Origin: Ectothiorhodospiraceae bacterium
Lineage (GTDB): Bacteria; Pseudomonadota; Gammaproteobacteria; Nitrococcales; Halorhodospiraceae
NCBI GenBank assembly: GCA_003552625.1
Contig: PUNM01000075.1
Span: forward strand, 1-40,154
DNA length: 40,154 bases
Direction: 5' to 3'
Made by a program: the position numbers and the translations under genes. Shown one piece after another: positions 1 through 40,154 of the stretch. Numbering within the stretch: the first letter of the stretch is position 1; every line of letters starts with the position of its first letter. The notes beneath the pieces are model-generated. The model did no database searches and was not told where the DNA came from. It was given only the letters and a program-made list of their open reading frames with translations.

Positions 1-1
1 C

Positions 2-670
2 ATCATGAACCGCCTCCACGAGCAGGGTCTGCTCACCGACGGCGCTTTTATGGAGTTTCTGCACAGCCACACCAGCGTGGTCTTCCAGCCGGACTTCGAC
101 GACCCGCGTTACTCCGGGCTCAACCCTTATGCGCTCGGTTTTGCCATCCTGCAGGACATCAAGCGAATGGCGGTGGAGCCAACCGCGGAGGATCGGTACT
201 GGTTCCCGGAGGTCGCCGGCAGCGGCGACTGGCTCCGGGTCTGGCACAACGCCTGGCAGGAGTACCGGGATGAGAGCTTTATCCTGCAGTTCCTCAGCCC
301 CAAGGTCATTCGCGACTTCAAGCTGTTCCGGGTCCACGATGATGCCGAGGAGCCGGAGTTGGTGGTGGATGCGATCCACGACGAATCCGGTTATCGGCAG
401 GTGCGCCGCTCCCTGGCCCAGCGCCACGATATCGCGCGGCTGGAGCCGGATATTCAGGTTGTGGACGTCAATCTGGCCGGGGATCGCAAGCTGATCCTTG
501 AGCACCGGGTCGTGGATGGAGTTATTCTCGAGCGCAGTGAGGCGCTGGCGGTGCTCCGGCACCTGGCCAATCTCTGGGGGTACGACGTGAAGCTCTACGA
601 GGTCGATCCGGAGACGGACCGTGTGCTCAACGAATACCCGGACGTCTCACCGGCCGACCCGGTCGCTTAG
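2..670 (+). CDS. SpoVR family protein, C-terminal part (5' end outside window)
   Basis: The reading frame is already open at the left edge, so this is the last ~223 residues of a longer protein; SpoVR/YcgB proteins are usually about 500 residues. The visible part matches the C-terminal half of E. coli YcgB as I remember it: a stretch reading FLHSHTSVVFQP, then NPYALGFAILQDIKR, a YWFPEVAGSGDW segment, and DESFILQFLSPKVIRDF. The molecular role is not settled. In Bacillus SpoVR affects spore cortex formation; in proteobacteria these cytosolic proteins usually sit with a PrkA-type kinase and YeaH, which would lie to the left of this window. The Met codon at position 5 is internal and not the start. 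No terminator is evident before the next gene. Family assignment is firm; function is not. Confidence 0.93.
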   Translation: MMNRLHEQGLLTDGAFMEFLHSHTSVVFQPDFDDPRYSGLNPYALGFAILQDIKRMAVEPTAEDRYWFPEVAGSGDWLRVWHNAWQEYRDESFILQFLSPKVIRDFKLFRVHDDAEEPELVVDAIHDESGYRQVRRSLAQRHDIARLEPDIQVVDVNLAGDRKLILEHRVVDGVILERSEALAVLRHLANLWGYDVKLYEVDPETDRVLNEYPDVSPADPVA

Positions 671-746
671 GTTCCCGCATTTCCGCCTTGCCGTACCGGT
701 GGTATTCTCTGCGGGGTGAGCGAACCCGTTATAGGAGCACGTCGCT

Positions 747-1424
747 ATGCGCAGAACCCTTATCGGCCTGGCCGGCGTCGGCCTGCTGGCCTCGGCCGGA
801 ACGGCCCAGGCTACCGGCGGGATCCTCGGGATCTCCGGCGGTGTGAACCTCTGGTACCACGACGCGGACGGCGAGATCTTCTCTCAAGATGTCGATGATG
901 ACCTCGGTCTGGATAGCGACAGCGACGCCCATCTCTGGCTGCAGTGGGATCATGTGGTCCCGGGGATCCCCAGCATTCGGCTGGAGCGCACCGGCCTGGA
1001 GCAGAGCGGGGACGGCGATAACGCCATCGACCTCAGCCACACCGATCTGACCCTCTTCTGGTCGCCGCTGCCGCTGCCGTACGTGGATATCGACATCGGC
1101 CTGACCGGGCGCTACTTCGACGGTGAGATCAATACCGACCCCGGTTTTGATGAGGAATCCCTCTCCGGCGTACTGCCCATGGGCTACGGCCGGGTCGGTT
1201 TGGATATCCCGGGCACCCGGTTCCGTTTCGAGGGGTCCATCCAGACGCTCCCCTTAGGGGATCACGAGATCCGCGACGTGCGGATGCAGGCGATCTACAA
1301 GTGGTGGTACGCCGGCGCCACCGTGGGCTATCGGGACTTCTCGATCGAACTCGACGACTTCAGTGACATCACCCTGGATACGGACTTCAGTGGTCCCTAC
1401 GCGGGTGCCTTCCTCCGTTTCTAG
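747..1424 (+). CDS. TIGR04219-type outer membrane beta-barrel protein
   Basis: This 225-residue protein begins with a signal peptide (RR at 2-3, hydrophobic core to about residue 20, likely cleavage after AQA at 22). The rest has alternating polar/hydrophobic strands typical of a small outer-membrane barrel and ends in Phe (..AFLRF), the usual C-terminal recognition signal for the BAM complex. Segments such as GGVNLWYHDADGEI near the mature N terminus and the final IELDDFSDITLDTDFSGPY resemble the uncharacterised TIGR04219 outer-membrane family as I recall it. An AGGAG ribosome-binding site at 733-737 supports the ATG at 747. The protein is strongly acidic, as expected for an exported protein of a halophile. 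Substrate or role is unknown. Confidence 0.85.
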   Translation: MRRTLIGLAGVGLLASAGTAQATGGILGISGGVNLWYHDADGEIFSQDVDDDLGLDSDSDAHLWLQWDHVVPGIPSIRLERTGLEQSGDGDNAIDLSHTDLTLFWSPLPLPYVDIDIGLTGRYFDGEINTDPGFDEESLSGVLPMGYGRVGLDIPGTRFRFEGSIQTLPLGDHEIRDVRMQAIYKWWYAGATVGYRDFSIELDDFSDITLDTDFSGPYAGAFLRF

Positions 1425-1458
1425 GTCGTTGGCCCCCGACTGGCAGCGGAAACCGGCC

Positions 1459-1488
1459 CCCCGGAGGCGCTGAGTAGCGCCTCCGGGG
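1459..1488. terminator. Perfect 13-bp hairpin after the barrel-protein gene
   Basis: CCCCGGAGGCGCT (1459-1471) pairs perfectly with 1476-1488 around a GAGT tetraloop, 35 bases after the outer-membrane protein stop. There is no T-run on either side, so it may stabilise the mRNA 3' end or work as a non-canonical terminator. The rest of 1425-1721 holds a 10-bp palindrome (GCCGTACGGC, 1675-1684) upstream of the next gene and no gene I can support. Confidence 0.5.
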
Positions 1489-1721
1489 ATGGCAGCATGG
1501 GGCATCACGCGGCTGAGGCGGTGCGGTCGAGCCGCGACTCCTCCCTGACGAAGGCATCGTTCACCGACGGGCAGACGATGTCGTCTATACCGTTTTCCCA
1601 AAACACGGGCGCGAGTTCGTTGTAGCGAGTTCGGAACCATGTGCGCCTCTGCGCTGTCTCCGGGGTATGGCCGTGCCGTACGGCTATTGGTATTACGACC
1701 TTGAGGCAAAGGAGTTTGACT

Positions 1722-2342
1722 ATGATTCGCAAGACCGCTGCTTCGGCACTCGTTCTGATGCTGGCCACGGGCGGGGCGTACGCGCAGATGGCCCCGGAAG
1801 AAGAGCAGGCCCCGGAGGCACAGCCGCCGGAAGGTGAGATGCCGCAGGGCGAAATGGAGGGTCAGGGTCCGGATCCGCAGCAGATGGAGCAGCAGCAGCG
1901 GATGCAGGAGATCCAGCAGGAGCTGGGGCAGCTGCAGCAGCAGACGCTGGAGGAGAACCCGGAGCTGGAGGAGCGGGCCGAGGAGCTGGATGATCGGCTG
2001 CTCGACCAGATGGAGGACCTTGGTTACGACAACGTCCGCGAAGACCTGGCGCGTCTCGAAGAGACCATGGAGGCCATGGAGTCGGGTGAGATGTCCGACG
2101 AGGAGGCCCAGCAGCGCCTGCAGGAAGATCAGCAGGTCCAGATGGAACTGCAGCAAGCCCAGCAGGAGGCGATGCAGGATCAGGACTTCATCGAGGGCTG
2201 GGAGCAGGATCGCCAGCAGCTGGAGCAGGACCTGGTCGACGCCATGCAGGATGAGAACCCTGAGGCGGAGGAGCTGATCCAGGAGATGGAGCAGATCCAG
2301 TCCGAGATGCAGCAAGGCATGGGCGGGGAAATGCCGCACTAA
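1722..2342 (+). CDS. Exported Gln/Glu-rich coiled-coil protein (first tandem copy)
   Basis: The 206-residue product starts at ATG 1722, chosen because it follows an AAAGGAG site (1708-1714) and opens directly into a signal peptide cut after about residue 21 (GGAYA|Q). An upstream in-frame ATG at 1641 would bury that signal. The mature chain is almost entirely Gln, Glu, Met, Leu and Asp. It has an acidic, Pro-rich N-terminal stretch (residues ~22-50) and then a long predicted alpha-helical coiled coil to the end. There are no cysteines or recognisable enzymatic motifs. The next gene is a clear paralogue: MEDLGYD, QMELQQAQQEAMQD and the ENPE/RNPE region are shared in the same order. The location is probably periplasmic. 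I do not recognise a named family, and the function is unknown. Confidence 0.82.
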   Translation: MIRKTAASALVLMLATGGAYAQMAPEEEQAPEAQPPEGEMPQGEMEGQGPDPQQMEQQQRMQEIQQELGQLQQQTLEENPELEERAEELDDRLLDQMEDLGYDNVREDLARLEETMEAMESGEMSDEEAQQRLQEDQQVQMELQQAQQEAMQDQDFIEGWEQDRQQLEQDLVDAMQDENPEAEELIQEMEQIQSEMQQGMGGEMPH

Positions 2343-2451
2343 GCGCAGACCGCCGAGCGCACGGCACGCCGCCGGTGGTCAATGGTAGGATCGTCTCGAG
2401 GGTGGCGCAGTAGGCCATCCGCGAGAGAGCCTGACTTTAGGGAGTAAAGCG

Positions 2452-3051
2452 ATGATTCGCACCATACAGGCGGCGCTGCTGGCGCTATTGCTGGGCTTTT
2501 CAGCTAGTCACTCGGCCCTGGCTCAGCAGGAGCAGCAGGCGCCGGGCGCACAGGATCCGCAGCTGATGGAGGCGCAGCAGCGGCTCCAGGAGCTCCAGCA
2601 GCAACTGGGTGAGATCCAGCAGCAGACCTTTGAAGAGAGTGAAGAGCTCCAGCGCAAGCAACAGGAGCTGGAGGAGCGGGCTACGGCCAAGATGGAGGAT
2701 CTGGGCTACGACCCGGAAAGCCACTACGATCGGATGGAAGAGATCTACGAGCGCTTTGAGTCCGGTGACGTCTCCGAGGCCGAGCAGCAAGAGCTTGCTC
2801 AGGAATTCCAGCAGGCGCAGATGGAGCTTCAGCAGGCCCAGCAGGAGGCCATGCAGGATGAGGAGTTCCGCGAAAGCATGGAGCGAGACATGCGGGCCTT
2901 CCAGGAAGATCTGCTCGCTGCCATGGAAGAGCGCAACCCGGAGACGGCGGACCTGATGGATGAACTGGAGCAGCTGCAGATGCAGCTCCAGGAGTCGATG
3001 CAACAGGCACCCCAGGGTGGCGGCATGCCGGATGAGGGCATGATGGAGTAA
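2452..3051 (+). CDS. Exported Gln/Glu-rich coiled-coil protein (second tandem copy)
   Basis: This 199-residue protein is the tandem paralogue of the gene ending 109 bases upstream. The start is preceded by TTAGGGAGT and followed by a signal peptide with likely cleavage after SALA (residue 24). The mature protein is a near-continuous Q/E/M/L-rich helix. It shares QQLGEIQQQTFEE, MEDLGYD, QMELQQAQQEAMQD and AMEERNPE with copy one, but lacks its acidic proline-rich N-terminal extension and ends in a Gly/Met/Pro tail (QAPQGGGMPDEGMME). A strong intrinsic terminator follows, so this gene closes the unit. The function is unknown; a periplasmic structural, chaperone-like or metal/osmotic-stress role would be speculation. 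Confidence 0.85.
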   Translation: MIRTIQAALLALLLGFSASHSALAQQEQQAPGAQDPQLMEAQQRLQELQQQLGEIQQQTFEESEELQRKQQELEERATAKMEDLGYDPESHYDRMEEIYERFESGDVSEAEQQELAQEFQQAQMELQQAQQEAMQDEEFRESMERDMRAFQEDLLAAMEERNPETADLMDELEQLQMQLQESMQQAPQGGGMPDEGMME

Positions 3052-3091
3052 GGATGCTTGCGCCTGCACACGCTGGCGTAATGGAAACCGT

Positions 3092-3128
3092 AGGGGGGCG
3101 ATCGCCGTAGGGGGTCGCCCCCCTTTTT
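3092..3128 (+). terminator. Rho-independent terminator after the tandem coiled-coil genes
   Basis: AGGGGGGCGA (3092-3101) pairs perfectly with TCGCCCCCCT (3115-3124) across a 13-base loop. A T-run follows at once (to 3128, then a second T-run after GA). It lies 41 bases after the second coiled-coil gene and upstream of the hydroquinone reductase gene. Confidence 0.88.
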
Positions 3129-3168
3129 GATTTTTGGATCAACAAGGTCGAAGGACCAGGGGGCAGCG

Positions 3169-4131
3169 ATGGGGTTGCTGATCGACGGCGTCTGGACGCA
3201 GGAAAGCTACAACCGCGATGAAAAGGGGCGTTTTCAGCGGGATGACAGTCGGTTTCGGGACTGGGTCGAGCGAGGGGGGCGGTTCGCGCCGGAGCCCGGG
3301 CGCTACCACCTTTATGTCTCCCTGGCTTGTCCGTGGGCGCATCGCACCCTGATCGCACGTCGCCTCAAAGGGTTGGAGTCAGTGATCTCCGTATCGGTGG
3401 TCCACCCGCTGATGCTGGACAACGGCTGGGAACTGCGTGACGATTTCCCCGGGGCCACCGGCGACCCGGTTCTCGGCAAGCGCTTCCTTCACGAGGTCTA
3501 TACCACCGCGGACCCGCAGGCCAATGGGCGGGTGACCGTGCCTGCACTGTGGGACCGGCGGGAACAGACCCTGGTCAACAATGAGTCCCGGGACCTGCTG
3601 CGCATGCTGGATCACGGCTTCGCCCCGGTAGCCGAGGAGGGCATCGACCTGGCCCCCCCGGATTTGCGCCAGTCGGTGGACGAGACGATCGATGCGATCT
3701 ACCAGCCGATCAACAATGGGGTTTATCGCTGTGGTTTCGCCGGCAGCCAGGCCGCCTACGACGAGGCGGCCGATACGCTCTACGCGGCGCTCGGCCACTG
3801 GGAAGGCGTTCTCCGTGAGCGACGGTTCCTCTGCGGCGAGCGGTTGACCGAGGCGGATATCTGCCTTTTTACGACCTTGATTCGCTTTGATGCTGTCTAC
3901 GCTGTCCACTTCAAGACATCGCAGCGCCTGATCCGTGAGTATCCGAGCCTGATGGGCTATCTGCGGGACCTCTACCAGCGGCCGGCGTTTCGGGAGACCA
4001 CGGATTTCGATCATATCCGTCACCATTATTTCCGCAGTCACCCGTTCATCAATCCGACCGGCATCATTGCGCGTATGCCGCGTCTGGACCTCGATGCGCC
4101 CCACGGCCGCGAGGCGTTGAGCCCCCGGTAA
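3169..4131 (+). CDS. Glutathionyl-hydroquinone reductase (xi-class GST, YqjG/ECM4-like)
   Basis: This 320-residue cytosolic enzyme would reduce glutathionyl-hydroquinones, and possibly other glutathione adducts, to free hydroquinone, giving glutathione disulfide or protein-bound glutathione. The N-terminal thioredoxin-like domain carries the xi-class signature: catalytic Cys54 in SLACPWAHRTL. Further family motifs are NNESRDLLRML, YQPINNGVYRCGFA, the C-terminal helical-domain motif LTEADICLFTTLIRFD, and the closing HPFINPTGIIARMP. The start at 3169 has a GGACCAGGGGG purine-rich site and gives the family's usual N terminus. It stands alone: a terminator precedes it, and a convergent gene's terminator follows. 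Family assignment is secure; the physiological substrate is not known. Confidence 0.93.
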   Translation: MGLLIDGVWTQESYNRDEKGRFQRDDSRFRDWVERGGRFAPEPGRYHLYVSLACPWAHRTLIARRLKGLESVISVSVVHPLMLDNGWELRDDFPGATGDPVLGKRFLHEVYTTADPQANGRVTVPALWDRREQTLVNNESRDLLRMLDHGFAPVAEEGIDLAPPDLRQSVDETIDAIYQPINNGVYRCGFAGSQAAYDEAADTLYAALGHWEGVLRERRFLCGERLTEADICLFTTLIRFDAVYAVHFKTSQRLIREYPSLMGYLRDLYQRPAFRETTDFDHIRHHYFRSHPFINPTGIIARMPRLDLDAPHGREALSPR

Positions 4132-4136
4132 TGACG

Positions 4137-4179
4137 AAAAAGGCCGCCCCGGCCCGTGTTGCAGGGGCCAAAGGCGGCC
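4137..4179 (-). terminator. Rho-independent terminator of the thiolase gene
   Basis: On the minus strand, GGCCGCC (4179-4173) pairs with GGCGGCC (4148-4142), with an inner GGCCC/GGGCC stem (4169-4165 with 4155-4151). Five T residues follow (complement of A4137-4141). It lies between the convergent hydroquinone reductase and thiolase genes and has no T-run for the plus strand. Confidence 0.82.
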
Positions 4180-4212
4180 ATTCCTCCGCGCAGGCGAAAG
4201 GCGGGGAAGGGG

Positions 4213-5397
4213 TTAGACGCGCTCCAGCGCCAGGGCCACGCCCTGCCCGCCACCGATGCACATGGTGACGACGCCGCGGTCGATGCCGTCGCGTTGCATG
4301 GAGTGGATCAGGCGGGTGGTCAGTACCGCGCCAGTGGCGCCGATCGGGTGGCCGTGTGCGACCGCGCCGCCTTCGACGTTGACCCGTTCCTCATCGAGGC
4401 CAAGGTCGCGCGCGACGGCAAGCGCGATGGCCGCGAAGGCTTCGTTGATCTCCCAGCGCTCGACTTCGTCGGTGGACCAGCCGGCCCGCTGCAGGCACTG
4501 TTTTACAGCCGGCACCGGGCCCATGCCGAACATGCCCGGCTCGACGCCGCCGACGCCGTAGGCGACCAGGCGGGCCACCGGGGTCAATCCGTGGTTGCTG
4601 GCGGCTTCCTCCGAGGCAACGACCATCGCTGCGGCACCCGTGTTAATACCGGGGGCATTGCCGGCAGTTATGGTTCCGTCCTTGCGGAAGGCCGGCCGCA
4701 GCTTTTGCAGCCCTTCGAGGCTGGTATCGCCGCGGTTGTGCTCGTCCGTGTCGAAGCGCACAGTCCCCTTGCGGTCCGGGACCTCCACCGGGGTGATCTC
4801 CGCCTGGAAACGCCCCTCTGCCTGCGCTGCCGAGAAGCGGTGCTGGGAGCGCAGGGCCCATTGATCCTGCTCCTCGCGGCTGATCTTGTGCTCGGTGGCC
4901 AGGTCCTCGGTATGCCAGCCGGAGTGCTGATCCGAGAAGGCGTCGTTCAGGCCGTCATTGAGAACGGCGTCGAGCACCTGGCCGTGGCCCAAGCGGTACC
5001 CGGTCCGGCCCTGGGGGAGGAGATACGGAGCGCGATCCATGTTCTCCATGCCACCGGCGACCGCGGTATCGGCGAAGCCGAGGGCCACCTCCTGGAAGGC
5101 GTTGGCGACGGCCTGCGCGCCTGAACCGCAAACGCGGTTGACGGTGAGTGCCGGGGTCTCGGCCGGGATGCCGCCGTTCATGGAGGCCTGCCGTGCTGGG
5201 TTCATCTTGCAGCCAGCCTGGATGACGTTGCCCATGACCACGGTATCCACCTTGGCCGGATCCAGCCCGGAACGCTCCAGGCTCGAGCGGATGGCGGTGG
5301 CGCCAAGGTCTGCGGCGGGTACGTTTTTCAGGCTGCCGCCGAAGGTGCCGATGGCGGTGCGGGTAGGGGCGCAAATGACGACTCGGCGCTGGGACAT
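4213..5397 (-). CDS. Acetyl-CoA acetyltransferase (thiolase)
   Basis: The 394-residue protein is a full-length thiolase condensing two acetyl-CoA to acetoacetyl-CoA, or running in reverse. The acyl-enzyme Cys90 lies in NRVCGSGAQA, with NEAFA, the catalytic His in GHPIGATGA, and the final catalytic Cys in CIGGGQG. It starts at an ATG with a strong AAAGGAGG site. Two usually conserved blocks differ: the CoA-loop motif normally like GNASGIND reads GNAPGINT, and the His motif normally like GGAIALGHPIG reads GGAVAHGHPIG. The catalytic residues themselves are present. No phaB, phaC or beta-oxidation partner is adjacent, so I cannot tell a polyhydroxybutyrate enzyme (PhaA) from a degradative one (AtoB). 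It is a single-gene unit with its own terminator. Confidence 0.93.
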   Translation of the reverse strand: MSQRRVVICAPTRTAIGTFGGSLKNVPAADLGATAIRSSLERSGLDPAKVDTVVMGNVIQAGCKMNPARQASMNGGIPAETPALTVNRVCGSGAQAVANAFQEVALGFADTAVAGGMENMDRAPYLLPQGRTGYRLGHGQVLDAVLNDGLNDAFSDQHSGWHTEDLATEHKISREEQDQWALRSQHRFSAAQAEGRFQAEITPVEVPDRKGTVRFDTDEHNRGDTSLEGLQKLRPAFRKDGTITAGNAPGINTGAAAMVVASEEAASNHGLTPVARLVAYGVGGVEPGMFGMGPVPAVKQCLQRAGWSTDEVERWEINEAFAAIALAVARDLGLDEERVNVEGGAVAHGHPIGATGAVLTTRLIHSMQRDGIDRGVVTMCIGGGQGVALALERV

Positions 5398-5513
5398 GTT
5401 GCCTCCTTTCGCGGTCTCAACCGTGGGCTCGTCGCTGAATAATGGCTCGATGGCCGTTGAGTCTAGACTACCTTAAAGCGTTTGGTGACCCGCAACTCGA
5501 GCGTTGTAGGGAA

Positions 5514-6326
5514 TCAGAGGAAAAGGTTCGGGTCTACCGCGTGTCCGTTGAGGATGACCGTCCAGTGCAGGTGGGGGCCGGTTACCCGCCCGGTGGCGCC
5601 CACCGCGCCGATCTGCTGTCCCCGGTCGACGGTATCCCCCACGGCGACGTCGATCGCCGACAGGTGACAATACATGGTCACCACCCCGCTGCCGTGATCG
5701 ATGAAGACGGTCTTGCCGTTGAAGTAGTAGTCCCCGGTTTCGACCACTTTGCCTGCTTCGGCGGCCTCGATCGGCGTGCCCTCCGACGCGGCGAGGTCGA
5801 GCCCGTTATGCGGGTTGCGCGGCTCGCCGTTGATGAATCGCTGAACGCCGAATTCTGCGGAGACCCGGCTGTCGCTCACGGGCTTGTGGAAGTCGAGTCG
5901 CGGGGTGGCGGTATGGGTGCGGCTCCGAAAAGCGGCGCGGATCTCCTCCTGCTCTGCCCAGATCCGCTCGAGGGTGTCTTCGGGGGGGGTGACCATCTCC
6001 TGGTCCTCGATCTCGATATGCTGCTCCTCGTAGGCGTAGGACTTCACGGTAAACGCCTGAGGTTGCCCATCGACTTCGATCTGGTGTTCGCCTGGATCGG
6101 CGCCGAGGTCGATGCCGACAAGCGCTTCCCAGCCCCGGGGCGTCGCGCGGACGAGCACGTCCTCACCCTCATAGCGGACGTTTTCGGGGCGGTTGTCCGT
6201 TTCAAGGTTAATGCGCGCCACGCCCCCGGGGACGGGCCAGTCGGGCGGGGCAGCGGCCCCCAGCGGCGGCGCCAGCACGGAGAGGGCCACGGCCAGGCTA
6301 GCCACCAGACTACGTGTTGTGGGCAT
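5514..6326 (-). CDS. M23-family (LytM-type) peptidoglycan endopeptidase
   Basis: The 270-residue protein has a signal peptide (hydrophobic to about residue 25, cut near GAAA), an N-terminal beta-rich module (about 30-100), a short helical linker, and a C-terminal M23 zinc peptidase domain. Zinc ligands are visible as H173 and D177 (NPHNGLDLA) and H254 in GPHLHW, and H221 is the expected catalytic His. All ligands are intact, so it is probably an active periplasmic cell-wall cross-link hydrolase rather than an EnvC/NlpD-type activator. Its start lies inside the 3' end of xseA (17-base overlap), implying co-transcription and translational coupling. The stop lies 116 bases before the thiolase start. 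Confidence 0.92.
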   Translation of the reverse strand: MPTTRSLVASLAVALSVLAPPLGAAAPPDWPVPGGVARINLETDNRPENVRYEGEDVLVRATPRGWEALVGIDLGADPGEHQIEVDGQPQAFTVKSYAYEEQHIEIEDQEMVTPPEDTLERIWAEQEEIRAAFRSRTHTATPRLDFHKPVSDSRVSAEFGVQRFINGEPRNPHNGLDLAASEGTPIEAAEAGKVVETGDYYFNGKTVFIDHGSGVVTMYCHLSAIDVAVGDTVDRGQQIGAVGATGRVTGPHLHWTVILNGHAVDPNLFL

Positions 6327-7683
6327 CGTCGGTCTCCGCCTCGGTGGCTTCTACCCGGCAGTGGATTAGGCCCGATGCAACCCGGGTCCGGAGGGCGTCG
6401 CCGGTGGTAACGCTCTGCGCGCTGCGTACCACGCTGCCGTCGTCGGCACGCTGCACGACCGCGTAGCCGCGGTGCAGCGTGGCCAGCGGGCTGACCGTCT
6501 CCAGGCGGCCCCCGGCCTGCGCCAGGCGCTGCTCCAGTGTCGCCAGGCGCTGGCGGATGGCGTGGTCCCGCCGCTGGAGCAAAGGGGTCAGGCGCCGGTG
6601 TTCCTGTGCGATGCGCCTTTTCGGTGTCTGTACGGCCAGGCGATGCCGGGCGTTGCCGAGGCGCTCGCCGCGCTGGGCGAGGCCCCGCTGGAGGGTCCGC
6701 TGGAGCCGGCCCTCTAGGTCATCCAGTCGTTGCGCCCGGTCTCGGAGCCGGCGCCTCGGGTGTTGGCCGTCGAGGCGACGCTGCAGCGTCTCCACGCGGT
6801 GACGTTCCTGCCGCAGGCGTCGGCGGGTCGCATCCTGGATACGGCGCTCCAGCGATTGCAGGCTCTGGAGCCAGGCACCGCCGTCCGGGGATAGGGCCTC
6901 GGCCGCGGCGGATGGGGTCGGCGCCCGGTAGTCGGCGGCGAGGTCGGCGATGGTCACGTCCACTTCATGGCCGACAGCGCTGACGACTGGCAATGGGCAC
7001 GCGCGTAGGGCTCGGGCAACGGCCTCCTCGTTGAAAGGCCAGAGGTCTTCCAGGGAGCCGCCGCCGCGGGTGAGCAGGAGCACGTCCACGTCCCGGCGGC
7101 GTCCGGCGAGCTCGAGGGCGTTGGCGATGGCGGGTGCCGCTGCGGAGCCCTGGACCGGGACCGGATAGATCCGCACGGGCAAGGCCGGGAAACGCCGCTG
7201 CAGGACCTGGAGTACATCACGGATTGCAGCCCCGCTCGGGGAGGTGACGACACCGAGGCGCCGGGGCTGCGCGGGCAGGGGGCGTTTGAGCTCGGAATCG
7301 AAAAGCCCCTCCGCTGCCAGGCGCTTCTTGAGCGCTTCGAACGCGCGCTGCAGGGCACCCTCGCCGGCCGGTTCCAGGTGTTCGACGATGAGCTGGAATT
7401 CGCCGCGGCCGGGGTAAAGGCTAGCCCGGGCGCGCAGCCGCACCTGGTCCCCGTCGGTGGGGTGGTGTCGCAGCGCCGAGGCGCGTCCGCGGAACAGGGC
7501 GCAGCGGACCTGGGCGTTAGCGTCTTTCAGGGTGAAATAGATGTGTCCGGAAGCGGGCCGGGCCAGGTTCGAGATCTCACCCTCGATCCAGAGGCTGGGC
7601 AGCGCTGACTCGAGCAGCGTGCGGAGCTCCTGGGTCAGCTGCGAGGGGGTGTAGATCAGTGTCGGGGATTCCGCGCGGTCCAT
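6310..7683 (-). CDS. xseA: Exodeoxyribonuclease VII large subunit
   Basis: The 457-residue large subunit of exonuclease VII degrades single-stranded DNA in mismatch and other repair. The N-terminal OB fold (about residues 8-105; LWIEGEISNLARPASGHIYF) is followed by the catalytic core, with GVVTSPSGAAIRDVL, RGGGSLEDLWPFN and SAVGHEVDVTIADLAAD in the usual order. Then comes a long Arg/Gln-rich coiled coil (about 270-400) and a small C-terminal domain. The small subunit gene xseB is not in this window. It is the first gene of a two-gene unit with the M23 peptidase and is divergent from guaB. Confidence 0.96.
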   Translation of the reverse strand: MDRAESPTLIYTPSQLTQELRTLLESALPSLWIEGEISNLARPASGHIYFTLKDANAQVRCALFRGRASALRHHPTDGDQVRLRARASLYPGRGEFQLIVEHLEPAGEGALQRAFEALKKRLAAEGLFDSELKRPLPAQPRRLGVVTSPSGAAIRDVLQVLQRRFPALPVRIYPVPVQGSAAAPAIANALELAGRRRDVDVLLLTRGGGSLEDLWPFNEEAVARALRACPLPVVSAVGHEVDVTIADLAADYRAPTPSAAAEALSPDGGAWLQSLQSLERRIQDATRRRLRQERHRVETLQRRLDGQHPRRRLRDRAQRLDDLEGRLQRTLQRGLAQRGERLGNARHRLAVQTPKRRIAQEHRRLTPLLQRRDHAIRQRLATLEQRLAQAGGRLETVSPLATLHRGYAVVQRADDGSVVRSAQSVTTGDALRTRVASGLIHCRVEATEAETDDAHNT

Positions 7684-7750
7684 CGGGGTCGCTGAGGTTG
7701 GACTCGGGTCAATCCTAACTTACATGGCTCTGCGGGGTATGGGAAGTTTG

Positions 7751-9299
<1,549 letters not shown>

Positions 9300-9315
9300 A
9301 CCAGGAGCGCCCATC

Positions 9316-10905
9316 GTGAACAACCACCTCGCGGCTGATATCCACGCCCACCGGATCCTGATTCTCGACTTCGGGTCGCAATATACCCAGCTGATTGCCC
9401 GCCGGGTTCGGGAGTCGGGCGTCTACTGCGAGATTCGTGCCTGTGACAGTGGGAACGAAGCGGTCCGCGGCTTTGCTCCGTCCGGGGTGATCCTCTCCGG
9501 CGGCCCCGAGTCGGTTACCTACGAGCAGACGCCGCGCGTGCCGGAGGCGGTCTTCGAGCTGGGGGTGCCGGTACTCGGTATCTGCTACGGGATGCAGGCC
9601 ATGGCCGCGCAGCTGGGCGGGCGCGTGGCCGCCTCCGAGCACAAGGAGTTCGGCTACGCCCAGGTCCGGGCCCGCGGCCACTCCCGGCTCCTGCGGGCCA
9701 TCGAGGATCATGCCAGTGCCGAGGGGTACGGGCTGCTCGATGTCTGGATGAGCCATGGTGATCGGGTCGAGGTCCCACCGGAAGGCTTTCAGGTTATCGC
9801 CGAGACGGACGCTGCTCCGGTTGCGGGGATTGGGAATGACGAGCGTCGCTGGTACGGCGTGCAGTTCCATCCCGAAGTCACGCATACGCCGCAGGGTGGG
9901 CGGATCCTCGAGCGTTTCGTCCGTGAGATCTGCGGTTGCCCCGGGGACTGGACGCCCGGGAATATTGTCGAGGACAGCGTCGCCCGTATCCGCGAACAAG
10001 TTGGCGATCGGCATGTGGTGCTCGGTCTCTCGGGCGGTGTGGACTCCTCCGTGACCGCGGCGTTGCTCCACCAGGCTGTCGGCGAGCAGCTGACATGCGT
10101 CTTTGTCGATAACGGCCTGCTGCGGCTGGGCGAGGTGGAGCAGGTCATGACGACTTTCGCGCGTCACATGGGCGTGCGGGTCATCCATGTGGATGCGGAG
10201 GATCGCTTCCTCGCGGCGCTCGAAGGTGTCGAGGATCCGGAGGAAAAGCGCCGGATCATCGGCAACCTCTTTGTGGAGATCTTCGATGAGCAGGCGGCGA
10301 AGCTCGAGGGGGTGGAGTTCCTGGCGCAGGGGACTATTTATCCCGACGTGGTCGAGTCCGCCGGCAATGCCGGGGGCAAGTCGCATGTCATCAAGTCTCA
10401 CCACAACGTGGGGGGACTGCCGGAGACCATGAAGCTCAAACTCGTCGAGCCACTTCGCGAACTCTTCAAGGACGAGGTTCGGCGCGTGGGGCTCGAGCTG
10501 GGCTTGCCGGCGGATATGCTCTACCGCCACCCCTTTCCCGGCCCGGGGTTGGGCGTACGGATCCTCGGTGAAGTGCGCAAGGTCTACGCCGATCTGCTGC
10601 GCCGGGCCGACGCCATCTTCATTGAAGAGCTTCGCAACGCCGGCTGGTACGACCGCACGAGCCAGGCCTTTGCCGTTTTTCTGCCGGTACGCTCCGTAGG
10701 AGTCACCGGTGACGGCCGGCGTTACGAGTACGTCATTGCCTTGCGGGCGGTGGAGACGGTGGACTTCATGACCGCGCGCTGGGCGCATCTCCCCTATGAC
10801 TTCCTGGATCACTGCTCCCGGCGGATCATTAACGAGATCGATGGCATATCCCGGGTGGTCTACGACATCTCCGGAAAGCCGCCGGCGACCATCGAGTGGG
10901 AGTGA
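9316..10905 (+). CDS. guaA: GMP synthase (glutamine-hydrolysing)
   Basis: The 529-residue enzyme aminates XMP to GMP. The N-terminal class I glutamine amidotransferase domain has [17 protein letters not shown] and the nucleophile Cys90 in [10 protein letters not shown], with the His-Glu pair in QFHPEVTHT. The ATP pyrophosphatase domain has the P-loop [14 protein letters not shown], and the dimerisation domain ends in the canonical PPATIEWE. The start is GTG at 9316 behind a CCAGGAGCGC site; no better ATG exists. It forms an operon with guaB and overlaps tadA by 4 bases. Confidence 0.97.
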
Positions 10906-11351
10906 CCCCGGATCAGCACTGGATGGAGCGAGCCCTGGAGCTCGCCCGTGAGGCGGGCGCCGCCGGTGAGGTCCCGGTCGGTGCGGTTGTCGTCCGGGAT
11001 GGGGTGCCGCTCGGGGAGGGTTTCAATCGGCCGATCGCGGCTGTCGATCCCACCGCTCATGCCGAGGTGATCGCCTTGCGTCGCGCCGCGGCGGCTGCTG
11101 ACGCCTACCGCCTGCCCGGCGCCACTCTCTACGTGACCCTCGAACCCTGTTTCATGTGCGCCGGCGCTCTGATCCACGCCCGCATCGAACGGCTCGTCTT
11201 CGCGGCCCCTGATCCCAAAACCGGAGCCTGCGGCGGTCAGTTTGATCTGCTCGCCCTGCCGGGGCACAACCACCGGGTGTCAGTCTCCGGTGGAGTCTGC
11301 GCCGAGGCCAGCAGCCAGTTGCTCAGAGAGTTCTTCAGGGCGCGCCGCTGA
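10902..11351 (+). CDS. tadA: tRNA-specific adenosine deaminase
   Basis: The product (149 residues from GTG 10902) deaminates the wobble adenosine of tRNA-Arg(ACG) to inosine. The zinc/catalytic motifs are intact: HAE in [11 protein letters not shown] (His ligand, Glu proton shuttle) and PCxxC in [11 protein letters not shown] chose GTG 10902 because it overlaps the guaA stop as GTGA and yields an N terminus ([15 protein letters not shown]) like other TadA proteins; GTG 10896 would add two residues. The overlap suggests translational coupling to guaA. A weak promoter match for the next gene starts just after its stop. Confidence 0.95.
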
Positions 11352-11355
11352 TCGG

Positions 11356-11385
11356 TTGAGGGGGGGGACGGGGCAGGCCTATAGT
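11356..11385 (+). promoter_or_regulatory. Predicted promoter of the chalcone-isomerase-like gene
   Basis: TTGAGG (11356-11361) and TATAGT (11380-11385) are separated by 18 bp, immediately after tadA and about 50 bases before the next start. The -10 is a 5/6 match, and the spacing is the same as at guaB. Confidence 0.5.
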
Positions 11386-11436
11386 GAGCGGGCGCGGCAA
11401 TCTGGCCGCTCGGTCCACTAGTCCAGGGAGGTGCCG

Positions 11437-12051
11437 ATGCTCCGGAGCCTGTCCTTTTTGTCCTGGATGCTCGTCCCGCTGGTTGCCGGCTTAATGGCCG
11501 CCTCTCCCGTGCTCGCCGATCGCGCCGAGCATGTGGAGCGCGCGGGCAAAGAGATTCCGAAAACCGTGGAGCACCCCGGTGCGGAGACACCGCTGCGCCT
11601 CAACGGAACCGGCGTGATGCGTCGCTATTTTCAGGATATCTACGTCGCCGCCCTGTATCTGCCGGAGCGCGAGCAGGAGGCGCAGGCCATCCTCGGCGCC
11701 GATGACCAGGTGCGGCGGCTGGAACTGCACTTTGTCTTCCGGCGTGTGGGTGGCGATCGTTTTATCAGCGAGTTTGAGAGCGGCATGGAGGAGAGCCTCT
11801 CCGGGGAGCGCCTCGAGGTTATGCGGACGGCCTTTGAGACCTACCGTGACGCCTTTGAAACCGATGTGGTGGACGGCGACGTCATCACCTACGACTATCA
11901 CCCCGGCGAAGGGACTCGGATCCTTCTCAATGGCGATGAGGTCGCGCACATAGAAGACCCTCTCTATTTCGAGGCGTTGCTTGCCATGTGGATTGGTGAG
12001 GACGCTGTCGATGGGGATATCCGGGACGGGCTGCTCGGCGTCGACGGATAA
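11437..12051 (+). CDS. Exported chalcone-isomerase-like domain protein
   Basis: The 204-residue protein has a signal peptide (hydrophobic about residues 8-22, likely cut after VLA at 27). A chalcone-isomerase-like fold follows, of the bacterial periplasmic type: LRLNGTGVMRRYFQDIYVAALYLPE, then VRRLELHFVFRRVGGDRF, and a C-terminal LYFEALLAMWIGEDAVDGDIRDGLLG. Bacterial members lack flavonoid chemistry and are thought to bind lipids or fatty acids, but the role is unproven. ATG 11437 is preferred over GTG 11431 because it follows AGGGAGG at a normal distance. The next gene starts 26 bases on but appears to have its own promoter. Confidence 0.85.
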   Translation: MLRSLSFLSWMLVPLVAGLMAASPVLADRAEHVERAGKEIPKTVEHPGAETPLRLNGTGVMRRYFQDIYVAALYLPEREQEAQAILGADDQVRRLELHFVFRRVGGDRFISEFESGMEESLSGERLEVMRTAFETYRDAFETDVVDGDVITYDYHPGEGTRILLNGDEVAHIEDPLYFEALLAMWIGEDAVDGDIRDGLLGVDG

Positions 12052-12070
12052 GCGGGTCCGCGGCTATAGT
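12041..12070 (+). promoter_or_regulatory. Predicted promoter giving a leaderless mRNA for the DnaE-like gene
   Basis: TCGACG (12041-12046; 4/6 to TTGACA) and TATAGT (12065-12070) have an 18-bp spacer. The -10 ends six bases before the ATG at 12077, so transcription would start at or next to the start codon. There is no Shine-Dalgarno sequence, which fits a leaderless message. Confidence 0.42.
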
Positions 12071-12076
12071 CGATGC

Positions 12077-13873
12077 ATGGACGACGATGCGACAACGCTG
12101 ATCTCTTTCCGCGGGGGTGCAATTGAGCGCGCCGCCTGGGATCGACTTTGGGACGCTGCCGACGGGGCCTGCGCGCGCCGGGCGCTGGGGAGTCGGCGTG
12201 AGCGCTATCGGCGTCGTGTCCAGGAAGAGATGGCTGCCTTTGCCCAGCTGGGCCTGGAACCCGGGGTTCTTCTCGAGGTCTCCTGGCTGGTCGGCGATCT
12301 ACGGGGGCGTGGTGTCACGTTCGGGCCCGGGTACGGGCCGCAGTCGGGATCGCTGCTGCTGCACCTGCTGGGCCTGAACGGCGTCGATCCTCTCGATCAC
12401 GGTCTGCCGTTTCTCGGTTTCGGTCGGGAGCTGGAGGCGCGCCGACTCCATCTGCGCGTGGCGAGTCGCGCCGAACAGGCGGAACTGGCGGCGGCGCTGC
12501 GCAAGTGGGGACAGGCTGATCCGCGTTTCGCAAATGATGAGCGGACGCTTGAAGTCGTCATCGGTCGCGACCCTGGGCTCGCCCTGACCCGGGAGATGGC
12601 GCGCATGGCCGAGCAGGCCAGCGGTGGTCACTCCTGCGATCCGCTGCACTGGGTCTACCCCTGGGACGATCCGGAGACGCTGCGGCTGATTGCCCGCGGG
12701 GAGACCGAAGGCATCCCGCAACTCGATGGTGAGCAGCTTCGGGAGGCCTTGCGGGCAGCCGCCCCGCGCACGCTCGATGAGGTGATCCAGGTGGTGGTTG
12801 CCACGCGCGACGCCGGTCCGCACGGGCTGCGTGATCGTTATCTGGCGGCACGCAGCGGTGTAGAACGCCCGGCGCTGCCCCATCCCGAGCTCGAGGAAGT
12901 GTTGGCATCCACGGCCAATGTCTGGCTTTTCCGGGAGCAGGTGGTGATCGCGGTGGCCCGTCTGGCGGGATGCTCGAGCGAGCAGGCCGTCCGCTCGGTG
13001 CAGCGCCTCTCGGAGGAGGGGAGCGAGGCGCGGGAAGGTTCCTATTCCCAGCAGTTGGCCGAGCGGGTGGCGGAAAGGTGCTCGGTGCCCTACGCCCGCG
13101 GCCTGTACCTGGTGCGCAGCCTTCGCCAATCGCTGGCGCAGGTGGTGGATCGCAGCGCGGTCCTGGCCGAGGTAACCGAAGCGTACCGCCAGGCATACTA
13201 CAAAGCCCGCTATCCTGCGGCTTTCCAGGCTGCACGAATGAACGCATGCCTGGCTCAGGTCTCCCCTCGGCACGGATTGCGCTATATGGCCCGCGGCGGT
13301 GTCAGTGCCCGGTGCCCTCATCGGGAGGCCGTGATCGCCCTGTGCCGGGAGGCGGTGCGTGACGGGCTGACGGTGCTCCCGCCGGACGTTAATCGTAGTC
13401 GCTGGGGGTTTCAGGCAGAAGATCGAAATTCTCTACGGTTTGGTCTTGGGCTCATTGCCGGAATCGATCGTAGCGCTGCGGAACGACTCGCAGCACGGCG
13501 TCGTGGCAGTGACTATCGAAGCCTGATGGATCTGGTGGTGCGCGGGTTCGATGGCGCAGCCCGCATCGACCAGATCGAGCCCCTGATCTTCTCCGGTGCC
13601 TTGGGAGATTTTGGTCGTGATCGCTGGGCGCTGCGCCGCGAGCTCGACCAGGTTCGGCAGCCGCGGCGGGCGTGGCAGAACGCGTACGCGTCCTCCCGGG
13701 GGGCAGGGTCTGATGGTTTCCCCGAACTTCGCGGCCCCGAGGGGTGGCACGGGGAGAGTTCAGCGGAGGGCTGGGGCTTTCAGCGGGAGTTGGATGTCCT
13801 CGGCTGCGTCCCGTCCCGTCAGTATTTTCCGGAGCCTGCTGCCGAGTCCGAACGCCTCCGCCCGGTGCGCTGA
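12077..13873 (+). CDS. DnaE-like pseudo-polymerase lacking PHP domain and catalytic aspartates
   Basis: The 598-residue protein aligns by eye with the middle of DNA polymerase III alpha. Residues ~48-113 match the start of the palm (FGPGYGPQSGSLLLHLLGL..DPLDHGLPF versus the DnaE GPGRGSGAGSL..DPL..LLF region). ~198-245 match the segment usually reading VFQLESRGM..ALVALFRPG. ~270-312 match the YQEQVMQIA region (here WLFREQVVIAVARLAG). ~368-390 match the YQTxxLKAxYPAEF region (here YRQAYYKARYPAAFQAA). ~432-510 match the helix-hairpin-helix part (LPPDVNRSRWGF, LRFGLGLIAGI, EPLIFSGALGDFG). ~562-588 match the conserved segment ending the HhH part. The PDFDVDF block with two catalytic Asp and the KFDFLGLR block with the third are gone, as are the N-terminal PHP domain and the C-terminal OB/tau-binding region. 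The frame is uninterrupted, so it appears to be a maintained non-catalytic paralogue. ATG 12077 has no clear ribosome-binding site. Confidence 0.78.
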   Translation: MDDDATTLISFRGGAIERAAWDRLWDAADGACARRALGSRRERYRRRVQEEMAAFAQLGLEPGVLLEVSWLVGDLRGRGVTFGPGYGPQSGSLLLHLLGLNGVDPLDHGLPFLGFGRELEARRLHLRVASRAEQAELAAALRKWGQADPRFANDERTLEVVIGRDPGLALTREMARMAEQASGGHSCDPLHWVYPWDDPETLRLIARGETEGIPQLDGEQLREALRAAAPRTLDEVIQVVVATRDAGPHGLRDRYLAARSGVERPALPHPELEEVLASTANVWLFREQVVIAVARLAGCSSEQAVRSVQRLSEEGSEAREGSYSQQLAERVAERCSVPYARGLYLVRSLRQSLAQVVDRSAVLAEVTEAYRQAYYKARYPAAFQAARMNACLAQVSPRHGLRYMARGGVSARCPHREAVIALCREAVRDGLTVLPPDVNRSRWGFQAEDRNSLRFGLGLIAGIDRSAAERLAARRRGSDYRSLMDLVVRGFDGAARIDQIEPLIFSGALGDFGRDRWALRRELDQVRQPRRAWQNAYASSRGAGSDGFPELRGPEGWHGESSAEGWGFQRELDVLGCVPSRQYFPEPAAESERLRPVR

Positions 13874-14217
13874 AATGCGGCGGGGCTTGAATTCGCAGCC
13901 CAACTGTCTCACAGTATAGCGACGCTGGCGGTCGCAGGGCGGCCGCATAGGCATGAAAAGGAAGATGCCGAGACCCGGAGTCGCAGGACGGCCCGCTGGC
14001 TGGCTCGGCATCGTCAAACGGGCTGAGGCCCCTGTCCGAGACACGCCCGCCGGTGTGCGGGCGCATGCCGCGAAAATCCATCGGAAGCAGTAGAGAGGCA
14101 ACCACAACGTAACCTACCTAGCGGTACCGGTGACGCGGAGTCTCCGATTCCGATCCGGAGAGATGTATCCATGGCGCGCGTGCGCCGGGACAGTCCATCA
14201 CCAAGCAGAGGTGAGTT
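13874..14217 (+). promoter_or_regulatory. Gene-free 344-bp leader with hairpins upstream of the betaine genes
   Basis: No protein gene is supported here. A possible promoter is TTCGCA (13892-13897), 17 bp, TATAGC (13915-13920). Downstream are several inverted repeats. GATGCCGAG (13964-13972) pairs with 14004-14012. CGCCCGC (14044-14050) pairs with 14057-14063. TCTCCG (14141-14146) pairs with CGGAGA (14156-14161). GGCGC (14173-14177) pairs with 14182-14186. An imperfect direct repeat around GTCGCAGG.CGGCC occurs at about 13931-13945 and 13980-13995. The gsmt ribosome-binding site (AGAGGTGAG) is at the end. If the promoter is real, the untranslated leader is near 290 bases, long enough for RNA-based control. 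The structure is seen in the sequence; regulation is inference. Confidence 0.5.
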
Positions 14218-15024
14218 ATGAGTGTTCAGACTGAGCAGGACTTCGGGGCGGACCCGACCAAGGTTCGGGACACCGACCACTACACGGAAGAGTACGTTGA
14301 CGGCTTCGTCGACAAGTGGGACGACCTCATCGACTGGGATAGCCGTGCCAAGAGCGAGGGTGATTTCTTCATCGAGGAGCTCAAGAAGCGCGGGGCCAAG
14401 CGCGTGCTCGACGTCGCAACCGGTACGGGTTTCCACTCGGTTCGCCTGCGCGAGGCCGGTTTCGAGGTCGTGAGCGCTGACGGCAGCGCCGAGATGCTGG
14501 CCAAGGCGTTTGAAAATGGCCGAAAACGCGGTCATATCCTGCGCACCGTCCAGGTTGACTGGCGGTGGCTGAACCAGGATATCCACGGTCGCTACGATGC
14601 CATCATCTGCCTCGGCAACTCCTTTACCCACCTCTTTAACGAACGCGACCGCCGCAAGACCCTCGCCGAGTTCTACTCCGCCCTCAATCACGACGGCGTC
14701 CTGATCCTGGACCAGCGCAACTACGACGGCATCCTGGATCACGGCTACGACTCCAGCCACACCTACTATTACTGCGGCGATGATGTCTCCGTGTATCCGG
14801 AGCACGTGGACGACGGGCTGGCGCGGTTCAAGTACGACTTTTCCGACGGGTCGACCTACTACCTGAACATGTTCCCGCTGCGTAAGGAGTACACGCGGCG
14901 GTTGATGCATGAGGTCGGCTTCCAGCACATCGATACCTACGGCGACTTCAAGGAGACCTACCGCGACGCGGACCCGGACTTCTTCATTCACGTCGCCGAG
15001 AAAGCGTATCGGGAGGAGGACTGA
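14218..15024 (+). CDS. Glycine/sarcosine N-methyltransferase (betaine synthesis)
   Basis: The 268-residue cytosolic class I methyltransferase makes sarcosine and then dimethylglycine from glycine with two SAM, the first part of de novo glycine betaine synthesis. The N-terminal sequence EQDFGADPTKVRDTDHYTEE and the core closely match the Ectothiorhodospira halochloris GSMT as I remember it. SAM motif I is VLDVATGTG (63-71); ICLGNSFTHLF, DQRNYDGILDHGYDSSH and DPDFFIHVAEK are family signatures. The protein is highly acidic, as in halophile enzymes. It is the first gene of the unit; SDMT starts three bases after its stop, with its GGAGGAGGA ribosome site inside this gene's end. Regulation by salt is expected from the pathway but not shown by sequence. 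Confidence 0.97.
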   Translation: MSVQTEQDFGADPTKVRDTDHYTEEYVDGFVDKWDDLIDWDSRAKSEGDFFIEELKKRGAKRVLDVATGTGFHSVRLREAGFEVVSADGSAEMLAKAFENGRKRGHILRTVQVDWRWLNQDIHGRYDAIICLGNSFTHLFNERDRRKTLAEFYSALNHDGVLILDQRNYDGILDHGYDSSHTYYYCGDDVSVYPEHVDDGLARFKYDFSDGSTYYLNMFPLRKEYTRRLMHEVGFQHIDTYGDFKETYRDADPDFFIHVAEKAYREED

Positions 15025-15027
15025 TTC

Positions 15028-15864
15028 ATGAGTCGGTACAACGACGAGGCCATTGAGACGGCCCGCCAGTACTACAACAGCGAGGACGCTGACAACTTCT
15101 ACTACCACATCTGGGGTGGTGAGGACCTCCACGTCGGGATCTACCAGGACGACGAGGAGTCGATCTTTGATGCCAGCCGCCGGACGACCGCGCGGATGGC
15201 GTCAAAGCTGAAGAACCTCAGTGCCGACAGCTACGTACTCGACGTCGGCGCCGGCTACGGCGGTGTGGCGCGCTATCTGGCGCACACGTACGGCTGCCGC
15301 GTGGTCGCTCTCAATCTGTCTGAGCGGGAGAACGAGCGTGGCCGGCAGATGAACAAGGAGCAGGGCGTCGATCACCTGATCGAGGTCGTGGACGGGGCAT
15401 TCGAGGATATCCCCTACGAGGCCTCGACCTTCGACGTGGTCTGGTGCCAGGACTCGTTCCTGCACAGCGGAGACCGGCCCCGCGTGATGAGCGAGGTCGC
15501 CCGCGTGCTCAAGCCCGGCGGGGAGTTCATCTTCACGGACCCGATGCAGGCTGACGACTGCCCGGACGGAGTCCTGCAGCCGATCCTCGACCGGATCCAT
15601 CTTTCCACGATGGGGTCCCCGAGCTTCTACCAGGAGGAGCTGCGCAAGCACGGCCTGGAGCTGCTCGAGTTCGAAGACAATACCCCGCACCTTCCCCGGC
15701 ACTACGGGCGTGTCCATAAGGAGCTTGAGCGCCGCCAGCCGGAACTGGACGGGATGGTCTCCGACGAGTACATCGCCCGCATGAAGAAAGGGCTGCAGCA
15801 TTGGGTCGAGGGTGGCAACAACGGCTACTTGGCCTGGGGCATTTTCCACTTCCAGAAGAACTGA
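15028..15864 (+). CDS. Sarcosine/dimethylglycine N-methyltransferase (betaine synthesis)
   Basis: The 278-residue class I methyltransferase completes betaine synthesis (sarcosine to dimethylglycine to glycine betaine), using one or two SAM. SAM motif I is VLDVGAGYGG (70-79); the motif II/III region reads VWCQDSFLHSG and the acceptor-loop region FTDPMQADDC. It ends LAWGIFHFQK, as in known SDMT proteins. It is tightly coupled to GSMT. A hairpin with a T-rich tail lies between this gene and metK, so betaine enzymes and SAM-cycle enzymes may be made in different amounts from the same promoter. The gene is acidic and GC-rich like its partner, with no sign of recent transfer in composition. Confidence 0.97.
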   Translation: MSRYNDEAIETARQYYNSEDADNFYYHIWGGEDLHVGIYQDDEESIFDASRRTTARMASKLKNLSADSYVLDVGAGYGGVARYLAHTYGCRVVALNLSERENERGRQMNKEQGVDHLIEVVDGAFEDIPYEASTFDVVWCQDSFLHSGDRPRVMSEVARVLKPGGEFIFTDPMQADDCPDGVLQPILDRIHLSTMGSPSFYQEELRKHGLELLEFEDNTPHLPRHYGRVHKELERRQPELDGMVSDEYIARMKKGLQHWVEGGNNGYLAWGIFHFQKN

Positions 15865-15878
15865 TCACAGTTCGCCCC

Positions 15879-15925
15879 AAGCCCCTGTGGCGCTGGCCAT
15901 CGGCCGCGCGGCGGGGGCTTTGTTT
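15879..15925 (+). terminator. Terminator or attenuator between SDMT and metK
   Basis: AAGCCCC (15879-15885) pairs with GGGGCTT (15914-15920). An inner helix GCGC-GGCC/GGCC-GCGC (15890-15898 with 15902-15909, one bulge) caps it, and TGTTT follows. It lies 14 bases after SDMT and 33 bases before metK. The T-run is interrupted, so termination is probably partial. Confidence 0.72.
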
Positions 15926-15957
15926 CAATGTCGAATCCTGAGCGAGAAGGAGAAACC

Positions 15958-17124
15958 ATGAGCAAGCGCTACCTCTTTACCTCCGAGTCGGTGTCCGAGG
16001 GCCACCCGGACAAGATGGCCGACCAGATTTCGGACGCCCTGCTGGACGAGTTCCTCAAGCAGGATCCGAAGTCCCGTGTTGCCGCCGAGACCATGATCCA
16101 GACCGGAATGGTCATCGTGGCCGGGGAGATCAAGAGCACGGCCAAGATCAATGTCGAGCCGCTGGTCCGCGACGTCGTGCGCGATATCGGCTACACCAGC
16201 TCCGACATGGGCTTCGATGCCGACACCTGCGCCGTTCTCAACGCACTGGGTGAGCAGTCCCCGGACATCAACCAGGGCGTTGACCGCGCCAAGGAAGAGG
16301 AGCAGGGCGCTGGCGACCAGGGCCTGATGTTTGGCTACGCCACCAATGAGACCAACGTGCTCATGCCGGCGGCCATTCACTACTCGCACCTTCTGGTCAA
16401 GCGCCAGTCCGAGGTTCGCAACTCCGGCAAGCTGCCGTGGCTGCGCCCGGACGCCAAGAGCCAGGTCACTTTCGCGTACGAAGGCGACAAGATCGTCGGC
16501 TGCGACGCGGTAGTCCTCTCCACCCAGCACGATGAGTCGGTGGACCAAAAGACGGTCCACGAGGGCGTGATGGAAGAGATCATCAAGCCGGTCCTGGGTG
16601 ATACTGGCTGGCTTACCGCTGACACGAACTACCACATCAACCCGACCGGGCGCTTCGTCACTGGCGGTCCGTTGGGCGACTGTGGCCTGACCGGCCGTAA
16701 GATCATCGTCGACACCTACGGCGGCATGGGCCGTCACGGCGGCGGTGCCTTCTCGGGCAAGGACCCGTCCAAGGTGGACCGTTCCGCGGCCTACGCCGGC
16801 CGTTACGTGGCCAAGAACATCGTGGCCGCCGGCCTTGCGGACCGCTGCGAGGTCCAGCTCTCCTACGCCATCGGCGTGGCCGAGCCGACCTCCGTCAATG
16901 TTGAGACCTTCGGTACTGGCAAGGTCGACGACGAGACCATCAATAAGCTCGTCCGCGACAACTTCGACCTGCGCCCGTACGGCATCCTCAAGATGCTGGG
17001 CCTCGAGCAGCCGATCTACCGCCCGACGGCGGCCTACGGGCACTTTGGTCGCGAGGACATCGACGTGCCGTGGGAGCGTACCGACCGCGCTGCCGCCCTT
17101 AAGGACGCCGCTGGTCTCAAGTAA
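15958..17124 (+). CDS. metK: S-adenosylmethionine synthetase
   Basis: The 388-residue enzyme makes SAM from methionine and ATP. Signature blocks are all present: [15 protein letters not shown] at the N terminus, [12 protein letters not shown], and the P-loop-like [22 protein letters not shown] 15958 follows GAAGGAG and gives the usual [15 protein letters not shown] terminus; the in-frame ATG at 15928 is rejected. Location next to the betaine methyltransferases points to supplying the three SAM consumed per betaine. ahcY follows after 27 bases. Confidence 0.98.
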
Positions 17125-17151
17125 CCGAATTACAAGGAGTCAAGTCACAGC

Positions 17152-18444
17152 ATGAGTAACCAAGACTACAAGGTAGCGGACATCTCCCTGGCCGATTGGG
17201 GTCGTAAGGAGATCAATATCGCCGAGAGCGAGATGCCGGGTCTGATGGAGACCCGGCGTGAGTATGGCCCGCAGCAGCCGCTGAAGGGCGCTCGCATCGC
17301 CGGCTGCCTTCACATGACCATCCAGACGGCAGTGCTGATCGAGACGCTCCAGGAGCTCGGCGCCGAGGTCCGTTGGTCCTCCTGCAACATCTTCTCGACG
17401 CAGGACCAGGCCGCAGCGGCGGTTGCCGCCAACGGCACGCCGGTCTTCGCCTGGAAGGGCGAGACCGAGGAGGAGTACTGGTGGTGCATCGATCAGACGA
17501 TCAACGGGCCGGACGGCTGGAAGCCGAACATGCTTCTGGACGACGGCGGCGACCTGACCGAGGTCATCCACAAGCAGTACCCGGAGCTGATGAAGGACAT
17601 CTACGGTGTCTCCGAGGAGACCACGACCGGTGTCCATCGCCTCTACGAGATGAGCCGTAAAGGCGAACTCGGGATGCCGGCGTTCAACGTGAACGACTCG
17701 GTCACCAAGTCCAAGTTCGACAACCTCTACGGCTGCCGTGAGTCGCTGGTCGATAGCATCAAGCGCGCCACCGACGTCATGATCGCCGGTAAGACCGCTG
17801 TCGTCTGCGGGTTTGGCGACGTGGGCAAGGGCTCCGCCCAGTCCCTGCGCGGTCTGGGTGCCCAGGTCTGGGTGACCGAGGTCGATCCGATCTGTGCGCT
17901 CCAGGCGTCCATGGACGGCTACAAGGTCGTCACCATGGAGGAGGCTGCGGCGGTGGCGGATATCTTCGTCACGGCGACGGGCAACTACAATGTGATCACC
18001 CACGATCACATGAAGGCCATGAAGAACGAGGCGATCGTCTGCAACATCGGGCACTTCGACAACGAGATCGATGTGGCGAGCCTCAAGCAGTACAAGTGGG
18101 ACGAGATCAAGCCCCAGGTCGATCACATTGAGTTCCCGGATGGCAAGAAGATCATCCTGCTGGCTGAGGGTCGTCTGGTGAACCTGGGCTGCGCGACCGG
18201 CCACCCCTCCTTCGTGATGTCCAACTCGTTCACGAACCAGACGCTTGCCCAGATGGAGCTGTTCAACAACCCGGGCAAGTACGAGAAGGACGTCTACGTG
18301 CTGCCCAAGCACCTGGACGAGAAGGTCGCTGCGCTGCACCTGGGCCGTGTCGACGCCCACTTGACCCGTCTCAGCCAGGAGCAGGCCGATTACATCGGCG
18401 TCTCGGTCGACGGGCCGTACAAGCCGGAGTGGTATCGCTACTAA
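17152..18444 (+). CDS. ahcY: Adenosylhomocysteinase (SAH hydrolase)
   Basis: The 430-residue NAD-dependent enzyme splits S-adenosylhomocysteine to adenosine and homocysteine, relieving product inhibition of GSMT/SDMT. Visible motifs are [44 protein letters not shown] (substrate/cofactor Lys), the NAD fold [25 protein letters not shown], and the C terminus PYKPEWYRY. The ribosome site is AAGGAGT. The 27-base gap to metK leaves no room for a separate SAH riboswitch, so it is probably read through from metK. Confidence 0.98.
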
Positions 18445-18471
18445 GGCGGTACGTGCGGCTTGGCCGGAAAG

Positions 18472-18494
18472 CCCGGGGGCTGCTGGCCCCCGGG
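18472..18494 (+). terminator. Hairpin after ahcY
   Basis: CCCGGGGGC (18472-18480) pairs perfectly with GCCCCCGGG (18486-18494) around a TGCTG loop, 27 bases past the ahcY stop. It has no T-run, so it may act as an mRNA 3'-end stabiliser or weak terminator. Confidence 0.5.
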
Positions 18495-18513
18495 TAGTGG
18501 GTCAAGTGGTAAG

Positions 18514-18576
18514 AGCGTTCAGCGTTCAGCGTTCAGGTCTGTGTGCCTGTACGCTGAACGCTGAGCACTGAACGCT
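18514..18576. repeat. Heptamer tandem repeat arranged as a large inverted repeat
   Basis: Three perfect tandem copies of AGCGTTC (18514-18534) plus AG form the left arm. The right arm (18554-18576) is the reverse complement with two mismatches in 23, separated by 17 bases. The RNA would fold into a long hairpin just upstream of the metF ribosome-binding site. The heptamer pattern looks like a dispersed intergenic repeat rather than coding sequence; copies elsewhere cannot be checked here. Confidence 0.85.
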
Positions 18577-18598
18577 TCGAGTCAATCGGAGGGGTTCA

Positions 18599-19507
18599 AT
18601 GGAAAGCCAAAAGAAACACCCCCGCGTCTTCAGCTTCGAGTTCTTCCCGCCGAAGACGGATGAGGGCGCGGAGAACCTGCGCGTGACCCGGCAGCGCCTT
18701 GAACGGCTGAACCCGGCCTACTTCTCGGTGACCTTTGGCGCCGGGGGATCGACCCAGGATCGTACCTTCGAGACCGTGGTCGATATTCAGCGCAACAGCA
18801 CCTGCGATGCAGCGCCCCACCTGTCCTGCATCGATGCCACCCGGGAGCGGCTCAAGGAGATGATCCTTCAGTACCGTGAGGAGGGGGTGAAGTACATCGT
18901 TGCCCTGCGTGGCGACCGACCCTCCGGCTCCGGGTCCATGGGGCAGGGGGAACTCAGCTATGCCAACGAGCTCGTGGAGTTGATCCGCGAGGTTACGGGG
19001 GACCACTTCTATATTGAAGTCGGGGCCTATCCTGAGTTTCACCCTGAGGCGCCGGACGCTTTCACGGATATCGAGAACTTCGTGCGCAAGGCCAAGGCCG
19101 GTGCCGACTCCGCGATCACGCAATTCTTTTATTCGCGGGAGTGCTACTACCGGTTCGTGGAAGACTGCGAAAAGCGCGGTGTCGATATCCCGATTGTTCC
19201 GGGCATCATGCCTTTGATGAATTATGAGCAGCAGGCGCGCTTCGCGGCCGCGTGCAAGGCCGACATGCCGCGCTGGCTGGCGCAGCGTATGGAGGCTTGG
19301 GAGCACGACCCGAGGTCGCGCATGGAGTACGGCATCGACGTGGTGACCGAACTCTGCCAGGATCTGCTCGATAACGGCGCGCCGGGGATCCACTTCTATG
19401 CGCTGAACAAGGCGCCAGTCGTGGAGCGGATCTGGCACAACCTCGGTCTTTCCCGCGAGACGGGGGGCGAGGAGCGCAAGCCGGAGGAGATCGAGATTCC
19501 GGTCTGA
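18599..19507 (+). CDS. metF: Methylenetetrahydrofolate reductase
   Basis: The 302-residue FAD enzyme reduces 5,10-methylene-THF to 5-methyl-THF, the methyl donor for homocysteine remethylation. The TIM-barrel motifs are FSFEFFPPKTDEGAENL (with the catalytic Glu), YFSVTFGAGGSTQDRT, ALRGDRPSGSG, GAYPEFHPEA, ADSAITQFFY, IPIVPGIMPLMNY and GIHFYALNKA. The start follows TCGGAGGGG. It completes the local SAM-cycle set; methionine synthase is not here. A strong terminator follows. Confidence 0.97.
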   Translation: MESQKKHPRVFSFEFFPPKTDEGAENLRVTRQRLERLNPAYFSVTFGAGGSTQDRTFETVVDIQRNSTCDAAPHLSCIDATRERLKEMILQYREEGVKYIVALRGDRPSGSGSMGQGELSYANELVELIREVTGDHFYIEVGAYPEFHPEAPDAFTDIENFVRKAKAGADSAITQFFYSRECYYRFVEDCEKRGVDIPIVPGIMPLMNYEQQARFAAACKADMPRWLAQRMEAWEHDPRSRMEYGIDVVTELCQDLLDNGAPGIHFYALNKAPVVERIWHNLGLSRETGGEERKPEEIEIPV

Positions 19508-19558
19508 TTCCGGTGGAGCCCCCGTCCCCGGGGGCTGTCCGTCCGTCCGAATCTGCAG

Positions 19559-19594
19559 AAAGCCCCGGGTGACGCGGTTCACCCGGGGCTTTTT
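19559..19594. terminator. Strong Rho-independent terminator between convergent metF and pckG
   Basis: A perfect 14-bp stem, AAAGCCCCGGGTGA (19559-19572) with 19579-19592, a six-base loop, and TT beyond it give five T in all on the plus strand. The A-rich left flank gives a shorter T-run for the minus strand, so it may serve both genes. A smaller 7-bp hairpin (19517-19536) precedes it. Confidence 0.9.
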
Positions 19595-19600
19595 GAAGCG

Positions 19601-21379
19601 CTACAGGCGTTGCTCGAGCGCCGCGAGTTCCTGCCACAAGGCATCGGGCAGTCGGCCACCGAATTGCTCGTAATGCTCCAGGATCAAGGCGATCTCGCGC
19701 TTCCATCCGGCGGCATCAACAGCAAGGAGATCGGTGAGGGACTCGGTGCTGAGTTCGGTGCCCTGGAGGTCGATATCGACCGGGCGCGGCAGCTTCCCGA
19801 TTGGGCTGTCGATCGCCTCGACCCGTCCCATACCGCGCTCGAAAATCCACTTGAGCACCCGGGCGTTGTCCGAGAAGCCGGGCCATATAAAACGCCCCTG
19901 GGCGTCCTTGCGGAACCAGTTGACGTGGTAAATCCGCGGCAGCTGACGCCCCTCCGCCTGGCCTACTTGAAGCCAGTGCCCGAAGTAATCGGCCATGTTG
20001 TAGCCGCAGAAAGGTAGCATGGCCATCGGATCCCGACGCAGAGCACCGAGGTTGCCGGTGGCTGCAGCAGTCTTTTCGCTGCCCATGATGGAGCCGAGGA
20101 AGACCCCGTGTTGCCAGTCCCGTGCTTCCTGGACCAATGGAATGGTGTCGCCGCGGCGTCCGCCGAAGATGATCGCATCGATGGGAACGCCGTCCGGATC
20201 GTTCCACTCCGGGGCGATGGCCGGGCACTGGTGGGCTGGTGCGGTGAAGCGCGCATTGGGGTGGGCGGCCGGCTCGCTGCTTTCCGGCGTCCAGGGGCGG
20301 CCTTTCCAGTCGGTGAGCTTTTCCGGCAGCTCGTCGGTCATCTCCTCCCACCAGATGTCGCCCTCCGGCGTCTGAGCGACGTTGGTGAAAAGGACGTTGC
20401 CGTGGAGCGTCTCCATGGCATTCGGGTTGGACTTGTGTGAGGTGCCCGGAGCGACGCCAAAGAATCCGGCCTCCGGGTTAATGGCGTAGAGGCGGCCATC
20501 GGCCCCGAATTTCATCCAGGCGATGTCGTCCCCGATGGTCTCGACTTTCCAGCCTGGGATCGCCGGGCGCATCATGGCCAGATTGGTTTTCCCGCACGCG
20601 GATGGGAATGCGCCTGCCATGTACTGAACCTCGCCCTCCGGACTGGTGAGCTTGAGGATCAGCATGTGCTCGGCGAGCCATCCTTCATCGCGCGCCATGG
20701 CGGAGGCAATGCGCAGAGCGAAGCACTTTTTCCCGAGCAGGGCGTTGCCACCATACCCTGAGCCGTACGACCAGATCTCCCGGGACTCCGGGAAGTGGAC
20801 GATGTAGCGGTTGTTCGGGTCACAGGGCCATGGGACATCCGCCTGGCCGTCGCGCAGGGGATAGCCCACAGAGTGGAGGCATGGTACGAAACGGCCCTCC
20901 CGGCCGAGCACGTCGAGGACGGGCTGACCCACTCGGGTCATGATGTGCATGTTGGCAACCACGTACGGGGAATCGGTGAGCTGAACCCCGATGTGGGCGA
21001 TGGGCGAGCCAACGGGCCCCATGGAGAAAGGCACCACAAACAGGGTGCGGCCCTCCATGCTGCGCTGGAAAAGGCCGCGGAGATGGTCGCGCATCTCATC
21101 CGGATCGGCCCAGTTGTTTGTGGGGCCTGCCTCCTCTTCGGAAGGCGTGCAGATGAACGTGCAGTCCTCGACGCGAGCGACATCCGCCGGGTCGGAGCGA
21201 ATCAAGAAGCTGTTCGGCCGTCGTTCCGGGGCCAGTGGGTGCGCGGTCCCAGCGTCCACCATTTGCTGGCACATCGCCTGGTATTCGGCAGCGGAGCCGT
21301 CGCACCAGTAGACGTCGTCGGGGCGGCAAAGCTCCGTGATCTCGCGTACCCACCGGAGCAGTGCTTGGTGTTCAGTCAT
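19601..21379 (-). CDS. pckG: Phosphoenolpyruvate carboxykinase (GTP)
   Basis: The 592-residue enzyme interconverts oxaloacetate plus GTP with PEP, CO2 and GDP, linking the TCA cycle to gluconeogenesis. GTP-type signatures are [21 protein letters not shown], the P-loop with reactive cysteine [11 protein letters not shown] (258-268), kinase-2 motif GDDIAWMKF, and the C-terminal nucleotide-binding region around [16 protein letters not shown] 21379 is chosen because it follows GGGAGGA and gives a normal N terminus; an in-frame ATG 13 codons upstream lacks a site. It is a single gene with a 12-bp palindrome 20 bases upstream. Confidence 0.97.
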
Positions 21380-21399
21380 CTGGGTCCTCCCGTCGGGCA

Positions 21400-21411
21400 C
21401 CGATGCATCGG
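21400..21411. promoter_or_regulatory. 12-bp perfect palindrome upstream of pckG
   Basis: CCGATGCATCGG lies 20 bases before the pckG start, inside its untranslated leader region. A second short inverted repeat (GGAGCG/CGCTCC, 21419-21435) is next to it. It could be an operator; no regulator can be named. Confidence 0.3.
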
Positions 21412-21540
21412 AGTCCATGGAGCGGACGTCGCTCCGCTCGGTGCGGCGAAGTGATTTGCGTCAGCGTAACATGTCGGCCCAATACGCGGGGGTCACGGCG
21501 CCGCTGGTCATCGCGGGGCGGGACTGGGTAAGCTGAGGGG

Positions 21541-21870
21541 ATGAGCCGTGAAGCGGAAGCGAGCGTTGCCGCGCCGATCCATCCGGGGGAGATCCTTCTG
21601 GATCAATTCCTGGAGCCCGCCGGCGTGACCCAGTACCGCCTGGCCAAGGCGATCGGGGTGCCGCCGCGCCGGATCAATGAGATCGTCCTCGGTAAGCGGG
21701 GGATCTCGGCGGACACCGCGCTACGGCTTGGCCGTTACTTCGGCACAGCGCCGGAGTTGTGGCTTCAGCTCCAGAACCAATACGAACTGGACCGCGCCAG
21801 TTTTGCCCTCGAGGGTAAGCTCGACGCCATTGAGCCGCTGGACCCTACCAGGGAAGGATCTCTCGGTTAG
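21541..21870 (+). CDS. HigA-type antitoxin / XRE-family regulator (no toxin partner)
   Basis: The 109-residue protein has the HigA/VapI layout: an N-terminal IHPGEILLDQFLEPAGVTQYRLAKAIGV, the helix-turn-helix PRRINEIVLGKRGISADTALRLGRYFG, and the closing PELWLQLQNQYELD motif. These proteins bind the HigBA operator and neutralise the mRNA-cleaving toxin HigB. No HigB-like gene occurs upstream (the gap to pckG is short and empty) or downstream (the next gene is a convergent SDR overlapping its 3' end by 26 bases). It could be a solitary regulator or a remnant. The purine-rich AGCTGAGGGG abuts the ATG closely. Confidence 0.85.
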   Translation: MSREAEASVAAPIHPGEILLDQFLEPAGVTQYRLAKAIGVPPRRINEIVLGKRGISADTALRLGRYFGTAPELWLQLQNQYELDRASFALEGKLDAIEPLDPTREGSLG

Positions 21871-22516
21871 GTGCATGCCAGAAACGCCCAGAGTCCTCCA
21901 GGCCGACGTGGTCCATCCGTTCGATGATCGCCGCGGCTGATTCAGGCGGGTCGATCAGGCCGCTGTGCCGCGTCATGTCGGTCCGAACCCAGCCTGGATG
22001 GAGCAGGGCGACGGCAATCCCGCGGGGGGCCAGATCGTGGGCAAGAGATGCAGCAGCCATGTTCACCGCCGCCTTGCTCATCCGGTAACCGTAGCTATTC
22101 CCCGAAGTATTGTCCTCGATGGAGCCCATGCGGCTGGTGAGGATGCCGAGTTTGCTGCCATTACCGAGCAGCGGTGTGAGGATCTCGGCCGCCATTAGGG
22201 GGCCGAGCGCATTGGTCTCGAATTGTGCCCGAATCCCTTCGACCGCCGTTTCGTCGAGCTCCCCCAGCCGCTGCACGCTCATCAGTCCGGAGACGACCAG
22301 CACCCAGTCGAGGGGGCGGCCGGTGAGGCTGGCAGCCAGGCTGCGCAGGGTGTCATGGCGGGCGACATCGATGCCCTCGTGGACTTCCGCGCCGCTGGCG
22401 CGCAGCTCGTCCGACGCGGTCCGCGCAGTGGCGATCACGTTCTCGCCGCGTTGGCACAACTGGCGGGTGATCTCCAGACCGATTCCGCGATTTGCACCGA
22501 GAATCAGCTTGGCCAT
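21845..22516 (-). CDS. Short-chain dehydrogenase/reductase
   Basis: The 223-residue Rossmann-fold oxidoreductase has the SDR dinucleotide motif at the N terminus (GANRGIGLEI, starting at residue 7), the catalytic Tyr-x-x-x-Lys in SYGYRMSKAAVNM, an upstream Ser in ILTSRMGSI, and the LLHPGWVRTDMT motif after it. It resembles the C-factor/carbonyl-reductase-like SDRs. The substrate cannot be inferred. ATG 22516 follows AGGAGGAGAG; its first bases overlap the 3' end of the MnmM-like gene by 13 bases, so it is the last gene of the nfo-led minus-strand run. Confidence 0.9.
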   Translation of the reverse strand: MAKLILGANRGIGLEITRQLCQRGENVIATARTASDELRASGAEVHEGIDVARHDTLRSLAASLTGRPLDWVLVVSGLMSVQRLGELDETAVEGIRAQFETNALGPLMAAEILTPLLGNGSKLGILTSRMGSIEDNTSGNSYGYRMSKAAVNMAAASLAHDLAPRGIAVALLHPGWVRTDMTRHSGLIDPPESAAAIIERMDHVGLEDSGRFWHAPNREILPW

Positions 22517-23133
22517 CGGCTCTCCTCCTGAATGGTTGTCATCAGGGTGGTGGCTGTCGGGGTGCTCTCTGTAACGCGTAAGCAATGGAGCACCGGTCCG
22601 CTGGGGTTACCCGAATGGTGTACCGACCACTCGACCGCTCCATACCGTTGGGCCCTCGCCATCCAATCCTCTACTGCTGCGGCCTCGTCCGGCCCACCCT
22701 GGTGCCCCCGATAGGCCAGCACGCTCAATACGCCGCCGGGGCGAAGGAGTGCGCTGGCTGCGGTGAGGCCGCGGCAGGTGGTTGCAGGCAGTGTGACGCG
22801 AGCCCGGTCCCCACCCGGCAAATAGCCAAGGTTGAACATCACGGCCCCGACTCTCCCGTGCCAGTGCTGTGGCGTCAAGGTGAGCAGGTCGGCATGGTCG
22901 CCGGTTACCAGCACAACGCGGGGCCTGAGCTCCTGCGTATCGAGGCGCTCCTGCGTCCGGCTTATGGCCGATTGCTGGCAATCGATGGCCAGAACCATCC
23001 CGCAAGCTCCCACCTGCCGTGCAAGGAAAGCGGTGTCCTGGCCGTTGCCGGCGGTGGCGTCGATGGCAAGCTCGCCGGCCTCCAGGCTCTGTGCGACCCA
23101 GCGGTGGGCGGTGTGGGTCAGTGGTTCGCTCAT
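22504..23133 (-). CDS. mnmM: YtqB/MnmM-type methyltransferase, probably tRNA wobble uridine
   Basis: This 209-residue class I methyltransferase shares the diagnostic blocks of Bacillus YtqB as I remember it: AIDATAGNGQDTAFLA (SAM motif I) and AVMFNLGYLPGGDRARVT, with a LSVLAYRGHQGGPDEAAAV segment later. YtqB (now MnmM) is reported to methylate the aminomethyl group of nm5(s2)U34 in tRNA. The ATG at 23133 overlaps the TGA of the FAD-oxidoreductase gene (ATGA), suggesting coupled translation. That neighbour resembles the oxidase half of MnmC, whose product would be this enzyme's substrate. Family assignment is confident; the tRNA role is inferred from family plus context. Confidence 0.85.
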   Translation of the reverse strand: MSEPLTHTAHRWVAQSLEAGELAIDATAGNGQDTAFLARQVGACGMVLAIDCQQSAISRTQERLDTQELRPRVVLVTGDHADLLTLTPQHWHGRVGAVMFNLGYLPGGDRARVTLPATTCRGLTAASALLRPGGVLSVLAYRGHQGGPDEAAAVEDWMARAQRYGAVEWSVHHSGNPSGPVLHCLRVTESTPTATTLMTTIQEESRWPS

Positions 23134-24188
23134 GCCGATGCCGGGGCGAGACATCCCTCGGGGATTGGCGCATCGGTAAGCAGGTGCTCAGCGAGTGCCT
23201 CCGCCAGGTACGGGGCCTGCAGCATCGCGCGCGCGCCGAGGCCGTTGAGGACAGCAGCCGGCCTCTCGGGCAACCGACCCAGCACCGGGGCGCGCTGCGG
23301 CGTGGCCGGGCGCGCCCCGGCCTGGTGGTCCACAACCTCCATGTGCGGCGGGCGCGAGAGCAAGCGTGGCAGTTGACCGAGTAGGTGCTCGCGTGCGGCG
23401 TCGGTGACGCGCGCCGGTGTGTCGGGCGCGCCGTAGGTCGCCCCGAGTCGGAAGTGGCCGCGGTGGCCGGGATGGGGCGCCAGGTAGCCGGCACGACCGT
23501 GGAAGATGTACGGCTCCACGGCGTAGGCGGGAGCGACAGTGAGCACCTCGCCGGGGATCCGTTGCAGCCCAATACCGCTTAGCCACGGGTTCTCTTGGCC
23601 GGCGGGGCCGTCACAGAAGATCACCGCCTGGTAGTGCGCGCCCCCGACTTCCGCGTGGTCGCCGCAGTCGCGAAGCTCTTGCGGTTCGATTCGGCGGTCG
23701 ATGCGCGATCCGGTGCTGCGCAGGTGCTCGTCAACGGTGCGGAGGAATGCCGGGACGTCCACGAGCCCACCGTGAATGGTGAACCCGCCCCACGGGTCGG
23801 CCAGAAGGCCGTCGTGAGCGCCCGGGGTGAAGGCGGGGCCGAGCCAGCTGGCGAACGCGCTCTCCGCAAGCCGCCGGTGATACTGCTGTAGTTCTTCGCG
23901 GCCACCCGCTGCGTGAAGGATCTCATGGCGATAGAGAAGGCGCCGGCGAAAGCGGCACTCCAGGTGCCGCCAGCGCTGCCATGAAGCGGCTACCGCGGCA
24001 GCGCCACTGGGTGGGAAGGTCAGGCGCGGCCCGGCGATGGGGGTGGCGAGTCCCGGGGTGATCCGGGATGGCGCCTGGGGGTGCCCGTCGTCGGCAACGA
24101 CGACCTGAGCGTCGCGCTCAAGGAGGCTGAGCGCGACCATGCTGCCGGCCAGGCCCTGGCCAATGATTAGATAAGGCAGTGACTGCAC
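23130..24188 (-). CDS. FAD-dependent oxidoreductase resembling the MnmC oxidase domain
   Basis: The 352-residue protein starts at GTG 24188, behind AAGGAG and 11 bases after nfo. Starting here places the FAD-binding GQGLAG (residues 10-15) in the normal position; an upstream in-frame extension does not. The fold is of D-amino-acid-oxidase/GlyOx type. The C-terminal third parallels the C-terminal domain of E. coli MnmC: GYLAPHPG, FRLGATY, RPATPQRAPVLGRLPE (compare RCATRDHLPMVGNVPD), LGARAMLQAPYLAEALA (compare LGSRGLCSAPLCAEILA), and a final PIPEG. MnmC's oxidase half converts cmnm5(s2)U34 to nm5(s2)U34. With the coupled MnmM-like gene this suggests the same pathway. An ordinary amine or amino-acid oxidase is the alternative. 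Confidence 0.75.
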   Translation of the reverse strand: MQSLPYLIIGQGLAGSMVALSLLERDAQVVVADDGHPQAPSRITPGLATPIAGPRLTFPPSGAAAVAASWQRWRHLECRFRRRLLYRHEILHAAGGREELQQYHRRLAESAFASWLGPAFTPGAHDGLLADPWGGFTIHGGLVDVPAFLRTVDEHLRSTGSRIDRRIEPQELRDCGDHAEVGGAHYQAVIFCDGPAGQENPWLSGIGLQRIPGEVLTVAPAYAVEPYIFHGRAGYLAPHPGHRGHFRLGATYGAPDTPARVTDAAREHLLGQLPRLLSRPPHMEVVDHQAGARPATPQRAPVLGRLPERPAAVLNGLGARAMLQAPYLAEALAEHLLTDAPIPEGCLAPASA

Positions 24189-24199
24189 AGCGCGACTCC

Positions 24200-25093
24200 T
24201 TAAAGGTTGATGCCCTGGTCTTCGATCTCCGGCAGAGCGGGTGTGTCGCCTTTGCTGCAGGCACGCAGCCAGCGGATCTCCTCCGCCCATCCGGCCGGCC
24301 CAGCGGGTGTCTCGAGAAACTGGGGCAGGTCGCGGGTGCGTGGATCCGTAACCGCGCGCTGGAAAGCCTCCGGTCCGATGGCTCCGCGCCCGATCAGGGC
24401 GTGGCGGTCCTTGCGACTGCCGCAGCCGGGGCGCGAATCGTTCAGGTGGAGGCCGACGAGGCGGTCCATCCCCATATGCTCCTCAAACGCTTGCCACATC
24501 GCCTCCCACCCCTCGACCGTGTGCAGGGCGTAGCCGGCGGCGAAGGCGTGGGCCGTGTCGATGCAGACACCGAACCGTTCGGGGGCTTCGAGCTGCGCAA
24601 GGATCGCCGCCAGTTCCCGGAAATCCGCCCCCACCGTCGATCCCTGTCCGGCCACATTCTCAAGCACAAGCCGGACATCGGTCTTCTCGGGGGTGTTGCG
24701 GCAGAGGGTGTTCAGTGTTGCAGCGATGGTTTCGATCCCCGCATCGACGCCGGCCTGCATGTGTGCACCCGGGTGGAAATTGAGGTATTCGATGCCGAGC
24801 TGGTGGCAACGCTCGAGCTCTGCGGCCAGAGCATCGGCGGACTTGGTGTGTTTGTCCGCGTCGGGGCTGGCCAGATTGATAAGGTAGGAGGCGTGGCTCA
24901 TGACCGCGCCGATACCGTACTGCTCTCGCGCCTGACGGAAGGCGGTCGCCTCTTCAGTGGTGATCGGTTTGACCTTCCAGCTGCGCTGGTTGCGGGTAAA
25001 GACCTGGATGCAGTCGCAGCCGATCTCTTGGCCGCGCTCGGGGGCCCGCTGGGGACCGCCGGCGGCGGAGACGTGGGCGCCAAGCTCTGGCAT
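24200..25093 (-). CDS. nfo: Endonuclease IV (AP endonuclease)
   Basis: The 297-residue zinc-dependent enzyme incises abasic sites in base-excision repair. The TIM-barrel metal ligands appear in MSHASYLINLASP, YLNFHPGAHMQAG, CIDTAHAFAAGY, HLNDSRPGCGSRKDRH and the closing FLETPA. ATG 25093 follows AGGAGGTCCC; the upstream in-frame ATG is ignored because the family begins MPELGAHVS. It is the first gene of the minus-strand run nfo, oxidase, mnmM-like, SDR. Confidence 0.96.
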   Translation of the reverse strand: MPELGAHVSAAGGPQRAPERGQEIGCDCIQVFTRNQRSWKVKPITTEEATAFRQAREQYGIGAVMSHASYLINLASPDADKHTKSADALAAELERCHQLGIEYLNFHPGAHMQAGVDAGIETIAATLNTLCRNTPEKTDVRLVLENVAGQGSTVGADFRELAAILAQLEAPERFGVCIDTAHAFAAGYALHTVEGWEAMWQAFEEHMGMDRLVGLHLNDSRPGCGSRKDRHALIGRGAIGPEAFQRAVTDPRTRDLPQFLETPAGPAGWAEEIRWLRACSKGDTPALPEIEDQGINL

Positions 25094-25247
25094 GGGACCT
25101 CCTCGTTGTGGTGTGCAGTCTACTAAGCTTGTAGTAAGCACGCACGGGACGACGGTTGCCTACAGTGATCGTTGCCCTCAGGTCATGGGCAGGAGGGCCT
25201 GGACAGGCCCGGCAAGTCATGCACGGGCAGGTTAAGGAGGTCAGAGC

Positions 25248-25694
25248 ATGGCGACAATTTGGGTGGTTGCTGCTGATGCGGCGCGGGCAAGGATCTTTGA
25301 GTCACGGAACCGATCGGGGAACGACTTGCGGGAGATCGAGACGTGGGTGAACCCGGAGTTGCGGATCCCTGCCCATGAGCGTGTGACTGATCGTCCTGGG
25401 CGCGCCTACGACTCAGGTGGTGAGGGGCGGCACGCTATGAGCGAAGGCGGGGAATTGAAAGAGGTCGAGTCCGACCGGTTCGCGCGGGAACTCGTCTCGT
25501 GGCTTGACGATGCGCTGCAGCAGCATCGCTTCCAACACTTGATGATCGCCGCTGCTCCCCACTTTCTCGGGCAGATCCGGCACCACCTGGATGGACACCT
25601 TAAAGGCTGCCTGACGGGCGAGATCGACAAGGACATCTGTCATCTGGAGCGTCCCGATCAGGTTCGCAAGCACCTGCCGGATTTCCTCGCCTGA
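25248..25694 (+). CDS. Host attachment family protein (eRF1-like bacterial domain)
   Basis: This 148-residue protein belongs to the 'protein required for attachment to host cells' family. It begins WVVAADAARARIFE, has a central acidic/Gly-rich segment, and continues FARELVSWLDDAL, HLMIAAAPHFLGQIRHHL and a C-terminal LPDFL. The fold is thought to be related to an archaeal/eukaryotic release-factor domain. The attachment label comes from early work on a plant-associated bacterium; the actual function in free-living bacteria is unknown. A very strong TTAAGGAGGT site precedes the ATG. It is a single gene, divergent from nfo, closed by a perfect terminator hairpin. Nothing in the 25094-25247 gap beyond weak -10-like sequences could be supported. 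Confidence 0.85.
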   Translation: MATIWVVAADAARARIFESRNRSGNDLREIETWVNPELRIPAHERVTDRPGRAYDSGGEGRHAMSEGGELKEVESDRFARELVSWLDDALQQHRFQHLMIAAAPHFLGQIRHHLDGHLKGCLTGEIDKDICHLERPDQVRKHLPDFLA

Positions 25695-25738
25695 GAGCCG
25701 AGGGGATCTTGACAACCCTGCCTCCTAGGAAGGGCTGT

Positions 25739-25774
25739 AATGAGCAAGGCCGCCAACAGGCGGCCTTGCTCATT
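25739..25774. terminator. Bidirectional terminator hairpin
   Basis: A perfect 16-bp stem (25739-25754 with 25759-25774) has an AACA tetraloop; TCTTC follows on the plus strand. It lies between the convergent host-attachment gene and the small membrane-protein gene. Confidence 0.82.
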
Positions 25775-25809
25775 CTTCAGGGCGAGCAGCCTCCCGTTGC
25801 GAGGGGGGG

Positions 25810-26193
25810 TCAGGCTCGCGCCGGTTGGCCGAGTTCATCCGCCATACCCAGCAGGAACTGGATCGGCGGGTAGCATGCGGCTGCTGCACCTAAACCTATG
25901 CCCACCGAAGCCCCGATCAGGGACAGGTAGTCAAGCGCTCCGCTGAGGTCGCCGAACCCTGCGCTCGTCGCTGCCGGGAGCAGGATTACCGAGATCACGA
26001 AAACCACGGCGCCAACCCCCAGTGCGCTGCCGAGGGCGCGGCCGAAGTTCCGGAAACTGCTGCCGACGCCGATGGCTGCCAGCACCAGAAGTACGACGTC
26101 GATAATCGCTACGATGACCACGGCCGCGAGGATCGGCCGCAGGAACTCAACGACGACCGTGAAGATCTCGATCAGGTTGAAGCTCATGTCCAT
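25810..26193 (-). CDS. Small integral membrane protein linked to sulfide:quinone reductase
   Basis: The 127-residue protein has three or four hydrophobic helices (about residues 7-18, 20-43, 54-77 and 88-108) and short polar loops (SSFRNFGRA). It has no signal peptide and no cysteine motif; the only Cys (107) is in the last helix. It begins 21 bases after the SQR stop, with CGGAGACG ahead of the ATG, so it is almost certainly co-transcribed. I do not recognise the family with certainty; small DUF-type membrane proteins next to SQR are known to me only as a general pattern. A role in membrane docking of SQR or quinone access is a guess. Confidence 0.72.
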   Translation of the reverse strand: MDMSFNLIEIFTVVVEFLRPILAAVVIVAIIDVVLLVLAAIGVGSSFRNFGRALGSALGVGAVVFVISVILLPAATSAGFGDLSGALDYLSLIGASVGIGLGAAAACYPPIQFLLGMADELGQPARA

Positions 26194-26214
26194 GGTTACG
26201 TCTCCGTTCGGTGA

Positions 26215-27588
26215 TCAGGAAATGCGGCCGCGCAGCATCGCGTTGTAGGCCGGATGGAGTAGCCGGTCCTTCATGACCCATGGAATCCAGTGCTGTTGCT
26301 GCGGGTCGATGAAGCCGAAAGACGGGACCATGTTCAGGTCGTAGTCGAACTCCACCAGGATGGCGCGACCGATCTCCGTGATCAGCGGGCAGGAGGTGTA
26401 GCCGTTGAACTCGGCGCTGCACTCCCGGTCCTGAATGACGTCGAGCAGGTTCTCAGTGACCACGGGAACCATGGCTTTGACGGTGGCCGCCGTCTTGCCG
26501 ATCGGCACGCCGCAGATGTCGCCGGCACCGAAGACGTTTTCGTAGCGCTTGTGGCGCAGCGTGTACTGATCGACCTCCAGCCATCCGTCGTCGCTGTCTT
26601 CCGCCAGGTCGCTTTCCCGCACGGGCCGGGGGGCGCTCATCGGCGGGGGGATGTGCAGGAAATCGAAGGACTCCGTGTACTCCCCCTCTTCCTCGGACTC
26701 GAAGGTCACCTGCTTGTTCTCGGCGTCCACCGCTTTGACGGTGTGGTGCCAGTGGATATTGATATCTCGCTCCTCCGGGAAGTGGCGCTTGAGGAAGTCA
26801 TCGATATCCGGTTGCGAGAAGAGCCCGTCTCCCGGGGCGTAGTAGTGCATCTCCGCCTGATCCCGCATGCCGTGCTGACGGAGGCGGTGCTCGGTGATCA
26901 TGGTCATCTTCAGCGGGGCGCCGGCACACTTGATGGCTCCGGGCGGGCGAATGAACAGGCCTTTGCCGCCCTCACGGGTGAAGGTATCGACCATGTCCCA
27001 GGTGCGGCTCGCGTGGTCGGGGTTGTCGTAGACACAGCCGATCCCGTTGCTGCCGATCCGGTCCGCGCTCATGCCCTCGTACTGATCGAAACGCAACTCG
27101 AGTCCCGTGGTCACGACGAGGTAGTCGTACTCGATGGTCTCTCCCTCGTCCGTGGTGAAACGGTTATTGTCGGCGTCGTACTCCTCGACCATGGCGTGGA
27201 CCCAGTTGACGCCCGAGGGGACGTAGCGGGCGTTCCGGTCCTCGGTCTTGGATCGCTCCCAGACGCCGGTGGCTACCAGGGTGAGGCCCGGCTGGTAGTA
27301 GTGGTCCTCGCGCCGGTCGATCAATGTGATATCGGCACCGTCGAGGGCCCGGTTCAGGCGGCTGGCGACGGAGAGTCCTGCGGCCCCGGCACCGACGATG
27401 ACAATACGCGCGTTGGTCGACACGGCGCGCGCCGGTTCGCTATGGAGCAGGGCTCCAGCGCCGAGGCTGCCGGTGGCGAGTGCCCCGGTGCTCATCCCGG
27501 AGAGTTTAAGGAAATCCCGTCGCGTGCAAGCCTCGACGAGCCGTTTGAGGTCCAGGCTTTGGGACCCGAGCGATTCGCGGTCGGTCAT
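26215..27588 (-). CDS. sqr: Sulfide:quinone oxidoreductase with twin-arginine leader
   Basis: The 457-residue FAD flavoprotein oxidises sulfide and passes electrons to the quinone pool, fitting a sulfur-oxidising lifestyle. The FAD motif is IVIVGAGAAGLSVASRL (62-78). The second-half sequence resembles the mitochondrial/type II SQR group: C221 in IKCAGAPLK and C400 in GYTSCPLITE match the redox cysteine pair, with GAGDICGVPIGKTAATV between them. Unusually, the N terminus carries a Tat-type signal (TRRDFLKLSG at 22-31, hydrophobic to about 48, likely cleavage near ARA 55), implying a periplasmic face. ATG 27588 has an AGGAGGAGAG site. It is first in an operon with the small membrane protein. 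Confidence 0.93.
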   Translation of the reverse strand: MTDRESLGSQSLDLKRLVEACTRRDFLKLSGMSTGALATGSLGAGALLHSEPARAVSTNARIVIVGAGAAGLSVASRLNRALDGADITLIDRREDHYYQPGLTLVATGVWERSKTEDRNARYVPSGVNWVHAMVEEYDADNNRFTTDEGETIEYDYLVVTTGLELRFDQYEGMSADRIGSNGIGCVYDNPDHASRTWDMVDTFTREGGKGLFIRPPGAIKCAGAPLKMTMITEHRLRQHGMRDQAEMHYYAPGDGLFSQPDIDDFLKRHFPEERDINIHWHHTVKAVDAENKQVTFESEEEGEYTESFDFLHIPPPMSAPRPVRESDLAEDSDDGWLEVDQYTLRHKRYENVFGAGDICGVPIGKTAATVKAMVPVVTENLLDVIQDRECSAEFNGYTSCPLITEIGRAILVEFDYDLNMVPSFGFIDPQQQHWIPWVMKDRLLHPAYNAMLRGRIS

Positions 27589-27771
27589 CTCTCTCCTCCT
27601 GACTGGATCTTGTTGCGCCGTTGCGACGCCAGTGCGCGCGACGCGTGGTCGCTTCCTCGTCTCCCGCTCCGTACCCGATAGAGGGCTGCGCGGGATGTTC
27701 TGAAGTTATTCCTCTTTGTTAAATCAATGTATACGAATGTTGGACTTTATCAAACCCTGCTTGGGAAGATA

Positions 27772-27805
27772 AGTATAAGATGATGGTTTTGGTTAGCAAT
27801 GCTAA
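27772..27805 (-). promoter_or_regulatory. Predicted sqr promoter with overlapping palindrome
   Basis: On the minus strand, TTGCTA (27799-27794) and TATACT (27777-27772) are 16 bp apart in an AT-rich island unlike its surroundings. A 13-bp inverted repeat, TTAGCA-A-TGCTAA (27793-27805), overlaps the -35 element, as expected for a repressor site. The leader to the sqr start would be about 180 bases. The rest of 27589-27839 has no gene I can support. Confidence 0.5.
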
Positions 27806-27839
27806 TGAACGCTGTGAATCAGCGCTTGTGACGCCGGGG

Positions 27840-28865
27840 TCAGCGTCGATTGCAAAGGCGGGAGAGCGCCTCGTCGCGCCCGGTCTCATTGCTGGAGGGC
27901 AGGCGAGCGTCTTCCGGGGCTTCAATCCAGGCGGCCAGATCCGCGAGGACGCGCTCGCGCTGAAGATCCCGGGTCAGCAGGTGGTAACCTTCCGGGTAGA
28001 GGGCGAAGCGCCACCGTCCAGGGGGGCGGTCCGGGAGACGTTGGAGCATAACGCAGGTCGGTTCCGGCGGCACCACCTCATCGTGTTCTCCATAGAGGAT
28101 GAGGCTCGGCTTCTCCAGTGCTTCGACGGCCTGGAGTGCCCGGTCCATAAGATCAGTGACGCCGGCGAGCTTGTCCGCTCGAACGGTCCGCTGGATCAGC
28201 GGGTCGGCGTGCATCTGCTCGAGGGCTTCCTCGTTGTCCGTGGGATCGACCCCGATTACCTCGCCGCTGAGCTTCAGTCCGGGGAGGATGCGGGAAGTCA
28301 GCCACAGGGCGGTGCGCTGATACCACGGCATTGCCTCGCGCCCCCAGACGGCTGGCGCCAGCAACGCGAGGCCGTCAATGGACGGGTTCTGTTCAACGGT
28401 TACCGTGAGTGCTATGGCCCCCCCCATGCTGTGGCCCAGCAGGAAGTGTCTGCTCTCGGGGTAGCGCTCTTGCAGCAGTTCAAAGACGGTGGCGGCGTCG
28501 TCGATGAGTGTCGTCGCGCCAGGCCAGGTGCCGGCATCCGCTGTCGCACCAAATCCGCGGTGGTCATAGGCGTAGGTGGCAACCCCCTGTTCCGCCATGT
28601 ACTCACCGAGCTTCTCCATGCCTTTGCTGTAATCGTTGAGGCCGTGCAGGGCGAGGAGGACGTCCCGGGGCGGAGGGTCGCTATCGGCATCCGGCCCCCA
28701 GCGACGGTACGGCAAGCGGTATCCGTCCTCGGCGAGGATCGCGCGCTCCTCGTCTGCCCAGCCGGGTGCATGCTCCGGGGGGTCTTCCGGCGGTGAGATT
28801 TCGCCCTGGGCGCAGCCACTCAGGCCAAGGATGAGCGCGGTGCAAGTCAGGGTGCGCAAGCGCAT
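27840..28865 (-). CDS. Lipoprotein alpha/beta hydrolase (monoacylglycerol-lipase-like)
   Basis: The 341-residue protein has a lipoprotein signal with lipobox LSGC (acylated Cys18). The hydrolase domain has LALHGLNDYS (oxyanion region), YDHRGFGATAD, nucleophile Ser146 in GHSMGG, Asp262 in GEHDEVVPPE and His295 in EGYHLLTRD. This pattern fits the serine aminopeptidase S33/monoacylglycerol lipase group. It is likely membrane-anchored on the periplasmic side. The substrate is unknown; a lysophospholipid or monoacylglycerol is plausible. It follows the 57-residue gene by 19 bases and is the last gene of the rlmM-led run. The ribosome site is weak. Confidence 0.9.
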   Translation of the reverse strand: MRLRTLTCTALILGLSGCAQGEISPPEDPPEHAPGWADEERAILAEDGYRLPYRRWGPDADSDPPPRDVLLALHGLNDYSKGMEKLGEYMAEQGVATYAYDHRGFGATADAGTWPGATTLIDDAATVFELLQERYPESRHFLLGHSMGGAIALTVTVEQNPSIDGLALLAPAVWGREAMPWYQRTALWLTSRILPGLKLSGEVIGVDPTDNEEALEQMHADPLIQRTVRADKLAGVTDLMDRALQAVEALEKPSLILYGEHDEVVPPEPTCVMLQRLPDRPPGRWRFALYPEGYHLLTRDLQRERVLADLAAWIEAPEDARLPSSNETGRDEALSRLCNRR

Positions 28866-28884
28866 GGGGCGCGGACTCTCTGGC

Positions 28885-29058
28885 TTATTGATCGCGCCGC
28901 CTCATGAACAGCCGCAGCTGGGCTTCGAGGCTGTCGGCGAAAGACCGTGCCTCGATCTCACGATCTATGGCCGCGAGGAGTTCACGTAGCTCATTCAGGG
29001 TGAGGTTCTCAAGGTCGGTTTCGGTGCGCGGTTTGCTTTGCAACTGATCCTGGTTCAT
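28885..29058 (-). CDS. Small hypothetical protein, 57 residues
   Basis: Starting at the ATG at 29058 (AAGGAAC upstream), the product has a polar N terminus (MNQDQLQSKPRTETD). A predicted amphipathic helix pair follows (LENLTLNELRELLAAIDREIEARSF and a second up to LRLFMRRRDQ). It is broken into two short coils rather than a membrane segment. I do not recognise it. It lies between sufE (62 bases) and the lipoprotein lipase (19 bases) on the same strand, so it is probably translated from the same message. A longer in-frame start at 29124 would overlap sufE and lacks a better site. Confidence 0.6.
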   Translation of the reverse strand: MNQDQLQSKPRTETDLENLTLNELRELLAAIDREIEARSFADSLEAQLRLFMRRRDQ

Positions 29059-29120
29059 TCGTTCCTTATCGATAGCATCCGTAGATGTTCTGCGGCAGCG
29101 GACTGGCACGAGGGAGCGGG

Positions 29121-29537
29121 TCAAGCGGCCTGGGCTTCGGCGGCGAGTTCATGGATGCGATCGACCATCGCGTAGAAGCCATCCCGCCGGTTCGGGCTAA
29201 GATTGCGCTCCAGGCCCAGTCGCCGGAACAGATCGCGGATGTCGGTCTGCTCGATCTCCTCCGGGGTGGCCCCCGAATAGGCCATCAGCACGAGCGCGAT
29301 CAACCCTTTGACGATGAAGGCATCACTGTCGGCCAGAAAGACCAGCCGCTGGGGGGCGGTCTCGTCCCGGCGGCAGATGAGCCAGACATTGCTCGTGCAG
29401 CCCTCCACCCGATTGGCCTCGGTGCGTTCGGATTCGGGGAATTCCGGTAACTGCCGGCCGAGGTCGATCAGGATTCGGTACCGCTCCTCCCAGTCCTCGA
29501 TGAACTCGAAGGTCTCTTGAAGCTCGTCGAGATTCAT
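29121..29537 (-). CDS. SufE/CsdE-family sulfur acceptor for Fe-S assembly
   Basis: The 138-residue protein accepts persulfide sulfur from a cysteine desulfurase (SufS or CsdA). The conserved active Cys lies in RVEGCTSNVWL, preceded by the typical ..YRILIDLGRQLPEFP region and followed by an IVKGLIALVLMAYSG segment and GLERNLSPNRRDGFYAM. ATG 29537 matches the family start although its ribosome site is poor. It sits apart from any suf or csd operon, between rlmM and a small gene, so the partner desulfurase is elsewhere. SufE and CsdE cannot be told apart here. Confidence 0.92.
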   Translation of the reverse strand: MNLDELQETFEFIEDWEERYRILIDLGRQLPEFPESERTEANRVEGCTSNVWLICRRDETAPQRLVFLADSDAFIVKGLIALVLMAYSGATPEEIEQTDIRDLFRRLGLERNLSPNRRDGFYAMVDRIHELAAEAQAA

Positions 29538-29604
29538 AGTCGTTGGTGCATCCGAATCGTTCGGGAGGCGTTTCTCCCGGGCAAGATGCGTCCAATATAA
29601 CACT

Positions 29605-30621
29605 TCATCGGCACTGCCGCGATTGACGCCGTGCGTAGAGTGTCACCTCCTCACGGTCATGGTAGAGCTGGCCAGCGGACACACGCATACCGGCGTCGCG
29701 CAGGTCGCGGACTGTGCGCTGGACCGTATCCAGCGGGCGCCGCATGGGGAGTTTGAGATTGAAGACCGTAGCGCCCGCCAGCCCGGAGACCAGCCACTGC
29801 TGGATCAGCCGGGCGATTCCCTGAGGGCGATCCACGACATCACACAGCACCCAGTCGACCGGGTGGTCGGGCTGAAAGCGAAAGGCATCAACGCGCTGGT
29901 GTTCGACGCCCGGGTCATCGACAAGCTCCGGTGCCAGCGGGCCGTTGTCCACGGCGCAGACTTTTGCACCCCGCTGGCGCATGAGCCACGTCCAGCCGCC
30001 GGGAGCTGCACCAAGGTCCACCGCGCTCTCACCAGGGCGCGGTCGCTCGTCTTCCGGGATCAGCCGGTGCAATGCCTCCTCCAGCTTCATAACCGAGCGG
30101 CTGGGGGCCTGTCGTGGCATGCGAAGGCGCGGGATGCCGTTGCGCCAGAGCGCGCCGCGGCTCACGCCGGCGAGGCAGTGGCTGGAGTCATGGAAGAATA
30201 GGTGCAACCGCTGGCCGTGCCGCTGTTCCAGAACGCCGTGGGCCTCCAGCGCGCGCTGCGCCGCACCTGCAAAGCGCCGACAGAAGCGCGCGAGAGGGCG
30301 GCCGGCGTCGCTATCGGCATGTTCAAGCCACGGTTCGCCGCCCGCCAGCCCGGCGGGGAGCGCGGCGGCCAGCGCCTGCGCGCGCTGGCCTTCGGGCAGG
30401 TCCCGCGCCTCAGCGACGAGGCGGATGCCAGAGCGCGAGAAGATCAGCCGCGGTGGCTCGGGCAGCGTATCCGCGGGGGCTTCGAAGATCACGAAGGCGC
30501 TGCGCGGATGGGCTTTGCAATAGCCGTGAATGCCTGCTGCGCGGGCGGCGGCCACCGCTTCGGAAGCGAGGGTCTCTTCATAGCCGGAGCGGCAGTGGAA
30601 TAGCCAGCCGTGTCGTTCCAT
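29605..30621 (-). CDS. rlmM: 23S rRNA 2'-O-ribose C2498 methyltransferase
   Basis: The 338-residue enzyme methylates the ribose of C2498 in 23S rRNA. An N-terminal THUMP-like region precedes the Rossmann domain. Diagnostic blocks are the [18 protein letters not shown] linker, SAM motif [11 protein letters not shown], a Lys-Asp-Lys-Glu type active site ([24 protein letters not shown]). It is a little shorter than the E. coli enzyme. A -10-like TACAAT (30633-30628) ends six bases before the ATG and no ribosome site is visible, suggesting leaderless translation. It heads a minus-strand run with sufE, the small gene and the lipase. Confidence 0.95.
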
Positions 30622-30686
30622 AACGCTATTGTACGGTGTCGAACGCGGGTGGCGAGGGGGCGCCGCACAAGACTATGCTGGGAGGA

Positions 30687-30716
30687 GTAGCCAACAAACG
30701 GGTAGCCAACAAACGG
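30687..30716 (+). repeat. Perfect 15-bp tandem duplication in the slipin 5' leader
   Basis: GTAGCCAACAAACGG occurs twice head to tail (30687-30701 and 30702-30716), just before the GGGAGG ribosome site of the slipin gene. It is probably a slippage duplication and could alter leader length or structure. Confidence 0.95.
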
Positions 30717-30724
30717 GAGGTCCC

Positions 30725-31504
30725 ATGGAGACCGTTCTGATCGTCGTACTCGCTGTACTCCTGGCAATCGTCGTTTCGGCGATTCGCATCCTCCGCGAAT
30801 ACGAGCGGGGCGTGATCTTCCAGCTCGGTCGCTTCTGGAGTGTCAAAGGGCCGGGGCTGATCCTGGTGATCCCCTTCATCCAGCAGATGGTCCGGGTGGA
30901 TCTGCGTACCGTGGTCATGGACGTCCCCAGCCAGGATGTGATCTCGCGGGACAACGTTTCCGTGGGTGTGAACGCGGTGCTCTACTTCCGGGTGATCGAT
31001 CCGCAGCGGGCGATCATCAATGTCGAGGACTTCTATGAGGCCGTCAGTCAGCTGGCGCAGACCACGCTGCGCTCCGTGCTGGGCCAGCACGAGCTGGACG
31101 AGATGCTCGCCGAACGCGACAAGCTCAACGCCCACATCCAGGAGATCCTCGATCAGCAGACGGACCACTGGGGCGTCAAGGTCGCCAACGTGGAGATCAA
31201 GCACGTTGATATCGACGAGTCGATGATTCGCGCCATCGCCCAGCAGGCCGAGGCCGAGCGCGCCCGCCGGGCCAAGATCATCCACGCCGAGGGTGAGATG
31301 CAGGCGGCGGAGAAGCTTCGCGATGCGGCGGAGATCCTTGGCCAGAGCCCGGCTTCGCTTCAGCTGCGCTACCTGCAGACGCTGGTTACGGTGGCCAACG
31401 AGAACGAGAGTTCGTCCATCGTCTTCCCGCTCCCGCTGGAGTTGTTACGTGCCTTCGGCAACAGTGACGCGGCGCCGGCCGCCGGCGCAGGCGGTAGCCA
31501 ATAG
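30725..31504 (+). CDS. Slipin (stomatin/SPFH-family membrane protein)
   Basis: The 259-residue protein has a single N-terminal membrane anchor (residues 3-19, [17 protein letters not shown]) and then the SPFH domain: [53 protein letters not shown], and a coiled-coil tail with [20 protein letters not shown]. Slipins form membrane microdomain scaffolds and usually pair with an NfeD-type partner or protease; none is adjacent here. The ATG at 30725 follows GGGAGG. xerD starts 15 bases downstream. Confidence 0.94.
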
Positions 31505-31519
31505 CCGCAGGGGCGGAGT

Positions 31520-32461
31520 TTGGCAGCGGATCGGGACCAGCAGGCCGGTGTTCGCCGCAGCCCTCTTCGGGAGGGGGACACCGCCTGCATCGAGCGGTTC
31601 CTCGACCTGCTCTGGGCCGAGAGCGGCCTGGCAGCCGCGACGCTCGCAGCCTATCGTTCGGATCTTGAGGGGTTCGCCGGCTATCTGGCAGACGCCGGTA
31701 GCGACCTTCTGACAGCCGGGCGGGGCGACGTGCTCGCCTATCTGGCGAACCGGGTCGAGGCGGGAGCCCGGCCGCGTACGACAGCCCGACTGGTGAGCAG
31801 CCTGCGCCGATTCTACCGCTGGATGCTCCAGGAGGGGTTGCGTGGTGACGACCCGACAGCAGAGGTCGAACCGCCCCGTCTGGGGCGGCCGCTTCCCGGA
31901 GCGCTGACGGAAAGCCAGGTTGATGCGCTGCTGGAAGCGCCGGATGTGGAGGATTCGGTCGGGCTGCGGGATCGCTGTCTGCTGGAGGTGCTTTACGCCA
32001 CCGGCTTGCGGGTCTCGGAGCTGGTCGGCCTGACGGTGGATGCGGTCAGCACTCGCCAGGGCGTGGTCCGGGTTGTGGGCAAGGGCGGCCGAGAGCGACT
32101 GGTCCCCCTCGGCGAAGAGGCCCTGCACTGGCTCGCGCACTATCTGCGGGAGGGGCGGCCGGAGCTTTTGGGGCAAAAGCCCGCGGAGGCGCTTTTCGTT
32201 ACCCGCCGCGGTGGTGGTTTGACGCGTCAGGCCTTCTGGTACCGAATAAAGCGGTACGCGGCGCAGGCCGGTATCGATCCAGAGATCTCACCGCATACGC
32301 TGCGGCACTCGTTTGCGACCCACCTGCTCAACCACGGCGCGGACCTGCGTGCCGTGCAGATGCTGCTAGGCCACGCCGATCTTTCCACCACGCAGATTTA
32401 CACTCACGTGGCTCGGCATCGCCTGCAGCAGCTGCACGAGGCACACCATCCGCGCGGCTGA
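31520..32461 (+). CDS. xerD: Site-specific tyrosine recombinase XerD
   Basis: The 313-residue recombinase resolves chromosome dimers at dif together with XerC. All catalytic residues are present: R164 (TGLRVSEL), K188 (GKGGRER), H259 and R262 (HTLRHSF), H285 (LLGHADLST) and Y294 (TQIYTHV). The N-terminal core-binding domain (CIERFLDLLWAESGLAAATL) is closer to XerD than XerC. The start is probably TTG 31520, since no ATG or GTG lies far enough upstream of the conserved N terminus; the ribosome site is very close to it. It converges on fdxA with a two-base gap and no terminator. Confidence 0.94.
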   Translation: MAADRDQQAGVRRSPLREGDTACIERFLDLLWAESGLAAATLAAYRSDLEGFAGYLADAGSDLLTAGRGDVLAYLANRVEAGARPRTTARLVSSLRRFYRWMLQEGLRGDDPTAEVEPPRLGRPLPGALTESQVDALLEAPDVEDSVGLRDRCLLEVLYATGLRVSELVGLTVDAVSTRQGVVRVVGKGGRERLVPLGEEALHWLAHYLREGRPELLGQKPAEALFVTRRGGGLTRQAFWYRIKRYAAQAGIDPEISPHTLRHSFATHLLNHGADLRAVQMLLGHADLSTTQIYTHVARHRLQQLHEAHHPRG

Positions 32462-32463
32462 GC

Positions 32464-32787
32464 TTAACGTTCCAGGTGCTGGAGCTTGTCCGGCGTACCG
32501 TCCCAATCCTCGGCGTCCGGCGGCGGGTCTTTCTTTTCGGTGATGACTGGCCACTGCTGAGCCAGCTCCGCGTTAAGCTCGAGGAAATGCTCCATCGACG
32601 GCGGCAGGTCGTCCTCCGAGTAGATGGCCTCGGCGGGGCATTCCGGCTCGCAGAGTGTGCAGTCGATGCACTCGTCCGGGTCGATGACGAGGAAGTTCGG
32701 CCCCTCGTGGAAGCAGTCCACGGGGCAGACCTCCACGCAGTCGGTGTACTTGCACTTGATGCAGTTCTCGGTGACAACGTAGGTCAT
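32464..32787 (-). CDS. fdxA: 7Fe ferredoxin FdxA
   Basis: The 107-residue ferredoxin carries one [3Fe-4S] and one [4Fe-4S] cluster and closely resembles Azotobacter ferredoxin I. The expected ligands are C9, C17 and C50 for the 3Fe cluster and C21, C40, C43 and C46 for the 4Fe cluster; C12 and C25 are also present. The long C-terminal tail ([16 protein letters not shown]) is diagnostic. It is a low-potential cytosolic electron carrier. It follows mutS after 77 bases on the same strand, an arrangement common in this group. Confidence 0.97.
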
Positions 32788-32864
32788 GTAACTGGCTCCG
32801 TTACCGTTTCAGGTCCTTGGCCCGCAAGCGGGTCGCCATTCAGACGGGTTTCACCGCGGGCATT

Positions 32865-35546
32865 CTAATGATTTTTTGTTGTCCGTGACCATGCCGACCC
32901 GGCATCCGCCGAGTCCTCCCGGAAACGCTCCTTCCAGTCGTAGAGTGTCTCGAGTGCCTGGCGCGGGGTCAGCCCATCCGGATCGAGGTTTTCCAGCGCC
33001 TCGCGAATCGGGTCCGGTGCCGGCGGGGCGGAGCTATCGGAACCGGAGGGGTCGGGCGTCTCGAGGGTGCCGGTATCCGGGCCGAACAGAGAGAGCTGGG
33101 CGCCGTCCTGCTGTGCAGAGGCGCCGGATTCAAGGCTACGCAACTTCTCTCGCGCTGCCTGCAGGACCTCGCGGGGTACGCCGGCGAGCGCAGCGACCTG
33201 TAGGCCGTAGCTCTGGCTCGCGGGCCCTTCGCGGACCGCGTGGAGGAACACAATGCGCTCGCCATGCTCCGCGGCTTCCAGGTGGACGTTGGCTACGCCG
33301 GGGTGCAACCGCTCGAGCGCCGTCATCTCGAAGTAGTGAGTGGCAAAAAGGGTGAAGGCCCGGATGCGCGTAGCGAGGCGCTCGGCGGTCGCCCAGGCGA
33401 GCGCGAGGCCGTCGAATGTGCTGGTTCCACGGCCGATCTCGTCCATCAGGACGAGGCTTTCCGCTGTGGCGTTGTGCAGGATGTTTGCCGTCTCGGTCAT
33501 CTCCACCATGAAGGTGGATCGCCCCGAGGCGAGATCGTCGGCTGCACCGATGCGCGTGAAGATGCGGTCGATCGGGCCGATCGCGGCGCGCTGCGCCGGC
33601 ACGAACGATCCGGCGTAGGCAAGGAGGGTGATTAGGGCGGTCTGGCGCATGTAGGTCGATTTACCGCCCATGTTGGGTCCGGTGATCAGGAGCATGCGCC
33701 GGCGCGGATCGAGTCGCACGTCGTTGGGCACGAACGGCGCGTCCAGGGCCTGTTCAACGACGGGATGGCGGCCGCCCTCGATTCGGACCCCTGGGTTGTC
33801 CGTCAGCTCCGGGCGCGCGTAGTCGAGGGTTCGGGCCCGTTCAGCGAAGGCGCCCAGGCCGTCGAGTTCGGCCAGTGCAGCCGCACTCGTCTGCAGTGGT
33901 GTCAAGCGCTCGGCCAGCTCGGTTACCAGCGTCTCATAGAGCGCCTTCTCGCGGGCCAGGGCACGTTCCCGGGCGGAGAGGACCTGCTCCTCGAAGCGTT
34001 TGAGTTCGGGGGTGATGAAGCGCTCGGCGCCTTTCAGCGTTTGGCGCCGGGTAAAGCGTTCCGGGACCTGATCGCTCTGGCTGCGGCTGACCTCGATATA
34101 GTAGCCGTGGACCCGGTTGTAACCGACTTTCAGGGTTGGAATGCCGGTCGCCTCGCGCTCCTCTTGCTCGAGGCGAGTAAGAAAATGGTCCGCGTTGCGG
34201 GAGAGTTCGCGCAGCTCATCGAGCTCATCGTCGTATCCGTCGGCGATGACGCCGCCGTCGCGGACGGTCGCCGGCGGCGTGTCGATGATGGCGCGGCGGA
34301 GCAGTTCCGTCGTCTCGTCATGGTGGCCGAGCTCGCTCTGCAGGGTGCGCAGGCGCTGGCTGTTGAGGTCGTCGATGATTTCGCGCACCTCCGGGACACG
34401 CGCAAGCGCATCACGCAGCCCGGTCAGATCCCGGGGGCGTGCGCTTCCCAGGGCGACGCGCGCCAGGATTCGTTCGACATCGGCGCAACCATCCAGGGCT
34501 TGGCGCAGGTCGATGTAGGCGCCGTCGGCCAGGGCGGCAACTGCGGCGAGGCGGGCCTGCACGGTTTCCCTCCGGCGCAGGGGGCGCTGCAGCCAGCGGC
34601 GCAGCATGCGACCCCCCATGGCTGTGACGCTGGTGTCGAGGACAGCAGCCAGCGTATGGTCAGTGCCGCCGGAGAGGTTGACCTCGATCTCGAGGTTACG
34701 GCGGCTGGCGGCGTCGATGGTGATCGCCTCATCCCGTGATTCCACGGTGAGGCTGCGCACGTGTGGCAGCGTGGCGCGCTGGGTTTCGCCGATGTACTGA
34801 AGCAAGGCGCCGGCGGCCGCCACCGGCGCGTGCAGGCCCTCCGCGCCGAAGCCGGAGAGGTCGTGGGTGCCGAGTTGGCGCACCAGGAGCCGGCGTGCCG
34901 GCTCGAATTCGAAGTGCCAAGGTGGGCGGCGCTGGGCGACGGCGGATCCACTCGGAGCAGGCGTGCGGTCGTCGTCGGGGAGGATGAGCTCGGCCGGACG
35001 CAGGCGCTCCAGCTCCGCGGTCAGCGCCTCGTCGTCGGAGGCGTCCAGAACGGAAAAGCGTCCCGAGGAGAGTTCCAGGGTGGCGATGCCCCACTCCCCG
35101 CGGTTGCCGGGCGCAATAGCGGAGATGAGGTTGGTGCTGCGTTCATCGAGCAGGGCGTCCTCAGTAAGTGTTCCTGGGGTGACCACGCGGATCACCTGAC
35201 GTTCGACGGGGCCCTTGGCCGTGTTCGGATCGCCGATCTGCTCGCAGATGGCCACGGATTCGCCAAGGCGCACCAGCCGGGCGAGATAGCTCTCCACGGA
35301 CTGGACCGGAACCCCAGCCATCGGGATCGGCGCGCCCGCCGACTCCCCGCGGGTGGTCAGGGTGATATCGAGCAGCTTCGCAGCCCGCTCAGCGTCCTCG
35401 TAGAATAGCTCGTAGAAGTCGCCCATCCGGTAGAAGAGCAGCGTCTGCGGATAGTCAGCCTTGATCCGCAGGAATTGGCGCATCATCGGCGTGTGGCCGG
35501 TGCTGCTTGCACCGCTGGGCGTCGCCGTTTGCGTTTCCTCGGCCAT
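32865..35546 (-). CDS. mutS: DNA mismatch repair protein MutS
   Basis: The 893-residue MutS recognises mismatches and starts repair with MutL. The mismatch-wedge motif is GDFYELF (Phe44 and Glu46 correspond to the E. coli F36/E38 pair). The Walker [14 protein letters not shown], the [12 protein letters not shown] Walker B region and the ATHYFEM motif are intact, followed by a Ser/Pro-rich linker and a C-terminal tetramerisation segment ([19 protein letters not shown]). ATG 35546 gives the family N terminus; much longer upstream in-frame starts are rejected. It is divergent from pncC, with only 36 bases between the starts. Confidence 0.97.
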
Positions 35547-35582
35547 GTTGGATCCGGTGCCGCATTTTCTGGGAGGGCACGT

Positions 35583-36095
35583 ATGGTACACGACGATACT
35601 GATCTTCAGGAGCGGGCCCAGGCGGTGGGGGCGGCGCTGCAGGCCCATGCGGCACGTTTGGCGGTCGCCGAGTCGTGTACCGGCGGGTTGCTCGCTAAGA
35701 CGGTGACGGACTGTGCCGGCGCTTCGGCCTGGTTCGACCGCGGCGTCGTGGTTTATAGCAATGCCGCCAAGCATGATCTTGCCGGCGTTTCTCCAGACGA
35801 CATCGCGCAGCACGGTGCGGTCAGCGGCCCGGTCGCGGAGGCGCTAGCCCTGGGCATGGTGGTGCGTGGGCCGGTGGACTATTCCATTGCGATCACCGGG
35901 GTGGCCGGGCCGGAGGGCGGTTCGACGGAAAAGCCGGTGGGCACGGTCTGGATTGCCTGGGGAACTCCGCTCGGCGTTGAGGCGCAGGTCTTTGCGTTTC
36001 CCGGGGGGCGTGATGCGGTTCGCCGGGCAAGCGTTGCTGCCGCGCTCGACGGATTGCGTGACCGGCTCGCCGCTGCGGAGTCGGGAGCGGTGTGA
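35583..36095 (+). CDS. pncC: Nicotinamide-nucleotide amidase (CinA C-terminal family)
   Basis: The 170-residue protein is a stand-alone CinA C-terminal domain that deamidates nicotinamide mononucleotide to nicotinate mononucleotide in NAD recycling. Motifs are [17 protein letters not shown] with the catalytic Ser, [29 protein letters not shown] and [22 protein letters not shown] 35583 is preceded by GGGAGGG. It is the usual upstream neighbour of recA. The stop lies 182 bases before the recA start. Confidence 0.94.
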
Positions 36096-36277
36096 CGCAC
36101 ACCTGAGCAAGCAACGGCTGTTAGAATCGGTCCCGGGATAAAGATGAAATGCGCCGCGGGGGTATGGAATAATCCCGCGGCTTAGCGGGGCGGCGGGCTG
36201 GGAGCAAGGAACGCGACCGGACTGTCCAGGCGCCTTGGCCCGTCCGAAGGGCAACCAAGCCAAAAGTGGAGTCGGAG
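36096..36277 (+). promoter_or_regulatory. recA leader region with hairpins, no LexA box seen
   Basis: A TAGAAT -10-like hexamer lies at 36122-36127 without a good -35. CCGCGGG (36154-36160) pairs with CCCGCGG (36174-36180) across 13 bases. CTTGGCCC (36234-36241) pairs with GGG and CCAAG (36249-36259) just upstream of the recA ribosome site. No CTGT-N8-ACAG LexA box is visible on either strand. Confidence 0.4.
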
Positions 36278-37324
36278 ATGGACGACGATCGCAAAAAGGC
36301 GCTCGGCGCCGCGTTGGGGCAGATCGAGAAGCAGTTCGGTAAGGGAGCCGTCATGCGCATGGGGGATGCGCGGGCGGTGCGCGGCGATGTCAAGGCGATC
36401 TCCACCGGATCCCTGGCCCTGGATGTGGCCCTCGGGATTGGCGGTTTGCCGCGGGGTCGTGTGGTCGAGATCTACGGGCCGGAGTCGTCCGGGAAGACGA
36501 CCCTGACCCTCCACATCATTGCCGAGGCGCAGAAGGCCGGTGGGGCTGCCGCGTTCGTGGACGCGGAGCACGCCCTGGACCCGGACTACGCCGAGGCCGT
36601 CGGGGTGGATATCAACGACCTTCTGGTCTCCCAGCCGGATACGGGCGAGCAGGCGCTGGAGATTGCCGACATGCTCGTTCGCTCCGGCGGGTTGGATGTG
36701 GTGGTGGTCGACTCCGTGGCTGCGCTCACGCCGAAAGCGGAGATCGAAGGCGAGATGGGCGATTCCCACGTCGGGCTGCAGGCGCGGCTGATGTCCCAGG
36801 CACTGCGCAAGCTCACGGGCAGCATCCAGCGCTCGAACACCCTTGTCGTCTTCATTAACCAGATCCGCATGAAGATCGGCGTTATGTTCGGAAGTCCGGA
36901 GACCACCACCGGGGGCAACGCGCTCAAGTTCTACTCCTCGGTACGGATGGATATCCGCCGGTTGGGAGCGATCAAGAAAGGCGACGAAGTTCTCGGTAAC
37001 GAGACCCGGGTCAAGGTGGTCAAGAACAAGATGGCGCCGCCGTTCAAGCAGGCGGAGTTTGAGATCCTCTATGGCGAGGGTATCTCCCGGGAAGGGGAGA
37101 TCATCGACATGGGCGTGAACCAGGGCTTTGTCGACAAGTCCGGCGCCTGGTACAGCTACAACGGCGACCGCATCGGGCAGGGCAAGGATAACGCGCGGCA
37201 GTTCCTGCGCAAGAACCCGGAGATTGCTGCGGAGATTGAGCAGCGGGTTCGTGACAAGGTATTGGGTCGGCCGGATGACGAGGCACCGGCCGAGTCCGAG
37301 GCGGGGGCTGACAAGGAGACATGA
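36278..37324 (+). CDS. recA: Recombinase RecA
   Basis: The 348-residue RecA forms the strand-exchange filament and triggers LexA cleavage. Walker [14 protein letters not shown], Walker [20 protein letters not shown], the DNA-binding loops ([19 protein letters not shown] and [25 protein letters not shown]) and an acidic C-terminal tail ([16 protein letters not shown]) are present. ATG 36278 follows GTGGAGTCGGAG; GTG 36266 is a less likely alternative. It overlaps recX by four bases. Confidence 0.98.
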
Positions 37325-37782
37325 GCGATGCCGGGCGCGATGAGGCGCGGGCGGCGGCGATCCGGCTGCTGGCCCGGCGCGAGCATACGCGCCAGGAGCT
37401 GGAGGACAAGCTGGGGCGGCGCGGCTACCCCCGGGGGGTGGTTGCGGACGTTATCGAGGAGCTGCTCGAGGAAGGGCTGCTCGATGAGGGTCGTTTCGCT
37501 GAGGCCTTTGTGAACAGCCGCGTCGAGCGCGGCCAGGGGCCGGTTCGGATCGAGTACGAGATGCGCCAGCGTGGTGTGCCCGCCCACCTTGCCCGGGAGG
37601 CCCTGCAGGCGCTGGCAGTGGACTGGCGCGAGCAAGCTCGGGCAGTGCGTCGTCACCGCTTTGGCGATCGGGTGCCGGCGGACCGGCGCGAGGCAGCCCG
37701 CCAGGCGCAGTTCCTCCAGCGTCGCGGGTTTACGGCGGAGCAGGTGCGCGCGGCGGCGACACCAGCGGATGAAGACGGATGA
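37321..37782 (+). CDS. recX: Regulatory protein RecX
   Basis: The 153-residue inhibitor of RecA has three tandem three-helix repeats: [19 protein letters not shown], then [21 protein letters not shown], and [23 protein letters not shown] 37321 overlaps the recA TGA as ATGA, so translation is coupled and RecX stays proportionate to RecA. alaS begins 11 bases after its stop, the standard gammaproteobacterial order. Confidence 0.96.
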
Positions 37783-37793
37783 AAGGGGCCCGT

Positions 37794-40154
37794 ATGGGTG
37801 AGGCAAAGATGACATCGGCGCAGCTACGTGCGGCCTTCCTCGATTTTTTTGCGCAGCGGGGCCATGAGGTGGTGCCCACCTCGCCGCTTGTGCCGGGGAA
37901 CGACCCGACGCTGCTCTTCACCAACGCGGGTATGGTGCCGTTCAAGGAAGTCTTTCTCGGGCGGGAGGACCGCGGCTATAGCCGGGCGGTGAGCAGCCAG
38001 CGGTGTGTACGCGCCGGGGGTAAGCACAACGACCTCGAGAACGTGGGCTACACCGCACGGCACCACACGTTCTTCGAGATGCTGGGTAACTTCTCCTTCG
38101 GCGATTATTTCAAGCGCGAAGCGATCCAGTACGCGTGGACGTTTCTCACCGAGGTTGTGGGATTGCCGCCGGAGAGCCTCTGGGTGACCGTCTACGAGGA
38201 AGATGACGAGGCGGCGCGGATCTGGCTCGACGAGATCGGCGTCGATCCGGCGCGGTTTCGACGCATCGGTGCTCATGACAACTTCTGGTCCATGGGCGAT
38301 ACCGGTCCATGCGGCCCGTGCTCGGAGGTCTTCTACGATCACGGCCCCGACGTTCCGGGCGGGCCGCCGGGTTCGGAAGATGAAGACGGGGACCGCTACA
38401 TCGAGGTCTGGAATCTGGTCTTCATGCAGTACGACCGCGATGCTGACGGCAACCTGAACCCTCTCCCGCACCCATCCATCGATACCGGCATGGGGCTGGA
38501 GCGTCTGGCTGCGGTCCTGCAGGGCGTGCACGACAATTTCGAGACGGACCTTTTCGCGCCCCTGATCGACGCGGCGGGCGAGATCGCCGGGGTTGGTGAT
38601 CGGCGGACCGCGTCATTGAAAGTGGTAGCTGACCACATCCGGGCCTGTTCCTTCCTGATCGTCGATGGGGTGCTGCCGAGTACCGAGGGCCGGGGCTATG
38701 TTCTGCGCCGGATTATTCGCCGCGCTGTGCGCCACGGTTACCAGCTCGGGGTGGACGAGCCTTTCTTTTACCGTCTTGTGGAGTCGCTCGATGGTGTCAT
38801 GGGCGAGGCCTATCCGGAACTGCGGGAGCGCAGGGAGTTCGTCGAGAAGATCCTCCATCAGGAGGAGAAGCGCTTCCGCGAGACGCTCGAGGATGGGCTG
38901 AATCTGCTCGATAACTACCTGTCTGCAAGTGATAGCGGGGTGATCGGTGGGGATGTCGTGTTCAAGCTCTACGACACCCACGGCTTCCCTGTGGATCTGA
39001 CTGCCGATATTGCCCGTGAGCGCGGTCTTGAGGTGGATTACGAGGGCTTCGAGACCCGGATGCAGGAACAGCGAGAGCGAGCCCGGGCAGCCAGCCGTTT
39101 TGGGGGGGCGAGAGAAGAGATCGTCGATGCCGGCTCAAGCCGGTTCACGGGGTACGATACGCTCCAGGACACGGGGAAGGTTGTCTCCCTCTACCGGGAG
39201 GGCCGTTCTGTCCAGCGCCTCGAGCCGGGGGACGAGGGCATGGTGGTGCTGGATCGGACCCCGTTCTACGCCGAATCCGGTGGCCAGGTTGGAGATCGCG
39301 GCCAGATCGTGGCAAACGGACTACAATTCCGGGTAGAGGATACCGTTAAGCAGGGAGAGGCTCATGGTCACCTCGGTCGGATGGAGCACGGTAGCCTGGG
39401 CGTGGGCGACGAGGTCAGCGCGCAGGTCGATCCCGGGACGCGCGAGGCGACCGTACGCAACCACTCTGCCACCCATCTGCTCCACGCCGCGCTGCGCGAA
39501 GTCCTCGGCGACCACGTCCAGCAAAAGGGCTCGCTGGTTGCGCCGGATCGGTTGCGTTTCGATTTCTCCCACTACGAGGCGCCCGGTCCGGACGAGATTG
39601 CTCGGATCGAACGCCGGGTCAACGAGCAGATCCTTGCCAACCGGCCCATCGAGGCAGAACACATGGCCTTCGAAGACGCGGTGCAGACCGGCGCAATGGC
39701 GCTGTTCGGCGAGAAGTACGGCGATCAGGTGCGCGTTATCGCGATCGGAGGGTACTCGCGCGAGCTTTGCGGAGGGACACACGCAAGCCGAACGGGTGAT
39801 ATCGGCCTGTTCAAGCTGGTTGATGAGACCGGCGTCGCCGGCGGGGTGCGGCGCATCGAAGCCGTTACCGGCGAGCGGGCGGTCGGCTGGGTGCAGGATA
39901 CGGACCGACAGGTACGCCAGCTTGCGGAAACACTGCGGGTGAGTCCGGAGAATCTTGGCACGAGGGTCGAGCAGCTCAGTGAGCGCGTGCGCGAGCAGGA
40001 AAAGGAGCTCGAGCGGCTCAAGCAGAAGTTGGCCACCCAGGCCGGGCGGTCCCTGGTGGACGAGGCCCGTGAAGTGGCGGGAGTCCGGTGCCTGGCGACC
40101 CGTGTCGAAGGTTCCGGGAAGGGGTTGCGGGAGACACTCGATCAGCTCAAGAAC
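37794..40154 (+). CDS. alaS: Alanyl-tRNA synthetase, 5' part (3' end outside window)
   Basis: The frame is open from ATG 37794 to the last base, giving 787 residues of about 870. The aminoacylation core shows [20 protein letters not shown], the class II motif-2 area [27 protein letters not shown] and [13 protein letters not shown]. The editing domain has [13 protein letters not shown] (zinc ligands HxxxH) and [14 protein letters not shown] (Cys and His ligands), followed by the coiled coil of the C-terminal region. Two starts are possible: 37794 (after GAAAGGGG) and the in-frame ATG at 37809 (after GAGG); the latter gives a more typical N terminus. It is likely co-transcribed with recA-recX. 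Confidence 0.97.

Follow-up and report, generated by a model that had tools for sequence, protein, structure and literature searches.

The window analysed here, a 40,154-nucleotide stretch of DNA from a lineage of the salt-loving Halorhodospira (Halorhodospiraceae), carries an uninterrupted reading frame for a 598-residue protein that is derived from a DnaE-type DNA polymerase and that we call the pseudo-polymerase. It is preceded by a promoter-like sequence and followed by a structured RNA element and a run of genes that, by recognition of their sequences, we take to be genes for synthesis of the salt protectant glycine betaine (Table 1). A TATAGT, TATATT, or TAAATT box occupies the equivalent position in several orthologues, and it is possible, judging by its distance from the start codon, that the mRNA is a leaderless transcript. 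Between tadA and the pseudo-polymerase gene lies another open reading frame (11431-12051) whose product looks secreted and which, judged by eye, presumably belongs to a chalcone-isomerase-like family. Among the compared genomes, only H. neutriphila has a relative of this frame, where it likewise adjoins the pseudo-polymerase gene.

Table 1. Features of the pseudo-polymerase locus (positions in the window; residues numbered in the 598-residue protein).
Feature	Positions	Strand	Basis or remark
Promoter-like TCGACG-18-TATAGT	12041..12070	+	-10 box 6 nt before the pseudo-polymerase ATG
Pseudo-polymerase gene, stand-alone DnaE-derived protein, 598 aa	12077..13873	+	Pfam, orthologues, profile comparison
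N-terminal extension, residues 1-38, FRGGALERAA across the family	12077..12190	+	
Palm part 1, residues 39-136, best-conserved region	12191..12484	+	
H125-L126-R127, probable site of D401-x-D403	12449..12457	+	Joint alignment
Palm part 2, residues 156-190; EVVIG strand, probable place of the KFDFLGL strand	12542..12646	+	
Fingers, residues 191-428	12647..13360	+	Pfam, model, alignment
Helix-hairpin-helix (HhH) region, residues 429-526	13361..13654	+	Pfam, alignment
C-terminal tail, ending in FQRELDVLGCVPSRQYFP, like DnaE EKETLGLFLTGHP just ahead of the OB fold	13655..13870	+	
Covarying structured RNA between pseudo-polymerase and betaine genes	13922..14016	+	Covariance analysis
Betaine genes: glycine-sarcosine (GSMT) and sarcosine-dimethylglycine (SDMT) methyltransferases, MetK, SahH	14218..18444	+	Recognised by sequence (presumed)

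The relationship to DnaE is evident from several searches. Pfam matches include DNA_pol3_finger (PF17657, 1.1e-20), HHH_6 (PF14579, 1.6e-19, residues 430-518), and, more weakly, DNA_pol3_alpha (NTPase/palm domain, 1.1e-6). Every polymerase match is to the C family, and there is no match to the Y-family IMS domain of Pfam. Many DnaE models in NCBIfam are matched at scores far under their cut-offs, and the sequences of solved DnaE structures in the PDB are matched at 6e-29. The profile search proposed in a sequence-only reading of this DNA gave a clear answer: when ten orthologues were compared with DnaE1, residues 39-528 aligned with DnaE1 324-921 at a probability of 99.9% (E 6e-32). The host genome also encodes DnaE1 of the ordinary kind, with 1200 codons open, as well as a DnaE2 of 1036 amino acids (L034 5342-8452). 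No ImuA or ImuB can be recognised next to the DnaE2 gene, which stands alone. The DnaE1 gene of H. neutriphila (L172 203-5122) is interrupted between its fingers and HhH regions by an intein that has a LAGLIDADG domain.

Much of what makes DnaE a polymerase is gone. Pfam finds no PHP domain in the pseudo-polymerase, where merely 38 residues precede the palm, and no OB fold, the protein stopping ahead of the OB position. The C-terminal domain and the thumb are absent as well. In E. coli DnaE, the thumb spans about residues 433-510. The sequence-only reading had correctly listed the PHP, OB, and C-terminal parts as lost and had overlooked the thumb. It had also supposed that the catalytic PDFDVDF block was lost. 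In a joint alignment of the ten orthologues with DnaE1 and DnaE2, the catalytic residue D401 is replaced by H125 and D403 by R127 in all ten orthologues, and D555 falls inside a deletion. Two further alignments put gaps at the D401/D403 stretch rather than H and R, and none of the three places an aspartate at the D401, D403, or D555 positions. The aspartates are missing in all three alignments, and the strand, predicted at residues 123-128, has been rewritten rather than cleanly deleted; it is likely, from the joint alignment, that H125 and R127 are the equivalents of D401 and D403. In palm part 2, the preceding DnaE thumb is gone and no acidic residue is conserved.

Besides the catalytic residues, the motifs for dNTP and template are replaced in all ten orthologues. 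The GPGYGPQSGS motif, at first thought to be retained, is altered in that R362 has become Y86 in all ten orthologues and S364 has become P88 in nine. From the fingers of all ten proteins, the RPGP, RRAMGKK (R709/R710, GKK), and NKSH motifs have been lost. The hairpin glycine G842 of the HhH region is D464 in 10/10 orthologues, despite the PF14579 match there, and DNA binding through this element is not supported. A role as a beta-clamp interactor had been suggested, and a motif scan of the orthologues found no conserved QxxLF-type motif.

Structure prediction is consistent with this picture. AlphaFold given the orthologues alone returned a pLDDT of 55, with confidence confined to the fingers, whereas a 23-row alignment that included 16 DnaE rows drawn from viral contigs gave a pLDDT of 80 and a pTM of 0.80. 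The 23-row model superposes on mycobacterial DnaE1 with a Z score of 35.1 and, over 484 residues, on the E. coli alpha subunit, the comparison originally called for, with 32.7. DnaE chains in general score 27-35, PolC 18-20, and the best unrelated fold 3.9. Because the DnaE rows partly built in the agreement of the palm, the predicted palm-fingers-HhH match supports rather than proves the assignment. The proportion of invariant positions is 51% in palm part 1, 33% in the HhH region, 21% in the fingers, 3% in palm part 2, and 0% in the tail, where the count is depressed by one orthologue copy cut at a contig end. On these proportions, what selection guards is the palm face that once held the active site.

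The pseudo-polymerase has a narrow distribution. Orthologues with 50-70% identity and no internal stop are present in eight of the nine genomes of the genus and in both genomes of a sister genus. This amounts to 10 of the 12 genomes of the family, the exceptions being a genus member that is 77% complete and a 99%-complete genome, G009. The survey of 54 genomes across the order found none in other families, and a class sample of 369 genomes yielded only ordinary DnaE proteins with open frames of 940-1246 amino acids. When about 85,000 GTDB species genomes were scanned with a sequence pattern, the hits came only from Halorhodospira and unclassified Ectothiorhodospiraceae. The family profile found no pseudo-polymerase among viral contigs; phage and plasmid matches are partial, are 25-29% identical among the matches listed, and are DnaE genes where annotated.

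For the nearest orthologue pairs, the Nei-Gojobori dN/dS is 0.10-0.14, a level similar to that of XseA (0.14-0.19) and higher than that of GuaB (about 0.03-0.04) in comparable pairs from the same genomes; most other pseudo-polymerase pairs are near saturation. Because the orthologues in ten genomes are free of stops and these ratios are low, the gene is under purifying selection and is maintained. The proposal of a stand-alone, catalytically dead, and maintained DnaE paralogue is therefore upheld by Pfam, the orthologues, dN/dS, the structural model, the residue alignment, and the profile match alike. The protein also differs from DnaE1 in charge: isoelectric points of the orthologues range from 5.6 to 9.0 (8.1 in this genome), whereas that of DnaE1 is about 5.1 and those of most neighbours lie at 4.5-5.5. 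Basic values are also found for DnaE2 and XseA of the host genome.

The origin of the gene is less easily read. In a tree built from 50 sequences over 551 columns, the pseudo-polymerase branch is 3.1 substitutions per site long. It falls, though with low support, on the side of DnaE1, so long a branch not being placed with confidence. Constraining it to group with DnaE1 of the Halorhodospira family costs 0.6 log units and is not rejected (AU 0.54), and grouping it with DnaE2 is weaker, costing 10.4 log units, and is likewise not rejected (AU 0.097). On these tree comparisons, descent from DnaE1 is likely, and the simplest reading, which is not proven, would be a lineage-specific DnaE1 duplication followed by fast divergence.

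The GSMT and SDMT genes come next downstream of the pseudo-polymerase gene and are co-directional with it in all ten genomes, and MetK and SahH follow as far as the contigs allow. Upstream, guaB-guaA-tadA is retained in about six of the ten genomes, and elsewhere the upstream genes differ. A close GSMT is also missing from both family genomes that lack the pseudo-polymerase, and 17 genomes of other families carry a close GSMT without it. The stretch that separates the pseudo-polymerase gene from the betaine genes, about 345-440 bases in all ten genomes, is strongly conserved and contains the RNA element. This element comprises 95 positions and 28 pairs. Of the cells in these pairs, 96.8% are paired, and nine pairs have changed on both sides; when the partners are slid as a control, pairing falls to 24-44%. 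Its covariance model finds one copy per genome in exactly the ten pseudo-polymerase genomes and nothing in the other 44 genomes of the order; the 17 other-family genomes with a close GSMT have none. Rfam offers no match even at E 10. Because of its position before the betaine genes, we suggest that the element is the leader of the betaine operon and a candidate regulatory RNA, although it might instead be a separate small RNA or the 3' end of the pseudo-polymerase mRNA. A second conserved hairpin (CGCCC...GGGCG, approximately 14042-14067) lies downstream in the same leader and becomes GCCTATGG/CCATAGGT in one sister-genus genome. Before the element, at 13886-13915, a promoter-like TTGAA(A/T) ... 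CA(C/G)AGTA sequence with unusual spacing is found in all ten genomes.

The evidence, which shows DnaE homology, missing residues and domains, a conserved sequence under purifying selection, and a restricted distribution, is best explained, we believe with a probability of roughly 0.6, by a DnaE-type copy, most likely of DnaE1, that has been kept for a non-catalytic task with its palm-fingers body serving as a binding module. Such a copy would date from the common ancestor that Halorhodospira shares with the sister genus. All three catalytic aspartates have been lost from it, together with the PHP domain, thumb, OB fold, C-terminal domain, and clamp motif. On this explanation, the palm face that once held the active site would now be the working surface for a partner, either protein or nucleic acid, much as in the case of ImuB, a dead Y-family polymerase retained as an adaptor. 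From its fixed place before the betaine operon, the protein may possibly have a local role in osmoadaptation. However, the conserved palm might instead signal a new catalytic activity, and the very long branch and the near saturation of dN/dS in most pairs also weigh against this explanation, as do the palm match partly built into the fold model and the basic isoelectric points of DnaE2 and XseA.

A more specific possibility, to which we give only a low probability, is that the protein regulates the betaine operon by binding the leader RNA or the promoter and tuning expression of GSMT, SDMT, MetK, and SahH. It would account for a gene that stays adjacent and co-directional even where the upstream genes differ, for an intervening 28-pair RNA with an identical distribution, and for a basic isoelectric point that is unusual among the neighbours. 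However, gene, RNA, and operon might just be co-inherited in one clade in which local gene order is well kept anyway, as with guaB-guaA-tadA, and the leader could act without any protein. Furthermore, we know of no palm-fingers protein that serves as an operon regulator. The fuller version of this idea, in which the body of a replicative polymerase has turned regulator of a structured leader RNA (or promoter) and the two jointly control osmoprotectant synthesis, is somewhat more doubtful still.

It is rather unlikely that the protein instead assists or inhibits DnaE1, DnaE2, or DinB, whether at the fork or during translesion synthesis. Descent from DnaE and the precedent of ImuB as a dead polymerase adaptor speak for the idea, but the protein lacks the clamp motif, the PHP domain (epsilon site), the C-terminal domain (tau site), and the OB fold. 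The earlier suggestion of a translesion regulator fares no better, as the distribution of DnaE2 differs (three pseudo-polymerase genomes, 94-99% complete, have no DnaE2 match, and G009 has DnaE2 and no pseudo-polymerase) and no LexA-type box lies upstream near the start of the gene. SOS control was rejected on the grounds that CTGT-N8-ACAG matches occur no more often than by chance, with none at the pseudo-polymerase promoter. Partnership with DnaE2 and ImuB was likewise set aside given the phyletic mismatch and a host genome whose single Y-family gene is of DinB size.

A new catalytic or small-molecule site in the palm, formed by the conserved residues Y86, H125, R127, E133, Q134, and E136, is improbable. 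The palm is the best-conserved region and the replaced residues are invariant, but no enzyme motif is recognisable, and palm part 2, just 3% invariant, is unlike an active cleft. Least credible of all is a pseudogene in decay, since a shortened and catalytically dead gene of that kind would not be expected to be stop-free in ten genomes, with dN/dS well under 1 and invariant blocks.

If the preferred reading of a retained binding module is correct, then the C family includes a pseudo-polymerase that is held by purifying selection and is best conserved where its active site used to be. Should the regulatory idea also be true, osmoprotectant synthesis would be governed jointly by the dead polymerase and the new RNA element. 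The pseudo-polymerase is open to testing in cultured Halorhodospira species. Dead relatives are familiar in the Y family, as with ImuB, whereas C-family proteins have been described as replicative or translesion enzymes. The excerpts of two surveys divide the C family into PolC and DnaE1-3 (PMC3919608, PMC12926913) and describe inactive relatives in other families and inactive PHP domains, with no dead C-family group. As far as these excerpts go, the C-family pseudo-polymerase is a kind named in neither, in agreement with the initial statement that no named family has such a layout; the trees of PMC12926913 were built, according to its excerpt, after strongly diverged or truncated sequences were removed. 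A DnaE paralogue near SOS genes appears in the excerpt of PMC3765255 and is not dead, and the main texts of the open-access literature yielded no inactive DnaE paralogue.

Among known systems, DnaE1, at about 20-28% identity, resembles the pseudo-polymerase both in sequence and in predicted fold from the start of the palm through the fingers to the HhH region, but is acidic rather than basic and has the PHP domain, thumb, aspartates, RPGP, RRAMGKK, and NKSH motifs, clamp motif, OB fold, and C-terminal domain that the pseudo-polymerase lacks. DnaE2 (ImuC) is likewise a basic C-family paralogue, but it keeps the thumb and the aspartates, and its distribution differs. ImuB, given as a dead polymerase adaptor in the excerpt of PMC12926913, is similar in outline as a retained dead polymerase relative. 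However, it is a Y-family protein whose partners are ImuA, DnaE2, and the clamp, and nothing of this applies to the pseudo-polymerase. The PolX-like proteins of Actinobacteria (PMC12926913) are also shortened polymerase relatives kept by selection, but these have kept the PHP nuclease and lost the polymerase, which is the reverse of the arrangement in the pseudo-polymerase.
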